Origin: Cytophagales bacterium
Lineage (GTDB): Bacteria > Bacteroidota > Bacteroidia > Cytophagales > UBA9547
Assembly (NCBI GenBank): GCA_013297755.1
Contig: JAAFIH010000002.1
Coordinates: forward strand, 1 to 64,000
Reading direction: 5' to 3'
Length of the DNA: 64,000 bases
Positions 1 through 64,000 of this stretch are shown piece by piece. A program made the translations under genes and the position numbers. The first letter of the stretch is position 1, and the number at the start of each line of letters is the position of its first letter. The notes below the pieces were generated by a model. The model did no database searches. It was not told the origin of the DNA and saw only the letters and a list, made by a program, of their open reading frames with translations.

Positions 1-1
1 A

Positions 2-112
2 ATGGCACTTAGTATGTTAGATGCCGAAAAAACTAAAAATAAATCCAAGCCCTTAAAAAGACAAACTGCCTCATTATTAGATAGTTATAGAGAGTTGATT
101 TTGGGAGTTTAA
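2..112 (+). CDS. C-terminal end of an unidentified protein (5' partial)
   Basis: An open frame enters from the left edge and ends with TAA at 110-112. The visible 36 residues are lysine-rich and then end in a short hydrophobic tail. The ATG at position 2 could be an internal methionine or, less likely, the true start. Nothing in so short a piece identifies a family. It converges on pyrR, with the tandem-repeat arrays lying between the two 3' ends. Confidence 0.4.
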   Translation: MALSMLDAEKTKNKSKPLKRQTASLLDSYRELILGV

Positions 113-158
113 ATTAGAATTCCCTGATAAAATTTTAAAAATAGAAGAAGAGGTAAAA

Positions 159-190
159 GTTATAAGTTATAAGTTATAAGTTATAAGTTA
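159..190. repeat. Short tandem array of the heptamer GTTATAA (about 4.5 copies)
   Basis: Four perfect copies of GTTATAA plus a partial copy run head to tail, followed about 20 bases later by the longer CATTACA array. The same heptamer occurs about three times at 58072-58097, again followed by CATTACA-type units, so the two loci share a design. It lies between convergent genes and is non-coding. No spacers are present, so it is not a CRISPR array. Confidence 0.9.
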
Positions 191-209
191 AATTATGTTT
201 AAATAAAAA

Positions 210-430
210 ATTACGCATTACGCATTACACATTACACATTACACATTACACATTACACATTACACATTACACATTACACATTACACATTACACATTACAC
301 ATTACACATTACACATTACACATTACACATTACACATTACACATTACACATTACGCATTACTCATTACTCATTACGCATTCTGCATTACGCATTCTGCAT
401 TCTGCATTCTGCATTCTGCATTACACATTA
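210..430. repeat. Long tandem array of CATTACA-type heptamers (about 31 copies)
   Basis: About 31 seven-base units run without interruption. The core is a homogeneous CATTACA block. The edges carry CATTACG and CATTACT variants, and the pyrR-proximal side carries CATTCTG variants. The array runs directly into the stop codon of pyrR (428-430). With the GTTATAA array it fills the whole gap of roughly 315 bases between two convergent 3' ends; I see no gene or clear terminator there. Homogeneous centres with variant edges are typical of slippage-driven growth. Confidence 0.92.
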
Positions 431-967
431 TTGCGTTATCAACCATACATTGTCATCTTGCAGTCCTTGTTCTGTTAGCTCTACCAATACTTTTTCTGAA
501 GTGAGCGTGTTTACGTGTTTGCCACAATATTTGGGCTCTATGGGCAGTTCTCTGGAGTATTTTCTATCTATAAGTACCAATAATTCTACAGATGCTGGCC
601 TCCCAAACGATAGCATAGCATCCATTGCTGCTCTTATACTACGACCTGTGTACAATACATCGTCCATTAAAATAACTTTTTTATTTTCGAGCGAAAAAGG
701 CACATTCATTTCGTTTGGCAGCAAATCAAGGCTTCTTTTTCTATAATCATCTCTATTAAAAGTAGTGTCAAGTGTGCCAATAGGAACTTTTACATTAAAA
801 TCAGAAAGTAATATTTTTGAAATTTTATCTGCCAAAAATACACCTTTGGTTTGCAGCCCAAGTATAACAGTTTTGTCAAAATCATGATGATTTTCTACTA
901 ATAAATAACAAAGTCTTTTTAGTGTAATAGAGAGCGATTTCTTATCTAAGATTAATCTTTTTGTCAT
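428..967 (-). CDS. pyrR: PyrR-type phosphoribosyltransferase
   Basis: This 179-residue protein is a type I phosphoribosyltransferase of the PyrR family, which transfers ribose-phosphate from PRPP to uracil and in many bacteria also regulates pyrimidine genes. The PRPP-binding loop is plain at residues 98-110 (ILMDDVLYTGRS), and the family-typical GTLDTTFNRDDY segment sits at 64-75. Length matches the family. The gene stands alone: its 3' end touches the heptamer array and its start is 40 to 120 bases from the divergent phosphoesterase. No pyr biosynthesis genes are near, so a role in pyr regulation is inferred from the family only. Confidence 0.9.
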   Translation of the reverse strand: MTKRLILDKKSLSITLKRLCYLLVENHHDFDKTVILGLQTKGVFLADKISKILLSDFNVKVPIGTLDTTFNRDDYRKRSLDLLPNEMNVPFSLENKKVILMDDVLYTGRSIRAAMDAMLSFGRPASVELLVLIDRKYSRELPIEPKYCGKHVNTLTSEKVLVELTEQGLQDDNVWLITQ

Positions 968-1060
968 TTTAAATGGGTAATAGTTTTAACCAAAACTTTA
1001 TCTGTTATGCAAATTTGCATAAATGTTCAAAACTTTACTATTAAATATTTAAAAAAATCC

Positions 1061-1068
1061 TATTTTTG
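1061..1068 (+). promoter_or_regulatory. Candidate -7 box TATTTTTG for the phosphoesterase
   Basis: An exact match to the Bacteroidota -7 consensus TAnnTTTG, 19 bases before an in-frame GTG at 1088. It lies inside the longest possible reading frame (ATG at 1007), which argues that translation begins at the GTG. Confidence 0.45.
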
Positions 1069-1087
1069 TCTAAATTTTAAAATCACA

Positions 1088-2365
1088 GTGCCTACAACCG
1101 TTCTTTTATTTCGCATTTTATTTGTAGTATTTATTTTACTTCTCATCGATTTTTATGCTTTTTCTGGCTTTAAAGCTGCATTTTCAACCATTCAAATCGC
1201 TTTTTTAAAGAAAAATTTGTCGTTCTTTTATTGGTCTGTTACTATTTGTTATTTGATAGCTTTGACTATTTTTATTTTAAATTTTAAACCAGGTCAGGGT
1301 GCCAATGGAATACTTTTTAGAATTATTGGCGGAGGTTTGGTTCTGATTTGGTTACCCAAATTGATTTTCGCTATTTTTTTATTATTTGAAGATATATATA
1401 GATTGATCAACGCTGCAACTATTTATATATATGATATTGTAGGCTGGGAAAGTAAAGGGACAGAAGAGTATTTTAGTCCAAGACGCTCGTTTTTTAGCAA
1501 AATTGCTTTGGCAATAGCTGCTATACCTTTTTCAGCCATTTTGTATGGCATAACCAAAGGAAAGTATAATTTTAAGGTAAATAAAATTACTTTAAAATAC
1601 AAAAACTTACCCATTAGTTTTGATGGTTTTACAATTACTCAAATTTCAGATGTTCACTCAGGTAGTTTTGATAGTATAGAAGGGGTCGAAAAAGGTATTA
1701 AATTAATAAATGAATTAAACTCAGATATTGTCTTATTTACAGGAGATTTGGTCAATAATATAGCCAATGAATTTGACCCATACATTACTTTATTCTCTCA
1801 AATAGCAGCTCCACTAGGTAAATTTTCTATCACAGGAAATCATGATTATGGCGAATATATCCCTTGGGTATCTAGAGAAGCCAAAGAATCAAATTTTAAA
1901 AAACTGATTGAAAATCATGGTAAAGCAGGTTTCAAAATATTACTAAACGATCATATAGTTTTTAATAGAGATGGACAGCAACTTGCGATTATTGGCGTTG
2001 AAAATTGGGGTTTGCCCCCATTTCCACAATATGGAGATATCAACAAAGCATCTGAAAATATGACGAATGATATTTTTAAAGTTTTGATGAGCCACGATCC
2101 CTCACACTGGGACGCTCAAATACGCCAACATCCGCTAAGATACGACCTTACCCTATCTGGGCATACGCATGGTATGCAATTTGGAGTAGAAATACCTGGA
2201 TTTTTTAAGTGGAGTCCCGTGAAATACAAATACCCTAGATGGGCTGGCCTATATGAAGAAAACGACAAAAAACTCTATGTAAACAGAGGTTTTGGCTTTA
2301 TTGGTTTTCCTGGTAGAGTTGGTATTTGGCCAGAAATCACTCAAATAACATTGCAAAGAGGATAA
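1088..2365 (+). CDS. Membrane-anchored calcineurin-like metallophosphoesterase
   Basis: The N-terminal part has several hydrophobic membrane segments, followed by a calcineurin-like catalytic domain. All metal-binding blocks are visible in order: ISDVHSG, FTGDLVN, GNHDYG, a histidine in MSHDPSH, and SGHTHG near the C-terminus. The layout matches the YkuE/YpbG-like phosphoesterases of the inner membrane; the substrate cannot be read from sequence. The frame is open from ATG 1007 (452 residues), but a perfect -7 box at 1061-1068 makes GTG 1088 (425 residues) the better start. The gene is divergent from pyrR and monocistronic. Confidence 0.85.
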   Translation: MPTTVLLFRILFVVFILLLIDFYAFSGFKAAFSTIQIAFLKKNLSFFYWSVTICYLIALTIFILNFKPGQGANGILFRIIGGGLVLIWLPKLIFAIFLLFEDIYRLINAATIYIYDIVGWESKGTEEYFSPRRSFFSKIALAIAAIPFSAILYGITKGKYNFKVNKITLKYKNLPISFDGFTITQISDVHSGSFDSIEGVEKGIKLINELNSDIVLFTGDLVNNIANEFDPYITLFSQIAAPLGKFSITGNHDYGEYIPWVSREAKESNFKKLIENHGKAGFKILLNDHIVFNRDGQQLAIIGVENWGLPPFPQYGDINKASENMTNDIFKVLMSHDPSHWDAQIRQHPLRYDLTLSGHTHGMQFGVEIPGFFKWSPVKYKYPRWAGLYEENDKKLYVNRGFGFIGFPGRVGIWPEITQITLQRG

Positions 2366-2555
2366 TAAATTTTTATTTTTTTAATAAAATTCTCTTAATA
2401 TTATTTTTAGTAATTTATTAGTGATTTACAACATAAATATTCAAAATTGAATTTTAAAAAATATTTTATAAAACACATTCAAAATAAAATTTGAATTATA
2501 ATAATATTTATTTAAAATGCCTAAATTGAAATGATTATAGATTTACTTGCTTTAA

Positions 2556-2591
2556 AAAATCCCCATCTCCTATTTGTAGAATGGGGATTTT
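2556..2591 (-). terminator. Hairpin terminator downstream of the phosphohexomutase
   Basis: An 11-bp perfect stem (AAAATCCCCAT at 2556-2566, ATGGGGATTTT at 2581-2591) is followed on the minus strand by a T-rich run. It sits about 65 bases beyond the stop of the mutase gene and could also stop readthrough from the convergent phosphoesterase gene. The remainder of 2366-2655 is AT-rich with no gene seen. Confidence 0.75.
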
Positions 2592-2656
2592 AAGATGTTG
2601 CGAATAAGTATTTTTTTAAATTTATAAAACTAATCCTAAGACTAAATATTTTTTTT

Positions 2657-4390
2657 TTATATTCCTAAGTCGTTTATTATTTGATTAATTTTTGCATCTA
2701 ATGTTGCATCAATTTTCTCAAATTCACTTTTATGAGCTAATTTCTCATTTACCGAAAAGTAAAATTTAATTTTAGGTTCTGTCCCAGATGGACGAGCCGA
2801 AATAAGACTTCCATCTTGAGTAAGAAATTGAAGTACATCAGATGTAGGAAGTTGAATATCTGAAACAACACCAGTAGTAAGATTAGTTTCTTTGCTCAAT
2901 TCATAATCCATTAATTTTATTACTTTTGAGCCTGCAAGAATTTTTGGTGGATTATTTCTAAAACCCATCATCATAGCCTTGATTTCTTCTTGTCCAGTTT
3001 TGCCAGGTTTTGTAATTGATTTTAGTTTTTCCTTATAAAATCCAAAATCAATATACATATTTATGAGCATTTCATATAAACTGGTATGATTATCTTTGGC
3101 AAAAGCTGCAAGTTCTGCTATAAAAGCACATGAGGCTACTGCATCTTTATCTCTCGAAAAATCTCCAACAAGGTAACCATAGCTTTCTTCACCACCTACA
3201 ATAAATTTTTCTTTTCCTTCTTTTTGTCTTATAATTTCGCCTATATATTTGAATCCTGTAAGTACATTATAGCACTTAACCCCAAATTTATTGGCAATAG
3301 CATCCATGATGTAAGACGACACAATAGTTTTACATATAAATTGTTTTCCATCTATTTTTCCAGCTTTTTGCCAAGCCTGAAGCATATAGTAAATCAACAA
3401 AGCACCTGTTTGGTTGCCATTGAGTAATTGCCAGTTTCCTTCCAAATCTTTGATAGCTATTCCAACTCTATCAGCATCTGGGTCTGTGGCAAGTACTAAG
3501 TCTGCATCAATTTTTTTAGCAAGTTGAACTGCCATTTCTAATGCTGCTTTTTCCTCTGGGTTAGGCGATGGTGTAGTAGGGAAGTTGCCATCTGGGGTAG
3601 CTTGTGCTTCTACAATATGTATGTTTTCAAATCCAAAACTTTTGAGTAAAGCTGGTACAAGGGTTATGCCTGAGCCATGCAAAGGTGTAAAAACAATTTT
3701 TAAATCTTTTTGCCTTTGTATGGCTTCTTTTGAAATCGAAAGTGAAGTTATTTTTTGGATATATTCTTTGTCTATCTCTTCGCCAATATGAGTAATATTT
3801 GATTCATTTCCTGAGAATTTAATATCTGACACAGAAGTAATTTTTTGAACTTCTAATATAGAATTTGTATCATGTGGGCTTAGCATTTGAGCTCCATCGT
3901 TCCAATAGGCTTTATATCCATTATATTCTTTGGGATTGTGTGAGGCCGTTATCACAACGCCACTGTGGCAACCCAAATGTCTGATAGCAAAACTAAGTTC
4001 TGGTGTAGGTCTTAATTCACTAAACAAATATACTTTTGCTCCATTAGCTGCAAATACTTGAGCTGTAATTTTTGCAAAAAATGGGCTATTGTTTCGGCTA
4101 TCGCAAGCAATGGCAACTTTGATTTGCTCTCCTGCAAACGATTTTTGTAAGTAGTTGAATATGCCTTGGGTAGCAGCTCCAATGGTGTATTTGTTCATTT
4201 TGTTAGAACCTACGCCCATGATTCCACGCAATCCACCAGTACCAAATTCTAAATCTTTGTAAAATGAATTAGTAAGTTCAGTATAGTTTTTATCATTTAA
4301 AAGTTGGGTTATTTCTGCTTTTGTTTCTTCATCGTAAGCTCCATTGAGCCATTGATTTACTTTTGATTGAACTTCTGGTGAAAGCATCAT
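2657..4390 (-). CDS. Phosphoglucomutase/phosphomannomutase (alpha-D-phosphohexomutase)
   Basis: A 577-residue cytoplasmic enzyme that interconverts hexose 1- and 6-phosphates. All four family signatures are present: the phosphoserine loop TASHNPKEYNG with Ser150, the metal loop ATDPDADRVG with Asp303, Asp305 and Asp307, the sugar-recognition loop GGEESYGY at 399-406, and the phosphate-binding loop RPSGTEP at 533-539. Length fits the PgcA-like bacterial form. It probably supplies glucose-1-phosphate for nucleotide-sugar synthesis, which the later ugd gene would use. It is monocistronic, with a terminator downstream. Specificity for glucose versus mannose is not decided. Confidence 0.92.
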   Translation of the reverse strand: MMLSPEVQSKVNQWLNGAYDEETKAEITQLLNDKNYTELTNSFYKDLEFGTGGLRGIMGVGSNKMNKYTIGAATQGIFNYLQKSFAGEQIKVAIACDSRNNSPFFAKITAQVFAANGAKVYLFSELRPTPELSFAIRHLGCHSGVVITASHNPKEYNGYKAYWNDGAQMLSPHDTNSILEVQKITSVSDIKFSGNESNITHIGEEIDKEYIQKITSLSISKEAIQRQKDLKIVFTPLHGSGITLVPALLKSFGFENIHIVEAQATPDGNFPTTPSPNPEEKAALEMAVQLAKKIDADLVLATDPDADRVGIAIKDLEGNWQLLNGNQTGALLIYYMLQAWQKAGKIDGKQFICKTIVSSYIMDAIANKFGVKCYNVLTGFKYIGEIIRQKEGKEKFIVGGEESYGYLVGDFSRDKDAVASCAFIAELAAFAKDNHTSLYEMLINMYIDFGFYKEKLKSITKPGKTGQEEIKAMMMGFRNNPPKILAGSKVIKLMDYELSKETNLTTGVVSDIQLPTSDVLQFLTQDGSLISARPSGTEPKIKFYFSVNEKLAHKSEFEKIDATLDAKINQIINDLGI

Positions 4391-4526
4391 ATTTGGTAGT
4401 TTAATTTTTAGTGTTTTACAAATATATTTATAAATTTAATTTTATCAATATTCATATTTTTTAAATTTAAAAAAGGTAATAATTTTTTAAATTTAATATA
4501 ATTAATATTTATATTTTTTTAATAAA

Positions 4527-5993
4527 TTACTTACTTTTATTCAAAATGCTGTTTTTCTTCCCATAAATAAAATAAATCAAAAACCCTAAAGCCATCCAAA
4601 TAAAAAGTCTAATCCAAGTATCCAATGGCAACCCAAGCATTTGAATAATAGCAAAACCTGCTCCAAAAGTACCTGTTATCCAGATAAACGGGGCCTTGAA
4701 AGGTCTTTTGGCGTTGGGTTGTTTTACTCTCAGTACCATGATACCAATACAAACAATAGCAAAAGCCAATAATGTACCAATCGAAACCAACTCGCCTAGC
4801 AAACTGATGGGTAAAAATCCTGCCAACAGGGCAGCAAAAATGCCAGTAATAATTGAAGAAATGTAAGGAGTTTTGAATTTGGGATGTAGTTTAGAAAAAA
4901 GTGGTGGCAGCAAACCATCTTTTGACATAGAATAAAATATTCTTGGCTGACCCATCAACATAACCAAAACCACAGAACTAAGACCTGCTATTGCTCCCAA
5001 TTTTATAATAGGGCTGAGCCATTTTAAATCTGTACCAACACTATCAATAGCTATTGCAATAGGATTAGGAGAGTTTAATAACTTGTAATCTATCATTCCA
5101 GTAAGTACAAAAGCTACAAGAATGTATATAATTGTGCAAACGGCCAGTGAAGCCAATATGCCTATGGGCATATCCCTTTGCGGATTTTTTGTTTCTTGAG
5201 CAGCCGTAGACACAGCATCAAAACCAATATACGAAAAGAAAATCACTCCTGCACCACGCAAAATACCACTCCATCCAAAAGAACCAAATTCTCCAGTATT
5301 TTCAGGAATAAAAGGTGTAAGATTTTCTTCTGAAACATAAGAAAATCCAAAAAATATAAATAATAATATTACTATTACTTTTATTATTACAATAGTGTTA
5401 TTAAATTTTACAGATTCTTTTATTCCTATAACTAACAATGTTGTAACGATTGTAACAATAAACACTGCCGGAAAGTTAAAATAAGAACCTGTACTCTGCC
5501 AACCTGATACTGGGTCTAATATAAATGGGGATTGAGTTATTGAAGAAGGTATAGTTATATGTAAGTTTTCTTTAAAAAAATTAGATACATAGCCACTCCA
5601 GCCCACAGCTACAGTAGATGCAGCAAACAGGTATTCTAATATCAGGTCCCAACCAATTATCCAAGCTATTAATTCGCCCAAAGTAGCATAGGCATAAGTG
5701 TAGGCACTTCCTGCTATGGGTATCATGGCTGCAAATTCGGCATAACATAGTCCAGCAAAAGCACAAGCCAAACCAGAAAGCACAAAAGATAAAATGATTG
5801 ATGGACCTGCATATTGAGCAGCAGCATTGCCTGTAAGTACAAAAATACCTGCACCAATTACAGCACCAATACCAAGCATGGTAAGATTAGTAGCATTTAA
5901 GGTTTTTTTCATCCCTTTGCCATCTGCCTCATTAAAAGCCTCTTCCTGTAAATCCTCGATAGATTTTTTTCTAAATATGTTATTATTTTCCAT
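4527..5993 (-). CDS. APC-family amino-acid permease (cationic amino-acid transporter type)
   Basis: A 488-residue integral membrane protein with about 12 hydrophobic segments. The first helix carries the APC signature GIGAVIGAGIFVLTG, and further family motifs follow (PIAGSAYTYAYATLGE, then FFSYIGFDAVSTAAQE near the middle). This fits the CAT/YfnA branch, which imports or exchanges amino acids; the substrate is not determinable. The ATG start is supported by a conventional cytoplasmic N-terminus before the first helix. It is flanked by short AT-rich gaps and is likely transcribed alone. Confidence 0.9.
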   Translation of the reverse strand: MENNNIFRKKSIEDLQEEAFNEADGKGMKKTLNATNLTMLGIGAVIGAGIFVLTGNAAAQYAGPSIILSFVLSGLACAFAGLCYAEFAAMIPIAGSAYTYAYATLGELIAWIIGWDLILEYLFAASTVAVGWSGYVSNFFKENLHITIPSSITQSPFILDPVSGWQSTGSYFNFPAVFIVTIVTTLLVIGIKESVKFNNTIVIIKVIVILLFIFFGFSYVSEENLTPFIPENTGEFGSFGWSGILRGAGVIFFSYIGFDAVSTAAQETKNPQRDMPIGILASLAVCTIIYILVAFVLTGMIDYKLLNSPNPIAIAIDSVGTDLKWLSPIIKLGAIAGLSSVVLVMLMGQPRIFYSMSKDGLLPPLFSKLHPKFKTPYISSIITGIFAALLAGFLPISLLGELVSIGTLLAFAIVCIGIMVLRVKQPNAKRPFKAPFIWITGTFGAGFAIIQMLGLPLDTWIRLFIWMALGFLIYFIYGKKNSILNKSK

Positions 5994-6073
5994 TTTTTTT
6001 GTTTCCCATTAGGTTGTATTAATGACGTTCAATATAAAAAATATAAATGAATTTTAATATTTTTTCAAATAAT

Positions 6074-6556
6074 TCATGACATATAGATTAAAGCTGTTGC
6101 ATAAGCATTTACTCCTTCTTGTCGTCCTACATACCCTAAATGTTCGTTTGTAGTAGCTTTTATTGATATATCATTTGAATTTATTTGCATACAATCAGCA
6201 AGAGTAGTTTGCATTTTTGTAATATGTGGATTTATCTTAGGGGCCTCCAGACAAAGTGTAGAGTCTATGTTTGATATTTTGTATCCTTTTTCGTAAATTA
6301 ATTTACATGATTCTAAGAGTAAAATTTTGCTATCTATGCCTTTCCAACGGTCGTCAGTATTTGAAAAATGAAAGCCAATATCTCTCAGATTTGCTGCTCC
6401 TAGTAGTGCATCGCATATAGCATGTATAAGTACATCTGCATCTGAATGGCCTAGAGCACCTTTATGATGTTCTATTTTAATCCCGCCCAACCAAAGTTCT
6501 CTGCCTTCAACCAACTGATGTGTATCAAAACCAAATCCTATTCTTATTGATTTCAT
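6074..6556 (-). CDS. ispF: 2-C-methyl-D-erythritol 2,4-cyclodiphosphate synthase
   Basis: A 160-residue enzyme of the non-mevalonate isoprenoid pathway that cyclises its CDP-methylerythritol phosphate substrate with release of CMP. Zinc ligands are visible: Asp11 and His13 in GFDTHQ, and His45 in GHSDADVLIHA. The C-terminal TTNEHLGYVGRQEG segment is also typical. Length is normal. It is the last gene of a minus-strand operon (TPR protein, two lipoproteins, ispF), only 3 bases after the lipoprotein stop. The upstream genes suggest no link to isoprenoids. Confidence 0.96.
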   Translation of the reverse strand: MKSIRIGFGFDTHQLVEGRELWLGGIKIEHHKGALGHSDADVLIHAICDALLGAANLRDIGFHFSNTDDRWKGIDSKILLLESCKLIYEKGYKISNIDSTLCLEAPKINPHITKMQTTLADCMQINSNDISIKATTNEHLGYVGRQEGVNAYATALIYMS

Positions 6557-6559
6557 TAA

Positions 6560-7315
6560 CTAAAATGTGATTTTTGATAGTGTAAGGATAGCATCAGAAT
6601 TTCTATTAATAGAATAAATTGGATAAAACTTTGAGTCTGTTACTCCCCAAATACCATATCCAAGTGGATTTGCACTAAAACTTGGATGATTTTGAAATTC
6701 AATATTTGAAATTCCAATATACACTGGTTTGTAAATAATGCCTTTGAGAAGGTTATTTTCAATGAATGGTTGAAAAAATCCAGTTTGATTTAAGTTTTGG
6801 TCTATGTGATTAAAAATTTTATATACTCCATCTGGAAAGTAACATACAGTATAAGAAAGTGATTTTGCAGTAGTTGAATCTAGTAAATTTGTAATGCTAG
6901 AAGTACTGCCATTGGATGCTAAAAAATCTGCATTCTCGATTTTCCAGCCTTGTACTACATCAGATGTAGAATTTATTTCATTATGTTTTTTGTTATCAAA
7001 ACATATCAGTTTTAATAAATTTATTGGAACTTCAGATAAAATTGTACCACTTTTATCTGAAAAAATAGAATCTCTAAAACTAATACCATTTCTAAGAGCT
7101 ATATAATTTGTGGTCATGGCACTCGAAGGTATAGTTAGCAAAAGTGTATTTATTTTATAGCCATATCCAAAAGCAGATGTAGTTGTAATATTATTACTTC
7201 CAAGAGCTGTGAATCCTACTGGATTTGGTTTTATTAAAGTAGAATTTTTGCAACTATTTAATAAAAATATCAGCCCAAAAATTACCAAAAAAAAAGATAC
7301 AATGCGTTTTTTCAC
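6560..7315 (-). CDS. Predicted lipoprotein of unknown function
   Basis: This 251-residue protein starts at GTG with a basic, hydrophobic signal peptide that ends in a lipobox (LLNSC, Cys22), so it should be lipidated at the periplasmic face. After the signal the sequence is rich in Ser, Thr and Asn and looks beta-rich, as in secreted Bacteroidota lipoproteins. I recognise no domain. It lies between a small basic lipoprotein and ispF with gaps of 17 and 3 bases, so it is probably translated from the same message. Function unknown. Confidence 0.75.
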   Translation of the reverse strand: MKKRIVSFFLVIFGLIFLLNSCKNSTLIKPNPVGFTALGSNNITTTSAFGYGYKINTLLLTIPSSAMTTNYIALRNGISFRDSIFSDKSGTILSEVPINLLKLICFDNKKHNEINSTSDVVQGWKIENADFLASNGSTSSITNLLDSTTAKSLSYTVCYFPDGVYKIFNHIDQNLNQTGFFQPFIENNLLKGIIYKPVYIGISNIEFQNHPSFSANPLGYGIWGVTDSKFYPIYSINRNSDAILTLSKITF

Positions 7316-7332
7316 GTTAAAATTTTGAACGA

Positions 7333-7719
7333 TTATCTATCGTATATGGAGAAATTAGACTTTTCGGCAGCCTGAGATGCTTCCATGTTGTCTTTGTAAT
7401 TTTGATAATTATAATTACGCTTGTTACGTTTAGTAACAATACGTCTATTAATATTTCGATTATAACTACTTATATTTGATGAGCGTTGAGGTGTGTATCT
7501 GTGACGACTTTGGATTTCTCTAATCATACCCCATTTTACTTGCTTGCGATCATAGTGACTTCGTTCTCTACTATAATTTTTTACTCTAGATTGTATAGAT
7601 TTATATTTTTTGTTAGATATAGATATTGGTTTAGAACGAAAACTTTGTTTTGCTCCATTACAAGATTCCAAAATTAAAATTGAAAAAAAAATACATATAC
7701 CTATTAAAATTTTATACAT
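7333..7719 (-). CDS. Small, very basic predicted lipoprotein
   Basis: A 128-residue protein with a signal peptide and lipobox (LILESC, Cys20). The mature part is unusually rich in Arg, Lys, Tyr, Ser and Asn with hardly any hydrophobic core, suggesting an extended protein that may bind peptidoglycan, LPS or nucleic acid. No family was recognised. It sits 11 bases after the TPR gene and 17 before the next lipoprotein, so it is part of one operon. Confidence 0.7.
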   Translation of the reverse strand: MYKILIGICIFFSILILESCNGAKQSFRSKPISISNKKYKSIQSRVKNYSRERSHYDRKQVKWGMIREIQSRHRYTPQRSSNISSYNRNINRRIVTKRNKRNYNYQNYKDNMEASQAAEKSNFSIYDR

Positions 7720-7730
7720 TCCTATACATA

Positions 7731-8432
7731 TTATTGTTGGGCAAGTGCTTCGTTCAAAGATTTATATTTTTTAGCATCATTTAATTTTTGGCTTGTTGGA
7801 TATTCATTAATGATGATATTATAAGTATTTACGGCATTTGAATAATCTTTGTTTAGCTCGTATGCTAGTGCTAATTTCATTAAATAATCAGGTGTAAATT
7901 GCTTTGTTGGTTGATGTTTTGAGGCTTTTTCATAATATGAAATAGCATTTGAATAATCGTTTTTTTCCATGTAAGCATCGCCAATAAGTGAGTAAGCTCT
8001 TGCCTGTACAAGTACATCGTTTGCCGAAAATCGGTCTAAAAAGTCAATAGCTTCGTCAAATTTTCCTAGTTTGAGGTAGCAAACACCAGCATAAAAACCT
8101 GCTAATTTACCAGCTTGCGACATACCATAATCATCTGAAATCTCTACTAAACCTTTGTTTACTCCATCTCCATTGAGGGCTTTGTTTAAACTATCAGATT
8201 CAAAATAATATACAGCTTGGAACATTTCGTTTTGAGCATCAGTATTTTGAGTTTGTAAGTAATATTTACCAAAGAAAATTAAGCCAATAACCAATACAAT
8301 ACCACCGCCTATGATGGAAATTATATTTTTATTCTTTTCAAACCACTCTTCAAATTTGCCACTTTGCAAATTTTCGATGATTGCTTCTGGTTGCTCTAAA
8401 ATCTCTTCTAATTTATTTTCTTTTTTAGCCAC
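7731..8432 (-). CDS. Membrane-anchored tetratricopeptide-repeat protein (YfgM-like)
   Basis: A 233-residue protein with a GTG start. It has a short acidic cytoplasmic N-terminus, one transmembrane helix at about residues 36-56 and a soluble C-terminal part with TPR motifs (for example ARAYSLIGDAYMEKNDYSNA). This layout matches YfgM-type periplasmic TPR proteins linked to secretion-chaperone networks; the assignment rests on architecture only. It heads the operon ending in ispF. Confidence 0.8.
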   Translation of the reverse strand: MAKKENKLEEILEQPEAIIENLQSGKFEEWFEKNKNIISIIGGGIVLVIGLIFFGKYYLQTQNTDAQNEMFQAVYYFESDSLNKALNGDGVNKGLVEISDDYGMSQAGKLAGFYAGVCYLKLGKFDEAIDFLDRFSANDVLVQARAYSLIGDAYMEKNDYSNAISYYEKASKHQPTKQFTPDYLMKLALAYELNKDYSNAVNTYNIIINEYPTSQKLNDAKKYKSLNEALAQQ

Positions 8433-8493
8433 TTCTTTAGGTATTACTTTTTTTTAATTAATTTTTTTTTACAAATATAAGAATATATTAAAA

Positions 8494-9543
8494 TTATTCT
8501 AATATAAATGGATAATTTGGTTCTGCATACACATCATTATATGCATCGCTAGCTTCTGGGAAAGGCGAATTTTCAGCAAAATCCACACTTTCTTGTACCT
8601 GCACTTTTATTTTTTCGTCTATTTGTTCCAATTCAGCTTCAGTAGCGTATTTTTTAGATAAAATAGTTTCTTTCACTTGTTCAATGGGGTCTTGAGCTTT
8701 GTAAGAATCAAGCTCTTCTTTAGACCTGTATTTGGCAGGATCCGACATAGAGTGTCCTCTATATCTATATGTTCTAAACTCTAATAAAGTAGGTCCATCG
8801 CCACTTCTAGCACGCTCTGCTGCTCTAGCTACTGCTACATGCACATCTTCACAACGCATACCATCCACTGCCTCTGATGGTATATCATAGGATTCTCCAA
8901 GGGTATATAAATCCCTTACGTTGGATGTACGAGCTACAGAAGTACCCATAGCGTAACCATTGTTTTCGATAACAAATATGACAGGCAATTTCCATAACAT
9001 AGCCATATTCAATGTTTCATGAAAAGCTCCCTGACGCACTGCACCATCGCCCATGTAGCATACACACAAATTGCCAGTATTGTTGTATTTTTCGGCAAAT
9101 GCAATACCTGCACCCAGTGGAATTTGTCCACCTACAATACCATGACCACCCATAAATCCAACTTCTTTATCAAAAATGTGCATAGAACCACCTTTGCCTT
9201 TTGATATTCCAGTAGATTTGGCAAATAATTCGGCCATTATAGGATTAGGATGTGTACCTAGAGCTAAAGGAATTGCATGATCTCTATAAGAAGTCAAATA
9301 CTTATCTCCTTTTTTTAATGCAGATACTACACCAGATCCACAGGCTTCTTGTCCTATATATAAATGACAAAATCCTTTAATTTTTTGTTGACCATACAAC
9401 TGACCAGCTTTTTCTTCAAATTTTCGCATCAAGACCATAGATTCATACCAAAACATATATGTTTCTTTTCCAAAGTCTAATTTTATTTCTGCTTTTGGGT
9501 GTTTGCTACTCATTTTTTTTGCTTCTTTCACTTGTGTTGCCAT
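8494..9543 (-). CDS. pdhA: Pyruvate dehydrogenase E1 component, alpha subunit
   Basis: This is the thiamine-diphosphate-binding half of the E1 heterotetramer, which decarboxylates pyruvate to feed acetyl-CoA synthesis. The ThDP motif runs from GDGAVRQGAF to IENNGYAMGTS, and the loop YRYRGHSMSDP matches the conserved phosphorylation-loop region. Length is normal at 349 residues from the ATG at 9543; the frame extends 12 codons further to a TTG, which I consider unlikely. The E1 beta and E2 genes are not adjacent. The E3 gene (lpd) lies at 28.9 kb. Confidence 0.94.
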   Translation of the reverse strand: MATQVKEAKKMSSKHPKAEIKLDFGKETYMFWYESMVLMRKFEEKAGQLYGQQKIKGFCHLYIGQEACGSGVVSALKKGDKYLTSYRDHAIPLALGTHPNPIMAELFAKSTGISKGKGGSMHIFDKEVGFMGGHGIVGGQIPLGAGIAFAEKYNNTGNLCVCYMGDGAVRQGAFHETLNMAMLWKLPVIFVIENNGYAMGTSVARTSNVRDLYTLGESYDIPSEAVDGMRCEDVHVAVARAAERARSGDGPTLLEFRTYRYRGHSMSDPAKYRSKEELDSYKAQDPIEQVKETILSKKYATEAELEQIDEKIKVQVQESVDFAENSPFPEASDAYNDVYAEPNYPFILE

Positions 9544-9692
9544 AAAGTTTTTTGTATTTTTTATAGTTTCATTTTGCAATATTATAACAATTCTTATAAT
9601 TATTAAAAATTATAGTTGTTTTTTAGCTATAAATTATCAACAAACATTAAAATTTGTATGAAAATCAATTTTTTAAACGGTTTTCTTTTTTA

Positions 9693-9983
9693 TTATTCTA
9701 TCACTTTGGGTACTCTAATGTAATCAGAATCTTTTTTGGGTGCATTGATAAGGGCTTTTTTGTGAGCAAGATGTGTATGTGGTATGTCTTCTCTAAAAAT
9801 ATTTAACTCAGCACTCATGTGAATCAATGGTTCAACATTATCTGTATTTACTTCATTGAGTTGCTCCATCCACCCTAGTATTTTGTCAAGACCATTTACC
9901 AATTCTTGTTTTTCAGAATCAGAAAATTCTAATCTCGAGAGGTGAGCTATTTTTTCAACAGTTTTAATATCTATATGTGTCAT
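9693..9983 (-). CDS. gatC: Glutamyl/aspartyl-tRNA amidotransferase subunit C
   Basis: A 96-residue protein with the typical GatC pattern: an N-terminal IAHLSRLEFSDSE segment, a central stretch around EQLNEVNTDNVEPL, and a C-terminal PKKDSDYIRVPKVIE. GatC stabilises GatAB, which converts Glu-tRNA(Gln) or Asp-tRNA(Asn) to the amide form. It follows the MerR-type regulator by 9 bases and is probably co-transcribed with it. The gatA and gatB genes are not in the window. Confidence 0.93.
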   Translation of the reverse strand: MTHIDIKTVEKIAHLSRLEFSDSEKQELVNGLDKILGWMEQLNEVNTDNVEPLIHMSAELNIFREDIPHTHLAHKKALINAPKKDSDYIRVPKVIE

Positions 9984-9992
9984 ATTATTGCT

Positions 9993-10331
9993 TTATTCTA
10001 AATTTTTCTTTAAATCAATAAGAAAATTTCTTACTTTTTCTAATGATTGAATAGCCTCTATTTTTTCTAAGTTCTTGTTTTTATCTAGTTTGAGATGTTC
10101 TTTTGCACCTTGAAGTGTATAACCTTTTTCTTTTACAAAATGGTAAATTATTTTAATGTCTTCGATGTCATCTTTTGTATAAATTCTATTGCCTTTTTTA
10201 TTTTTTAATGGCTTAATAGAATCAAATTCTGTTTCCCAAAATCTAATAAGAGAAGTTGCAACTCCAAACATAGCTGCTACTTCGCCAATTGAATAGTATT
10301 TTTTTTCAATTTCTTTAGATTTGTATGGCAT
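9993..10331 (-). CDS. MerR-family transcriptional regulator
   Basis: A 112-residue protein with an N-terminal winged helix-turn-helix of MerR type (YYSIGEVAAMFGVATSLIRF, then GNRIYTKDDIEDI in the wing) and a short C-terminal coiled coil. It has no effector domain or cysteine cluster, so no ligand can be proposed. ATG 10331 is chosen over an upstream in-frame TTG because two exact -7 boxes (10340-10347 and 10350-10357) lie just before it. It precedes gatC by 9 bases. Confidence 0.88.
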   Translation of the reverse strand: MPYKSKEIEKKYYSIGEVAAMFGVATSLIRFWETEFDSIKPLKNKKGNRIYTKDDIEDIKIIYHFVKEKGYTLQGAKEHLKLDKNKNLEKIEAIQSLEKVRNFLIDLKKNLE

Positions 10332-10349
10332 TTTGTTTTCAAATTTAAG

Positions 10350-10357
10350 CAAATTTA
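10350..10357 (-). promoter_or_regulatory. Candidate -7 box TAAATTTG for merR-gatC
   Basis: An exact TAnnTTTG match on the minus strand, 18 bases before the preferred start. A second identical octamer lies 10 bases closer (10340-10347). No clear TTTG -33 element was found. Confidence 0.4.
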
Positions 10358-10602
10358 GAAATTTACTTTTAAATTAATCTAATTTTAAAAATTTTAATAT
10401 TTAAAACTTGCTGAAAATATCAATAAATAAATGTGATTACATTTATATTGAAAAACTTTGAAAAAATGTGTTTAAACAACTCGTTAAAATTTAATTTATT
10501 AAAATAAGCAAAAATCTGTTTGAATATATGACTAGATTAAAATTTAAAAAGTAATATTTATTTCAATAATTTAGTTAAAATAATAAAAGTACTCTATTGA
10601 GC

Positions 10603-11403
10603 TTAACTAATTTTATCCAAATTATATTTTACAGTTCTTTGGGTTGGGTCTGAGTTGGCCAAGTCTATCATTCCAAAGCCATTTTCTGCTAAGGCACCAA
10701 GACCTGAATTGAATATGAAATTGTGTACTTCGGGTGCTGCAGCAAGTGTAAATGGGAAAGTATAACCTCTCACTTCAATTTTTTCGCTGTTCAAATAAGT
10801 AGCATATATTCTTGAAAACTTTTTGTCTTCTGTTGCCAATTTAGATATATATTCTTTGTCAGGTATTAATTGAAATTGACTAAATGAGGAAATTTGTTCT
10901 GCTGTATAAATACCCGATTTTTCCATTCTAATCATAGTACTTTCATACAAAAAATCAGAAAAATCATCAGAATTTGGTTCAAAAAATGATTTATTGTCTT
11001 CAGTATGCAAAATAGGGTCTAATATTAAAATTGGGGATATGCACACAAATTTGATTTTGTTTTCAAACTCAACTTCGGCTTCTGTTTCTATGCTTTCGGG
11101 CATCAATTCCATTTCGCCAATTTGCATTTCTTTAAAAGAAAAAAGTACGTTTAAAAATTGATTTATAAAATCAATATTTAAACTAGAAAATACCAAAGTT
11201 ACTTTCGATGACATATAATGCAGGCCACCTTTGCCCACTTTTATTTGTCCTTTAAGACCCGAAAAATTATAATATTTAAAATCTCTATATTTTGGTTCAC
11301 ATTTTGATATAATTTGTTGCGAAAACTTAGCTAGCAAATGTTGATGATGAAAATGAATTTTAGCTCCTCTGTTTTTTAATCCAAAAATTATTCTTACTCT
11401 CAT
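10603..11403 (-). CDS. Orphan Cas6-like CRISPR-RNA endoribonuclease homologue
   Basis: A 266-residue protein with the architecture of Cas6: an N-terminal MRVRIIF beta strand, a His-rich helix at 17-22 with the usual position of the catalytic histidine, and a C-terminal glycine-rich loop NSGLGALAENGFGMI (232-246), matching the RAMP/Cas6 GxGxxxxxGFG pattern. Cas6 cuts CRISPR precursor RNA. There is no repeat-spacer array and no other cas gene anywhere in the 64 kb. Neighbours are the housekeeping genes merR-gatC and ychF. Either it serves an array elsewhere or it has another RNA-processing job. Confidence 0.85.
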   Translation of the reverse strand: MRVRIIFGLKNRGAKIHFHHQHLLAKFSQQIISKCEPKYRDFKYYNFSGLKGQIKVGKGGLHYMSSKVTLVFSSLNIDFINQFLNVLFSFKEMQIGEMELMPESIETEAEVEFENKIKFVCISPILILDPILHTEDNKSFFEPNSDDFSDFLYESTMIRMEKSGIYTAEQISSFSQFQLIPDKEYISKLATEDKKFSRIYATYLNSEKIEVRGYTFPFTLAAAPEVHNFIFNSGLGALAENGFGMIDLANSDPTQRTVKYNLDKIS

Positions 11404-11482
11404 AGTATCTAAAAATTATTGATTTGCAATGTATGTATTAACTTTATTTAAAAAATAATGTTTGAAATCTTATTTATAATTA

Positions 11483-12574
11483 TTATACATTGAATCTAAA
11501 ATGCATAATATCACCATCTTGTACAACATATTCTTTGCCCTCGACAGCTATTTTACCTGCTTCTCGGCAAGCAACTTCTGTTTTATATTTTATATAATCT
11601 TCTAGCTTTATTACTTCAGCTTTGATAAACCCTTTTTCAAAATCTGTATGGATTACTGCTGCTGCTTGTGGTGCCTTAAATCCTTTTTTTATAGTCCAAG
11701 CTCTCACTTCTTTTACGCCTGCCGTAAAATAAGTTCCCAAATTGAGTAGGGCATAAGAAGCTCTTATCAATCGATCTAGGCCACTTTCTGCTAAGCCATA
11801 TTCATCTAAAAACATTTTTCTTTCTTCTTTATCCTCAATTTGAGAAATATCAGATTCCAAAGAAGCATTGATGAGCAAAACTTCTGCATTTTCTTTTTTT
11901 ACCAATTCTGCTAGTTTTTTAGAATATACATTTCCAGTTTTTAATGATTTCTCGTCTACATTGGCAATATACATCACTGGTTTTATGGTAAGTAAATGCA
12001 AATCGGCTACTGGTTCGGTGTCATCTACTATAACTTCACGAGCATTTTTGCCCTCTTCTAGCGAGCGTTTGTAGATAGATAATATTTCGTATTCTTTTTT
12101 TGCTTTTGTATCTCCAGCTTTGGCGGCTCTTTCTACTTTCTGTATTTTTTTGTCTACAGATTCTAAATCTTTGAGTTGAAGTTCAGCATCTATGATTTCT
12201 TTGTCAGAAATAGGGTCTACTTTGCCAGCCACATGTACTATATTGTCGTCTTCAAAACAACGAACTACATGAATGATGGCATTTACTTCTCTGATGTTTC
12301 CCAAAAATTTATTTCCTAAACCCTCGCCTTTACTGGCTCCTTTTACCAAGCCAGCTATATCTACAAATTCTATCACAGCAGGCAATACTGCTTCTGGGTG
12401 GACTATATCAGCCAAAATTTGCAACCTTTCGTCAGGTACATTTACAACGCCAACATTGGGGTCTATGGTACAAAAAGGATAATTTGCGGCTTCAGCTTTG
12501 GCGTTTGAAAGTGCATTAAATAAGGTTGATTTACCAACATTAGGCAAACCTACGATTCCGCATTGTAAAGACAT
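11483..12574 (-). CDS. ychF: Ribosome-binding ATPase YchF (Obg/OLA1 family)
   Basis: A 363-residue P-loop protein. The G1 motif GLPNVGKST lies at residues 9-17, followed by DIAGLVKGASKGEGLGNKF (G3 region), and the C-terminal TGS-like domain ends in VVQDGDIMHFRFNV. YchF binds ribosomes and prefers ATP over GTP. Length is that of the family. It is 79 bases upstream of the Cas6-like gene on the same strand; no functional link between them is known to me. Confidence 0.96.
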   Translation of the reverse strand: MSLQCGIVGLPNVGKSTLFNALSNAKAEAANYPFCTIDPNVGVVNVPDERLQILADIVHPEAVLPAVIEFVDIAGLVKGASKGEGLGNKFLGNIREVNAIIHVVRCFEDDNIVHVAGKVDPISDKEIIDAELQLKDLESVDKKIQKVERAAKAGDTKAKKEYEILSIYKRSLEEGKNAREVIVDDTEPVADLHLLTIKPVMYIANVDEKSLKTGNVYSKKLAELVKKENAEVLLINASLESDISQIEDKEERKMFLDEYGLAESGLDRLIRASYALLNLGTYFTAGVKEVRAWTIKKGFKAPQAAAVIHTDFEKGFIKAEVIKLEDYIKYKTEVACREAGKIAVEGKEYVVQDGDIMHFRFNV

Positions 12575-12655
12575 ATATTATTAATGAACAAGTAAAGTAA
12601 AATTGAAAAAATAAAAAAAACGCAAATAAAATATTGTAAATTAAATCTTAAAAAT

Positions 12656-12997
12656 CTATTCCCATTTCAAATCAGATGACAATTTTGTGTCATCGCTTAT
12701 TGTATCAGCAGTAGAGGCTTCAAAATCAAAATCTGGTATGAGTTCGCTTTTTAAATAATTTTTGGCCTGATCTAAGGCTTTTATAAATTCATTAAAATCT
12801 TCTTTGTAAAGGAAAATTTTATGTTTTTCGTAAAAAAAACCGCTCCCATCTTCTTTAAGTTTCTTTTTACTTTCAGTAATAGTTAAATAATAATCGTTGG
12901 CTTTGGTAGATTTTATATCAAAGAAATAAGTTCTTTTGCCTGCTTTTACTCTTTGCGAATATATTTCTGATTTTTGGTCTTTATTACTTTCCTCCAC
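12656..12997 (-). CDS. DUF3276 / PUR-domain nucleic-acid-binding protein
   Basis: The core KAGKRTYFFDIKSTKANDYY followed by LTITESKKK and HKIFLYKEDFNEF is the PUR-alpha-like fold of DUF3276, a small single-stranded nucleic-acid-binding family typical of Bacteroidota and spirochaetes. I place the start at GTG 12997 (113 residues). The longer frame begins at a TTG (13024) that is itself part of a perfect -7 box (13022-13029) and cannot be the start of a message made from that promoter. It is divergent from rlpA. Confidence 0.9.
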   Translation of the reverse strand: MEESNKDQKSEIYSQRVKAGKRTYFFDIKSTKANDYYLTITESKKKLKEDGSGFFYEKHKIFLYKEDFNEFIKALDQAKNYLKSELIPDFDFEASTADTISDDTKLSSDLKWE

Positions 12998-13021
12998 TTT
13001 TGCTTTTAAATTTTTATATTG

Positions 13022-13029
13022 CAAAAATA
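13022..13029 (-). promoter_or_regulatory. Candidate -7 box TATTTTTG for the PUR-domain gene
   Basis: An exact TAnnTTTG match on the minus strand, about 25 bases before the GTG start. It overlaps the TTG that would begin the longest reading frame, which is why the shorter protein is preferred. Confidence 0.45.
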
Positions 13030-13092
13030 TAAAAATTGTTATATTTTAAAAATTTATTTTAATTAAATAAAAATAAATTCGTTTTATCAATG

Positions 13093-13100
13093 TATATTTG
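13093..13100 (+). promoter_or_regulatory. Candidate -7 box TATATTTG for rlpA
   Basis: An exact match to TAnnTTTG, 9 bases before the ATG at 13110, implying a very short leader. No TTTG at the expected -33 spacing. Confidence 0.4.
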
Positions 13101-13109
13101 TAAGTAACT

Positions 13110-13811
13110 ATGAAAAAAACATTAAAACACTCCATTTTATTAATCTTACTTTTTACTTCAGATTTTAAAGCTCAAGTAGGTTACACTCAAAAAGGGTTAG
13201 CCAGCTACTACCACGACAAATTTCATGGCAGACGCACTGCTAGTGGCGAAAAATATAGCCAGGTTAAATTGACTGCTGCCCACCGTAAATTATTGTTCAA
13301 TACAATGGTAAAAGTTACTAATTTAAACAATGATAAAAGTGTTATTGTGCGAATCAATGATCGTGGTCCATACAAATATCAAGGAAGAATTATTGATTTA
13401 ACTCTGGCTGCTGCCCGCAAAATTGGGGTTGTGCACAGGGGTGTAGTACCAGTAAAAATAGAAGTTGTAGGCAAAAATGGTATTATCAATCCTAAAGAAT
13501 CTTACATGGATATACCTGGTACTTTGAAACGTGGCAAATGTTATAATTTTAAGCTAGAAGAACGAAATCAGAATGGATATGGCGTACAAATTGCATATTT
13601 CAAAGAATTACTAAATGCTACTTATTATGCCAATGTGGTATTTAGAGATGGTTTTGGGCAAGTGGTAGTAAAAGTGGACAGCTACAAAACAGACACTACT
13701 ACCAATATATATAAAGTAATAGTAGGGGAGTATAAAGACAAACAAAATGCCTATAAACTAGCCAAAGCACTCAAAAAGCAACAGTTTACAGGGTTTGTGG
13801 TTAGGTATTAA
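13110..13811 (+). CDS. RlpA-like septal-ring lytic transglycosylase with SPOR domain
   Basis: A 233-residue secreted protein with a cleavable signal peptide (no lipobox, unlike E. coli RlpA). The double-psi beta-barrel domain follows (GLASYYHDKFHGRRTASGE, then VIVRINDRGPY with the catalytic Asp in NDRGP). A C-terminal SPOR-like repeat at about 160-233 should bind denuded glycan at the division site. RlpA cleaves peptide-free peptidoglycan strands. The gene is divergent from the PUR-domain gene and is followed by convergent small membrane-protein genes. Confidence 0.9.
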   Translation: MKKTLKHSILLILLFTSDFKAQVGYTQKGLASYYHDKFHGRRTASGEKYSQVKLTAAHRKLLFNTMVKVTNLNNDKSVIVRINDRGPYKYQGRIIDLTLAAARKIGVVHRGVVPVKIEVVGKNGIINPKESYMDIPGTLKRGKCYNFKLEERNQNGYGVQIAYFKELLNATYYANVVFRDGFGQVVVKVDSYKTDTTTNIYKVIVGEYKDKQNAYKLAKALKKQQFTGFVVRY

Positions 13812-13938
13812 AATTGGTTTAATCAGAAATAAAAAAATGTAAAAAAGCTATAAAAAGTTTGATAAAATCATCGTTCAAAGAAATTAGAATAATAAAAGAA
13901 ACTAAAACAATAAGAGTTAATTAAAAAATCAATTAAAC

Positions 13939-14034
13939 TTATAAATGACCATACTTTTTTTCTTTGTAAACTACATAAATATAGTTTATAATTGCACAAA
14001 AAGCTATAAACATAAATAAATAAGCACCTTCCAT
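13939..14034 (-). CDS. 31-residue predicted membrane peptide, coupled to the upstream small gene
   Basis: A short ORF starting MEGAYLFMFIAF, with one hydrophobic helix and a charged C-terminal tail (YKEKKYGHL). Its ATG overlaps the TAA of the preceding gene as TAATG (14036-14032), a classic arrangement for translational coupling. The amino-acid pattern (single helix, aromatic and basic end) is what a real single-pass micropeptide looks like. No family recognised; function unknown. Confidence 0.55.
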   Translation of the reverse strand: MEGAYLFMFIAFCAIINYIYVVYKEKKYGHL

Positions 14035-14216
14035 TATTTTAAATATTTTTTTCCTATTATTACAAAAGCTATGATAGAAATTATACCTGAAATGACAATA
14101 ATTAATTTTGTAGGATTTACAACTTCAGTTATATTAAACAATACTACTCCCGCAAAAACTAACTTTGCTAAATCAAAATAAAATTTAGCAAATTCATCTT
14201 TTTGTTTCTCATTCAT
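14034..14216 (-). CDS. Small two-helix membrane protein (resembles DUF6722)
   Basis: This 60-residue protein begins MNEKQKDEFAKFYFDLAKL, with an amphipathic first segment followed by two hydrophobic helices and a basic end. The pattern resembles the small Bacteroidota membrane family I know as DUF6722; that match is from memory. The frame extends 21 codons upstream to ATG 14279, but the extension is hydrophobic and unlike the family, so ATG 14216 is preferred. It is coupled through TAATG to a 31-residue peptide. Confidence 0.6.
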   Translation of the reverse strand: MNEKQKDEFAKFYFDLAKLVFAGVVLFNITEVVNPTKLIIVISGIISIIAFVIIGKKYLK

Positions 14217-14606
14217 TTCAATTACAAATGTAATGAAAATAATTTGTATTGTTAAATAATTTATAGAATTTTTATACATTCAATAATTAATAGTCAATGA
14301 AATATACTTATCCAAATGTAGATATAAAGAGTCATAGTCTTTTATATCTTTAAGTTCTTTGATTATTTTTTTGCGAAGGCTTATGAAAAAGCTCAATTCC
14401 TATGAAATCCTATCTCTTTGATTCTTTTGCTTTGAAACAGAAATAGATTTGTGTGGGGCATTTGAAAAAAAAATAGTTTTTTTAAAAGTTCTGTTGTCTG
14501 AAAATAAATCTTTTTAGGACTAAAATTACCACGATTTAACGACTTTAAAATAGAAAATTAAAAAAAAAATAACTATCATTCGTTTATTAATAAAATATTA
14601 TTCAAT
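14217..14606. other. Non-coding stretch upstream of ilvC
   Basis: About 390 bases between the small membrane gene and the ilvC promoter. It holds a 38-codon minus-strand open stretch (14280-14396, TTG start) with a plausible coiled, charged composition that may be gene debris. Otherwise it is AT-rich with no RNA gene or mobile element seen. Confidence 0.5.
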
Positions 14607-14638
14607 TTTGCAAACTCTAAAAAAATAGAATACATTTT
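14607..14638 (+). promoter_or_regulatory. Candidate promoter of ilvC
   Basis: TTTG at 14607-14610 and TACATTTT at 14631-14638 are separated by 20 bases, close to the Bacteroidota pattern TTTG-N19-TAnnTTTG (the second element has 7 of 8 matches). The -7 element lies 21 bases before the ATG. Confidence 0.5.
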
Positions 14639-14659
14639 AAATAATAATATTTTAATCGA

Positions 14660-15706
14660 ATGGCAAAATTAAATTTTGGCGGTACTGAAGAAAACGTAGT
14701 AACTCGCGAAGAATTTCCTTTAAAAAAGGCACAAGAAACTCTTAAAAACGAAGTTGTAGCTGTTATTGGTTATGGCGTACAAGGTCCAGGACAAGCCCTT
14801 AATCAAAGAGATAATGGTATCAATGTCATTGTTGGGCAAAGACCTGGAAAAACTTATGATAAGGCTGTGGCCGATGGTTGGGTGCCTGGCAAAACACTTT
14901 TTAATATAGAAGAAGCCTTAGAAAAAGGTACTATTATTTGCTTTTTGTTATCAGATGCTGCACAAATTGAATTGTGGCCAACTGTAAAAAAATATTTAAC
15001 TCCTGGCAAAGCCTTATACTTTTCGCATGGTTTTGGTATTACTTACAAAGAAAGAACTGGTATTGTGCCACCAACAGACGTAGACGTAATTTTGGTTGCT
15101 CCAAAAGGTTCTGGTACATCGCTTAGAAGAATGTTTTTGCAAGGAAGAGGATTAAATTCTTCTTATGCTATTTTCCAAGATGCTACTGGCAAAGCCTACG
15201 AAAGAGTTGTAGCTATGGGTATTGCTGTTGGTTCTGGTTATTTATTTGAAACTACATTCAAAAAAGAAGTTTACTCTGATTTATCAGGCGAAAGAGGCAC
15301 TTTGATGGGAGCTATACAAGGTATATTTGCCGCTCAATATGAAGTATTGAGAGCCAATGGCCATACACCTTCAGAGGCTTTTAACGAAACTGTTGAAGAA
15401 TTGACTCAATCTTTGATGCCATTAGTGGCCGAAAATGGTATGGATTGGATGTATGCTAATTGCTCTACTACTGCCCAACGTGGTGCTTTGGATTGGTGGA
15501 AACCTTTCAAAGAAGCCTCTAAACCAGTATTTGAAAAATTGTATGCTGAAGTAGCAGCTGGCAACGAAGCCCAACGCTCAATAGATTCTAATTCAAAAAC
15601 AGATTATAGAGTAAAACTTGAAGAAGAGTTAAAAGAATTGAGAGATTCTGAAATGTGGCAAGCAGGCAAAACTGTAAGAAGCCTTAGACCAGAAAATCAA
15701 AAATAA
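14660..15706 (+). CDS. ilvC: Ketol-acid reductoisomerase
   Basis: A 348-residue enzyme of valine, leucine and isoleucine synthesis that isomerises and reduces acetohydroxy acids with NAD(P)H. The Rossmann motif is near residues 36-45 (VIGYGVQGPG), followed by the HGFGITY and PKGSG segments, with the acidic metal-binding region around YSDLSGERGTLMG. The length and sequence are those of the Bacteroidota form. It stands alone rather than in an ilv/leu operon and is closed by a strong terminator. Confidence 0.95.
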   Translation: MAKLNFGGTEENVVTREEFPLKKAQETLKNEVVAVIGYGVQGPGQALNQRDNGINVIVGQRPGKTYDKAVADGWVPGKTLFNIEEALEKGTIICFLLSDAAQIELWPTVKKYLTPGKALYFSHGFGITYKERTGIVPPTDVDVILVAPKGSGTSLRRMFLQGRGLNSSYAIFQDATGKAYERVVAMGIAVGSGYLFETTFKKEVYSDLSGERGTLMGAIQGIFAAQYEVLRANGHTPSEAFNETVEELTQSLMPLVAENGMDWMYANCSTTAQRGALDWWKPFKEASKPVFEKLYAEVAAGNEAQRSIDSNSKTDYRVKLEEELKELRDSEMWQAGKTVRSLRPENQK

Positions 15707-15718
15707 ATCATTTATAAA

Positions 15719-15753
15719 AAAAAGTCTTTGAGTTATTCAAAGACTTTTTTTTT
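15719..15753 (+). terminator. Rho-independent terminator of ilvC
   Basis: A perfect AAAGTCTTTGA / TCAAAGACTTT stem with a 5-base loop is followed by a run of T residues, starting 13 bases after the ilvC stop. Confidence 0.9.
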
Positions 15754-15818
15754 ATCACATAAATCCAATTTTATTTCATATTATATATATATAATTTTTC
15801 AAAACTAGAAAATTATAG

Positions 15819-15826
15819 TAGTTTTG
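15819..15826 (+). promoter_or_regulatory. Candidate -7 box TAGTTTTG for gtrA-serBA
   Basis: An exact TAnnTTTG match 14 bases before ATG 15841. It overlaps the GTG that begins the longest frame of the GtrA gene, so the shorter protein is the likely product. Confidence 0.5.
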
Positions 15827-15840
15827 TGCTATTAAAATAT

Positions 15841-16320
15841 ATGAGAAAATATTTAGATGTATTACCAAACACAATCAAACAATTAATCAAATATGGATTA
15901 GTTGGTGTTTTGAACGTGATTATATACTTTGGTATAAATAATTTTTTAATCAAAAATTACGATTATTTTGCAAATCATTTGATAACAGCTAGTGTAATAG
16001 CTGGTGTGGTTTCATTTTTGAATGGATTATTTTTTAATAGAAAATGGACTTTTAGAAGCGAAAGTAATTGGGTAAGAGACACCACATACATTACTGCCAT
16101 TTTTTTTGCTTGCATGGTAGTTCAAAATTTGGTTTATGGGGGTATGATTTTTTTTTATAAAAACAATTACAACTACGAATTAGAAGAAAAAAAATACCTT
16201 TTGTATGCACAAGTTTTGGGAGTAGTTTCGTTTGCTTCTCTAAATTTTACACTCAACAAATTGATAACTTTCAGAACAGTTAAAGAACAAGACCTAGATT
16301 TACAAAATAAAAATGAATAA
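15841..16320 (+). CDS. GtrA-like flippase family membrane protein
   Basis: A 159-residue protein with four hydrophobic helices. It contains the GtrA hallmarks LIKYGLVGVLNVIIYF and FLNGLFFNRKWTF, the latter between helices two and three. Family members help move lipid-linked sugars across the membrane or accompany glycosyltransferases. The start at ATG 15841 follows a -7 box. Its 3' end overlaps the start of the serB-serA gene by 8 bases, so the two are translated from one message, although no functional link is obvious. Confidence 0.85.
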   Translation: MRKYLDVLPNTIKQLIKYGLVGVLNVIIYFGINNFLIKNYDYFANHLITASVIAGVVSFLNGLFFNRKWTFRSESNWVRDTTYITAIFFACMVVQNLVYGGMIFFYKNNYNYELEEKKYLLYAQVLGVVSFASLNFTLNKLITFRTVKEQDLDLQNKNE

Positions 16321-18211
16321 TATTCCCTATTTTATCATAGATTTTGATAGTACATTTGCTCAAGTAGAAACCTTAGATGTACTATGTGAGGTGGCGTTGG
16401 GCAATAATCCTAACTTTGAAAGTATATTATCAGAAGTTAAAAATATTACTAATCTAGGAATGGAAGGTAAGATTTCATTAACTGAATCTTTACAAAAAAG
16501 ATTGCTACTATTACAAGCCAATGTTTCACATTTGCCTAGAGTAACCCAGCTAATGGCCGAAAAAATATCGCTTTCATTTGAGCGAAACAAAAAGTTTTTT
16601 GAAACTTATGCCTCTCAAGTGTTTTTGGTATCTGGTGGATTCAAAGAAATCATAGATCCCATTGCCTTAGAATATGGCATAGCATCTAACCACGTTTTTG
16701 CCAATACTTTTCTGACAGATTCGCTTGGTAATATTATTGGATATGACACCACAAATCCTTTGGCAAAAAACAAAGGCAAAGTAGAAGTTGTAAAATCATT
16801 AAATCTTACTGGAGAAATAGTTGTAGTTGGAGATGGATATACAGATTTTGAAATAAAAGAAGCTGGCGCAGCAAGTAAGTTTTATGCTTTTACAGAAAAT
16901 GTAAAACGCCAAAATGTAATAGAAAAAGCAGATGCAGTAGCTCCAAGTTTTGATGAAGTTTTGTTTTTGCATAACCTTCCTAGGGCTCAATCTTACCCAA
17001 AAAGCAGAATGAATGTGCTTTTGCTCGAAAATATACATCCAGAGGCTGTCAAAATGTTTAAGCTCGAAGGCTATAATGTTGAAAGTATCAAAGGTGCTTT
17101 GGATGAAGATGAATTGTGTGAAAAAATAAAAAATGTTTCCATTTTAGGATTACGATCCAAAACTAATCTTACGTCTAAAGTTTTAGAAAATGCCAACAAA
17201 TTGATTTCTGTTGGAGCTTTTTGTATTGGTACAAATCAGATTGATTTAAAAGCCTGTCAGAAAAAAGGAATAGCAGTATTTAATGCTCCTTACTCAAATA
17301 CTAGATCAGTGGTGGAATTAACCATAGGCTCTATCATCATTTTATCAAGGTTTATTATTCAAAAATCAAATTGGATGCACCAAGGCAAATGGGATAAATC
17401 GGCTAATGGTGCACATGAAGTTAGGGGCAAAAAATTGGGTTTGATTGGGTATGGAAACATTGGAACACAACTTTCGGTATTGGCCGAGGCGCTAGGAATG
17501 GAAGTTTATTACTACGATGTAGTCGAAAAATTACAGCTTGGAAATGCAAAAAAATGTAAGAAATTACATGATTTACTAGAAATTTGTGATTTCATTTCTC
17601 TTCATGTGGATGGGCGTGCTACCAACAAGAACTTGTTTGGTGAAGATGAGTTTAAGGCCATGAAAGAAGGTGTCATTTTTTGTAACATGAGTCGTGGCCA
17701 TGTAGTTGATATACAGGCACTTGTAAAATATATTAAAAATGGCAAAGTTAGGGGTTGTGCTATTGATGTGTTTCCTTACGAGCCCAAAACAAACAACGAA
17801 GAGTTTATCAACGAACTTAGAGGATTAGATAATGTTATTCTTACGCCTCATATTGGCGGAAGTACCGAAGAAGCCCAATTCAATATAGGTCAGTTTGTTC
17901 CTGGTAGAATTTTAGAATATATCAATGCTGGCAATTCTTACGGAAGTGTCAATTTTCCACCTTTGCAATTACCTCAATTAACAGAAGCACACAGATTGAT
18001 GCACGTACACGAAAATGTACCTGGCATTTTGGCAAGTATCAATAATATTTTGGCCAAACATCATATCAATATATTAGGTCAGTATCTAAAAACGAACGAA
18101 TCTATTGGCTATGTTATCACAGACATTGCAGTAGATGTGCGACATGATAAAAATTTGGTTACAGATCTTAAAAATATTCAAGGTACAATTAGGCACAGAA
18201 TGTTGTACTGA
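16313..18211 (+). CDS. Bifunctional phosphoserine phosphatase / D-3-phosphoglycerate dehydrogenase fusion
   Basis: A 632-residue protein joining two enzymes of serine synthesis. Residues 1-215 form a SerB-type HAD phosphatase with DFDST (Asp10, Asp12), VSGGF (Ser107) and GDGYTDFE (Asp174, Asp178). Residues 233-555 form phosphoglycerate dehydrogenase with the NAD motif GYGNIG (379-384), MSRG (Arg461), YEP (Glu490) and TPHIGG (His513). An ACT domain at about 560-632 probably senses serine. SerA and SerB are the first and last steps; the middle aminotransferase (SerC) is absent from the window. All catalytic residues are intact. Confidence 0.93.
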   Translation: MNNIPYFIIDFDSTFAQVETLDVLCEVALGNNPNFESILSEVKNITNLGMEGKISLTESLQKRLLLLQANVSHLPRVTQLMAEKISLSFERNKKFFETYASQVFLVSGGFKEIIDPIALEYGIASNHVFANTFLTDSLGNIIGYDTTNPLAKNKGKVEVVKSLNLTGEIVVVGDGYTDFEIKEAGAASKFYAFTENVKRQNVIEKADAVAPSFDEVLFLHNLPRAQSYPKSRMNVLLLENIHPEAVKMFKLEGYNVESIKGALDEDELCEKIKNVSILGLRSKTNLTSKVLENANKLISVGAFCIGTNQIDLKACQKKGIAVFNAPYSNTRSVVELTIGSIIILSRFIIQKSNWMHQGKWDKSANGAHEVRGKKLGLIGYGNIGTQLSVLAEALGMEVYYYDVVEKLQLGNAKKCKKLHDLLEICDFISLHVDGRATNKNLFGEDEFKAMKEGVIFCNMSRGHVVDIQALVKYIKNGKVRGCAIDVFPYEPKTNNEEFINELRGLDNVILTPHIGGSTEEAQFNIGQFVPGRILEYINAGNSYGSVNFPPLQLPQLTEAHRLMHVHENVPGILASINNILAKHHINILGQYLKTNESIGYVITDIAVDVRHDKNLVTDLKNIQGTIRHRMLY

Positions 18212-18406
18212 TTAAGGAATTCAACTATGTTTTTTTATTTTTATAATTTTCTTACATTTTAATTAAGCATCAATATTTGATTTTTAATTCTTCTAATGAA
18301 TAAAATTATAAAAGATTTTGGGTTAAGAATTAATTTATTTTGATATTTTTATATTATTTTTTTTATTATTTTCTTACAATATTAGTAGTTTTTTGTCATT
18401 TATTTT

Positions 18407-19303
18407 ATGTTTAAAGATAATAATAAAATTTTAGGATTAATATACGTAACAATAAGTGCAATATTGTTTTCGTCTAAAGGTGTAATAATCAAAACTGCCT
18501 ATACAGAAGGTGTGGATGCCATTACTTTTTTGATGTTTAGAATGTTATTTTCGTTTCCTTTTTATGTAATAATTTTAATATTTTATTCCTCAAAAGTAAG
18601 TGCAAAGCCATCAAACAAACAATTTGGATTAGTTATATTTTTGGGTCTATCAGGGTATTATTTGTCGAGTTTATTTGATTTTTATGGATTAGAATATGTT
18701 TCGGCTGGCTTAGAAAGACTGATATTATTTATATATCCTACACTTACTACGCTTATAGGTTATTTTTTCTTTCAAAAAAAAGTAGGAAAATATATTTTTT
18801 ATTCATTGATTTTAACTTATATAGGGATTTTTGGAGTGGTAGCTTATGATGTATCTACACAAGGAACAGAAATTGTCAAAGGAGTAATTTATATTTTGCT
18901 TTGTGCTTTGGTGTTTGCCATTTATCTGGTATTTAGTGATGATTTGGTACACATATTTGGTACAATCAAATTTACCTGTTTAGTAATGATTGCAGCTTCT
19001 TTTGGGGTTTTTATGCAATATTTTATTGAAAAAAATGCTATTGATTTGCTTCAATATTCTTTTAAAACTTACTATTTAGGGTTTTTTCTAGCTTTGTTTT
19101 GTACTGTAATACCTACATTTTTGATGAACGATGGTATTAAAAAAATTGGAGCTAGTAGCACAGCAGTAACAGCAACTCTAGGCCCAGTGTGGACTTTGAT
19201 TTTAGCTAATATAGTTCTTGGAGAGCAAATTTATGCCATTCAGATACTTGGTACTTCGTTTGTAGTAGGTGGCATTTGGCTATCATACAAAGATAAGTCA
19301 TAG
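18407..19303 (+). CDS. EamA/DMT-family transporter
   Basis: A 298-residue protein with ten hydrophobic helices made of two EamA repeats (first about 9-143, second about 155-295, ending in LGTSFVVGGIWLSY). Members of the drug/metabolite superfamily usually export amino acids, nucleosides or other small metabolites; the substrate cannot be assigned. The gene lies alone between AT-rich gaps of 195 and 124 bases, in which I see no other gene. Confidence 0.88.
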   Translation: MFKDNNKILGLIYVTISAILFSSKGVIIKTAYTEGVDAITFLMFRMLFSFPFYVIILIFYSSKVSAKPSNKQFGLVIFLGLSGYYLSSLFDFYGLEYVSAGLERLILFIYPTLTTLIGYFFFQKKVGKYIFYSLILTYIGIFGVVAYDVSTQGTEIVKGVIYILLCALVFAIYLVFSDDLVHIFGTIKFTCLVMIAASFGVFMQYFIEKNAIDLLQYSFKTYYLGFFLALFCTVIPTFLMNDGIKKIGASSTAVTATLGPVWTLILANIVLGEQIYAIQILGTSFVVGGIWLSYKDKS

Positions 19304-19388
19304 ATTTTAAATTAAATATTACTTTTATTTTCTATAAATTTTAGCTTTTTTTAATTTTACAATATTATATAATTTAATTTTTTTTTAT

Positions 19389-19396
19389 TATTTTTG
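19389..19396 (+). promoter_or_regulatory. Candidate -7 box TATTTTTG for the DUF4290 gene
   Basis: An exact TAnnTTTG match 31 bases before the GTG start at 19428. No TTTG is seen at the expected -33 position. Confidence 0.4.
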
Positions 19397-19427
19397 CATA
19401 TTAAAACAAATCTCAAAAACCTATATA

Positions 19428-20156
19428 GTGGAATATAATACACAAAGACAACAAATCTTGTTGAAAGAATATGGAAGAAATATTCAGTGCATGGTTGAAA
19501 ATTTGATGAAAATTGAAGATAGAAACCGCAGAAACGAGCAAGTAAAAGGTTTGGTAGAAGTACTAAAAAGTTTGATTCAACCTGGATTGAAAGAAAATAT
19601 TGATATACATCATAAAGTTTGGGACGATATTTTTATTATGTCAAACTTTAAACTTGATGTAGATTCTCCTTTTGAGATTCCAGATGCAAGTATTATCAAT
19701 AAAAGACCACAAAAATTACAATATTCTCAGAAAAGTCCATTTTTTAGACACTATGGCAAAAATGTAGAATTATTGGCAGAGCAAATAGAAAAAATAGACA
19801 GCGACCTCGAAAAAGAAAATGCAGTCATCTATTTGAGCAGATTAATGAAAAATTTTTATCTCCAGTACTCCAAAGATCATGCAGAAGACTATGTTATTAG
19901 AGATCAATTAGTTAGATTATCTAAAGGAAAACTTACCTTTGATTTGAATAAAGTAAAACAAGAAAACTTACTTGATTTGAGTGAGCGAGAACGTAGACCT
20001 GCTGCTGCCCAAAATAGTGAAATTAACTTTAAAAGAAGTAATAACTCATCAACAAGTGGTGGTGGTTCTAATAATTATAGAAATAATGGCTCTTCGAGTA
20101 ATAATAACAAAAATCAAGGTAGGAGCAAACATTTTCAAAAGCGTAAAAGCGTATAG
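19428..20156 (+). CDS. DUF4290 protein of unknown function
   Basis: A 242-residue protein starting at GTG. Residues 1-185 match the Bacteroidota-specific DUF4290 (QQILLKEYGRNIQCMVENL near the start, then a repeated RHYGKNVELLAEQI segment), which appears all-helical. The last 40 residues are a low-complexity Ser/Asn/Gly tail ending in a basic patch, suggestive of nucleic-acid or ribosome contact. Function unknown. It precedes pheT, separated by an AT-rich hairpin. Confidence 0.85.
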   Translation: MEYNTQRQQILLKEYGRNIQCMVENLMKIEDRNRRNEQVKGLVEVLKSLIQPGLKENIDIHHKVWDDIFIMSNFKLDVDSPFEIPDASIINKRPQKLQYSQKSPFFRHYGKNVELLAEQIEKIDSDLEKENAVIYLSRLMKNFYLQYSKDHAEDYVIRDQLVRLSKGKLTFDLNKVKQENLLDLSERERRPAAAQNSEINFKRSNNSSTSGGGSNNYRNNGSSSNNNKNQGRSKHFQKRKSV

Positions 20157-20164
20157 AGTAATTA

Positions 20165-20196
20165 AAATGATAAATTAATTTGTTTTTTTATCATTT
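20165..20196 (+). terminator. AT-rich hairpin, possible terminator before pheT
   Basis: A perfect 10-bp stem, AAATGATAAA (20165-20174) and TTTATCATTT (20187-20196), followed by GTTTTC. Low G+C makes it weak; it may attenuate rather than stop transcription. Confidence 0.4.
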
Positions 20197-20243
20197 GTTT
20201 TCTATTTACTACAGTTTCTACTTTCAATTTATAAAATCATCCA

Positions 20244-22676
20244 GTGAATATTTCCTATAATTGGCTCAAAAATTATATCAAAAATCTGCCTTCTGTTGAA
20301 TTGGTTTCTGAAATTCTTACCTCAATTGGGCTTGAGGTTGAAAGTGTAGAAAAGTATGAAAGCATAAAAGGTGGGCTTCAAAATGTAGTTGTTGGTCATG
20401 TTTTGACATGTCAAAAACATCCAAACGCTGATAAATTAAGTGTTACAACTGTTGATATTGGTAGTCAAATATTACCTATTGTATGTGGAGCTGCTAATGT
20501 AAAATCTGGTTTAAAAGTAGCAGTAGCTACGCCTGGTGCTACTTTATATCCTACGAATGGAGAACCATTTACGATACAAAAATCCAAAATTAGGGGCGAA
20601 GTTTCAGAGGGAATGTTGTGTGCTGAAGACGAATTAGGGCTAGGGCAGTCCCATGAAGGCATTATTATTTTGCCAGATAAATTGGCGGTTGGTAGCCTTG
20701 TAAGTTCTTTTTTTGAAATAGAAAATGATTATATTTTTTGCATTGGTCTTACCCCAAATAGGGTAGATGCAGCATCGCATCTTGGCGTAGCAAGGGATTT
20801 GTATGCAGCCATTACTGAACAAAAAAATTATGATATTGAATTTATAAAATCTTACAAAAAAGATTTTCAAATTTACAAAAATTTATCCTCTGAGATAGAA
20901 GTTAAAATCGAAAATACCAAAGATTGTTACAGATATGCAGGTGCAGTAATAAAAAATATTAATGTAGAGTCATCTCCCAAATGGTTGCAAAATAGATTAA
21001 AGTCTATTGGAGTTAATCCCATAAATAATGTGGTAGATATTACTAATTATATTTTACACGATCTAGGACAACCTTTACATGCGTTTGATTTATCAAAAAT
21101 AACTGGCAATAAAGTAATAGTTAAAAATTGTAGTGAAAAAACTAAGTTTATTACTTTAGATGCTAAAGAAAGGGAGCTTTTTGAAACTGATTTGATGATT
21201 TGCAACGCTCAAGAACCTATGTGCATTGCAGGAGTTTTTGGTGGTTTGCAGTCTGGTGTTCAGGCATCTACAACTGATATTTTTGTAGAATCTGCCTATT
21301 TTTTGCCAGACAGTATTCGCAAAACAAGCCAAAATCATGCTTTAAAAACTGATGCCAGTTTTAGGTTTGAGCGTGGTACAGACCCCAATATGGTTGTATA
21401 TGCCCTCGAAAAATCAGTTCAAATGATTATTGATATTTGTGGAGGAAACTTAGTAGGAAATTTGATTGATGTTTACCCTAATCAAGTAAAAAACTTTATT
21501 TTTGATGTCAATTATGCTACAATTCATAAATATATTGGAATTGAGATACCCAAAAGTAAGATTCTATCTATTTTAGACTCTTTAGAAATTATCATTCGTG
21601 GTGAAACCAAAGAAGGAATTACTGTATCAGTGCCTCCTTATAGAGTTGATGTGCAGAGAGAAGCTGATATTATAGAAGAAATAGTAAGAATATATGGGTT
21701 TAATAACATCCCAAATGATGCTTATCTTGGTACTACTTATCTGTCGACTTTTGAAGAAATAACACCTTTGAAAGTAGAAAACAAAATTGCCAATGTTCTT
21801 ACTTCTATTGGTTTTAATGAAATTATGACCAATTCTTTGACGAAGCCAGAGTATAGCTTAGAAAAAGAAAAAAATGTAGAAATTCTGAATAAGTTAAGTC
21901 CAGAATTAAGTGTTATGCGTCAAACTATGTTGTATAGTGGGCTTGAGGCCATAGCTTACAACAATAATAGAAAGCAAAAACACTTAAAGTTTTTTGAGAT
22001 TGGTCATGTATACACCAAAATTAGTAATAATAAAGAAGTTAAAGATTATATTGAATCAGAAATTTTATCTATTTTTATTACTGGCAATTCACATACAGAA
22101 AGTTGGCTTTCTGCACCCAAGCAATCATCTTATTATGATTTAATTGCAGTTGTGCATGCTGTTTTTAATTCTTTGAACATTTCAATTACGATAGAAAAAT
22201 CAAATGAAAATAGTTTATTAAACGAATCTGTAAAGATATTAAAAGGCAATAAATTAGTAGGATTTGCAGGAAAAGTAAAACCAACTATTTGTAAAAAAGC
22301 TGATGTAAAATCAACAGTTTTTTATGCAGAAATATTTATTGAAGACATTAAAAAATATATTTCTACAAAAGTTTCTTATATTGAAATTGCTAAATTCCCT
22401 GAGGTTAAGCGTGATTTATCTTTAGTTATTTCTAAAAATATAACATTTTCGGAAATTCAAAAATTAGCCTTTAAAACCGAAAAAAAAATACTCAAAGCAT
22501 TAAATGTATTTGATGTATACGAAGGCGAAAAAATAGCTCTTGACAAAAAGGCTTATGCCATAAGTTTCATTTTACAAGATTCAGAAAACACTTTAAGTGA
22601 TTCTCAAATAGAACAAACGATGTCGAAATTGATGTCAAGTTTTGATAAAGAACTTGGTGCTACCATTAGAAGTTGA
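20244..22676 (+). CDS. pheT: Phenylalanyl-tRNA synthetase beta subunit
   Basis: An 810-residue protein with a GTG start. It shows the expected domain order: the core start MNISYNWLKNYI, a tRNA-binding OB fold at about 40-155 (VVGHVLTCQKHPNADKLSV), the B3/B4 editing region, B5 at about 400-470, a catalytic-like core, and the C-terminal anticodon-binding FDX-ACB domain (EIAKFPEVKRDLSLVI). With PheS it charges tRNA(Phe) and edits mischarged tyrosine. pheS is not adjacent. Confidence 0.95.
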   Translation: MNISYNWLKNYIKNLPSVELVSEILTSIGLEVESVEKYESIKGGLQNVVVGHVLTCQKHPNADKLSVTTVDIGSQILPIVCGAANVKSGLKVAVATPGATLYPTNGEPFTIQKSKIRGEVSEGMLCAEDELGLGQSHEGIIILPDKLAVGSLVSSFFEIENDYIFCIGLTPNRVDAASHLGVARDLYAAITEQKNYDIEFIKSYKKDFQIYKNLSSEIEVKIENTKDCYRYAGAVIKNINVESSPKWLQNRLKSIGVNPINNVVDITNYILHDLGQPLHAFDLSKITGNKVIVKNCSEKTKFITLDAKERELFETDLMICNAQEPMCIAGVFGGLQSGVQASTTDIFVESAYFLPDSIRKTSQNHALKTDASFRFERGTDPNMVVYALEKSVQMIIDICGGNLVGNLIDVYPNQVKNFIFDVNYATIHKYIGIEIPKSKILSILDSLEIIIRGETKEGITVSVPPYRVDVQREADIIEEIVRIYGFNNIPNDAYLGTTYLSTFEEITPLKVENKIANVLTSIGFNEIMTNSLTKPEYSLEKEKNVEILNKLSPELSVMRQTMLYSGLEAIAYNNNRKQKHLKFFEIGHVYTKISNNKEVKDYIESEILSIFITGNSHTESWLSAPKQSSYYDLIAVVHAVFNSLNISITIEKSNENSLLNESVKILKGNKLVGFAGKVKPTICKKADVKSTVFYAEIFIEDIKKYISTKVSYIEIAKFPEVKRDLSLVISKNITFSEIQKLAFKTEKKILKALNVFDVYEGEKIALDKKAYAISFILQDSENTLSDSQIEQTMSKLMSSFDKELGATIRS

Positions 22677-22759
22677 TAATCTGAATATGATATAGATTAT
22701 TATCAAACTGAAACAAATCAATAGGATTATTGTTGTTTTTATTATTTACAAAATTTTAA

Positions 22760-24187
22760 ATGAAACTTACATTTTTGGGTGCTGCTCTTCAGGTTACAGG
22801 TTCTATGTATTTGCTAGAAATTGACGACTTCAAAATTCTTATTGATTGTGGTCAAGACATGGAAAAAGGCAGACAAGAAGCCACAGAACAAAAGCCTAAA
22901 TCCAACACTTATGTAAGAAAATCTATTTTTCCATTCGAACCATCGAGTATCAATGTTGTTGTGCTAACACATGCTCACATCGATCATACAGGTTTGTTGC
23001 CACTTTTATACAAAGAAGGTTATGAAGGACAAGTCCTTTGCACAACTCCAACTTATTATCTGACAAGCATTTTGTTGCACGATTCTGCTCAACTACATCA
23101 ACGTAGATTAAAAAAATCTTTAGACAAAAATCGAAGAAAATTACCTACAAATATGGATGAATTATTTTTTGCCAAACAAGTAGATCAGACAATGGATAGG
23201 TTTGTAACAGTACCTAACAATCAAAAATTTAAAATTACTGATACGATTTCAGTTTTTTTTAATAATGCTGGGCATTTGTTGGGGGCATCAAATTTGGTTT
23301 TTAAAATTAAAGAAAATAATTTAGAAAAATCCATTTGTTTTTCTGGAGATATTGGTCGCAAAAACTATCCTTTATTACTTGACCCACAGGCAATTCCACA
23401 GGTTGATTATTTGATTTGTGAATCTACTTATGGTAACAGATTGCACAAAAATGACATTACTCCCGAAAAGGCACTATACGAGGTTATTAAAAAAGCATGT
23501 GTAGAAAAACAAGGTCGCTTGATTGTTCCTGCATTTTCTGTGGGTCGTACTCAGGCTTTGCTTTTTACGCTCAATAAACTTTATCAAAACACAGATTTGC
23601 CACGTTTCAAAATTTATGCTGACAGCCCAATGGCACTCGAGAGTAGTAAGGTTTATGAAAATTCTATTAGAAATTTAAACAAGGAAGCACGTGATTTTTT
23701 TGAAGATAATGAAGAGCTTTTTGATTTTGAAAACTTTGAATATGTGTCAGATTTGAGACATAGCAAAGCAATTTCTAATCATTACCAACCTTGTGTTATA
23801 ATATCTTCCTCAGGTATGATTCATGGTGGTAGAATAGAACATCACATCAAAGAAAACATTGAAAATTCTAGAGCTACTATTTGCATGATTGGGTATTGTG
23901 CAGAGGGTACTTTGGGTTACGAACTAGCCAATGGTGCTAAAGAAATTATGGTAAGAAACAAAAAATTAGAAGTAAGAGCAGAAGTCATCAAACTTGATTG
24001 TTTTTCGGCTCATGGCGATCAAAATGACTTATTACATTTTATTAGTTCACAAGATTCTACAAAATTAAAATCTATTTTTCTTACACATGGAAACGAAGAA
24101 GCTATGATTGCTTTTAAAGAAAAGTTATCAGAATTAAACTACAATCATGTAGAAATGCCTAGCAAAGGCCAAGCTTTTGAATTATAA
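22760..24187 (+). CDS. Beta-CASP metallo-beta-lactamase ribonuclease
   Basis: A 475-residue MBL-fold protein of the CPSF73/RNase J-like group. The zinc motif HAHIDHTG is at residues 71-78, with CFSGDIGR further on. The beta-CASP insertion carries ICESTYGNR, VPAFSVGRTQ and SSSGMIHGGR. The C-terminal RMMBL region ends with FSAHGDQNDL and LTHGNEEA. Such enzymes process or degrade RNA. Its 3' end overlaps that of the convergent isomerase gene by 6 bases, so there is no room for a terminator. Confidence 0.92.
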   Translation: MKLTFLGAALQVTGSMYLLEIDDFKILIDCGQDMEKGRQEATEQKPKSNTYVRKSIFPFEPSSINVVVLTHAHIDHTGLLPLLYKEGYEGQVLCTTPTYYLTSILLHDSAQLHQRRLKKSLDKNRRKLPTNMDELFFAKQVDQTMDRFVTVPNNQKFKITDTISVFFNNAGHLLGASNLVFKIKENNLEKSICFSGDIGRKNYPLLLDPQAIPQVDYLICESTYGNRLHKNDITPEKALYEVIKKACVEKQGRLIVPAFSVGRTQALLFTLNKLYQNTDLPRFKIYADSPMALESSKVYENSIRNLNKEARDFFEDNEELFDFENFEYVSDLRHSKAISNHYQPCVIISSSGMIHGGRIEHHIKENIENSRATICMIGYCAEGTLGYELANGAKEIMVRNKKLEVRAEVIKLDCFSAHGDQNDLLHFISSQDSTKLKSIFLTHGNEEAMIAFKEKLSELNYNHVEMPSKGQAFEL

Positions 24188-25051
24188 AGAATACGTAATT
24201 TTATTAAAATTATTGATACAAATTTTTGCAGATTTTATTGAACTTTTCCCTTGATAGTCTTCTTGTTCCAATACTGGCATTTTTAGCCCAGCTAGGGTTG
24301 CTTTTTCAAATATTTTTTTAAAATTAATCATCCCATTTCCAACTTCTGTGCTTTCTCTCAAGGTTTTGTGTTTGTCTTTTACATGCCAAAGTGGAAATCT
24401 TTGAGGGTATTTTTGAAACAAATCAATAGGGTTAATGTTAGCTATCGTTGCCCAGTATAGATCTAATTCACATTTTAGGTAATTGCTATCTGTATTTTCT
24501 AAAATTAAATCATAAACTGATTTATTTTCAATCATTTTAAATTCAAATTCATGATTATGGTAAAGCAGTTGCAAATCTGATTTTTTACATAGCTCACCAT
24601 ATAAATTGAAATATTCAGCAGTTTTTAAACAAGCATCTTTGGTGGCATAATTATCAGCTTCCATCCAGGGCACTATATAATAAGTAAGCCCAGCTTCTTT
24701 TGCCCTATCGATAGATTCTTGTAGATTTGTGGGAGTAGGGTCGTTAGGATTTTTTTTCATTAAAGCACCATGAGCACTTCTCATTTTCAACCCCAAACTT
24801 TCTATATATTGCTTAAATGGCTTTGGTTGCATACCAAAATAATCCCAACCAAAGGCTTCAACTTCGTTATAACCCATTTTTGCTAAAGTGGCTAGGGTTT
24901 CTTTTGGATTTTTTTCCATAGCATCTTTCACAGACCAAAGTTGAATACCCACATAATTTTTATTTTTCGCCTCTAAAAATTGGCTGGGCAATATGGAAGC
25001 AGCTAAAATTGTTGCACTACTTGATATAAATTCTCGTCTACTGAATGTCAT
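24182..25051 (-). CDS. Exported sugar-phosphate isomerase/epimerase-like TIM-barrel protein
   Basis: A 289-residue protein with a twin-arginine-type leader (SRREFISSSA, then a hydrophobic run ending near residue 28), so it is probably exported folded. The rest is an AP-endonuclease-2/xylose-isomerase-like barrel with likely metal ligands in HNHEFEF, ELDLYW, HVKDKH and the terminal LEQEDY. Members act on sugars or inositol derivatives; the substrate is unknown. It is convergent with and overlaps the beta-CASP nuclease gene. Confidence 0.87.
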   Translation of the reverse strand: MTFSRREFISSSATILAASILPSQFLEAKNKNYVGIQLWSVKDAMEKNPKETLATLAKMGYNEVEAFGWDYFGMQPKPFKQYIESLGLKMRSAHGALMKKNPNDPTPTNLQESIDRAKEAGLTYYIVPWMEADNYATKDACLKTAEYFNLYGELCKKSDLQLLYHNHEFEFKMIENKSVYDLILENTDSNYLKCELDLYWATIANINPIDLFQKYPQRFPLWHVKDKHKTLRESTEVGNGMINFKKIFEKATLAGLKMPVLEQEDYQGKSSIKSAKICINNFNKITYSL

Positions 25052-25230
25052 ATTTTTAATTTATTTTCAAATTTAGAATTTTATTAATATAAAATATGAT
25101 TTTAATTAGATTTATTTGAGAAATTAATTCTCTAATTTGTAATTTTTCTCCATCTATGTTCAATTATTTGATATTTATCAAATAATTGATGTTTTTCCCT
25201 TTTTTTTCAAATATTCATGCAAAATACTAT

Positions 25231-25238
25231 TACATTTG
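25231..25238 (+). promoter_or_regulatory. Candidate -7 box TACATTTG for lptG/F-rsmG
   Basis: An exact TAnnTTTG match 21 bases before the TTG start at 25260, in the divergent gap with the isomerase gene. No exact TTTG -33 element. Confidence 0.45.
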
Positions 25239-25259
25239 TATCCTCAATAGCACTCAAAA

Positions 25260-26339
25260 TTGATTAAAGTATTAGATAAATACATTTTAAAAAAATACCT
25301 CGTTTCGTATCTTTATGTTACATTACTCATAGTAATTGTGGTGTGTGTCATAGATTATACCGAAAAAAATGACCAATTCATTAATCGAGCGGTATCTATA
25401 AAGATGATATTTATTGATTATTACATCAATTTTTTTTTACATATAGCCATTATGTTGGCTCCATTATTGGTTTTTATCTCCACAGTTTTTGTTACTGCAA
25501 AACTGGCCTCAAGAACAGAAGTAGTAGCTATTTTAAGTGCAGGTATTAGTTTTAGGCGTTTTATTTTGCCCTTTTTTGTGGGTTCTTTATTTATTTCAGG
25601 TCTTATTTTTTATCTAAAAGGTTATGTGATACCTAGAGCAAACAAAATAAGAATGAATTTTGAAAATATTTATATATGGCCAGAATATAATTATGATCAA
25701 AGAAATATCCATATCAAAGTAGCACCAGAGTCGTATGTTTACATGGAAAGTTACAATAATACCATTCATTGCGGCTATCAATTTACACTAGAAACCCTGA
25801 GCGATAGTGTTTTAAAAGATAAAATAACTGCCAATAGGATTATATGGATACCTGAAACCAAAAAATGGCGCATAGAATTCTGGAAAAAACAAATTTTTGA
25901 TGGCAAAAAAGAATATTTTACACGAGGTGATGCCTTAGACACTACTTTAAACCTACACCCCGAAGACTTTGAATCTCAACGGTTTATGTACGACCAATTG
26001 ACACTGACTGAATTAGATTATGAAATAAATAAACTTACTGATAGAGGTGTAGAAGGAATAGCACCTTATCAAATCGAAAAATATGATAGGTTTACATATC
26101 CGTTTTCTATTGTTTTACTTACAATCATAGGCGTAATCATTGCATCCAAAAAATCACGCAAAGGCATGGCTTTACAAATAACCTTAGGTTTTATGCTTGC
26201 TTTTACATACATTTTTTTTGTTGTAATAGGTCGCAGTTTTGCAAGCGTTGGTGGCATACCACCAGTGATTTCTTGTTGGATACCAAATTTTATTTTTTCT
26301 ATCATAGGCCTAGTTATCTATTGGCGAATACCTAAATAA
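25260..26339 (+). CDS. LptF/LptG-family lipopolysaccharide export permease
   Basis: A 359-residue YjgP/YjgQ-family protein with a TTG start. It has an N-terminal helix, two further helices, a periplasmic domain at about 130-270 and three C-terminal helices. It forms part of the LptBFG transporter that lifts LPS from the inner membrane onto the periplasmic bridge. Whether it plays the F or G role is not decided. The gene is followed 10 bases later by rsmG. Confidence 0.9.
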   Translation: MIKVLDKYILKKYLVSYLYVTLLIVIVVCVIDYTEKNDQFINRAVSIKMIFIDYYINFFLHIAIMLAPLLVFISTVFVTAKLASRTEVVAILSAGISFRRFILPFFVGSLFISGLIFYLKGYVIPRANKIRMNFENIYIWPEYNYDQRNIHIKVAPESYVYMESYNNTIHCGYQFTLETLSDSVLKDKITANRIIWIPETKKWRIEFWKKQIFDGKKEYFTRGDALDTTLNLHPEDFESQRFMYDQLTLTELDYEINKLTDRGVEGIAPYQIEKYDRFTYPFSIVLLTIIGVIIASKKSRKGMALQITLGFMLAFTYIFFVVIGRSFASVGGIPPVISCWIPNFIFSIIGLVIYWRIPK

Positions 26340-26349
26340 ATGTATAAAT

Positions 26350-26982
26350 ATGAAAACAGATTTAATATTAAAATATTTTCCTAATCTTACTGAATATCAG
26401 ATAAATATGTTTGAACTTTTGGGTAATTTGTACACAGATTGGAACGAAAAGATTAATGTTATCTCTCGAAAAGATATCGATAATTTATACATCAATCATA
26501 TTTTACATTCTTTGGCAATTTCAAAAATTCAACCTTTTTTGCCCAATACAAATATTTTGGATGTAGGCACTGGGGGTGGGTTTCCTGGCGTTCCTTTGGC
26601 TATTTTATTCCCTGAAGTTCGTTTTCATTTAGTGGATAGTATTGCAAAAAAAATTACAGTTGTTCAAGAAATTGTAAAAGCTATTGGTTTACAAAATGTA
26701 ATAGCACAACAAGAAAGGGTCGAAAATTTGGAAGGAAAATATGATTTTGTTGTAACTAGAGGTGTTACTACGCTAAAAAACTTACATCATTGGACCAAAA
26801 ATAGTATTTCTAAAAAATCAGTTCATGCTATACCAAACGGCATTTTGGCACTCAAAGGCGGAGATTTACTCATAGAGGAAATTACTGAAATGGCTCATTT
26901 TCCTATTAAAACTTGGTTAATTTCTGATTTTTTTAATGAAGATTTTTTTATAACTAAAAAAGTGGTGTATCTAAAAATGTAA
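26350..26982 (+). CDS. rsmG: 16S rRNA (guanine-N7) methyltransferase
   Basis: A 210-residue S-adenosylmethionine-dependent enzyme that methylates G527 of 16S rRNA (E. coli numbering). The SAM motif DVGTGGGFPGVP lies at residues 71-82, followed by HLVDSIAKK and VVTRGV, all typical of RsmG/GidB. Length is normal. It follows the LptF/G gene by 10 bases and is probably co-transcribed. Confidence 0.95.
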   Translation: MKTDLILKYFPNLTEYQINMFELLGNLYTDWNEKINVISRKDIDNLYINHILHSLAISKIQPFLPNTNILDVGTGGGFPGVPLAILFPEVRFHLVDSIAKKITVVQEIVKAIGLQNVIAQQERVENLEGKYDFVVTRGVTTLKNLHHWTKNSISKKSVHAIPNGILALKGGDLLIEEITEMAHFPIKTWLISDFFNEDFFITKKVVYLKM

Positions 26983-27021
26983 TTTTTTTGGTATACTTTT
27001 TTAATTTTGATACAAACACAT

Positions 27022-27029
27022 TATCTTTG
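27022..27029 (+). promoter_or_regulatory. Candidate -7 box TATCTTTG for lolA
   Basis: An exact TAnnTTTG match, 18 bases before the ATG at 27048. No TTTG at the standard -33 spacing. Confidence 0.45.
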
Positions 27030-27047
27030 ATTTTATAAATTTAAACT

Positions 27048-27683
27048 ATGAAAAAAATATTTTTAATCTTCATATCTTGTAGCTTATTATCTAAAGCTCA
27101 ACAAGATCCCAAAGCAGAAATTATATTAAAGTCTGTTTCCAAAAAATACAGCCTTTTTAAATCCTATCAAGCCAATTTTGTGTATGAATTGGAAAATACG
27201 CAAGCCAAAGTAAACGAAAAATTCTCAGGCGAACTAAAAGTAAAAGGTTCTAAATTTACAGCAAATCTAGGCAATCAGTTGATTATCAACGATGGAGTTA
27301 CTGTTTGGACATACATGAAAGAAGAAAACGAAGTTACCATTGCAGATTACAAAGCCGAAGAAGATGAGCTTAACCCTAGCAAAATATATGAAATGTATAA
27401 AACAGGCTTTAAATATTTGCACGTAGGCGAAGAGAAATCAGGTAAATCAACTTTTGATTTAATTGAATTAGTGCCTGATAATAAAAATAAATCTTACTTT
27501 AAAATTAAGTTATGGGTATCTAAAAAAGATAAATCAGTTTTAAAATGGCGTATTTTTGAAAAAAATGGCAATAGATTTAATTATTCAGTAAGTAATTTTA
27601 TGGCCAATCCTAAAATGGACGATGCTACTTTTGTATTTGATAAGTCAAAATATAAAGGCATTGAAGTTGTTGATTTAAGGTAA
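27048..27683 (+). CDS. LolA-like outer-membrane lipoprotein carrier
   Basis: A 211-residue periplasmic protein with a signal peptide ending near SKAQ. The mature part has the beta-strand pattern of LolA/LolB (for example YQANFVYELEN and FSGELKVKGSKF, then WTYMKEENEV). It would carry lipoproteins from the inner to the outer membrane. Proximity to the LptF/G gene gives a small envelope-biogenesis group. It is followed by convergent hisIE with only a weak hairpin (27703-27722) in between. Confidence 0.88.
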   Translation: MKKIFLIFISCSLLSKAQQDPKAEIILKSVSKKYSLFKSYQANFVYELENTQAKVNEKFSGELKVKGSKFTANLGNQLIINDGVTVWTYMKEENEVTIADYKAEEDELNPSKIYEMYKTGFKYLHVGEEKSGKSTFDLIELVPDNKNKSYFKIKLWVSKKDKSVLKWRIFEKNGNRFNYSVSNFMANPKMDDATFVFDKSKYKGIEVVDLR

Positions 27684-27728
27684 CTTCCAAAAGAATATAA
27701 ATAAGTAAAAATTACTTTTTTAATTGGT

Positions 27729-28343
27729 TTATTTATGCCTTGATTTAAGTATATTTATTACTTTATGTAAATCAAATCCTTTGGCTTCTAACAAAATCAT
27801 GTAATGAAAAAGTAAATCTGCGGCTTCTCCTAAAAACAAATCATCGTTGTTGTCTTTGGCTTCTATTACTATTTCTACGGCTTCTTCGCCTACTTTTTGA
27901 GCAATTTTATTAATCCCTTTTTTGAAAAGAGAACTTGTGTATGATTTTTCGTCAGGAGATAATTTTCTTTTTTGAATAGTAGCAGCCAAATGATCTAAAA
28001 ATTGAAAATCATCGTTTATTTCAGATTCAAGGCTGTTTTTTTCAAACCAACACGTATCTGCCCCTGTATGGCAAGCCGGGCCAATAGGATTAGCTTTTAT
28101 CAAAATAGTATCGTTATCGCAATCTGTTTTGATAGAATCTACCATCAAAAAATGACCAGAAGTTTCGCCTTTGGTCCATAACCTATTTTTGGAACGACTA
28201 AAAAAAGTTACTTTACCAGTTTTTTGGGTTATTTCCACAGCCTCATTGTTCATATACCCACACATCAACACATTTTTTGTTTTTGCATCTTGTATAATTG
28301 CTGGCACAAGTCCATTTTCTGATTTTGAGAAATCGATATTCAT
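27729..28343 (-). CDS. hisIE: Bifunctional phosphoribosyl-AMP cyclohydrolase / phosphoribosyl-ATP pyrophosphohydrolase
   Basis: A 204-residue fusion performing steps two and three of histidine synthesis. HisI covers residues 1-100 with metal motifs TDCDND (Asp74, Asp76, Asp78; Cys75) and CHTGADTCW (Cys91, Cys98). HisE covers about 110-204 with VGEEAVEIVIEAK and LGEAADLLFHYMILL. Both halves are complete. It is separate from any other his gene in the window. Confidence 0.96.
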   Translation of the reverse strand: MNIDFSKSENGLVPAIIQDAKTKNVLMCGYMNNEAVEITQKTGKVTFFSRSKNRLWTKGETSGHFLMVDSIKTDCDNDTILIKANPIGPACHTGADTCWFEKNSLESEINDDFQFLDHLAATIQKRKLSPDEKSYTSSLFKKGINKIAQKVGEEAVEIVIEAKDNNDDLFLGEAADLLFHYMILLEAKGFDLHKVINILKSRHK

Positions 28344-28393
28344 ATTTTGATTTTTTTGAAAAAAGACTTAAAATACTATTTTTTTTGATATAA

Positions 28394-28810
28394 TCATTTT
28401 GCTTGATTACCAACTACCATCAGACAACTACCAAGAAGGACAAAATCCTTAAAAATAAAAAATTCTGTAACCCAGAAACCATCTACTTGCTTAAAAATTC
28501 CTGGCGTGGTACATAGAAAACTCACAACAATGATAAATAATCCAACTGGCAATATGCCAGCTAATTTTGCATATTTTGGAACAAAATAGGCTACTAAAAT
28601 ACATATAGCTGCAATGATTTCGATTGTACCAATAATATTTGATACCATTTGCAAAGACCAAATTTGGAGCATCCAAGCCATAGCAAAATGATTGCTGACT
28701 AGCCATTGTATGCTATTAGCTTCCGTTGGCGTGAATTTAAAAAGACCTAACCAAAATAAAGTTAATGATGTAAATAAGACTGAAATAAAGTAACCAACTT
28801 TGTATATCAC
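28394..28810 (-). CDS. DUF417/YkgB-family membrane protein
   Basis: A 138-residue protein with a GTG start and four hydrophobic helices. It carries the YkgB hallmark FWLGLFKFTPTEANSI and a C-terminal FIFKDFVLLG helix. E. coli relatives (RclC/YkgB) are associated with reactive-chlorine stress, but the biochemical role is unknown. It lies between lpd and hisIE on the same strand, with 50-75 base gaps. Confidence 0.85.
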   Translation of the reverse strand: MIYKVGYFISVLFTSLTLFWLGLFKFTPTEANSIQWLVSNHFAMAWMLQIWSLQMVSNIIGTIEIIAAICILVAYFVPKYAKLAGILPVGLFIIVVSFLCTTPGIFKQVDGFWVTEFFIFKDFVLLGSCLMVVGNQAK

Positions 28811-28886
28811 AGATTGAAGATTAAAAAAGTTGTATCATTAAAATATTAATTTAAGATACAACTTTAAGTTATGAAGTTTTTAAGAA

Positions 28887-30275
28887 TTACAAATGTATAC
28901 ACTCGCCATAGGCCAACTCTGTAGCTTCCATAATTGCTTCGCTCATGGTTGGGTGTGGGTGTACAGCTTTCATTATTTCGTGTGCAGTGGTTTCTAGTTT
29001 TCGAGCTACTACTACTTCTGCAATCAATTCAGTTACGTTGTATCCAATCATGTGAGCCCCAAGCCATTCGCCATATTTAGCATCAAATATTACTTTTATA
29101 AAACCATCTTTTGCACCAGCAGCACTTGCTTTGCCAGAAGCAGAAAATGGAAATTTACCAACTTTAATGTCATATCCAGCTTCTTTGGCCGCTTTTTCGG
29201 TCATGCCAACAGATGCTATTTCGGGTATACAATAAGTACAACCTGGAATATTGCCATAGTTAAGTGGTTCTGGGTGATGTCCAGCCATTTTTTCTACACA
29301 AATAATGCCTTCAGCAGAGGCTACATGGGCTAGTGCTGGGCCTTTTACTATATCGCCAATCGCAAAAACATTTGCAATATTTGTTCGATAATAATCGTCT
29401 ACCAAAACTTTACCTTTGTCATGTTTTACTCCTGCTTCTTCTAGCCCAATACCTTCCAAATTTGTAACCACTCCAGCAGCTGATAATACTACATCACACT
29501 CTATTGTAATATTTCCTGTAGGAGTTTTTACATTTACTTTGCAGCCTGTGCCTTTGGTATCTACACTTTCTACCGATGAATTGGTGTATATGTCTAGTCC
29601 TTTTTTCTTGTATTGTTTTTCAAGTTCTTTTGAGATATCTTCATCCTCTACTGGTACAATTCTAGGCATAAATTCTACAATAGTTACCTTTGTACCCATT
29701 GTAGCATACACATAAGCAAATTCTACGCCTATAGCACCAGAGCCAACAACTACCATAGATTTTGGCTGTTTGGGCAAGCTCATGGCTTTGCGATATTCAA
29801 TTACTTTTTCGCCATCAATTTTTATGTTAGGCAGCTCTCTTGCACGACCACCTGTGGCCAAGATTATATTTTTAGCTTCATGGTATATTTTTTTTCCATC
29901 TTTGCCAGTAACTTCTACTTTTTTATCTTTAGTAAGTTTTCCGAAACCATCTATTACATCTATTTTATTTTTTTTCATCAAAAATTGTACACCTTTGCTC
30001 ATGCCATCGGCCACATTTCTACTTCTTTTGATGACAGCATCAAAATCATGAGAAAAATCTTTGACAGTTATACCATAATCTGACGCATGTTGGATATATT
30101 CATACACTTGAGCAGATTTTAAAAGTGCTTTTGTAGGTATACAACCCCAATTGAGGCATATTCCACCCAAACTTTCTTTTTCTACAATGGCTACTTTCAT
30201 GCCCAATTGTGATGCTCTAATTGCTGCTACATATCCTCCAGGACCCGAACCAATGATAATAATATCGTATGCCAT
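28887..30275 (-). CDS. lpd: Dihydrolipoyl dehydrogenase (E3)
   Basis: A 462-residue FAD-dependent disulfide oxidoreductase shared by the 2-oxoacid dehydrogenase complexes. The FAD motif IIGSGPGGYVAA is at the N-terminus, the redox pair Cys40/Cys45 lies in GGICLNWGCIPTKA, a second NAD-binding motif VVGSGAIGVEFAY is central, and the catalytic HPHPTMSE is at about 439-446. It supplies E3 for the PdhA-containing complex at 8.5 kb. Confidence 0.95.
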   Translation of the reverse strand: MAYDIIIIGSGPGGYVAAIRASQLGMKVAIVEKESLGGICLNWGCIPTKALLKSAQVYEYIQHASDYGITVKDFSHDFDAVIKRSRNVADGMSKGVQFLMKKNKIDVIDGFGKLTKDKKVEVTGKDGKKIYHEAKNIILATGGRARELPNIKIDGEKVIEYRKAMSLPKQPKSMVVVGSGAIGVEFAYVYATMGTKVTIVEFMPRIVPVEDEDISKELEKQYKKKGLDIYTNSSVESVDTKGTGCKVNVKTPTGNITIECDVVLSAAGVVTNLEGIGLEEAGVKHDKGKVLVDDYYRTNIANVFAIGDIVKGPALAHVASAEGIICVEKMAGHHPEPLNYGNIPGCTYCIPEIASVGMTEKAAKEAGYDIKVGKFPFSASGKASAAGAKDGFIKVIFDAKYGEWLGAHMIGYNVTELIAEVVVARKLETTAHEIMKAVHPHPTMSEAIMEATELAYGECIHL

Positions 30276-30411
30276 AATTTTGATTGTAATTTTTTTTGCA
30301 ACAAAAATAATATAAATATTGATATTTGAAGTCTGATAATTATTATTTTTTAATGCAATATTTTTAGAAAATTAATTTTTGGATTATTATTACTAAAAAA
30401 CTTTAAAAATC

Positions 30412-31137
30412 CTAAAAGTCTAGTTTTTGAAGTTCATTATTAGCTTGTTTTTTTATGTTTTCGATTTTTGAGTCAATCTTTTGATTTTTAGAGGTAGCAT
30501 ATTTTTTTGCTTCATTGTATTCATAAAGTGCCAATTTATATTTTGCTTGAATCGTCCTAATATCGCCTCTTAATTCATAAACTTCTGCATATTTATCGTC
30601 AAAATGGAGGGCTTCTGTGGTTTCTCTAAAAGCATTAAAATAATTTTCTGATTGGTAATAATTGAGTGCTTTCTGATAATGCTCTTTGGCAGCAAGATGA
30701 TTCATGTATTTGCCAAAAAGTGTGGCTCCCGAACCAATAATAATAAGTATAGTAAATGCTATAATGTAATAAAAAGTATTTGATTCTTTTTTTTGTGGAG
30801 CAAAAGAATCTTTAAAAAACTTACCTTGATTGGAATAGTCGCCAGAGCTAAAATCGGGTTCTATCTTTATTTCACTGTAAGATTTGTATTGTGATGTATT
30901 TTCGTTAAACGTCTGATTAGCAACATTTTGTGCATCTAATTTTTGGTTGTACAGGAATCTTTTGTCTCCATCACTCAATACTTGATAGGCTTCATTGATA
31001 ATTTTAAATTTCTCTTCGGCTTGTTTGTTGTTGTTATTTTTGTCAGGATGATAGGTAAGAGCTAATTTTTTGAAAGATTCTTTTATTTCTTTAGCAGTTG
31101 CATTTCTTTTGATACCTAAAACGGAATAATAATTCAT
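30412..31137 (-). CDS. J-domain membrane protein with C-terminal TPR
   Basis: A 241-residue protein. Residues 1-65 form a canonical J domain with HPD at 30-32, so it should stimulate an Hsp70 partner. A polar linker, a single transmembrane helix at about 126-146 and a C-terminal TPR-like segment ([20 protein letters not shown]) follow. The topology puts the J domain in the cytoplasm and the TPR in the periplasm. It is the last gene of a minus-strand run after the four coiled-coil paralogues (46-base gap), so it may be co-expressed with them. No zinc-finger or substrate-binding domain of DnaJ is present. Confidence 0.85.
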
Positions 31138-31182
31138 AGAATAGAGTTAGAATACTACCAACAACAACATTAATAAACTGTA

Positions 31183-31611
31183 CTACAAAATGGCGGCATT
31201 ATCAAATATTTTTTTCAAATCTGGATGATTCATTGAATATTCTTTGAGTGCTACAACCAAAGTGTTATATTTTCTTTTTTCTGTTTCAATCTCTTCTTTT
31301 ATGGGAGCATTGGCCAACCTTCTGTCCCACCACATATAAGCTACAGAACCCAAAACACCAGCCACCAACGTAACTATCAAAGCCGAAATAAGGTTTAATT
31401 GGTTTTGAATACCCTCAAATTTGGAATCTATGGCTTCAAATTTCTTATCAATGGCTTGAAATCTGTAGTCTAAAGATTTAAAACCCTCCTCCATTTTGAT
31501 TTCTAATCTTATCAATCGTTCTTTATCATCTTGGGTAAATGGAATTTGAGTTGCATTTATTTGATGAAGGATTAAAAAATTAATTATTAGTAATAAAATT
31601 TTATTTTTCAT
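31183..31611 (-). CDS. Coiled-coil membrane paralogue 1 of 4 (three heptads)
   Basis: A 142-residue protein with a signal peptide ending near NAT, an acidic segment (IPFTQDDKERLIRLEIKMEE), three 7-residue units (RFQAIDK, KFEAIDS, KFEGIQN) forming a coiled coil, a transmembrane helix (LISALIVTLVAGVLGSVAYM), then WWDRR and a charged helical tail. The last 79 residues are identical to the other three copies. If the signal is cleaved, the coiled coil is periplasmic and the tail cytoplasmic. Function unknown; no domain recognised. Confidence 0.8.
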   Translation of the reverse strand: MKNKILLLIINFLILHQINATQIPFTQDDKERLIRLEIKMEEGFKSLDYRFQAIDKKFEAIDSKFEGIQNQLNLISALIVTLVAGVLGSVAYMWWDRRLANAPIKEEIETEKRKYNTLVVALKEYSMNHPDLKKIFDNAAIL

Positions 31612-31646
31612 TTGAATATTATTAAGAGTTAAAGATAGTAACTGTA

Positions 31647-32117
31647 CTACAAAATGGCGGCATTATCAAATATTTTTTTCAAGTCTGGATGATTCATTGA
31701 ATATTCTTTGAGAGCTACAACCAAAGTATTATATTTTCTTTTTTCAGTTTCAATCTCTTCTTTTATGGGAGCATTGGCCAACCTTCTATCCCACCACATA
31801 TAAGCCACAGAACCCAAAACACCAGCCACCAACGTAACTATCAAAGCCGAAATAAGGTTTAATTGGTTTTGAATACCCTCAAATTTGGAATCTATGGCTT
31901 CAAATTTTGAATTAATGGCTTCAAACTTTGTGTCCAATGCTTCAAATTTCTTATCAATGGCTTGAAATCTGTAGTCTAAAGATTTAAAACCCTCCTCCAT
32001 TTTGATTTCTAATCTTATCAATCGTTCTTTATCATCTTGGGTAAATGGAATTTGAGTTGCATTTACTTGTTGAAGGATTAAAAAATTAATTATTAGTAAT
32101 AAAATTTTATTTTTCAT
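31647..32117 (-). CDS. Coiled-coil membrane paralogue 2 of 4 (five heptads)
   Basis: A 156-residue protein built like the neighbouring copies but with the longest coiled coil: RFQAIDK, KFEALDT, KFEAINS, KFEAIDS, KFEGIQN. It is exactly 14 residues longer than copy 1, meaning two extra heptads. The signal peptide and the first 25 residues nearly match copies 1 and 4, and the C-terminal 79 residues are identical. The 35-base gap to copy 1 is itself conserved between copies, so the duplication unit includes spacer DNA. Confidence 0.8.
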   Translation of the reverse strand: MKNKILLLIINFLILQQVNATQIPFTQDDKERLIRLEIKMEEGFKSLDYRFQAIDKKFEALDTKFEAINSKFEAIDSKFEGIQNQLNLISALIVTLVAGVLGSVAYMWWDRRLANAPIKEEIETEKRKYNTLVVALKEYSMNHPDLKKIFDNAAIL

Positions 32118-32152
32118 TTGAACATTATTAAGAGCTAAAGATAGTAACTTTA

Positions 32153-32560
32153 CTACAAAATGGCGGCATTATCAAATATTTTTTTCAAATCTGGATGATT
32201 CATTGAATATTCTTTGAGTGCCACAACCAAAGTGTTATATTTTCTTTTTTCGGTTTCAATCTCTTCTTTTATAGGAGCGTTGGCCAACCTTCTATCCCAC
32301 CACATATAAGCCACAGAACCCAAAACACCAGCCACCAACGTAACTATCAAAGCCGAAATAAGGTTTAATTGGTTTTGAATACCCTCAAATTTTGCGTTAA
32401 TGGCATCAAATTTTGCATCAATGGCTTTAAAACCTTCTTCTACTTTTGATTCAAGTCTGATTATTCTATCTCTGTCTTCTAAAGTATATGGAATTTCTTT
32501 GGTTTCTGCCACAGATATAAAACTTAAAAAAAGTATAAAAATGAGTATTAAATTTTTCAT
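32153..32560 (-). CDS. Coiled-coil membrane paralogue 3 of 4 (divergent N-terminus)
   Basis: A 135-residue protein from the preferred ATG 32560, which begins a good signal peptide (MKNLILIFILFLSF, cleavage near SVAE); a longer frame to ATG 32590 would spoil it. Its N-terminal half differs clearly from the other copies (IPYTLEDRDRIIRLESKVEE; heptads GFKAIDA, KFDAINA, KFEGIQN), but its last 79 residues are identical to theirs. This mosaic suggests recombination or gene conversion at the 3' part. Function unknown. Confidence 0.8.
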   Translation of the reverse strand: MKNLILIFILFLSFISVAETKEIPYTLEDRDRIIRLESKVEEGFKAIDAKFDAINAKFEGIQNQLNLISALIVTLVAGVLGSVAYMWWDRRLANAPIKEEIETEKRKYNTLVVALKEYSMNHPDLKKIFDNAAIL

Positions 32561-32595
32561 TAAAATATTATTAAAAACTAAAGTTAGCATTTTTA

Positions 32596-33045
32596 CTACA
32601 AAATAGCAGCATTATCAAATATTTTTTTCAAATCTGGATGATTCATTGAATATTCTTTGAGTGCCACAACCAAAGTGTTATATTTTCTTTTTTCGGTTTC
32701 TATCTCTTCTTTTATAGGAGCATTGGCCAACCTTCTGTCCCACCACATATAAGCCACAGAACCCAAAACACCAGCCACCAACGTAACTATCAAAGCCGAA
32801 ATAAGGTTTAATTGGTTTTGAATACCCTCAAATTTGGAATCTATGGCTTCAAATTTTGTATCCAATGCTTCAAATTTCTTATCAATAGCTTGAAATCTGT
32901 AGTCTAAAGATTTAAAACCCTCCTCCATTTTGATTTCTAATCTTATCAATCGTTCTTTATCATCTTGGGTAAATGGAATTTGAATTGCATTTACTTGATG
33001 TAAGAATATGAAATTAATCAAAATAAATATTAGTAATACTCTCAT
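32596..33045 (-). CDS. Coiled-coil membrane paralogue 4 of 4 (four heptads)
   Basis: A 149-residue protein with the same layout: a signal peptide, an acidic segment, four heptads (RFQAIDK, KFEALDT, KFEAIDS, KFEGIQN), a transmembrane helix and the shared 79-residue C-terminus. It is first in the paralogue series and starts only 14 bases after the sulfite/nitrite reductase stop codon, so the array is probably expressed from the reductase promoter, at least in part. Confidence 0.8.
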   Translation of the reverse strand: MRVLLIFILINFIFLHQVNAIQIPFTQDDKERLIRLEIKMEEGFKSLDYRFQAIDKKFEALDTKFEAIDSKFEGIQNQLNLISALIVTLVAGVLGSVAYMWWDRRLANAPIKEEIETEKRKYNTLVVALKEYSMNHPDLKKIFDNAAIL

Positions 33046-33059
33046 AATGATTACTTATT

Positions 33060-35159
33060 TTATACGAATGCACTTAATTGAATATTCTTACGAAATTCAA
33101 AAGAGTTTTGTAAGAACTTTGTTGCTTTTGATAAATATTCTGATGCAAATGTTTGAGTTGGTTCGTTTTTATTGATTGCCAAAACCATTTCTTTAAAAGT
33201 AGTTTCAAATACAAATTCGCCAGTTTCTACAAAGTTTTTATCAAAATCTCCGATTATGCCATGTTGTGAGTTTGTAGCTATTTCTTTGCTCGTAAGCAAT
33301 GCTTTGGCTGTAGATACAAATACTGCATAAGAATGATAAATACTATCTGCAAATAAATTATTTTGGTAAGTTTTATTAGCTTTAGCTAATTTGTCTTCTG
33401 TTTCTAGTAATAAAGTTTGCACCAAATCAATCATTACTCCAGCACATTCGCCCACACCAACTTCTGTACTAAAAAGTTCTGCATGTCCCCAATCTATAAA
33501 CATATCTTGGGTAGGGTTTTTGGCTTCTGCAAAAGGTTTTAATAATTGATAAAAATAATTTTTACTTTGTCTTAGGTAATAATCATTAAAATATTCGCCT
33601 TCATTTCCATTGTTTTCGTAGTCATTGAAAATACATCTAAGAGCATCTGGCATTCGTTTTGTTGGCAATTTTATGATTTTTTCTCCCACTGTACCAGCTC
33701 CATCGCCAAGCAATCCACCACCAAGTAAAAGTTGCATAGCTGGCATAACCAATTCGCCAGATTTTATCGAACTGCCATGCAATCCAATATTGGCCATGCC
33801 ATGTTGGCCACAAGAGTTCATGCAACCACTAATTTTGATTTTTATATCATTATTATAAATTAAATCTCTAAATTCAGTTTTCATCATATCCTCGAGCACG
33901 TGAGTAATGCCATAACTCGAAGCAATTCCTAAATTGCAAGTGTCTGTGCCTGGGCATGTTGTAATATCAGCTGTACTATCAAAACCTGGCTCCTCAAAAC
34001 CAATGTCGTGAAGTTTATTAAAAACATAAGCTAAGCCTTCGGTGGCTATGAATTTAATCATAAGTCCTTGATTTACAGTTATCCTTATGTCATCGGCAGC
34101 TACCTCTTCTACAATTTCTGCAAATTTCCTAGCTATTTCGGTTGGTATATTTCCAATTCTTACTTTTATAAAAACTGCATTAGTATTTTTTTGCTTTTGA
34201 GCATATACATTTGTTTGTTTCCATTCTTCAAACAATAGTTTGTCTTTTGGTTCAACAATAGGTAGTTGTTTTGTATTAAAATTACTTCCTAGTGGATATT
34301 CGTTTTCATCAATAGGAAAGGTTTTTGATTTTAGTGCTAATTGTTCTTCGGCTACCAATCGCATGAACTCATCTAAGCCAATCTCAGAAATTAAGTATTT
34401 CATTCTGGCTTTGTGTCTTCGGGTGCGTTCGCCATATCTATCAAAAACACGAATTACGGCTTCTGAAAAAGGAATCATTAAATCAATGGGTAAAAATTCG
34501 TGTGCAACTTGAGCCAAAAACGGTTGTGCTCCTAAGCCACCACCAATCATAACTTTAAATCCACGAACTCCATTTTGAATTTTGGCTATAAAACCTAAGT
34601 CATGAATGTAAGAAAATGCAGTATCTTTATCGGAACTTGAAAACGAAACTTTAAACTTACGACCCATATCTTGGCATATAGGATTGCGTAGAAAATAGGC
34701 AAAAAATGCGTGAGTATAAGGTGTTACATCAAATGGCTCATCCATATCTATACCTGCTGTGGGGGAGGCTGTTACGTTGCGAACTGCATTGCCACAGGCT
34801 TCTCTTAAAGTAATATTTTGGGTTTCTAAATCATTCCATACACTTGGGGTGTCTTCAAGTTTTACATAATGAATTTGTATGTCTTGGCGTGTTGTCAAAT
34901 GCAAAACTCCAGTAGAATAGGTATCTGAAACATCACAAATTTTTTGTAATTGTGCTACTGTAACTTTGCCATAAGGGAGTTTTATGCGTATCATCTGAAC
35001 ACCTTGTTGGCGTTGCCCATACACGCCACGTGTCAATCTAAAAGCACGAAAACGCTCATCTGCTATCTCTCCAGCTCTAAATTTGGAGATTTTTGTGTCC
35101 AATTCTAAAATGTCTTCTTGTGCAAGTGGGTTGATTTCGGGATTGATAATAACTGACAT
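33060..35159 (-). CDS. Sulfite/nitrite reductase hemoprotein with an extra C-terminal helical domain
   Basis: A 699-residue enzyme with the two-fold repeat of siroheme reductases. The 4Fe-4S/siroheme cysteines are intact: C402-x5-C408 (TCPGTDTCNLG) and C446-x3-C450 (SGCMNSCGQHG). Basic substrate-binding segments such as GVLHLTTRQDIQ are present. The family core normally ends near residue 560; here about 125 more residues (575-699) form a helical domain with ADSIYHSYAVFVSTAKALL, which resembles HEPN-type helical bundles. Sulfite versus nitrite specificity is not decided. The four paralogues follow 14 bases downstream. Confidence 0.9.
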   Translation of the reverse strand: MSVIINPEINPLAQEDILELDTKISKFRAGEIADERFRAFRLTRGVYGQRQQGVQMIRIKLPYGKVTVAQLQKICDVSDTYSTGVLHLTTRQDIQIHYVKLEDTPSVWNDLETQNITLREACGNAVRNVTASPTAGIDMDEPFDVTPYTHAFFAYFLRNPICQDMGRKFKVSFSSSDKDTAFSYIHDLGFIAKIQNGVRGFKVMIGGGLGAQPFLAQVAHEFLPIDLMIPFSEAVIRVFDRYGERTRRHKARMKYLISEIGLDEFMRLVAEEQLALKSKTFPIDENEYPLGSNFNTKQLPIVEPKDKLLFEEWKQTNVYAQKQKNTNAVFIKVRIGNIPTEIARKFAEIVEEVAADDIRITVNQGLMIKFIATEGLAYVFNKLHDIGFEEPGFDSTADITTCPGTDTCNLGIASSYGITHVLEDMMKTEFRDLIYNNDIKIKISGCMNSCGQHGMANIGLHGSSIKSGELVMPAMQLLLGGGLLGDGAGTVGEKIIKLPTKRMPDALRCIFNDYENNGNEGEYFNDYYLRQSKNYFYQLLKPFAEAKNPTQDMFIDWGHAELFSTEVGVGECAGVMIDLVQTLLLETEDKLAKANKTYQNNLFADSIYHSYAVFVSTAKALLTSKEIATNSQHGIIGDFDKNFVETGEFVFETTFKEMVLAINKNEPTQTFASEYLSKATKFLQNSFEFRKNIQLSAFV

Positions 35160-35185
35160 AATTTGTTAAATAATTGTTATGATTA

Positions 35186-35193
35186 CAAAATTA
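35186..35193 (-). promoter_or_regulatory. Candidate -7 box TAATTTTG for the reductase operon
   Basis: An exact TAnnTTTG match on the minus strand, 26 bases before the reductase ATG. A near match to the -33 element (TTGG) lies at 35213-35216, with 19 bases between. Confidence 0.5.
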
Positions 35194-35520
35194 ACGATTT
35201 ATTTTGGATAACCAATTTACAATTAAATTTACATTAAAGTTCAATTATCTTTTTTCATTTTTATTTATTCCTTATTTTTTATAATTTCTAATGTATATTA
35301 TTTTAGATTAAATTAAAAAATCGTACAAAAAAAGTTATAGAATAATTTATAAAACTTAAAAAAATAATATATTGCTTCTGGGCAAAAGCATTTAATATTA
35401 TTACACGTTGTAATATTAAAATATTACTTTTAAAATAAAATTTTAAAAAATAGTAGCTTCTAAAGCCACTATTTTTGGGTTGATGTGTCAGCTTAAAATA
35501 AATTGAGTTGGGAAGAGGCT
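35194..35520. other. Non-coding AT-rich stretch between the reductase and ccmD-like genes
   Basis: About 330 bases with no credible gene. A 75-codon minus-strand frame (35303-35530) has no recognisable protein character. A GC-containing hairpin with one mismatch (35445-35475, stem around ATAGTAGC/GCCACTAT) and a short inverted repeat near 35393-35418 are the only structures seen. Confidence 0.5.
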
Positions 35521-35528
35521 TTAAAAAC

Positions 35529-35560
35529 AAGCATTTATTTAAAAAAAATCTTAAATGCTT
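35529..35560 (-). terminator. Terminator after the ccmC-ccmD pair
   Basis: A perfect 9-bp stem (AAGCATTTA at 35529-35537, TAAATGCTT at 35552-35560), followed on the minus strand by GTTTTTAA. It lies 17 bases after the stop codon of the CcmD-like gene. Confidence 0.7.
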
Positions 35561-35576
35561 TTACCCTGTTTTTACG

Positions 35577-35783
35577 CTAACTTTTTTCTTTTTCTAATTT
35601 TTTTAATTGTATTTCAAGGCGATACAATAAAATAAATGTAGCTATTAGTATTAAAAAAACCACTGCCAATACAACATAAATTTTGCCTTCGGCCCTAAAT
35701 TTGTCTGCCATTTCTACTTCTTGGGCAAAACAATTAAGATTTAAAAGTAATAAAGCTACTAAATGTACTATTATTTTATTCAT
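35577..35783 (-). CDS. CcmD-like small membrane protein
   Basis: A 68-residue protein with a signal-like first helix ending in CFAQ, the segment ADKFRAEGKIYVVLAVVFLI (second helix) and a basic coiled tail (RLEIQLKKLEKEKS). This is the Bacteroidota CcmD-like pattern. CcmD stabilises the heme-handling complex with CcmC. The start overlaps the end of the ccmC gene by 8 bases, which strongly supports the pairing. Confidence 0.85.
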   Translation of the reverse strand: MNKIIVHLVALLLLNLNCFAQEVEMADKFRAEGKIYVVLAVVFLILIATFILLYRLEIQLKKLEKEKS

Positions 35784-36435
35784 TATTTTTTTGTTCTATA
35801 ATTTTAATTCGTGCAATGACTTGACTTATCCAAGTACCCAATAATATAAACGCTATCACAGATGGATAAAAAACCAATCTCATGTTATTGTCCAAATCGT
35901 AAGAATTAAACCCAGGATTACCACCATTTCCAGGATGAAGCGAATCTACCAATCGAGGCAATACAAAAATCAAAGGAATAAAAATCATGTAAGAAAAAAT
36001 GTTATAAACTGCAGATATTTTAGCCCGTTGATAAATATCTGTAAACGAACTTCGTAATACCAAATAAGCAAAATATATCAACATACCAATAGCTGCTGCA
36101 TTAAGTTTGGGATCGTTTGTCCAAAAGCTGCCCCAAGTAAATTTAGCCCAAATAGAACCCGTTAGAATGCCTAATACACCATAAAAAATCCCTATTTGTG
36201 CAAAAGATATAGAATAAATATCATTTTTTGTTTCGTTAGTCTTGAGATATTTAATTGCATATATCATCGAAACAAGCAGTAAAACTACCATTCCAAACCA
36301 AAGTGGCACATGATAATAGAGATTGCGTACAGTTTCATTCAAAATAGGTAAACTTGGTACAGACGAAATTAATCCTAAAGGTATTATCGTTAAAACGAGT
36401 AAGATTGTAAAATATTTCCAAAAAGGTAAAATCAT
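35776..36435 (-). CDS. CcmC/CcsA-family heme exporter for cytochrome c maturation
   Basis: A 219-residue protein with six hydrophobic helices and the tryptophan-rich heme-binding region GSIWAKFTWGSFWTNDPK, flanked by helices with conserved histidines (for example YYHVPLW). It presents heme for covalent attachment to cytochrome c. ATG 36435 is chosen over an upstream TTG because a perfect -7 box (36454-36461) overlaps that TTG. The CcmD-like gene overlaps its 3' end; ccmA, ccmB, ccmE and ccmF are not in the window. Confidence 0.9.
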   Translation of the reverse strand: MILPFWKYFTILLVLTIIPLGLISSVPSLPILNETVRNLYYHVPLWFGMVVLLLVSMIYAIKYLKTNETKNDIYSISFAQIGIFYGVLGILTGSIWAKFTWGSFWTNDPKLNAAAIGMLIYFAYLVLRSSFTDIYQRAKISAVYNIFSYMIFIPLIFVLPRLVDSLHPGNGGNPGFNSYDLDNNMRLVFYPSVIAFILLGTWISQVIARIKIIEQKNNE

Positions 36436-36453
36436 ATATATATGAATATGTTG

Positions 36454-36461
36454 CAAATGTA
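36454..36461 (-). promoter_or_regulatory. Candidate -7 box TACATTTG for ccmC-ccmD
   Basis: An exact TAnnTTTG match on the minus strand, 18 bases before ATG 36435. It overlaps the TTG that opens the longest reading frame, so it also decides the start. Confidence 0.5.
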
Positions 36462-36685
36462 AAAAAACAAATGTTTGTTAAAAAATTTAATTAACATATT
36501 TTACAATGTTTTTAAATTTGAAATAATTACAACGAATATATCAATGTCGTTTACCTAAGTATTTTTATAGCCTCTATCTTAGTCTATCTCCAAAACAGAA
36601 AGTTAATAGGATTCTTAAGTAAACAACATTGATTAATATATTTATGATGATTAGTTACTTATTTTAAAATTTAAACTAAGATTCT

Positions 36686-36693
36686 TATATTTG
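36686..36693 (+). promoter_or_regulatory. Candidate -7 box TATATTTG for the gene at 36710
   Basis: An exact TAnnTTTG match 16 bases before the ATG at 36710. Confidence 0.45.
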
Positions 36694-36709
36694 AAAAAAA
36701 ATAGAGATT

Positions 36710-37201
36710 ATGAAAATTTTTGATCAAATGCCGTCCAATGCTAGCGTTTGGATATATGCTTCTCCTAGAATATTAAATCAGGCTGAAATTGACTTTTGTA
36801 AAACAAAGTTAGAATTTTTTATTTCAAATTGGCAAAGTCATGGACAGGATATTGTAGCAAACTATCAAATAGTTGATAAAACTTTTATTGTAATTGCTGC
36901 TGATCAATCAAAAACTTCAGTAGGGGGGTGTTCTATTGACAAAAGTGTACATCAAATGCAGGAATTGAGTACAGCATTGGGTTTAGATTTTTTGAATAGA
37001 AATGTGTTTTATGAAAAGAATGGAATTATAAAATCAATTAAACCATTAGAAGCAAAAAAAAATATAGAATCAAATGAAATTTGTTTTGACACATTAATAT
37101 ATAATACACAATGTACTACAGTTTCAGATTTTTGCTCAAATTTTAAAGTACAGGCTTCAAATACATGGCTAAAAAAATATTTTGTACCTATTTTCAACTA
37201 A
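36710..37201 (+). CDS. Conserved Bacteroidota protein of unknown function
   Basis: A 163-residue cytoplasmic protein. The pattern NASVWIYASPRILNQAE near the start, NWQSHGQDIVANYQI, then SVGGCSIDKSVHQMQEL matches a family found across Bacteroidota, which databases sometimes label (without basis) as an ABC-transporter ATPase. It has no Walker motif. The conserved cysteine in GGCSID is noteworthy. Function unknown. It is monocistronic, upstream of ompA on the same strand. Confidence 0.75.
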   Translation: MKIFDQMPSNASVWIYASPRILNQAEIDFCKTKLEFFISNWQSHGQDIVANYQIVDKTFIVIAADQSKTSVGGCSIDKSVHQMQELSTALGLDFLNRNVFYEKNGIIKSIKPLEAKKNIESNEICFDTLIYNTQCTTVSDFCSNFKVQASNTWLKKYFVPIFN

Positions 37202-37318
37202 TTTGATACTCTATTTGTGTTTTTTTTTAAAAATATTCTTAATTAATTTGGATAACGTATTTTTTTTTAATTTATTTGGCACTTAATAGTATATTACCTT
37301 AACCTAAATAATCTAACA

Positions 37319-38371
37319 ATGATAAAAACTTCAACTTTAATTCAAATCGGAGCTGCAATATTTATTGCAGGTTCATTGCAAGCCCAAAACTGCAAAACTT
37401 GTTCTAACATACGTTCTGGCTTCATTAGCTTACCTTTGGAACTGACTACAGGCGAATGTGCAGAACTTACTTATGGTACATCTATTGCAGAATGTACAGC
37501 CCTCAATGCAAAACCAAAAGACTCTGATGGTGATGGTATTTTAGATAAAGACGATGCCTGCCCTGCAGTTGCTGGTGTAGCATCGGCCAAAGGATGCAAA
37601 GATGCCGATGGCGATGGAATACAAGACGAAAACGATGCTTGTCCACAAGTAGCTGGTTTAGAAACTTTCAAAGGTTGCCCAGATAAAGATGGTGATGGTA
37701 TACAAGATTCTGAAGATGCTTGCCCTGATGTAGCTGGCTTACCAGCCCTAAAAGGTTGCAAAGATACAGATGGCGATGGTATCGCTGACAAAGATGATGC
37801 TTGCCCAGAAGTAGCAGGAACTTCAGCTTTCAATGGTTGTAAAGATACAGATGGCGATGGTATAGCAGATCCTAACGATGTATGCCCAGAAGTACCAGGA
37901 ACAGCTGCACTCAAAGGTTGCAAAGATACCGACAACGATGGTATAGCAGATAATGAAGACAAATGTCCTTCGGCTCCTGGTTTGGCAGAAAATAAAGGTT
38001 GCCCAGCCGTTGATAAAAAAACACTTGCTGTAATGAAACAAGCACTCAAAGGAGTGCAATTTGAAACAGGAAAAGATGTAATCAAAAAACAATCTTTCCC
38101 AATATTAGATAATGTTGCTAATATCTTGAAAGGTCACCCAGAATATAAATTAGATATTGCTGGTCATACTGACAATGCAGGAGATCATGACAAAAACGTA
38201 ACTCTCTCTGAAAAAAGAGCTGCTGCAGCAAAAAATTATTTAATTTCTAAAGGAATTGATGTAAGTCGTCTTCGTTCTGAAGGATATGGCCCTGATAGAC
38301 CTGTAGCTGACAATAAAACTCCTGCTGGTAAAGCACTTAATAGAAGAGTAGAATTTACTGTTGAATTTTAA
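37319..38371 (+). CDS. OmpA-family protein with six thrombospondin type-3 repeats
   Basis: A 350-residue secreted protein. After a signal peptide and a short Cys-containing segment come about six calcium-binding thrombospondin-3 repeats (roughly residues 67-236, each of the form DxDGDGIxDxxDxCPxxxG). A C-terminal OmpA-like peptidoglycan-binding domain follows (LDIAGHTDNAGDHDKN, then NRRVEFTVEF). It lacks an N-terminal beta barrel, so it is probably an outer-membrane-associated link to the cell wall. The repeats are very alike at the DNA level. A strong terminator follows. Confidence 0.92.
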   Translation: MIKTSTLIQIGAAIFIAGSLQAQNCKTCSNIRSGFISLPLELTTGECAELTYGTSIAECTALNAKPKDSDGDGILDKDDACPAVAGVASAKGCKDADGDGIQDENDACPQVAGLETFKGCPDKDGDGIQDSEDACPDVAGLPALKGCKDTDGDGIADKDDACPEVAGTSAFNGCKDTDGDGIADPNDVCPEVPGTAALKGCKDTDNDGIADNEDKCPSAPGLAENKGCPAVDKKTLAVMKQALKGVQFETGKDVIKKQSFPILDNVANILKGHPEYKLDIAGHTDNAGDHDKNVTLSEKRAAAAKNYLISKGIDVSRLRSEGYGPDRPVADNKTPAGKALNRRVEFTVEF

Positions 38372-38393
38372 TCTATTTTTTTTTATAATTTTA

Positions 38394-38427
38394 AAAACAG
38401 CTTCTCAAAAGGAAGCTGTTTTTTTTT
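38394..38427 (+). terminator. Rho-independent terminator of ompA
   Basis: A perfect stem AAACAGCTTC / GAAGCTGTTT with a 7-base loop is followed by a run of T residues, 23 bases after the ompA stop. Confidence 0.92.
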
Positions 38428-38776
38428 GATTATAATGTTAGGGATTGAAAAGTAAATTTTCTATTGTATTGTTTAGAGCTTCATAATAAATCCATTCTCA
38501 AAAAAGAAGTTTCTTTTAAGATGTAGAATATTTCTTTTGGAAACTTCTCAAAAACTCATTTTTATTACAAAAACCTCTTCATAATTCCAAGAAACACCAT
38601 GCTTAGAACTTTAGTTTACTTTAAAGGAAATAAATCTTAGGAAATGATATTTTTATAGGATTGATATAGTTATTCAATTTACTTTTCTACTTTTTTATAT
38701 TTTGTCTTTTTTCAAGATTTAATTGTAGATTTTTTTAAAATTCTCTAATGAAGTTTTTTATCATTATATTTACTAC
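38428..38776. other. Non-coding stretch downstream of the ompA terminator
   Basis: About 350 AT-rich bases with no credible gene. It holds one spaced inverted repeat, GAAGTTTC (38506-38513) and GAAACTTC (38540-38547), and a near-consensus -7 box TATATTTA (38765-38772) just before the next ATG, suggesting a very short leader. Confidence 0.5.
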
Positions 38777-39631
38777 ATGCTACATGATGAATTACCTATT
38801 GATGAAGACCAAAATTTAATAGAATATACAAAATCGGACCTTGAATTTGCTTTTGATTTTTTAGCAAAAAAAGTACCAGTTACATTCGATTATCCACAAG
38901 GTGGCTGTCAGCAGCGAAGCCACTTATTGTCGCTTATATTATTAAAAAAATTTAAAATAGAGCATCGAAAAATATGGCTTTTTGCTCCATCGGCTTTGTT
39001 TGAAAATGACAATAGGAGTTTGTTTATTGAAGATAAAAATCAAATTTCTTACAATAATTTGGTTTATTGGAATTTTCATACAGCACCAGCCATTAAGATT
39101 AAAAACACTCAAAATAGCTTTGATTGGTATATTATAGACCCCTCGTTGGAAGCCCAAAGACCCTTATTGATACATGAATGGCTCTTAAAAATTGGTAATT
39201 CTGAATTATCAAAATATACTTTTTTGCGACCAGAAAAATATTTTTTTAATTGCAAATACAATGATTTTTCGCAACTAACAAATGTGTTTGATGGCACTTT
39301 TTTTGAATATGTAAACCCAGCCAAAGATAATTTAATGATGGAAAAAGGGCTTGCCATGAATGATATGGCCATGCAAATTTATGATTCATTTATAAAACCA
39401 TTAATGACAAAAAATGATAATATCGATTTGCAACAACTGACTGATTTAAAAGATGTTTTTGGCAATGCTACTGCACTTGACATGATTTTTGCTCAAAACA
39501 TAAGTGGATTTACAGAAAATACTTCTTATAGATATGTGCTTAATAATTATGGAAAAATAATAAAAGAAGCCAAAAATATTTTTCATCAAAGATTACTTTT
39601 TTGGACAAATTATTGTGATAAATATGTATAA
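38777..39631 (+). CDS. Protein-glutaminase-like (glutamine deamidase) domain protein
   Basis: A 284-residue protein with no signal peptide. Residues 35-130 match the protein-glutaminase fold, a papain-like Cys-His-Asp protease relative: the Cys in GGCQQRSHLLSL (Cys44), the His in VYWNFHTAPAIK (His101) and the Asp in WYIIDPSLE (Asp121). Chryseobacterium protein-glutaminase deamidates glutamine side chains in proteins and is secreted with a pro-region; this one appears cytoplasmic and has about 150 residues of helical C-terminus instead. The substrate is unknown. Confidence 0.7.
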   Translation: MLHDELPIDEDQNLIEYTKSDLEFAFDFLAKKVPVTFDYPQGGCQQRSHLLSLILLKKFKIEHRKIWLFAPSALFENDNRSLFIEDKNQISYNNLVYWNFHTAPAIKIKNTQNSFDWYIIDPSLEAQRPLLIHEWLLKIGNSELSKYTFLRPEKYFFNCKYNDFSQLTNVFDGTFFEYVNPAKDNLMMEKGLAMNDMAMQIYDSFIKPLMTKNDNIDLQQLTDLKDVFGNATALDMIFAQNISGFTENTSYRYVLNNYGKIIKEAKNIFHQRLLFWTNYCDKYV

Positions 39632-39763
39632 TAATATTTAATTAATATTATTTATCTTACTTTTATGATATTATTTTTGTTATATTTTTTGATTCAATTT
39701 TAATGTTGTTTAAAACTTGGTTTGATAAACCATTACATTGCAAGTTGAAATTAATTTATCAAG

Positions 39764-42043
39764 ATGAAAGATCTTTTAACGGGATTAAACGAACCTCAGC
39801 GTGAGGCAGTGTTGCATACAGAAGGCCCTTTGATGATAATTGCAGGAGCTGGCTCTGGCAAAACTAGAGTTCTAACACATCGCATTGCTCATTTGATGAC
39901 CAAAGGCGTAGATTCTTTCAATATACTTTCGCTCACTTTTACCAACAAAGCTGCCCGTGAGATGCGTGAACGTATAGAAAAAGTAGCTGGTACTGATGCC
40001 CGAAATCTTTGGATGGGAACTTTTCATGCTATTTTTGCAAGAATATTACGTTCTGAGGCTGATAAATTAGGATACCCCAATAATTTTACAGTTTATGATA
40101 CTGACGACAGCAAATCGTTGATAAAAAGTATTTTAAACGAAATGCAATTAGATGATAAAATATACAAAGTAAATGCAGTATTATCTAGAATATCATCTGC
40201 CAAAAATAGGTTGATTTCTCCACCTGAGTATGCTCAAAATCCTATTTTGATGTCTGATGACGAGGTTTCTATGAAACCAAAAATTTATGAAATTTATAAA
40301 AAATATTCTGAAAGATGTTTTAAAGCAGGTTGCATGGATTTTGATGATTTACTTTTCCAAACCTGCAAGTTGTTTTCATTGCATCCTGATGTGTTAAACA
40401 AATATCAAAAACGATTTCATTATGTAATGGTAGACGAGTACCAAGATACCAATTATGTGCAGTATATGATTACTAAAATGCTGTCGCACATTCGTAAGAA
40501 TATATGTGTTGTGGGCGATGATGCACAAAGTATTTATGCTTTTAGAGGTGCTGATATATCAAATATATTTAATTTTGAAAAAGACTATCCCAACCTACAC
40601 ACCATCAAGTTGGAGCAAAACTATAGGTCTACAAAAAATATTGTCAATATTGCCAATTCAGTAATAAAACACAATAAAGCACAACTCAAAAAAGATGTTT
40701 GGACTAATAATGAGGATGGCAATTTGATAGAAGTTTTGAAGGCTACCTCTGATAACGAAGAGGGGCGATTGATTGCTCAATCAATTTTTGAAGAGAAAAA
40801 TCATAACCAACAAAAAAACAGTGATTTTTGTATACTTTATCGTACAAATGCCCAATCTAGGTCTATGGAAGAGGCTTTGAGAAGGCTCAACATTCCATAC
40901 AAAATAATTGGTGGGCTGTCGTTTTATCAACGAAAAGAAATCAAAGATTTGATAGCTTACTTGAGATATACCGTCAATCATAGTGATGAAGAGGCTTTTA
41001 AGCGAATTATCAATTACCCCAAGCGTGGTATTGGCGACACATCTGTAACCAAAATTATTGTAACTGCTGTAGATAATGGGGTTACTATATGGGATGCTAT
41101 GCTCAATATTCAAAGTTTTATGCCAGGCAGAGTTTCTGTGGCCGTAGGCGATTTTGTAGATCTTGTAAGAGGATTTGAACTGGCCATTTCTACCAAAGAC
41201 GCTTACGAGGCTGCCAAACTAATTGCCAAACAAAGTGGAATTTCGCAAGAATTGTACGATGACAAAACGGTAGAGGGATTGGCTCGTTATCAAAATTTAC
41301 AAGAGTTGCTCAATGCCATTAAAGAATTTAGTGAAGATCCCGAAAAAGAAGACAAATCTATGAGTGCGTTTTTGCAAGAAGTAGCCTTACTCAGTACTGC
41401 TGATGCCAAAGATGCCAATGGTACAGATTATGTAACCATGATGACGATACACATGGCCAAAGGCTTGGAATTTAAGAATGTATATGTGGTGGGTATGGAA
41501 GAAAACTTGTTTCCAAGCCAAATGATGCTACAATCGAGAGCTGATTTGGAAGAAGAACGTAGATTGTTTTATGTAGCTGTAACTAGAGCAGAGAAAAAAC
41601 TTACACTTTCTTACGCTTTGCAACGCTACAAATTTGGTAGATTAGAAAATTGCGAAGCTAGTAGATTTTTGCAAGAAATAGACGAACGCTATCTCAAAAT
41701 GCCAAAAAAATCAAGCCAAGATATGTTTTCGGATGATTTTATGACTGCAACTACAAAACTTGGTGGCAGCAATCTTACTAAACCAGGATTCAATTTGCCC
41801 AAAAAAGAGGCACCAAAACCCATAGTACCTACAACAACAGACCACAAAATATCTGATAATTTTAAACCCAGCGACACCACAAAATTGAATGTGGGCCACA
41901 AAGTAGAACATCCAAAGTTTGGATTTGGAATGGTTACAAAAATAGATGCCAATGGAAACGAACGAAAAGCAACCATAGTATTTGACAAAGCAGGCGAAAA
42001 AACATTATTACTTAGTTTTGCTAAATTGATGATTGTGGAGTAG
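39764..42043 (+). CDS. UvrD/PcrA-type superfamily 1 DNA helicase
   Basis: A 759-residue ATP-dependent 3'-5' DNA helicase. Walker A AGAGSGKT is at residues 27-34, with motif II VDEYQDTN, motif III GDDAQSIYAFRGA, motif IV QNYRST and motifs V-VI (TIHMAKGLEF, FYVAVTRAEKKL). The C-terminal PcrA/UvrD Tudor-like segment (VEHPKFGFGMVTKID) ends the protein. It acts in nucleotide-excision and mismatch repair and in clearing replication conflicts. Confidence 0.95.
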   Translation: MKDLLTGLNEPQREAVLHTEGPLMIIAGAGSGKTRVLTHRIAHLMTKGVDSFNILSLTFTNKAAREMRERIEKVAGTDARNLWMGTFHAIFARILRSEADKLGYPNNFTVYDTDDSKSLIKSILNEMQLDDKIYKVNAVLSRISSAKNRLISPPEYAQNPILMSDDEVSMKPKIYEIYKKYSERCFKAGCMDFDDLLFQTCKLFSLHPDVLNKYQKRFHYVMVDEYQDTNYVQYMITKMLSHIRKNICVVGDDAQSIYAFRGADISNIFNFEKDYPNLHTIKLEQNYRSTKNIVNIANSVIKHNKAQLKKDVWTNNEDGNLIEVLKATSDNEEGRLIAQSIFEEKNHNQQKNSDFCILYRTNAQSRSMEEALRRLNIPYKIIGGLSFYQRKEIKDLIAYLRYTVNHSDEEAFKRIINYPKRGIGDTSVTKIIVTAVDNGVTIWDAMLNIQSFMPGRVSVAVGDFVDLVRGFELAISTKDAYEAAKLIAKQSGISQELYDDKTVEGLARYQNLQELLNAIKEFSEDPEKEDKSMSAFLQEVALLSTADAKDANGTDYVTMMTIHMAKGLEFKNVYVVGMEENLFPSQMMLQSRADLEEERRLFYVAVTRAEKKLTLSYALQRYKFGRLENCEASRFLQEIDERYLKMPKKSSQDMFSDDFMTATTKLGGSNLTKPGFNLPKKEAPKPIVPTTTDHKISDNFKPSDTTKLNVGHKVEHPKFGFGMVTKIDANGNERKATIVFDKAGEKTLLLSFAKLMIVE

Positions 42044-42149
42044 ATTGTTTTAAAATAAAAGTAATTATTTACTTTTTTACTCAAAAAATCATATTGTGGA
42101 TATGATTTGATACATTTTTAATTAATTTACGATTGAAAAATGATTCATT

Positions 42150-42581
42150 TTGAAGAAAAACAAGCTAGTTTTAGACATCGCTTATGATTTTGATTTTGTG
42201 CTTTTGGGAGTAATATCGGCAGCACGTGATTTTACTTTGGCTTGGAGTTTAAACAAATATTTAGACATTCATCTAGCAAAACAAGATGATATTAATTATA
42301 AATTCATAAAAAATGATAATTTTTACATTTCAAATTATATATTTGAAACCGAATACAGTATGGTTAGATTATTAAAAAACAGAGCAATTGAATTTTTTAA
42401 TATAAAAAAGCCATATTTGTTGCCAGAATTAAAAAGATATGATTATTTTGTGGTACTAAATGGCGAGTTTGCAGCTTATTATAAAGAATGTATATTAAAA
42501 ATGCAGTTAGTACCCGAAATTCAATATATAAATCAAATTGATTACGAAGCATTACCATCCAAAGAAAATTTATTAATCTAA
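42150..42581 (+). CDS. IPExxxVDY family protein
   Basis: A 143-residue Bacteroidota-specific protein starting at TTG. The naming motif appears as VPEIQYINQIDYEAL near the C-terminus, followed by PSKENLLI. The rest is mixed alpha/beta with no catalytic motif. It is 10 bases upstream of pyk; this adjacency recurs in Bacteroidota, which suggests co-expression with glycolysis, but its function is unknown. Confidence 0.88.
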   Translation: MKKNKLVLDIAYDFDFVLLGVISAARDFTLAWSLNKYLDIHLAKQDDINYKFIKNDNFYISNYIFETEYSMVRLLKNRAIEFFNIKKPYLLPELKRYDYFVVLNGEFAAYYKECILKMQLVPEIQYINQIDYEALPSKENLLI

Positions 42582-42591
42582 ACAACATATT

Positions 42592-44022
42592 ATGGAAATA
42601 CCTTTCAATAGAACCAAGATTTTAGCTACTGTAGGCCCGGCAAGCAACACACCCGAAAAATTGTGGGAATTGGTACAAGCAGGTGCCGATGTGTTTCGTC
42701 TTAATTTTTCGCATGGAAGCCACGAAGACCATCTGAAAGTTATCAATCATATCAAGGCTTTAAATGCAAAATATGGTACTACTATTGCTATGTTGCAAGA
42801 TTTGCAAGGTCCAAAAATAAGAACAGGTGAAGTTGAAAACAATGGCGTTGAGTTAGTGCCAGGTGCCAAACTAACCATTACTACCGAAAAAGTAATTGGT
42901 AATGCCGAGCGTATATACACTTCTTATACCCTAATGCCAAGAGACGTAAAAGCTGGGGACAGAATCTTGATAGACGATGGAAACCTTGAAATAAAAGTTG
43001 TATCAACCAATGGCACTGATACCATTGTAACAGAGGTTGTGTATGGTGGAATATTAAAATCAAAAAAAGGCATAAACTTACCAAATACTAAAGTGTCAGA
43101 ACCATCACTTACGCTAAAAGACAAAGAAGATTTACTTTTTGGATTAGAACATGGTGTAGATTGGGTGGCTTTATCGTTTGTAAGAAATGCCAAAGATATT
43201 GATGACATAAAAGAAATTATAAAATCAAAAGGTAAAAACACAAAAGTAGTTGCTAAAATAGAAAAGCCAGAGGCTTTGCTCGAAATAGACGAGATTATTG
43301 AAAAATCAGATGCTTTGATGGTAGCTCGTGGCGATTTGGGTGTAGAAATACCTATGGAAGATGTGCCTTTGGCCCAAAAAATGATGATTCGCAAATGCAA
43401 TGCTGCTGCCAAACCTGTCATTGTGGCTACGCAAATGTTGGAAAGCATGATAAAAAATCCTCGACCAACAAGAGCAGAGGCTGGAGATGTGGCCAATGCT
43501 GTAATTGACGGGGCAGATGCAGTGATGCTAAGTGCAGAATCGGCCTCTGGTTCGTTTCCAATAGAGTCTGTAAAAGCAATGGTTGCTATTATTGGAGCTA
43601 TCGAAAAAGGTACAAATGTATATAACAAAGAGTATGATTTAGACAAAACTTCACCAGATTTTTTGAGAGAAAGATTACTAGCTGGTGCTTGCAGATTGGC
43701 CGATGATATTAATGCTAAAGCGATTGTAAATATATCAAAAACTGGATTTGTGGGCAATATGATTTCGAGCCACAGACCCAAAGCATTGATTTTTACTTTT
43801 ACCGACAACAAAGAATTGGTAAATGTACTCAATTTGTCGTGGGGCATAAAACCATTTTATATGGAAACTAAATTTAAGTCTACTGACGAAATGATAGAGG
43901 CTGTAAATAAAATATTGGTTGAAAAAAAATTAGTCAAAAAAGGTGATTTAATTTTAAATACTGCCAGTATGCCTATTGATGGCGAATTTAGAACCAATAT
44001 GTTGAAAATGAGTATTATATAA
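42592..44022 (+). CDS. pyk: Pyruvate kinase
   Basis: A 476-residue glycolytic enzyme that converts phosphoenolpyruvate and ADP to pyruvate and ATP. It shows the N-terminal TKILATVGPAS, DLQGPKIRTG, the active-site segment VVAKIEKPEALLEIDEII and MVARGDLGVEIP. A normal-length C-terminal regulatory domain follows. It is likely co-transcribed with the IPExxxVDY gene and ends at a bidirectional terminator shared with nadK. Confidence 0.96.
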   Translation: MEIPFNRTKILATVGPASNTPEKLWELVQAGADVFRLNFSHGSHEDHLKVINHIKALNAKYGTTIAMLQDLQGPKIRTGEVENNGVELVPGAKLTITTEKVIGNAERIYTSYTLMPRDVKAGDRILIDDGNLEIKVVSTNGTDTIVTEVVYGGILKSKKGINLPNTKVSEPSLTLKDKEDLLFGLEHGVDWVALSFVRNAKDIDDIKEIIKSKGKNTKVVAKIEKPEALLEIDEIIEKSDALMVARGDLGVEIPMEDVPLAQKMMIRKCNAAAKPVIVATQMLESMIKNPRPTRAEAGDVANAVIDGADAVMLSAESASGSFPIESVKAMVAIIGAIEKGTNVYNKEYDLDKTSPDFLRERLLAGACRLADDINAKAIVNISKTGFVGNMISSHRPKALIFTFTDNKELVNVLNLSWGIKPFYMETKFKSTDEMIEAVNKILVEKKLVKKGDLILNTASMPIDGEFRTNMLKMSII

Positions 44023-44039
44023 TTTTTGATTTTTTTGAA

Positions 44040-44075
44040 ATAAAAAAGCCACATATATTAGTGGCTTATTTATTA
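44040..44075. terminator. Bidirectional terminator between pyk and nadK
   Basis: The stem AAGCCAC / GTGGCTT with an 8-base AT loop is flanked by A-rich and T-rich runs on either side, 24 bases after the pyk stop and before the convergent nadK stop. Confidence 0.8.
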
Positions 44076-44087
44076 TTTTATTTTTTT

Positions 44088-44963
44088 TTAGTTTCTTTGA
44101 TCAAGTCCCCAATTTAATTTTTCTCGTAATGTTATTAAAAAATCGTGTCCTTTGGGCTTAATAATTTTGGCTTTGAAATCTTCTTTTCTTATGTTTATTA
44201 ATATGTCAGAAGTTACAGTTTTGTAGCGAGAATCAGAAGATATTAATATGTTTTTGGACCTGCTATCAATTTTAAAACTCAATTTAGAATCATCAGACAA
44301 TATCAGAGGACGCACATTGAGGTTGTGTGGACTGATGGGAGCAATCACAAAATTGGTAGAACTAGGCATAACCACAGGGCCACCACAACTAAGTGCATAA
44401 GCCGTAGATCCAGTAGGGGTAGAGATGATAAGCCCATCTGCCCAGTAAGAATTAAGAAAAACATCGTTGATATAGGAATGAACCACAATCATAGAAGAGG
44501 AATCTTTTTTTTGAATAGTAATTTCGTTGAGAGCAAAATTTAATCCATTAAAAAGCTCTAGATTGGCTTCTAATTTTAGCAAAGTTCTACTTTCTACGCT
44601 GAAATCTTTAGTCATCAAAAGTGCAATATCTTCTTGTATTTTGTGTTTTGGTGTGGTAGCCAAAAAACCTAAACGGCCAGTATTGATGCCCAAGATAGGT
44701 ATTTCTTTTTCTCTAATATGCGATAGAGTTTCTAAAAAAGTACCATCTCCACCCAAACTGATGGCATAATCAAAGTGATATAATTCATCATTGGCCGAAA
44801 ATGTATGCTGTGAAAATGTTTTTATTTTTTTTTTGTGCAGAAAAGCTGCAAAAGATTCTATGATACCAACTTCTACTTGATATGATTGCAAAATTTTAAA
44901 AAAATCGGTTACAAAAGGCTCTGCCTCATCGTTGAAATTACGTCCAAAAACTGCTATTTTCAT
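44088..44963 (-). CDS. nadK: NAD kinase
   Basis: A 291-residue enzyme that phosphorylates NAD to NADP. The signature GGDGTFLETL, INTGRLGFLA and the long motif ADGLIISTPTGSTAYALSCGGP are all present. ATG 44963 is preferred over an upstream in-frame TTG at 44969. Length is normal. It lies downstream of the response-regulator gene, 52 bases away on the same strand. Confidence 0.95.
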   Translation of the reverse strand: MKIAVFGRNFNDEAEPFVTDFFKILQSYQVEVGIIESFAAFLHKKKIKTFSQHTFSANDELYHFDYAISLGGDGTFLETLSHIREKEIPILGINTGRLGFLATTPKHKIQEDIALLMTKDFSVESRTLLKLEANLELFNGLNFALNEITIQKKDSSSMIVVHSYINDVFLNSYWADGLIISTPTGSTAYALSCGGPVVMPSSTNFVIAPISPHNLNVRPLILSDDSKLSFKIDSRSKNILISSDSRYKTVTSDILINIRKEDFKAKIIKPKGHDFLITLREKLNWGLDQRN

Positions 44964-45015
44964 TTTCAAATATAATCAATTATAAATTAAAAAGTAAAAT
45001 TAATGTATGATGATT

Positions 45016-45651
45016 TTAAAATAACGACCGCTCTATGGCATATCTCACAAGCCCTACCGATGTTTTTGTATTTGTTTTTTTCATAATATTTTTTCGATGT
45101 GTTTCTACGGTGTTTTCTGAAATATTTAAAGTTTCAGATATTTGTTTTGTATGATATTCTTTGACTATTAAAAGTAATATTTCGCGTTCTCGAGGTGTAA
45201 TAAAAACCTCTTCTTTATCAGAATTTAAGTTTAATTGATCATCCAAAAGAGCTTGGCTTATTTGTTTAGAAAAATAACTTTTGCCATCAATTACACGTGA
45301 TATGGCATTTTTTACTTCTGATAAGTCAGCATTTTTGAGCAAATATCCATTAGCTCCAGCTTTGATAGATTCTTTTACAGTGAGCAAATCACTACGCATT
45401 GAAAGCATGATAATTTTAATATTTTCATACTTTGTAGATAAAATGCCTGCCAGCACTATGCCTGACATTTCTTCCATATTCACGTCCAGAATGGCAATAT
45501 CATAAAATTCGGTTTCATATTTTTTGATAGTTTCGGCAGCAGTAGTACATATATATACACTTTTGATAAAATTTTGCTGTTCCAAAAATCCCGCCAATGC
45601 TTGCGAAACCATAGTATGGTCATCACATATTAATATTTTTACTGTTTTCAT
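45016..45651 (-). CDS. NarL/LuxR-family response regulator
   Basis: A 211-residue two-component regulator. The receiver domain at 1-120 has Asp10/Asp11, the phospho-acceptor Asp56 in AILDVNMEEMSG and a conserved Lys near 105. The C-terminal LuxR helix-turn-helix at about 145-208 includes ILLLIVKEYHTKQISETLNI and ENTVETHRKNIM. Its start overlaps the stop of the histidine kinase by 4 bases (ATGA), so the two form a cognate pair. A palindrome upstream of the kinase is a candidate binding site. Confidence 0.93.
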   Translation of the reverse strand: MKTVKILICDDHTMVSQALAGFLEQQNFIKSVYICTTAAETIKKYETEFYDIAILDVNMEEMSGIVLAGILSTKYENIKIIMLSMRSDLLTVKESIKAGANGYLLKNADLSEVKNAISRVIDGKSYFSKQISQALLDDQLNLNSDKEEVFITPREREILLLIVKEYHTKQISETLNISENTVETHRKNIMKKTNTKTSVGLVRYAIERSLF

Positions 45652-47561
45652 GATTGCAAAATGGGTATTTCAATTAAAATTTGAGTGCCTTTGTTGGGTT
45701 GGCTGTCAATACTAAAAGTACCTTTCATGTAATCTATTCTTGATTTCATGTTGCCAAGACCCATTCCTTTCTTAAAATAAGAGTCATTTTTGTCAAAACC
45801 AATTCCATTATCTTCAATATTAATAAAAAGTTTGTTATCGTCTTCAAAAAATTGCAAAAAAGCATCTTTTGCTTTGGCGTGTTTTATAATATTTGAAAGC
45901 GATACTTGCACCACTCTATACAATATTAATTCAAATTCTTTGGTAAGTTTTTTATGATTATTTTTAAATAGAGTTTTAATTTTAGGAGTTTGATTGGAAG
46001 CATTATATTTTTTTACTAAATCTTCGATGGCTGCATATATTCCATATTCTTCGACCAATAATGGCAACAAATTGTAAGAAATATTACGAGTTTCGAGGCA
46101 GGCTTCATCTATTTGGAGGTTTAGATTTAGTAAGTTTTCTCTATATGGTAATAGTTCTTTTGTAGTATTAAATATGGATACAAATGCACTGGCTTGTATT
46201 TTTATAACTGACAAAATCTGACCTAAACTATCGTGTAGTTCTTTTGCCAATCGTGTTCGTTCTCGCTCTTCGCCTTTGATAAAGGCTGTTAGGGTATTTT
46301 TTTGTTCGTTGTTATAGGCTTCCATCAACATCGAATTTTCTCTTAGTTGCACAAGTGTACGATTGATGGCTTCGTCTTTTTCTTGCCTTATTATATTGAT
46401 TTTATCGCCAAGGGCAAAAGATAGAAACAAAATTTCGATGACAGTACCTATCAAAAATGCGTTTACAGACCACAAGCTATAATTTATAAACCCAAAAGCT
46501 GACAAGGTAAAAATTAAAGCACCTATGATTACAGATGTCCAACCAACTATCAAAAAACGTGCAGCCAAAAATCCTTTGAGGTATGATGAATAAATAGTAT
46601 ATAGCATAAGAGGCAGAAATAAAAATAAAGTATTGAAATATAGTAAGAAAAGGGCAATATCAAATTTATAAAAAATTGCAAAAATGATAGCAACTATACA
46701 TATAAAAGACGAAACATTGAAAAGGAAATTTTGTAATTTTGAAATATATTTTTTTGATATAAATGAAGTAATAAATAAGTTTGCAAAAATAAGAATTAGA
46801 CCAAAACATAATGCAGCTACAAAGATAGAATGTTGGGGATTATTTGGAGAAATATACATCAAATATCTGCCTTCTATATTAAACTGTCCTATAAAAGTAG
46901 CTATCATATAAAAAATATACCATAGATAGGACTTGTCTCTAAAAGTAAGATAAATAAAAAAATTGTATAAAATCATTATTAAAACCATACCATAATACAA
47001 ACCTGCCAAAAATTGGTTTAAGTAAGCCTCATCAAATGCTTGTTTGGGAGATTTTATAGACATATTCAAGGCAAGTGTTTCTTTTGAAGTTGCCTTCATA
47101 TATAAAGAATACGTTTGATTTCCACTGGCTATCACGCCAATAGATGGAAAATGATGATCTATTTCCCAAAATTTTCTTTGCACATTTATTCCTGTTTTAC
47201 CATTTTTTATGACTTTACCAATTTCATTGACTATAAAGTAATCAATTTCATAAATAGCAGTATTCTCAATTCTTAAAATATAGTCTGAAAAAGCATTTTT
47301 ATAATCCAATTTTACCCAAACTGATGCATCAGTAAATCCAAAATCAAGTATGGCTGGTTGATTTGTATATTTAAAAAGTTGATTTCTATGTGCGTATATT
47401 TTTTTGAAATCATAAACCGAGTTTGTGTCTTTATAAGTAGCAACAAAACTAGCAAGTATTATGTCTTTTTCAGTTTTCAAATCAAGGGTATCTGCCTGTA
47501 AATCAGGAACTTGGCTCAAAATTAATACAAAAATAAGTAATTTAATTGCTCTAAAATTCAT
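45648..47561 (-). CDS. 7TMR-DISM sensor histidine kinase
   Basis: A 637-residue membrane sensor. After a signal peptide comes an extracytoplasmic 7TMR-DISMED2 domain at about 30-170 (ILDFGFTDASVWVKLDY, then FPSIGVIASGNQTYSLYMKA), seven transmembrane helices at about 185-395, a coiled coil, a HisKA_3 phospho-acceptor region (RLAKELHDSLGQ) and a C-terminal ATPase domain with IEDNGIGFD and KGMGLGNM. Such N-terminal domains often bind carbohydrate-like ligands; the ligand here is unknown. The regulator gene follows with a 4-base overlap. Confidence 0.93.
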   Translation of the reverse strand: MNFRAIKLLIFVLILSQVPDLQADTLDLKTEKDIILASFVATYKDTNSVYDFKKIYAHRNQLFKYTNQPAILDFGFTDASVWVKLDYKNAFSDYILRIENTAIYEIDYFIVNEIGKVIKNGKTGINVQRKFWEIDHHFPSIGVIASGNQTYSLYMKATSKETLALNMSIKSPKQAFDEAYLNQFLAGLYYGMVLIMILYNFFIYLTFRDKSYLWYIFYMIATFIGQFNIEGRYLMYISPNNPQHSIFVAALCFGLILIFANLFITSFISKKYISKLQNFLFNVSSFICIVAIIFAIFYKFDIALFLLYFNTLFLFLPLMLYTIYSSYLKGFLAARFLIVGWTSVIIGALIFTLSAFGFINYSLWSVNAFLIGTVIEILFLSFALGDKINIIRQEKDEAINRTLVQLRENSMLMEAYNNEQKNTLTAFIKGEERERTRLAKELHDSLGQILSVIKIQASAFVSIFNTTKELLPYRENLLNLNLQIDEACLETRNISYNLLPLLVEEYGIYAAIEDLVKKYNASNQTPKIKTLFKNNHKKLTKEFELILYRVVQVSLSNIIKHAKAKDAFLQFFEDDNKLFINIEDNGIGFDKNDSYFKKGMGLGNMKSRIDYMKGTFSIDSQPNKGTQILIEIPILQS

Positions 47562-47610
47562 TAAAAATACTAAAAATCTACCTGAAAACCGTTACAAAAA
47601 TAGTTGTAAA

Positions 47611-47630
47611 AATCACGGAGTTCCGTGATT
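47611..47630. promoter_or_regulatory. Perfect palindrome, candidate operator of the kinase-regulator operon
   Basis: AATCACGGA and TCCGTGATT (9 bp each) are separated by only two bases. It lies 50 bases before the histidine-kinase start and ends about 20 bases before the -7 box of the divergent 57-codon gene, touching its -33 region. Its GC-rich core stands out in AT-rich DNA. Position suggests a regulator binding site, possibly for the co-encoded LuxR-type regulator; the binding itself is inference. Confidence 0.55.
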
Positions 47631-47651
47631 GTGCTACTCAAAGATACAAAC

Positions 47652-47659
47652 TAAATTTG
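47652..47659 (+). promoter_or_regulatory. Candidate -7 box TAAATTTG for the 57-codon gene
   Basis: An exact TAnnTTTG match 20 bases before ATG 47679. A weak -33 element (ATTG at 47628-47631) lies 20 bases further upstream, at the edge of the palindrome. Confidence 0.5.
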
Positions 47660-47678
47660 TAATATAAAATTTACAAAA

Positions 47679-47852
47679 ATGAGACTACAAACTAAAGCAA
47701 AGAATTATTTTTCGATAGCTAATTTATCTGATTATATTAAAATCGAAAATAGTAAAAAAAATAAAAATATTACAGTTTCAGACAAACTTATAATAGCACA
47801 AGAGCTAAATTTTTTAGCATCTGAAATATGTTTTGAAAACTATTATAACTAA
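47679..47852 (+). CDS. 57-residue protein of unknown function, divergent from the histidine kinase
   Basis: A small ORF beginning MRLQTKAKNYFSIANLSDYI, basic in the middle and helical in the second half (IIAQELNFLASEICFENYYN). It has no signal peptide, membrane helix or known motif. Support comes from a perfect -7 box 20 bases upstream, a normal ATG and a stop 5 bases before the convergent S74 gene. It is separated from the kinase operon by a palindrome, so it may be a regulatory target of that system. Confidence 0.5.
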   Translation: MRLQTKAKNYFSIANLSDYIKIENSKKNKNITVSDKLIIAQELNFLASEICFENYYN

Positions 47853-47857
47853 AATAT

Positions 47858-48277
47858 TTATTTTTTTGTATTTAATTTCATTTTGTTAATCTCTGATTGC
47901 ATTACGTTCATTTGTTTTTTTAAATGATTAATCATTTGTTGTTGTTCTTTGATGGCTTCAACCAAAAGTACAGTAACTCTTTCATAATCTACACATTTAA
48001 ACCCATCTGTGGTAAAATCAATCAAAAGGGGTTCTACTAATTCTACCTCTTGGGCTACAAAACCAATCTCTGGCCCATCTCTGTGCAAAAATTGTGGATA
48101 ACTTTTGGTTTTCCATTCATAAGTAACCCCTCTCATTTTCAGAACACTAGCCAACCCCCCATGCACATTTTCAATATTTTTTTTTAACCTGTTATCTGCA
48201 ATAGTATGAACTTTTTGAGCAAAAGTTGTAGCATTAAAAAAAAGTAATAATATGCAATAAAAATAATAAAATTTCAT
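47858..48277 (-). CDS. Stand-alone S74-type intramolecular chaperone domain, catalytic Ser replaced
   Basis: A 139-residue protein with a signal peptide and then almost only a peptidase S74 / endosialidase-chaperone domain (NRLKKNIENVHGGL, then GPEIGFVAQEVELVEP), ending in a coiled coil. These domains normally sit at the C-terminus of large fibre or adhesin proteins and cut themselves off using Ser and Lys in the pattern SDxRLK. Here the motif reads ADNRLK (Ala27, Lys32), so autocleavage should be lost. No long N-terminal passenger is attached. It may act as a trimerising chaperone in trans. Confidence 0.82.
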   Translation of the reverse strand: MKFYYFYCILLLFFNATTFAQKVHTIADNRLKKNIENVHGGLASVLKMRGVTYEWKTKSYPQFLHRDGPEIGFVAQEVELVEPLLIDFTTDGFKCVDYERVTVLLVEAIKEQQQMINHLKKQMNVMQSEINKMKLNTKK

Positions 48278-48441
48278 TTATAATATTTTTAAGTCCTTTT
48301 GTTTTCTAATCAATTACTTACAAATATATAATATTAAATAATTTTTATATATTTTTTACATTAAATATTCATTTCTACAAAAATACAAGTCTTTGATATA
48401 AAATAATTTACACTTAATACTTTATAAAATACAAATTATGT

Positions 48442-48449
48442 TACCTTTG
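48442..48449 (+). promoter_or_regulatory. Candidate -7 box TACCTTTG for the transaldolase gene
   Basis: An exact TAnnTTTG match 25 bases before the ATG at 48475. A partial -33 element (TTTA) lies slightly too close. Confidence 0.45.
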
Positions 48450-48474
48450 TAAAACAATACTTGAATTTAATTAA

Positions 48475-49131
48475 ATGAAGTTTTTTATAGATACAGCCAA
48501 TTTGGCCGAAATAAGAGAAGCCCAAAATCTTGGTGTTTTGGATGGTGTTACCACAAATCCATCTTTAATGGCTAAAGAAGGAATCAGCGGAAAAGATAAT
48601 GTTTTTAGACACTACAAAGCTATTTGTGATATTGTAGATGGCGATGTAAGTGCCGAAGTGATTGCCACAGATTATGAAAATATGATTAAAGAAGGCGAAG
48701 AGCTACTTACTATTGATGATAAAATTGTGATAAAAATTCCAATGATTAAAGATGGAATTAGAGCGATAAAATATTTTAGTAACAAAGGTATTCGTACAAA
48801 TTGTACTTTGGTTTTTTCGGCTGGGCAGGCTTTGTTGGCTGCCAAAGCTGGAGCTACTTATGTATCTCCTTTTATTGGCCGACTAGATGATATTTCTTAC
48901 GATGGTATGGATTTGATTTCTCAAATTGTACTTATTTATGCCAATTATGGTTATGATACACAAGTATTGGCAGCCTCTGTGCGTGGCCCTATGCACATTA
49001 TCAAATGTGCTGAAGTTGGAGCAGATGTCATGACGGGTCCCTTGAGTGCTATTTTAGCTCTCTTAAAACACCCTCTTACAGATAGTGGATTAGAGAAATT
49101 TTTGGCTGATCATAAAAAATTAAATGGATAA
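48475..49131 (+). CDS. Transaldolase (small, TalC/MipB type)
   Basis: A 218-residue class I aldolase of the pentose-phosphate pathway, with the Schiff-base lysine in KIVIKIPM (Lys87). The small family contains both transaldolases and fructose-6-phosphate aldolases. The discriminating positions here are Glu61 (where the aldolase has Gln) and Phe133 in SPFIGR (where the aldolase has Tyr), both favouring transaldolase. It is transcribed alone. Confidence 0.92.
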
Positions 49132-49217
49132 ATAGTAATAATTTGTCTATTTAATTCTTTAATTATTTTTTTCAACCAGTAATATTTTACGTATTAATTT
49201 TGATATATAAATGACAA

Positions 49218-49904
49218 ATGCAATGTCCTTGGAGTAATTTTAAACCCTCAAAAATTGATTTTTGTGAAGAGAATTTGTGTCAGTGGATTGCTGAGCCTGC
49301 ATCGAGTTTTTCATGTATATTTTATCTGATTTTTGGCGTAATAATTTTATTTCAATCTCAAAAAAAAGAAGCCATTTATTTTGGTACTATTTCAATACTG
49401 ATTGGTTTGTTTTCATTTGTATTTCATGCTACACTTACTTTTATTGGTAGTATGTTGGATTTGGGTTCAATGTATCTATTGGCAACAACCCTGATTTATA
49501 TCAATTTAATTAGGTTTCAATCACTAAAGTACCTTAATAACAACAAATTACAGCTCTTTTATTTTATTTTTTCTAATTTATTATTACTTATTTATACCTA
49601 TTTTTTTGAAGAAACTACAGGTATTTTTTACTTATTTATGATAATAAGTGTTATTATTTTAGAGGTTATACATTTTTACAAATCGTCAATAAAACAAAGA
49701 TTTACTTGGATTTATTTAGCACTATTTGGCTATTTGGGTGGTTCATTTTTTTGGTATTTGGATACATACAAAGTATATTGCAAACCAGAAAATCATATCA
49801 TCAATGGCCATGTGGTATGGCATGCTTTTTCGGCATTTGCCATTTATAGTGTATATAAATATTATGTACCATTACTCAATAATATTACTAAAAACAATCA
49901 ATAA
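49218..49904 (+). CDS. Alkaline-ceramidase-like membrane hydrolase (CREST superfamily)
   Basis: A 228-residue protein with seven hydrophobic helices. The ceramidase active-site pattern is complete: Glu26 in IAEPASSFS, Ser66 and His70 in FSFVFHATL, Asp81 in MLDLGSMY, His198 and His202 in NGHVVWHAFSA. The spacings (Ser to His 4, His to Asp 11, His to His 4) equal those of human ACER3. It may hydrolyse ceramide-like lipids, which fits the sphingolipid production known in many Bacteroidota; the true substrate is unproven. The DUF58 gene follows directly. Confidence 0.8.
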   Translation: MQCPWSNFKPSKIDFCEENLCQWIAEPASSFSCIFYLIFGVIILFQSQKKEAIYFGTISILIGLFSFVFHATLTFIGSMLDLGSMYLLATTLIYINLIRFQSLKYLNNNKLQLFYFIFSNLLLLIYTYFFEETTGIFYLFMIISVIILEVIHFYKSSIKQRFTWIYLALFGYLGGSFFWYLDTYKVYCKPENHIINGHVVWHAFSAFAIYSVYKYYVPLLNNITKNNQ

Positions 49905-49907
49905 ATT

Positions 49908-50822
49908 TTGAAATTAGATACTATTTTAAGCCAAACAAGGCAGTTTTCAAATATAGAATTTTTGGCCAAACAAGTAGTAGAAGGCTTTATTACTGGGTTA
50001 CATAAATCGCCTTTTCATGGTTTTTCGGTAGAATTTGCCGAACATAGGCAATACAATACTGGCGAAAGTACCAAACATATTGATTGGAAAGCCTTTGCCA
50101 AAACTGATAAATTGTACAATAAAAGATACGATGAAGAAACAAACCTAAGATGCACTATCGTACTTGATATATCGCCCTCGATGTATTATCCAGCACCTAA
50201 TAATGATAAAATTAAATTTGGTATTTTGGCTGCGGCTTCCATCATTTTGATGTTACAAAAACAAAGAGATGCTGTTCAATTAATTACTTTTGATTCTGAT
50301 ATTTCTTATCAAAGTTCCATGAAATCGACAGGGATTCATGGTAATGAATTAATGCAAAAATTAGAAAATATTTATATTCAAAAATCTATTTCCAAAAAAA
50401 GTAACATTACTGATATTTTAAATAAGATTACAAATACTATCCATAAAAGAAGTCTTGTAATAATTCTTACTGATTTTTATGATGACATCAATAATTCTGA
50501 TGCTCTATTTGATTCGTTTAAACATCTAAAACACAATAAACATGAAGTTTTAGCTTTTCATATCAAAGATACCAATACAGAACAAAATCTTAATTTTGAT
50601 GATAAAAATATAGTTTTTATAGATTCAGAAACTGGCGAAAAAATTAAAACAAATCCTCTAAATATTAGAGAAGAGTATAGTAATATAATGAAAAACTTTT
50701 CATCTGAAATTAAACTAAAAGCAAGGCAGTATAAAATTGATTTTGTAGAAGCCGATGTTTGTGAAGATTTTAGAAATATATTACAGCCCTATTTTGTAAA
50801 AAGAAGCAAAATGTTGGGATAG
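49908..50822 (+). CDS. DUF58 / vWA-like domain protein
   Basis: A 304-residue protein starting at TTG, 3 bases after the ceramidase-like gene. The DUF58 hallmark is plain: GFSVEFAEHRQYNTGE and IDWKAFAKTDKLYNKRYDEE, followed by a von Willebrand A-like metal site (VLDISPSM). DUF58 proteins usually occur with MoxR ATPases and further vWA membrane proteins; none of those is adjacent here. The molecular role is unclear. Confidence 0.88.
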   Translation: MKLDTILSQTRQFSNIEFLAKQVVEGFITGLHKSPFHGFSVEFAEHRQYNTGESTKHIDWKAFAKTDKLYNKRYDEETNLRCTIVLDISPSMYYPAPNNDKIKFGILAAASIILMLQKQRDAVQLITFDSDISYQSSMKSTGIHGNELMQKLENIYIQKSISKKSNITDILNKITNTIHKRSLVIILTDFYDDINNSDALFDSFKHLKHNKHEVLAFHIKDTNTEQNLNFDDKNIVFIDSETGEKIKTNPLNIREEYSNIMKNFSSEIKLKARQYKIDFVEADVCEDFRNILQPYFVKRSKMLG

Positions 50823-50830
50823 TTTTTTTA

Positions 50831-52156
50831 TTAATCTTGATTTAAGTATGATTTTATGCTTTTGTCAATAAAATAAAAGTTATTTTTTTGTAAATAATCC
50901 ATCAAATCATCAAAGCATTGTAACCAAAATTGATATTTGGGTTCTACAAAAATATGGTTATGAAAATTGATGGTAAATATACCTCCATACGTTTTTAGGT
51001 TAGTAATTAATGGCACTATTTTTTCAAAAAATATTTCCTTTTTTTCAATCCCTAAGTAGTGAGGGTAGAATAGTGTAGCATCCATCAAAATCAATGGTAT
51101 TTCAACAACATGGGTAGTCATATTTTTATTAAAATCAAATAAATAAAATGGTAAAGAGGTGCCGTTTCTGAAACCTATTTCTTCGGCAAAACCTAGACTT
51201 GAATCAATAGTTAGACTTGAATTTTCTAAAATTTGGCTTGTTTTTGATAAATCAAATTGCAGAAAATGAAACCTATTTATGCTCGTTTCTATTTTTAAAC
51301 CAGCTATCTCATTCCTTAATTTTTTTTCATTTATATTACATCCAAACGATGGATGAATTCCAACAAAATCAGGGTCTATAGATTGTAATACTTTTTGAAA
51401 TTTCGTTTTTTTAATTTCATAATCAGCATTGTTATATTGTCCAAATTTTCTACATTCTGACATAAAAAATAAACAAGACCTACATTGATATTTATCTTCG
51501 TAACTTTTTAATTTAATTTTCCAATAATAAATTTTTTGAAATAATATTACTTTTATGGTTTCTATTAAATTACCTTTTTTAAGGCATTGTAAGATTGAAT
51601 TTCTTTTAATATGTTGCCAAATATCTACATCAGAAGTAACCCAAACGGCTGGATTTGCAAATTTATTTTGAATATCAATTTTATAAAAAGTATTTAAGGC
51701 ATCTGTTAAGAACTCAAACAATATATTAACGATAGGAATATGAGCTGTTTGTAATTTATTTTGAATACTATTTTTGAAATTAAATCTATGGAGTGAATCT
51801 CTTTCTTGAATTATAATTTCTTGATATCCAGACAAATAGAAAAATATATTTGAAATTATATCAAAATTAAATTTTAAAGTTTTATTTTCAATTTCATAGC
51901 ATATATTACTAATATTTTTTGAAAATATGACAGATTTTTTTGTTTGTGGAACTGTGTTTTTAGCAAATTTTAATAAATCATTTATATTTTGAGATTCAAA
52001 AATATCTTCTTCTATAGTTTCTATTATTGTTTTATTTTCTATAAAATCGTTTATTATTTTAGATTTTAATTGATTGTTATTCAAAGTATGGCTCAAAAAA
52101 TAGCACTCAAAAACGTAAGAAATCCTAGTAATTCTGTTTGGAAATTTAGATGACAT
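50831..52156 (-). CDS. DUF7033 / polysaccharide-deacetylase-like protein
   Basis: A 441-residue protein with an N-terminal all-Bacteroidota domain (DUF7033-like, about 1-160) and a carbohydrate-esterase 4 region with the metal motif WVTSDVDIW, then GIHPSFG, TIDSSLGFAEEIGFRNG and TINFHNHIF. It probably deacetylates a cell-surface polysaccharide. It starts inside the last codons of menD (overlap of 11 bases), so it is co-transcribed with menaquinone genes without an obvious metabolic link. Confidence 0.82.
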   Translation of the reverse strand: MSSKFPNRITRISYVFECYFLSHTLNNNQLKSKIINDFIENKTIIETIEEDIFESQNINDLLKFAKNTVPQTKKSVIFSKNISNICYEIENKTLKFNFDIISNIFFYLSGYQEIIIQERDSLHRFNFKNSIQNKLQTAHIPIVNILFEFLTDALNTFYKIDIQNKFANPAVWVTSDVDIWQHIKRNSILQCLKKGNLIETIKVILFQKIYYWKIKLKSYEDKYQCRSCLFFMSECRKFGQYNNADYEIKKTKFQKVLQSIDPDFVGIHPSFGCNINEKKLRNEIAGLKIETSINRFHFLQFDLSKTSQILENSSLTIDSSLGFAEEIGFRNGTSLPFYLFDFNKNMTTHVVEIPLILMDATLFYPHYLGIEKKEIFFEKIVPLITNLKTYGGIFTINFHNHIFVEPKYQFWLQCFDDLMDYLQKNNFYFIDKSIKSYLNQD

Positions 52157-53840
52157 TTTCTGAGTTTTTTTGCATGATTTGTTTTAAAACCTTAAAATCT
52201 TCAGTTATTTCATTACCATCTGTTTTGATTTCTAGTATTTTTGAGTTTTCAGAATTTTCAAAAAAAGAATCTAAAATATTATCCTCTATGTCATTAGCTT
52301 TTATACAACGATAGTCTATTTTAAATTCAGTAGCCAAATGCAGTGCAGTAGATGTATGATTTCCTACAAAAAACGAATCTAATTCAGGTTGGTGTTTGGC
52401 ACCTTCTACATTTTTAAAAATAAATCCACCACTATTATTGAGTAATATTATTCTTAAATTTTTAGGCATATAGTTGTGCCAAAATGCGTTTCTATCATAA
52501 AAAAATGCCACATCACCTGTTAATAAAACTACCATGGCTTCTGTGGCCAAAGCTGCTCCTACAGCTGTGCTTGTACATCCATCAATTCCACTAGTGCCTC
52601 GATTACAATAATTAAAAGTTTTGCTGCAAGATAGTATATTTAAGTACCTCACAGACAAGCTATTGGCAGTATGAAAAACAGAGTTTGTAGGTATATGTTC
52701 AGTAATTTTTTTTACTATTCCTAATTCTGAAAATGGTTTAATTTTGTAAAAGTCATCAATGCTTGTTTGGCCGATTTTGTCTCTTTTTTTCCATTCTTGT
52801 AAGTAATTATTTTCAAAATTGTATTTAAAATCTACATTTGAAATAAATTCAGAAATGCTAACAGGTATAAAATGGGTTATAGATTGAAATGTATCAATGA
52901 TTTGATTGGTTTCTTGGATATGAAAATGATATTTTGGATTATGTGTTTTTATAAACAATTTGATGTTTTTTGATACAATTTGATTGCCAAAAGTAATCAA
53001 AATATCAGGTTTTAGACTTTCTTTTTCGTTTTCAGATAGATTTGAAACAACAATATCATTGTATAAAATGGCAGTAGAAATAGATTGAAAATTTGAATTA
53101 ATATCGGCAAATACTGGGATTTGATTTGAGCTAGTAAATTTTTGTATTAAATCAATGTTTTTCTTACTTACATTTGATTGGCCAATAATGATTAATATTT
53201 TAGAATTATTTTGACAAATTGATTTAATTTCATTTATTTCATTATCACATAATATTACTTTTGTGTTGAGTGTTTTTATGATTTTAACTTCATGGTTTGG
53301 TATTTCATCTATCTTAGGATAAAATGGTTCTCTAAATCCAAAATTGATATGAATAGGGCCAGAAATTGCTTTTTTTGATATAAATATGGCTTCATTTATG
53401 ATTCTTTGTATGTGCCAATCAGAATCTGGATGTGTATCTGTAACTTGAATTGAGTAACTTTTGAGTACATTTTTTTCAAAAATATTTTCTTGTTCTATTG
53501 CCTGTCCATCGTTCTGGCCAATCCACTCTTTTGGGCGGTCGGCTGTCAATACCAGTAGTGGCACATTTTGATAAAATGCTTCTGCAACAGCTGGAGCAAA
53601 ATTTAAAGCTGCTGTGCCTGATGTGCAAATAAGCACAACGGGTTGTTGTAACTGTATGGATAAGCCCAAGGCCATATAAGCTGCCGATCGCTCGTCATAA
53701 ATAAAGTAAGATTTTATTTTATTATTTCTAGCAAATGAAATTGTAAGTGGTGCAGACCTAGAACCCGAACAAATGACTGCATATTTTATTTGATGTGCAG
53801 AAAAAATCGATGAAAAATCTATTGTTTGAATAATATTTAT
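52146..53840 (-). CDS. menD: 2-succinyl-5-enolpyruvyl-6-hydroxy-3-cyclohexene-1-carboxylate synthase, non-canonical start
   Basis: A thiamine-diphosphate enzyme of menaquinone synthesis. From the first ATG (53675) the protein would lack about 55 N-terminal residues, including the catalytic Glu in YDERSAAY and the SGSRSAPL segment. Those residues are all encoded in frame upstream, but between the in-frame stop (53841-53843) and 53675 there is no ATG, GTG or TTG. The homologous start falls on ATA at 53838-53840 (564 residues); ATT codons at 53832-53834 and 53829-53831 are alternatives. The full length fits the family. It lies 32 bases after menF; the deacetylase gene overlaps its end. Confidence 0.88.
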   Translation of the reverse strand: MNIIQTIDFSSIFSAHQIKYAVICSGSRSAPLTISFARNNKIKSYFIYDERSAAYMALGLSIQLQQPVVLICTSGTAALNFAPAVAEAFYQNVPLLVLTADRPKEWIGQNDGQAIEQENIFEKNVLKSYSIQVTDTHPDSDWHIQRIINEAIFISKKAISGPIHINFGFREPFYPKIDEIPNHEVKIIKTLNTKVILCDNEINEIKSICQNNSKILIIIGQSNVSKKNIDLIQKFTSSNQIPVFADINSNFQSISTAILYNDIVVSNLSENEKESLKPDILITFGNQIVSKNIKLFIKTHNPKYHFHIQETNQIIDTFQSITHFIPVSISEFISNVDFKYNFENNYLQEWKKRDKIGQTSIDDFYKIKPFSELGIVKKITEHIPTNSVFHTANSLSVRYLNILSCSKTFNYCNRGTSGIDGCTSTAVGAALATEAMVVLLTGDVAFFYDRNAFWHNYMPKNLRIILLNNSGGFIFKNVEGAKHQPELDSFFVGNHTSTALHLATEFKIDYRCIKANDIEDNILDSFFENSENSKILEIKTDGNEITEDFKVLKQIMQKNSENVI

Positions 53841-53872
53841 TTATTTTATGAAATTAGGTATTAAAGATTTAA

Positions 53873-55048
53873 TTACAAATTTATGTTAAAAATATTTGCT
53901 AAAACTTGCATTTTTCTATGTATTTCATCGTTTTCTGCTTCAGGAATTGAGTCTTCAGTAATGCCAGCACCAGCATAAAAATGTATCTCCTCGTTTGTGA
54001 TTGATGCACACCTTAGATTAACATAAACTTGACTGATTTTATTATCATTACCGAAATTTACTAAACCAATATAACCAGCATATAGGTTTCGTAAGAAATC
54101 TTCGTTTGATTGAATCAGTTTTATGGCCTTTTCTTTGGGCATTCCACAAACTGCTGATGTAGGGTTTAGTAATTTTAACATGACTGCTGGTAAATTTTCA
54201 AAATTAATGGTTTTTAAATCAACTACAAATTCTGATTTTAGATGCCACAAAGGACCAGCCTGAACAGTTTTTGGGCCATTTTCTTCGTACTCTCTTACTC
54301 GAATTTTTTTGAAACAATCTACTATGTATCTCGAAACTAAGGCTTGTTCATGTATTTCTTTTTGTGTCCATTGTGCTTCAGATGTGTTTGATTGCACATT
54401 TTGCACTGATTTTGTACCTGCCAAAGCCACAGTTTTAAAATTTTGGTTATCATCTACAGAGACCAAAATTTCTGGGCTTGAACCTATCCAAATTCCATGA
54501 ATTGAAGTATAAATTAATGTATTAAATGCGTTTGTATTTTTGTTACATAGTTTTATATAATTGTCAAAAATATCAAAATTTGCATCTATTTTTACTTTTT
54601 TTTGTTTGGCAAAAACTACTTTTTTTACATTTTCGTTTCTTATTTCAGTAATAATATTTGAAATTATTTCATTGTGATTTTTTTTTAATGTTTCATTTTC
54701 AGTTGTTAATAGTTCCTGTTTTTTATTTTCTAAATTGATTTTTTCAAAATTTATTTCGTTAATAACTTTTTCAGGTTTGGTAAGGAAATCGAGTTTGTAT
54801 TTGTATTGATATTGAGGTTCTATAAGAAAAATATCAGAATTTTCGTTGTAAGAAAATGGTGATATTACAAATCCACTTTTTTCAAATAATTCGTAAGTAT
54901 CATTGATTTTTAATAAGTTTTCAGAAATATGTATGTCAATTAAATTATCGTTGGGCAAAACCGACAATGCTATTTGTAAATGGTTATCAATACAGTGTTT
55001 TAATAAAAATGATGCCGAAATTTTATTTTCAATGACTACTTCAATCAT
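53873..55048 (-). CDS. menF: Isochorismate synthase, menaquinone pathway
   Basis: A 391-residue chorismate-using enzyme. The C-terminal catalytic half carries IVVFAK-like and GIWIGSSPEILVS segments, LAGTKSVQ, SEFVVDL, NPTSAVCGMPKEKA and the terminal AGAGITEDSIPEAENDEI, all typical of isochorismate synthases. The N-terminal half is divergent, as usual. It is the first gene of the menF-menD-deacetylase operon. Confidence 0.92.
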   Translation of the reverse strand: MIEVVIENKISASFLLKHCIDNHLQIALSVLPNDNLIDIHISENLLKINDTYELFEKSGFVISPFSYNENSDIFLIEPQYQYKYKLDFLTKPEKVINEINFEKINLENKKQELLTTENETLKKNHNEIISNIITEIRNENVKKVVFAKQKKVKIDANFDIFDNYIKLCNKNTNAFNTLIYTSIHGIWIGSSPEILVSVDDNQNFKTVALAGTKSVQNVQSNTSEAQWTQKEIHEQALVSRYIVDCFKKIRVREYEENGPKTVQAGPLWHLKSEFVVDLKTINFENLPAVMLKLLNPTSAVCGMPKEKAIKLIQSNEDFLRNLYAGYIGLVNFGNDNKISQVYVNLRCASITNEEIHFYAGAGITEDSIPEAENDEIHRKMQVLANIFNINL

Positions 55049-55170
55049 TATTTGTAATATTATTTGTTTTACTTTTTTTTAAAGATAAATGTTTTTATTA
55101 AAAGTTAATTTTTGAAATAAAAACGACATTTTTATAGCAATTTTATTAAATATGTTTTTTGAAATTAATT

Positions 55171-55201
55171 TTTGCTAAAGTTATTATAATTTTTACATTT
55201 G
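55171..55201 (+). promoter_or_regulatory. Full consensus promoter TTTG-N19-TACATTTG
   Basis: A TTTG element (55171-55174), exactly 19 bases, then TACATTTG (55194-55201): the complete Bacteroidota consensus. The ATG at 55207 lies only 5 bases downstream, so the message would have almost no leader. Confidence 0.7.
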
Positions 55202-55206
55202 TGTTT

Positions 55207-55731
55207 ATGAATAAATCCAAACTTTTATTTTATTTTTTGTTTCTACATTTATTTTGTTTTGCACAAAAAGAGTCTTTGTCGCTTGCGATTAATAAAAGCA
55301 TTGCTCTAGTTGATAGAATTGAAAATAATTGTAATACTGCATCTGAAATTTTAAAAAAAGTTCTCGCCAAAAAAGATACAAATATCGTCAAAAAAACCTT
55401 GGCTAATGTGTTGGCGTTGGCAGAAAATACAGAATTAAAGGCCAAACAATCAGAAAATTATTCTGATGAAATTCAGCAAAATGCAAAAAAAGCAGGTTGC
55501 AACGAGGCAGCCCAAGAAGCCGATGATGCCGAAGATTATTGCAGACATTTGGTCTTTCAGACCCATGAAATAGTGTTATATACAAAAAAAGCTATAGCTG
55601 AATCTGATGTTGATTTAATTCAAACATATATCAACAAAGCACTGGCTTATAGCCTAGATGCATACGAATCTACCAAAAATGCTCAAATTGAGCTCTCAGA
55701 TGCTTTAAAAGATTTGAATAATTGTCCTTAA
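55207..55731 (+). CDS. Small secreted helical protein of unknown function
   Basis: A 174-residue protein from ATG 55207. It has a good signal peptide (MNKSKLLFYFLFLHLFCFAQ), followed by an all-helical, Ala/Glu/Lys-rich mature part with three cysteines and repeated KKALA/KKAIA-type segments, suggesting a periplasmic helical bundle. The longer frame to TTG 55159 would place the promoter inside the gene and is rejected. Function unknown. It precedes the exonuclease gene by 11 bases. Confidence 0.65.
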   Translation: MNKSKLLFYFLFLHLFCFAQKESLSLAINKSIALVDRIENNCNTASEILKKVLAKKDTNIVKKTLANVLALAENTELKAKQSENYSDEIQQNAKKAGCNEAAQEADDAEDYCRHLVFQTHEIVLYTKKAIAESDVDLIQTYINKALAYSLDAYESTKNAQIELSDALKDLNNCP

Positions 55732-55742
55732 ACACCAAATAA

Positions 55743-56543
55743 TTGAATTTAAAACTTAAAAAACCCCTAGTATTTTTTGATATTGAATCTACTGGACTTA
55801 GTATTTCCAACGACCGAATTGTAGAAATTAGTTTTGTAAAATTGATGCCAAATGGTGAAACAAAAATTCTTACAAAAAGAGTAAATCCAGAGAAGCAGAT
55901 ATCTGCAGAGGCAAGTATGGTGCATGGAATTTCTAACGATGATGTAAAAGATTGTCCAAAATTTGTAGAAATTGCTAAAAATTTATCCCAGTTTATTGAA
56001 GGATGTGATTTGGCTGGGTATAATTGTGTCAAATTTGATTTGCCATTGTTGGTTGAAGAATTTTTGCGTGTAAATATTGATTTTAAAATTGAAGGAAGAA
56101 ATATTGTAGATGCACAAAAGGTTTTCCATTTGATGGAACCACGAACGCTATCAGCTGCTTTCAAATTTTATTGTGATAAACAACTGATTGATGCCCATAG
56201 TGCAGAAGCTGACACCATCGCTACCCTCGAAGTGCTTGAAGCTCAGGTATTGAAGTACGAAGGTAAAGTAATAAAAGATAATTCTGGTAAAGAAACTATA
56301 CCTGTACAAAATGATATGGCTGTGTTGCATAAATTATCTATGTCTAATCAAATAGACTTTGCTGGACGCTTTGTTTATAATAAAATGGGTGTAGCAGTGG
56401 TCAATTTTGGTAAACATAAAGATAAATCTGTGAGTGAAGTGCTAAAAAAAGAACCTACTTACTATGATTGGTTTATGAATAGCGATTTTCCACTTGAAAG
56501 TAAACGTAGATTTACAGAAATGAAATTAAAAGAGATGCTTTAG
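55743..56543 (+). CDS. DnaQ-like 3'-5' exonuclease with ExoX-type C-terminus
   Basis: A 266-residue protein starting at TTG. The exonuclease domain at 1-175 carries Exo I FFDIESTG, Exo II GYNCVKFDLPLL and Exo III HSAEADTIATLEV (DEDDh type). A C-terminal segment VVNFGKHKDKSVSEVLKKEP followed by YYDWFMNSDFP matches the small ExoX/DUF3820-type domain. It probably trims DNA ends or acts in proofreading/repair. A bidirectional terminator follows. Confidence 0.9.
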   Translation: MNLKLKKPLVFFDIESTGLSISNDRIVEISFVKLMPNGETKILTKRVNPEKQISAEASMVHGISNDDVKDCPKFVEIAKNLSQFIEGCDLAGYNCVKFDLPLLVEEFLRVNIDFKIEGRNIVDAQKVFHLMEPRTLSAAFKFYCDKQLIDAHSAEADTIATLEVLEAQVLKYEGKVIKDNSGKETIPVQNDMAVLHKLSMSNQIDFAGRFVYNKMGVAVVNFGKHKDKSVSEVLKKEPTYYDWFMNSDFPLESKRRFTEMKLKEML

Positions 56544-56616
56544 TTCTTACTTACAAGCTAATAAATTTAAAAATTAAATTCATTGAATTAAGTAATTTTT
56601 TATTAAAATGTAGAAT

Positions 56617-56650
56617 AAAAAAAGCCTCATTGATTTGAGGCTTTTTTTTA
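56617..56650. terminator. Bidirectional terminator between the exonuclease gene and ugd
   Basis: The stem AAAAAGCCTCA / TGAGGCTTTTT with a short loop is flanked by A and T runs. It serves both convergent genes. Confidence 0.88.
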
Positions 56651-56651
56651 T

Positions 56652-57968
56652 TTATTTTACGCCAATTCCATAGTATTGAAATCCTATTTTCCTCAATTCT
56701 GTGGCATCGTAGATATTTCTACCATCAAAAATAACTTTATTTTTGAGCAAAGAAGCAACTTTTTCAAAATCAGGGTTTCTAAATTCGTTCCATTCAGTAA
56801 TCAAAAGCAGAGCATCAGCATTTGGCAAAGTATCATAATCATCGGTAGCATATTCTATACTATTTCCAATAAATTTTTGAGTTTCGTGCATAGCTACTGG
56901 GTCGTAGGCTTTTACTTTGCCGCCAGCTTTTATTATTTTATCTATAATAACAAGCGATGGAGCTTCTCGCATATCATCCGTTTTGGGTTTAAACGAAAGC
57001 CCCCATAGAGCAAAAGTTTTTCCTGTAAGATTATTGCCAAAATGTTTAGTTATTTTATTGAAAAGTACAGATTTTTGGTTTTCGTTCACAGATTCTACAG
57101 CGTTGAGTATTTGCATATCATACCCATTTTGTTTAGCAGTTTTTATAAGAGCTTTTACATCTTTTGGAAAACACGAACCCCCATATCCAATGCCTGGGTA
57201 AATAAATTTGGTGCCTATACGTGCATCAGAACCTATGCCTTTGCGAACCATGTTTACATCTGCACCCATGATTTCGCACAGATTGGCTACATCGTTCATA
57301 AAACTAATTTTAGTGGCAAGCATAGCGTTGGCAGCATATTTTGTCATTTCAGCAGATGGAATATCCATAAAAAATAGGGGATGGCCATTGAGCAAAAATG
57401 GTTTATACAACCTGTTCATAATTTCTTTGGCTTCGTCAGTATCAATGCCAACAACGATACGATCAGGTTTTAAAAAATCGTCTATGGCTGCACCTTCCTT
57501 CAAAAACTCAGGATTAGAGGCTACATCCAATCTTAAATTAGATTTTCGGGTTGCTAAAGCCTCTGCTAAAGCATTTTTTACTTTCAAGGATGTTCCTACT
57601 GGCACAGTACTTTTGGTAACTACAACCATATAATTTTGAGCATATTGGCCAATTTCTTTGGCTACACCCAACACATATTTCAAATCAGCACTTCCATCCT
57701 CGCCTGGTGGAGTGCCTACAGCTATAAATACACATTCGCAACCTACAATGCTATCTTTAAGAGAATTAGAGAAATGTAATCTGTCTTTTTTTACATTTCT
57801 TTCTACCATCTCTTCCAATCCAGGCTCATAAATAGGCAAAATTCCTTTTTTTAAATTTTCAATTTTATTAATATCAATATCAACACAAGTAACCTGCATT
57901 CCTGTTTCGGCAAAACAAGTTCCAGTAACCAAACCTACATAACCAGTACCTACAATAGTAATTTTCAT
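56652..57968 (-). CDS. ugd: UDP-glucose 6-dehydrogenase
   Basis: A 438-residue NAD-dependent enzyme that oxidises UDP-glucose to UDP-glucuronate for surface polysaccharides. The Rossmann motif GTGYVGLVTG opens the protein, followed by GTPPGEDGSADL, Lys210 in AEMTKYAANAMLA and the catalytic Cys266 in GYGGSCFPKD. Length is normal. It would use UDP-glucose derived from the product of the phosphohexomutase at 2.7 kb. Confidence 0.95.
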   Translation of the reverse strand: MKITIVGTGYVGLVTGTCFAETGMQVTCVDIDINKIENLKKGILPIYEPGLEEMVERNVKKDRLHFSNSLKDSIVGCECVFIAVGTPPGEDGSADLKYVLGVAKEIGQYAQNYMVVVTKSTVPVGTSLKVKNALAEALATRKSNLRLDVASNPEFLKEGAAIDDFLKPDRIVVGIDTDEAKEIMNRLYKPFLLNGHPLFFMDIPSAEMTKYAANAMLATKISFMNDVANLCEIMGADVNMVRKGIGSDARIGTKFIYPGIGYGGSCFPKDVKALIKTAKQNGYDMQILNAVESVNENQKSVLFNKITKHFGNNLTGKTFALWGLSFKPKTDDMREAPSLVIIDKIIKAGGKVKAYDPVAMHETQKFIGNSIEYATDDYDTLPNADALLLITEWNEFRNPDFEKVASLLKNKVIFDGRNIYDATELRKIGFQYYGIGVK

Positions 57969-58071
57969 AAGCTATTTTCTAAAAATTTTTTAGTTTTATT
58001 TTCAACTTACAATTATATAATATAACATTGATACTTTTATTACGTAAGCAAAAATAATTTATTGATTATGA
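57969..58071. other. Upstream region of ugd, no gene seen
   Basis: AT-rich leader region between the ugd start and the first repeat of the second repeat locus. No exact -7 box was found near the ugd start; no gene or RNA is evident. Confidence 0.4.
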
Positions 58072-58097
58072 GTTATAAGTTATAAGTTATAAGTTAT
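58072..58097. repeat. Tandem GTTATAA heptamer (about 3.5 copies), second locus
   Basis: Three copies plus a partial copy of the same heptamer found at 159-190. It is followed about 95 bases later by a short CATTACA-type block and then by an octamer array. Confidence 0.88.
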
Positions 58098-58190
58098 GAA
58101 TTATTGTATATACGTTTTTTTTAAAAATCAATTTTTAAAACATTATTTAATTATAATCTTTAAAAAAATATTTTTACATCAAACGAACTT

Positions 58191-58206
58191 TACGCATTAC
58201 ACATTA
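58191..58206. repeat. Short CATTACA-type block shared with the first repeat locus
   Basis: TACGCATTACACATTA is identical to a junction piece of the long array at 210-430 and lies between the GTTATAA heptamers and the octamer array. Confidence 0.75.
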
Positions 58207-58212
58207 TTCTTT

Positions 58213-58470
58213 AAACATTAATACATTAACATATTAACACCTTAACACATAAACACTAACACACTAACACACTAACACATAAACACACTAACACACTAAC
58301 ACACTAACACATAAACACACTAACACATAAACACACTAACACATAAACACACTAACACACTAACACATTAACACACTAACACATTAACACATAAACACAT
58401 TAACACATTAACACATAAACACATTAACACATTAACACACTAATACATAAACACATTAACACATCACGCA
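58213..58470. repeat. Long tandem array of AACACACT-type octamers (about 31 units)
   Basis: Roughly 31 eight-base units, mainly AACACACT, AACACATT and AACACATA, with a more degenerate left edge and irregular order. It ends about 10 bases before the ATG of the LOG-family gene, filling its whole promoter region. No other promoter element is seen there. No spacers, so it is not CRISPR. Confidence 0.9.
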
Positions 58471-58480
58471 TTAAATAAGA

Positions 58481-59197
58481 ATGAATAACGCAGACATCAT
58501 AAAAGAACAAAATTTCTTATCAGGGCCACTGAGTAGATTAGGAGAATTAAAAATGGCCATCCAAGTTTTTTTTGAATTTATCAAAGGTTTTAGAGCACTC
58601 CATTTTATAGGGCCAAGTATCACAGTATTTGGTTCTGCAAGATTCAACGAAAATCATAATTATTATAAAATGACTGTCGAACTTGGCAAAGAACTAGCTC
58701 ACGAAGGGTTTACAGTAATGACGGGAGGTGGGCCAGGTATCATGGAAGCTGCCAATAGGGGAGCGAGAGAGGCTGGCGGCAACTCAGTTGGGTGTAATAT
58801 AGTATTGCCTTTTGAACAAAAAGAAAATCCTTATTTGGATAAATGGGTTAATATAAAGTATTTTTTTGTAAGAAAAGTATTTTTAGTCAAATATTCTTAT
58901 GGATTTGTGGCCATGCCAGGTGGCTTTGGTACATTAGACGAACTTTTTGAGGCACTTACATTGATTCAAACCAAAAAAATACAAGATTTTCCAGTGGTAT
59001 TGATGGGCGTAGATTATTATCAGCCATTAATGAATTTTATTTATAAAATGAAAGACGAAAAAACTATTTCTCCAGAAGACTTAGATTTGCTATTGCTTAC
59101 AGATGATGTGCAAGAAGCCACAAGGCATATTTGTAAACATACGCTTAAAAGATTTAATCTAAAAAGGGTAAGAAAAATAGCAGTTTTGGGTGAATAA
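58481..59197 (+). CDS. LOG-family protein (cytokinin riboside 5'-monophosphate phosphoribohydrolase-like)
   Basis: A 238-residue Rossmann-fold protein of the TIGR00730/LOG group, which removes ribose-5-phosphate from nucleoside monophosphates. Motifs: VFGSARF at the N-terminus, MTGGGPGIMEAANRGA, and the diagnostic PGGFGTLDE at 146-154. The natural substrate in bacteria is often unclear. The gene's upstream DNA is almost entirely the octamer array, so its expression may change with array length. Confidence 0.92.
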   Translation: MNNADIIKEQNFLSGPLSRLGELKMAIQVFFEFIKGFRALHFIGPSITVFGSARFNENHNYYKMTVELGKELAHEGFTVMTGGGPGIMEAANRGAREAGGNSVGCNIVLPFEQKENPYLDKWVNIKYFFVRKVFLVKYSYGFVAMPGGFGTLDELFEALTLIQTKKIQDFPVVLMGVDYYQPLMNFIYKMKDEKTISPEDLDLLLLTDDVQEATRHICKHTLKRFNLKRVRKIAVLGE

Positions 59198-59441
59198 AAT
59201 CGATATTTCTACTTATTAGTAGATTGATTTTGGCATTATATTTTAATTTATAAAATTTTAAATTTATCTATTAATTGATTTTTATTTTTTTTAAAATTAT
59301 TTTTAATATTTCAAAATTATGTTAATTTTGTAAACGTGAAGCTAATATATAGTAATATTTTTGTTATACTATTTTGCAAATTTATAAAAATATGTATATT
59401 TATTCTACTTAAATGTACCTTTAATTTTACACTAAATTAAT

Positions 59442-60896
59442 ATGTCGAAACTAAAAAATATCATTCGTCAACTGACTGAAAATGATTTTAACAATATATA
59501 CGATTTGTTGATGGAAAGCAATGCATCAAAATCTGCTTATTTGTTGAAATATTTTAAAGAAAAAAAGCTATCTGACACCAAAATAATGGAAGAGTTAGAA
59601 GTTAATTCTAATGCTTACTATACATTAAGGTCTAGATTGAATGAAAAAATAGAAGAATATTTTGTACAAGCCATGGAAAGTCCAAAGGCAGATATTCTCA
59701 AAAAAGTGTCGAATATTAATAATATAATTTATACCAAAAGGCAAAATATTGTAATAGCTACACTCAAAAAGCTAGAAAAAGAGCTTACAGATTATGATTT
59801 AACAAACGAGTTGGTTGGGATTTATAAAAACCTCAAAAAATTTCATATCAACACGCCAGAGCATTATCATTACTCACAATTATACAACAAACATATAGCA
59901 TTTACATTAGCACTCGACAAAGCTGAGGATTTGCTGGCTGATTATTTTAAAAAATTCGGGCATTATTACTTAACCAACGATCAATCAACCAAAATAGAGT
60001 TGGGTTTAATTGCCAAAGAAATTGAAAATGTATCAAGACTTTATGCCTCACATAGGATGAATGTCTACAAAAGTGCCTTGTGTATTTTTCATCATTTATA
60101 TGTAGATAGTGAGTATTTTCCAGAAAATGAAAAATCTTTAGATGATATTTTTGATAAAATTGATTATATTTTTATTACATATAATTCAGATATTCATTAT
60201 CACCACTTAAAAATCGTTTTCGATTTTTTACGTTTTTGTTATTACAACTTAAAAGAGGAACACAATAGAGCCGAAATTTACTATGCTGATTTAAACGAAA
60301 ATGCAGGTATTTTTATGTCAAACTATAGTTTTTATACTTTTCCAGTGTTTTTGTTGACTTCAAAAATGCAAAAACAGGCTGAAATTACTGACCCAACCCA
60401 AAATGAAAATATGTTGGAAGAAGCAAAATCACTTTTTAGTTTATTTGAACCAGACACTGATGATATTCCAAAATTTACAACTTATGGTTGTTACAGAGCA
60501 TTAGGTTATTTTTATGCTGGCAAGTACGATCAAGCCGTAAAAGTACTCAATGCTGTACTTTCTGAACTGAATGCCAAAAAATACATAGAAGTTCAAATAG
60601 AAATAAAATGTTTGCTTGCCATGCAATATTGTTTGATGAATGAACATGATTTGTTTAATCAATTAATGAATAGTTTACAACGTCAGATAAGAATTGCTGG
60701 AAAAGAAAACTTAGAACATTTAGTTATTTTTACTAAGATTTTGAGAGTTTCTATTTCAGATAATACCAATAGAATGAAATTGGCTAAAATAAAGATTTAC
60801 GTTTCTAAGCTCAATTTAGAATCAGTGCCAATGTTTTGTATATTTAAGTTTTTGCCTTTCAACGAAAAAGTACTCAAAAGTTTATCAGAAATATGA
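59442..60896 (+). CDS. Large helical (TPR-like) protein of unknown function
   Basis: A 484-residue cytoplasmic protein without signal peptide or membrane helix. Residues 1-75 may form a small helical DNA- or protein-binding head (DTKIMEELEVNSNAYYTLRS resembles a helix-turn-helix). The remainder is a helical solenoid with a TPR-like unit in the C-terminal third (YRALGYFYAGKYDQAVKVLN). I recognise it only as a conserved-looking Bacteroidota hypothetical. It is monocistronic; the 240-base gaps on both sides hold no gene, only -7-like boxes (59323-59330 and 59416-59423). Confidence 0.75.
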   Translation: MSKLKNIIRQLTENDFNNIYDLLMESNASKSAYLLKYFKEKKLSDTKIMEELEVNSNAYYTLRSRLNEKIEEYFVQAMESPKADILKKVSNINNIIYTKRQNIVIATLKKLEKELTDYDLTNELVGIYKNLKKFHINTPEHYHYSQLYNKHIAFTLALDKAEDLLADYFKKFGHYYLTNDQSTKIELGLIAKEIENVSRLYASHRMNVYKSALCIFHHLYVDSEYFPENEKSLDDIFDKIDYIFITYNSDIHYHHLKIVFDFLRFCYYNLKEEHNRAEIYYADLNENAGIFMSNYSFYTFPVFLLTSKMQKQAEITDPTQNENMLEEAKSLFSLFEPDTDDIPKFTTYGCYRALGYFYAGKYDQAVKVLNAVLSELNAKKYIEVQIEIKCLLAMQYCLMNEHDLFNQLMNSLQRQIRIAGKENLEHLVIFTKILRVSISDNTNRMKLAKIKIYVSKLNLESVPMFCIFKFLPFNEKVLKSLSEI

Positions 60897-61134
60897 TTTT
60901 TTAAACAAATTTTATTTTTAATTGTTATAAAGTAAAATTTAATTTTAGTTCTATCTTTTCATGTAATATATTTAAAAAATTATCTTAATAAATATACTTA
61001 ATGAATGATCAAACTATTTTTGCTTTTTTAAAATACATCATTTATTTGCTGATTTTTACTCTGTATTTCTAAGTGATTTAAGAAAAAATATATTTTAATA
61101 ATCAAAATTGGAACTTTTCTTTTAAATAATAACT

Positions 61135-61707
61135 ATGAAATATAGTAAAAAATTATTGGGTTCAAAATGTTATTTATCGCCTGTAAGGACAGAAGATGCA
61201 GAAAAGTATTTTGAATGGCTCAATGATTTAGAGGTTTCAGTCAATTTGAGGTCTTATAGTCAACAAATCCCTTTTCAAATAGAAAAAGAGTATTTAGAAA
61301 ACTTTTCAAAAAATCAAACCAATGATTACTTGTTTGGTATAATTTCTAAAGATACAGATCAACTGATAGGAAATTGTGCTTTGATGAATCCAGATTTTAT
61401 TAATCGAAATGCTGAACTTGGGATTTTTGTTGGCGACAAAAATTATTGGGGGCAGGGCATAGGAACCGAAGCCATTACTTTACTTTTAGATTTTGGGTTT
61501 AATGTATTAAATTTACATAATATTTGGCTTAGTTTTTATGATTTTAATACCAAAAGTAAAAAAATATATGAAAAATGTGGCTTCAAAATTATAGGTCGTA
61601 GGCGTGAGTCTAAAATCATTGGAACACTAAAATTTGATATTGTATATATGGATATTTTGGCAGAAGAGTACAAATCTGTATACATAAAAAATCTTTTACA
61701 TATCTGA
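61135..61707 (+). CDS. GNAT-family acetyltransferase (RimJ/RimL-like)
   Basis: A 190-residue N-acetyltransferase. The acetyl-CoA-binding pattern appears as NYWGQGIGTEAITLLLDFGF, followed by NIWLSFYDFNTKSKKIYEKCGF, which is typical of the RimJ/RimL branch. The acceptor (protein N-terminus, amino sugar or other amine) is unknown. It precedes the rhamnosidase-like gene by 104 bases on the same strand. Confidence 0.88.
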   Translation: MKYSKKLLGSKCYLSPVRTEDAEKYFEWLNDLEVSVNLRSYSQQIPFQIEKEYLENFSKNQTNDYLFGIISKDTDQLIGNCALMNPDFINRNAELGIFVGDKNYWGQGIGTEAITLLLDFGFNVLNLHNIWLSFYDFNTKSKKIYEKCGFKIIGRRRESKIIGTLKFDIVYMDILAEEYKSVYIKNLLHI

Positions 61708-61811
61708 TTTTTAATATTATTACTTTTATTTTTAATTATTTTCTTATTGTTTGTTACAAGTACTATTTCATTTTTTTTATTTAACATTTGAAACTCCTAA
61801 TTTAATTTAAC

Positions 61812-64000
61812 ATGCGTAGAAGAGATTTTGTGGCTTATTCAGGTATTGCGATGGCAGGTAGTTGGCTTTGGCCACACCATTTGCAATCCGAAATTTTAGA
61901 AACAGAATCTCAAATAAATCAATCTGAAGTGCCAAAAAATGCAAAGTTTATTTGGTATGACTCAACTGGTTTGGGGCGTAATTTGTATGCAAATTTTAGA
62001 AAATCATTTCTTATTGAGGGCAAAGTTGAATCTGCTATTTTATCATTGTTTGCAGATACAAGTTATCAATTATTTGTAAATGGGCAATTTATTCAACAAG
62101 GACCTATACGATTCGACCCTCGATTTCCTGTCTATGATACAATAGATTTGACACCTTTTTTAGTGCAAGGAAAAAATGTGATAGCTGTGCAGGCCAATTA
62201 TTTTGGTATGCAAACATATAAATCTATCGAAAATCGTGGTGGATTTATTGCTTGGGGTGTGATTAAAAATGGAAATAAATCAATAAATTTAGACACTAAT
62301 GACAAAAATTGGCGTTGTACCAAAGCTAAGGAATATTCTAAATATGTTCAAAAATTAAGTTTTGCTTTAAATCCAACAGTAATATTTGACCAAAAAAATG
62401 AAATAAAAAGCTGGAAATCCAAAGATTTTGAAGATTCAAAAATACCATTACCAATTCTATTAGATAATCAAAAAAGTTGGGGCAAATTCTCAAAAAGAAA
62501 TATACCCTACATGTCAGGCCATGAAGTAAAAATTGAGAAGTTTATTCATATTTTCCCTTTGTTAAACGAATATACTTATTATTCATTTTCTATTCCTTTA
62601 CCTCTAGTAGCCGAGGATAACAATGGGTATGGAAATGACTTTTTTATATCTTTTTTTACCTGGATTCATTCTGAAACAGAGCAAACGATACATATTGGCC
62701 GATTTTGGGGCGAAAACTGGCTCAATGGAAAACTTCTTGGGGGTATAGATTCTCAAACCCATAGCATGAGAATTTTATCAGAAGCCAAGCTCAATAAGGG
62801 ATGGAATTATTTTTTTGGTAAAATTGGCCCTTATAACGATGTTTTAAATCATTATTTTTCTTTTCCTAGTAACAAAGGACTTACTATTTCGGCCAATAAA
62901 TTACTCAATGGCGATACAGTCTTTTTTAAACGACAACCCATTGTAGAACCTTCAGCTTTCAATAAACTAATATCAACCAAAAACTTACCTTTTGATTCAA
63001 ACGATACTTTATCAGATGTGGGTGGATGGGTAGATGTAACCATAGATGATAAAGCCGAAAGCCCTTGTTTAGAAACCAGTTGGGATTGTTATGAAGAGCA
63101 AGTTGAAAATCTCAAAGAGGAGACTTTTCAAGGATTTATTATTAAAAAAGAGTTTTATCCTAATGGATGTAGTATTTTAATGGATGTTGGGCAAATGAAT
63201 CTTGCCTATCCAAAACTCCAATTAAAAAATGCTAAAAATGCAACCATTGATTTAACTTACAGCGAACAACTTTGCGAAGATGGGCAGCATTTGCTACATT
63301 CATTTAATTATTTGCCAGGAGATAGATTGATTTGTTCTGAGGATAATTTTACTTGGATGCCTACACATCCTAGAGGTATAAAATTCATAAAAATTACTTT
63401 TAGAAACATTTTACAAGACATTACTTTAGAAAAATTTGAAATCATTTCTGCCAACTATCCAACCACAAAAATTGGTGCTTTTTCTAGTTCTGACCAACTA
63501 CTAAATGCAGTTTGGGAGATGTGCTATCGTACACAAAAAGCAAACATGGAAGATGCCTATGTAGATTGTTCTGGTCGAGAGAGAGGCATGTATTTGAGAG
63601 ATACTAATATTCAATATTTTAATAATTTAGCACTTTTTGGAGACCAAAAATTGATGAGGCGTTGCTTAGAATTATATCTACAATCGCCAGACAATACAGG
63701 CAAGGTTCGTGCAGTTTTTCCTAATGTTGGAAATTACACTATTGCTGATTTTTCGCTAAACTTACTTGATGGTCTCAAAGAATATTTCAATAATACCAAT
63801 GATAAAGCCTTAATTATTGACTACTGGGACGCTATTGTAGGAAATTTAAAGTGGTTTAATGACTTATCAGACGAAAGAGAAGATAATTTGCTAGATGCTG
63901 AATGGGACAAAAAACACAATATTGATGCACATTATGGGGGTTTTCATGGCGATTTGGGCATAGAACCCAACTCACTTTCTATCAAAGGTATACATTGTGT
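61812..64000 (+). CDS. Alpha-L-rhamnosidase-like glycoside hydrolase (3' partial)
   Basis: Open from ATG 61812 to the window edge (729 complete codons visible). It starts with a twin-arginine-like leader (MRRRDFVAYSGIAMAG). Beta-rich N-terminal domains carry segments typical of GH78 enzymes (YQLFVNGQFIQQGPIRFDPR, then QVENLKEETFQGFIIKKEF). The alpha/alpha-barrel begins near residue 560 with ANMEDAYVDCSGRERGMYLR, the counterpart of the GH78 acidic active-site segment. It probably removes rhamnose or a related sugar from a plant or bacterial polysaccharide. The catalytic domain's end lies outside the window. Confidence 0.85.
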   Translation, partial: MRRRDFVAYSGIAMAGSWLWPHHLQSEILETESQINQSEVPKNAKFIWYDSTGLGRNLYANFRKSFLIEGKVESAILSLFADTSYQLFVNGQFIQQGPIRFDPRFPVYDTIDLTPFLVQGKNVIAVQANYFGMQTYKSIENRGGFIAWGVIKNGNKSINLDTNDKNWRCTKAKEYSKYVQKLSFALNPTVIFDQKNEIKSWKSKDFEDSKIPLPILLDNQKSWGKFSKRNIPYMSGHEVKIEKFIHIFPLLNEYTYYSFSIPLPLVAEDNNGYGNDFFISFFTWIHSETEQTIHIGRFWGENWLNGKLLGGIDSQTHSMRILSEAKLNKGWNYFFGKIGPYNDVLNHYFSFPSNKGLTISANKLLNGDTVFFKRQPIVEPSAFNKLISTKNLPFDSNDTLSDVGGWVDVTIDDKAESPCLETSWDCYEEQVENLKEETFQGFIIKKEFYPNGCSILMDVGQMNLAYPKLQLKNAKNATIDLTYSEQLCEDGQHLLHSFNYLPGDRLICSEDNFTWMPTHPRGIKFIKITFRNILQDITLEKFEIISANYPTTKIGAFSSSDQLLNAVWEMCYRTQKANMEDAYVDCSGRERGMYLRDTNIQYFNNLALFGDQKLMRRCLELYLQSPDNTGKVRAVFPNVGNYTIADFSLNLLDGLKEYFNNTNDKALIIDYWDAIVGNLKWFNDLSDEREDNLLDAEWDKKHNIDAHYGGFHGDLGIEPNSLSIKGIHC

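Follow-up and report, generated by a model that had tools for sequence, protein, structure and literature searches.

Four tandem genes in the window, as we call the whole 64-kb stretch of DNA analysed here, encode predicted single-pass membrane proteins that differ in the length of a heptad stalk and share an identical 79-residue C-terminus. Comparisons of these genes with each other and with related arrays indicate that the constant module is held by strong purifying selection, and that recombination is needed beyond selection for one of the four genes (gene C) and for a second array of the same genome (C35). We consider this evolutionary part of the explanation, drawn from codon-level comparisons, very probable. 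The part concerning assembly and role, in which proteins with a shared module would co-assemble and act as an envelope tether or sensor, is put forward tentatively and is rather doubtful. The explanation as a whole, joining a selected and converted module to heptad-stepped stalks, co-assembly and an envelope role, is the one toward which we lean.

The window array and its constant module

The four genes run head to tail on the minus strand in the order D, C, B, A, from position 33045 down to 31183. Gene D (32596..33045), the first of the array, encodes 149 residues, 75 of which precede a constant 74-residue part; the corresponding values are 135 and 61 for gene C (32153..32560), the mosaic gene described below, 156 and 82 for gene B (31647..32117), and 142 and 68 for gene A (31183..31611), the last of the array. 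The start of gene C was set at 32560, from where its N-terminus aligns with the other copies, and not at 32590 as in the list of open reading frames. All spacers within the array are 35 nt long and mutually alike: the spacer upstream of C (32561..32595, minus strand), which is of the window type, matches those upstream of B and A at 26/35 and 25/35 positions, respectively, and the latter two match each other at 32/35. A 300-nt repeat is present in four copies in the window, with 86-97% identity to the reference copy, and this identity, together with three further arrays of the family in the genome, shows that the repeat array is not a product of chance.

On the upstream side, a sulfite/nitrite reductase gene (33060-35159) is followed 14 nt later by gene D; on the downstream side, 45 nt separate the end of gene A from a DnaJ-domain gene (30412-31137). 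Both flanking genes are on the same strand as the array. The C-terminal part of the reductase (residues 581-654) gave a HEPN match of 20.9 bits against a cut-off of 22, the DnaJ-domain protein carries a hydrophobic segment, and CcmD-type and cytochrome c assembly genes (35577-36456) lie upstream of the reductase gene on the same strand. No tRNA was found within the 64-kb window. When 468 neighbouring ORFs from 98 loci (mostly with a few kb of flank) were clustered, no cluster was present in more than 6 loci, and thus the neighbours give no hint of a pathway.

As the preliminary description had stated, the last 79 residues of A, B, C and D are identical, with 0 amino-acid differences in 6/6 pairs. 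This module, comprising the end of the stalk, the transmembrane (TM) helix, WDRR and the tail, occupies with its stop codon 32596..32835 in D, 32153..32392 in C, 31647..31886 in B and 31183..31422 in A, all on the minus strand. The nucleotide differences within it (A-B 6, A-C 6, A-D 7, B-C 7, B-D 10 and C-D 5) are all synonymous and are set against about 49 synonymous sites; among the 74 codons after the stalk, 12 are synonymously polymorphic and 0 non-synonymously. The earlier claim that many synonymous sites differ is fair, but the divergence is modest (5-10 differences per pair, dS 0.12-0.26). Its companion, that the identity does not merely reflect a very recent copy, stands, as the synonymous divergence of the module is not near zero. 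The variation ascribed to the N-termini applies to gene C, whose N-terminal half is separated from those of A, B and D by a dN of 0.43-0.44 and a dS of 1.8 to saturated, but hardly to A, B and D themselves, which differ chiefly in heptad number and signal peptide (N-terminal part, pairwise dS 0.20-0.40 and dN 0.03-0.13).

Selection and recombination within and between arrays

The source genome contains 23 family matches (E up to 1e-6), 21 of which lie in four arrays: the window array with 4 genes, C35 with 5, C1 with 4 and C52 with 8. Single genes are located on C34 and C19. The tail types differ between arrays, and the tail is identical within the window array and within C35; it carries 1 non-synonymous polymorphic codon in C1 and 9 in C52 (genes 2-8). 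Counted over the module, the non-synonymous and synonymous polymorphic codons number 0/12 in the window array, 0/8 in C35 and 1/15 in C1, respectively, and the module of C52 (genes 2-8) is not constant, with 18 synonymous and 9 non-synonymous polymorphic codons.

In C35 (L024:1645-2557), genes 4 and 5 have identical N-parts and modules that differ at 2 silent sites, and the module of gene 5 is nearly as close to that of gene 2 (3 sites), a further hint of recombination. The eight genes of C52 (L026:4557-9942) are separated by spacers of about 160 nt. Gene 1 of this array (9556-9942) has a deviating tail, in which the family tail is lost after WDRKTFMN, and two small ORFs (8846-9429) lie between genes 1 and 2; the second of these is a candidate RelE/ParE-type toxin.

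Such arrays could arise if copies were wrongly multiplied or merged during assembly. C35 starts 358 bases into its contig, C52 lies on a contig of 12,015 bases, and the N-parts of C35 genes 4 and 5 are identical, as might be expected of an artefact. The window array, however, is flanked by unique genes in the interior of a long contig, and its copies can be told apart by their silent differences and stalk lengths, which merging would erase. We regard an assembly artefact as extremely improbable.

Each gene was split at the module start (Q.Q..) into an N-part and the module, and codons were permuted 5000 times. In the window array, pS fell from 0.440 in the N-part to 0.147 in the module, a difference reached in 0/5000 permutations. 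The corresponding values were 0.389 and 0.080 in C35 (0/5000 as large), and 0.386 and 0.188 in a two-gene array of G001, a genome of the same genus (99/5000). The two halves did not differ significantly in A, B and D taken without C (0.238 and 0.165, 741/5000) or in C1 (0.214 and 0.189, 1739/5000), and no drop was seen in C52 (0.129 and 0.168, 3903/5000). The silent drop in the window array rests on gene C. For pN, the N-part exceeded the module in the window, C35, C1 and G001 arrays (0/5000 permutations each), but not in C52 (2451/5000).

Modules from different arrays are separated by a high to saturated dS (means of at least 1.5), indicating that the low dS within arrays is not due to a constraint on silent sites. 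A codon model fitted to 15 modules gave an omega of 0.0265. Separate values within arrays (0.013) and between arrays (0.029) fitted no better (p=0.163, with saturated between-array branches weakening the test), and a stronger constraint within arrays than between was set aside as unsupported.

Whole-gene tandem duplication might have produced these arrays with no conversion at all, if the module was kept by purifying selection and the N-part changed faster. Duplication suffices for A/B/D, C1 and C52, where the halves are similar in silent divergence, and an omega of about 0.03 is enough to keep the module protein constant. However, it predicts even silent divergence along the gene, whereas a drop of about three-fold is observed in the window array when C is included and one of about five-fold in C35, and it is contradicted by the mosaic gene C. 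Duplication without conversion is distinctly unlikely. Under our preferred reading of selection combined with recombination, strong purifying selection suffices for A, B and D, since their halves are not significantly different in synonymous rate, and recombination beyond selection is probably also needed for the G001 pair. The preliminary description had invoked selection or repeated conversion; both act (omega about 0.03; conversion in C), but A, B and D need only the former.

Strict constancy of the tail and the regional drop are a trait of this genus and not of the stalk family, because the tails of three arrays (13 genes) in one Nitrospirota genome are alike but not identical and these arrays show no consistent silent-rate drop in the 3' part (median within-array dS, N-part against C-part: 0.47 against 0.37, 0.49 against 0.56 and 0.54 against 0.37).

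Gene C itself is a mosaic of a C35-like 5' half and the array's own 3' half. In the ten-codon blocks of codons 11-40, it matches gene 4 of C35 (C35_4) at 24, 26 and 25 of 30 nucleotides and gene B at 9, 20 and 18 of 30; in codons 41-45, the matches are 15/15 and 13/15, respectively. C35_2 is about as near to gene C as C35_4, where alignable. Codons 1-10 favour neither source (21/30 against 20/30), codons 46-59 lean toward the window genes, and from codon 60 the gene matches A, B and D at 28-30 of 30 nucleotides and C35_4 at 16-21 of 30 (in the last block, 19-21/21 and 16/21). Judging from the block identities and dN, the C35-like part is assigned to codons 11-45 (32426..32530, minus strand). 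The dN of the N-part is 0.118 to C35_4, as compared with 0.43-0.44 to A, B and D, and its dS of 0.59 to C35_4 implies that the source was a relative of C35 and not a present gene, or that the event is old. In the module tree, the four window genes were grouped 100/100, and placement of C with C35 was rejected (AU 8e-5); in the N-part trees, they were grouped in 0/200 bootstraps. A single clade of the four window N-parts was not rejected by the AU test (p=0.109), and forcing C and all of C35 into one N-part clade cost likelihood and was likewise not rejected (p=0.221). In C and in C35, homologous recombination, by gene conversion or unequal crossing over, has joined a diverged 5' half to the 3' half belonging to the array, and the breakpoint in gene C lies in or near the repetitive stalk.

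A gene of this kind could also belong to a repertoire diversified by recombination, in which variable 5' halves are swapped onto a fixed 3' module, as in surface-antigen variation. In gene C, a 5' half resembling that of C35 does stand between a spacer and a module of the window type, and the higher N-part pN in the window, C35, C1 and G001 arrays is consistent with such swapping. Nevertheless, the cap motif is conserved across phyla, the within-array N-part dN/dS is mostly below 1 (with two C1 pairs close to 0.7 or higher), and the predicted location of the stalk is periplasmic, not surface exposed. We consider a diversified repertoire unlikely, and retain selection on the module with recombination in C and C35.

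Architecture and distribution of the stalk family

The window proteins consist of a signal-peptide-like hydrophobic N-terminus, a cap, a heptad stalk, one strongly hydrophobic segment in each, WDRR directly thereafter, and a helical tail, with 48 residues from the W of WDRR to the C-terminal end. The cap motif of the family is P[FY]TxxDRDRxIRxE, represented in the window proteins by IP[FY]T and then D[RK][DE]R and R[LV]E. According to the positive-inside rule, basic residues directly after a helix point to the cytoplasmic side. Since basic residues stand just after the helix, the tail is predicted to be cytoplasmic, which suggests a type I topology with the stalk in the periplasm.

The stalk was assigned from the sequence to residues 38-75 of D (32821..32934; here also from the helix in a monomer model), 38-61 of C (32378..32449), 38-82 of B (31872..32006) and 38-68 of A (31408..31500), all on the minus strand. 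The model of D predicts one continuous helix over residues 27-135 (mean pLDDT 85.7, pTM 0.35), and as a predicted monomer it says little about assembly. The numbers of residues before the constant 74-residue part (C 61, A 68, D 75 and B 82) follow one-heptad steps, and the cap-to-WDR lengths are 59, 66, 73 and 80. These lengths are 49, 49, 56, 56, 63, 70 and 70 in C52 genes 2-8, 48, 59, 73, 73 and 77 in C35, and 52, 63, 70 and 84 in C1; steps of 11, the other regular coiled-coil period besides 7, are also present. Among 84 relatives, whose rows are related sequences, 43/84 cap-to-WDR lengths fall into one class modulo 7 (chi2/df 19.0), followed by modulo 11 (6.8), and the other moduli from 3 to 12 give 2.7 or less. 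The heptad steps support a coiled coil but do not by themselves support a ruler function, because slippage of a 21-nt repeat gives the same steps and the rows are related. The stalk gains and loses whole heptads, yielding the observed series before the module.

The proteins may form parallel oligomers through the stalk and TM helix, and because the TM helix and tail are common to the array, its members may mix in these oligomers. The heptad number would then determine how high each cap stands in the periplasm, giving caps at graded heights, while the tail would meet a common partner in the cytoplasm; a tether or sensor of the envelope would be the likely role. If array members co-assemble, they would provide a natural coiled-coil length series for testing stalk length against envelope spacing or signalling.

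In an alignment of 69 members, T26, D29, R32, E37, D103, R104 and P110 (gene D numbering) are invariant, and the four window proteins, themselves rows of this alignment, carry all seven. Two peptide patterns retrieved 226 stretches from the named genome collection, 197 of which encode relatives, and the best 80 of the 197 were kept. The labels of these 80 include Nitrospirae, Nitrospinota, Deltaproteobacteria, Candidatus Scalindua, Anammoxibacter and Zixiibacteriota, together with one Alphaproteobacteria-labelled genome and many Bacteroidetes; the labels may err because nearly all of the genomes are metagenome-assembled.

The distribution of the family is patchy. In the window's phylum, with at most 9 candidates scored per genome, at least 3/395 genomes have a match (E up to 1e-12), its own genome included; this phylum is probably Bacteroidota, since the genome carries a PorP/SprF gene, which is typical of that group. 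Matches are present in 4/10 genomes of the window's family (1e-6), again with its own, and in 16/148 in the phylum of G347, with G347 included. With gene D alone as the query, 6/59 relatives match at 1e-3, again with its own. The 12 genomes reached through loci have 1 to 31 matches each (E up to 0.001; highest 31, 22, 14 and 10), including some fragments or stalk-only matches. The copy number is highest in the Nitrospirae-titled genomes G347, G348 and G349 (L056, L110 and L055), with 22, 31 and 14 matches, respectively, and a further locus, L072, is titled Candidatus Magnetobacteriaceae. The 19/296 phylum genomes matching the first profile (A1) were not counted as members; their matches were mostly weak and on the stalk.

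In the same genus, G001 has 6 family matches, including the two-gene array with its own tail type, and G002 has 2. The flank of the sulfite reductase gene contains no family gene in the visible 3.9 kb of G002 or 368 bases of G001, nor does the flank of the DnaJ gene in G001 (5.5 kb); in G002, the contig ends there. Each of the two congeners has an orthologue of the DnaJ gene (68% and 59% identity), located away from the sulfite reductase gene. The congeners offer no clean empty site, as the two flanking genes are on different contigs with other neighbours. The preliminary description had taken absence from all close relatives as the mark of a recent local accident: no member was seen in the visible stretches beside the sulfite reductase gene, but both congeners carry members elsewhere.

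In keeping with the earlier remark that no named family was known for the array, all four window proteins score below every curated cut-off of Pfam and NCBIfam. Every Pfam row listed at E up to 0.001 for 26 related proteins, the 28 members examined less two window rows, was below its cut-off, as was every NCBIfam row listed for 10 of the 28 members. XhlA (PF10779) was the commonest Pfam match among the first 25 of 56 families listed (10/28 members at E up to 0.01), with a best score among the 26 relatives of 30.9 against a cut-off of 34.7. The four window proteins had no XhlA row at E up to 1; they scored 14.4-15.1 bits with LapA_dom (PF06305; gathering cut-off 28) and 16.3-19.3 bits with TIGR03643 (curated cut-off 66.55), and no cadherin row was among their Pfam rows at E up to 1. 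The PHROGs rows with E below 1e-4 (phrog_6701 and phrog_12015) are on the stalk and function-less. At E up to 0.1, 290 distinct PDB sequences matched; coils of influenza haemagglutinin HA2 dominate the best 60 of them, with a lowest E of 3.4e-4, and were taken for a generic coiled-coil resemblance, and a PDB fold search gave no match at E up to 10. There was no match in plasmids searched with gene D or in phages searched with a relative from G011, and none of the 22 pattern stretches from viral contigs was a relative, for a single-protein query that covers close relatives only. Among the titles and abstract openings searched, none describes the stalk family or such conversion in it.

Taken together, the invariant residues define a patchy membrane family that lacks an above-cut-off match in the Pfam copy used and occurs in genomes labelled as several phyla, with up to about 30 matches per genome. 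The mode of gene evolution is known, and the family has no curated name in the libraries searched. The arrays also provide a small bacterial case in which module selection and regional conversion are separable within one genome.

Comparison with known systems

Regional conversion is described for the clustered protocadherins of fugu: the 3' region next to the membrane is homogenised, the 5' regions vary, and the converted regions differ from one subcluster to another (PMC1852091). Like the genes of the window array, these fish genes lie in tandem and encode single-pass membrane proteins whose N-terminal parts vary, with homogenisation of the 3' region within a subcluster, but their products are vertebrate cadherin-repeat proteins, and in two of the clusters the members have their constant exons in common (PMC1852091). 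The likeness, drawn by analogy, is one of the mode of gene evolution and not of membership, and no sequence relation is suggested. The protocadherin-like drop in silent divergence toward the 3' end is seen in the window array, C35 and G001, and not in A/B/D, C1 or C52.

The Bdr proteins of Borrelia have their TM segment at the C-terminal end. This bacterial family of paralogues, for which no function is known, carries imperfect in-frame repeats in numbers that vary between strains (PMC3303823). They resemble the window genes by description only, as paralogues with in-frame repeats of varying number, and differ in being on cp32 prophage-like plasmids and in having another repeat (PMC3303823). 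The nearest known profile is XhlA, likewise a coiled coil followed by a TM helix, but its matches cover only the stalk and TM helix of the family, not the cap or tail.

Lpp, a lipoprotein, belongs to the outer membrane and cell wall and has neither a TM helix nor a cytoplasmic tail. As a coiled-coil envelope protein helping to set envelope spacing (PMC8824477, PMC5736177), it serves by analogy as a model for why stalk length could matter, and is not a relative. As a decidedly long shot, each array would encode stalks of stepwise length on one common TM helix and tail, kept matched by selection and conversion, and mixed oligomers would link caps standing at several periplasmic depths to a single readout in the cytoplasm, which would make the array a bacterial counterpart of the clustered protocadherins or a molecular ruler of the envelope.
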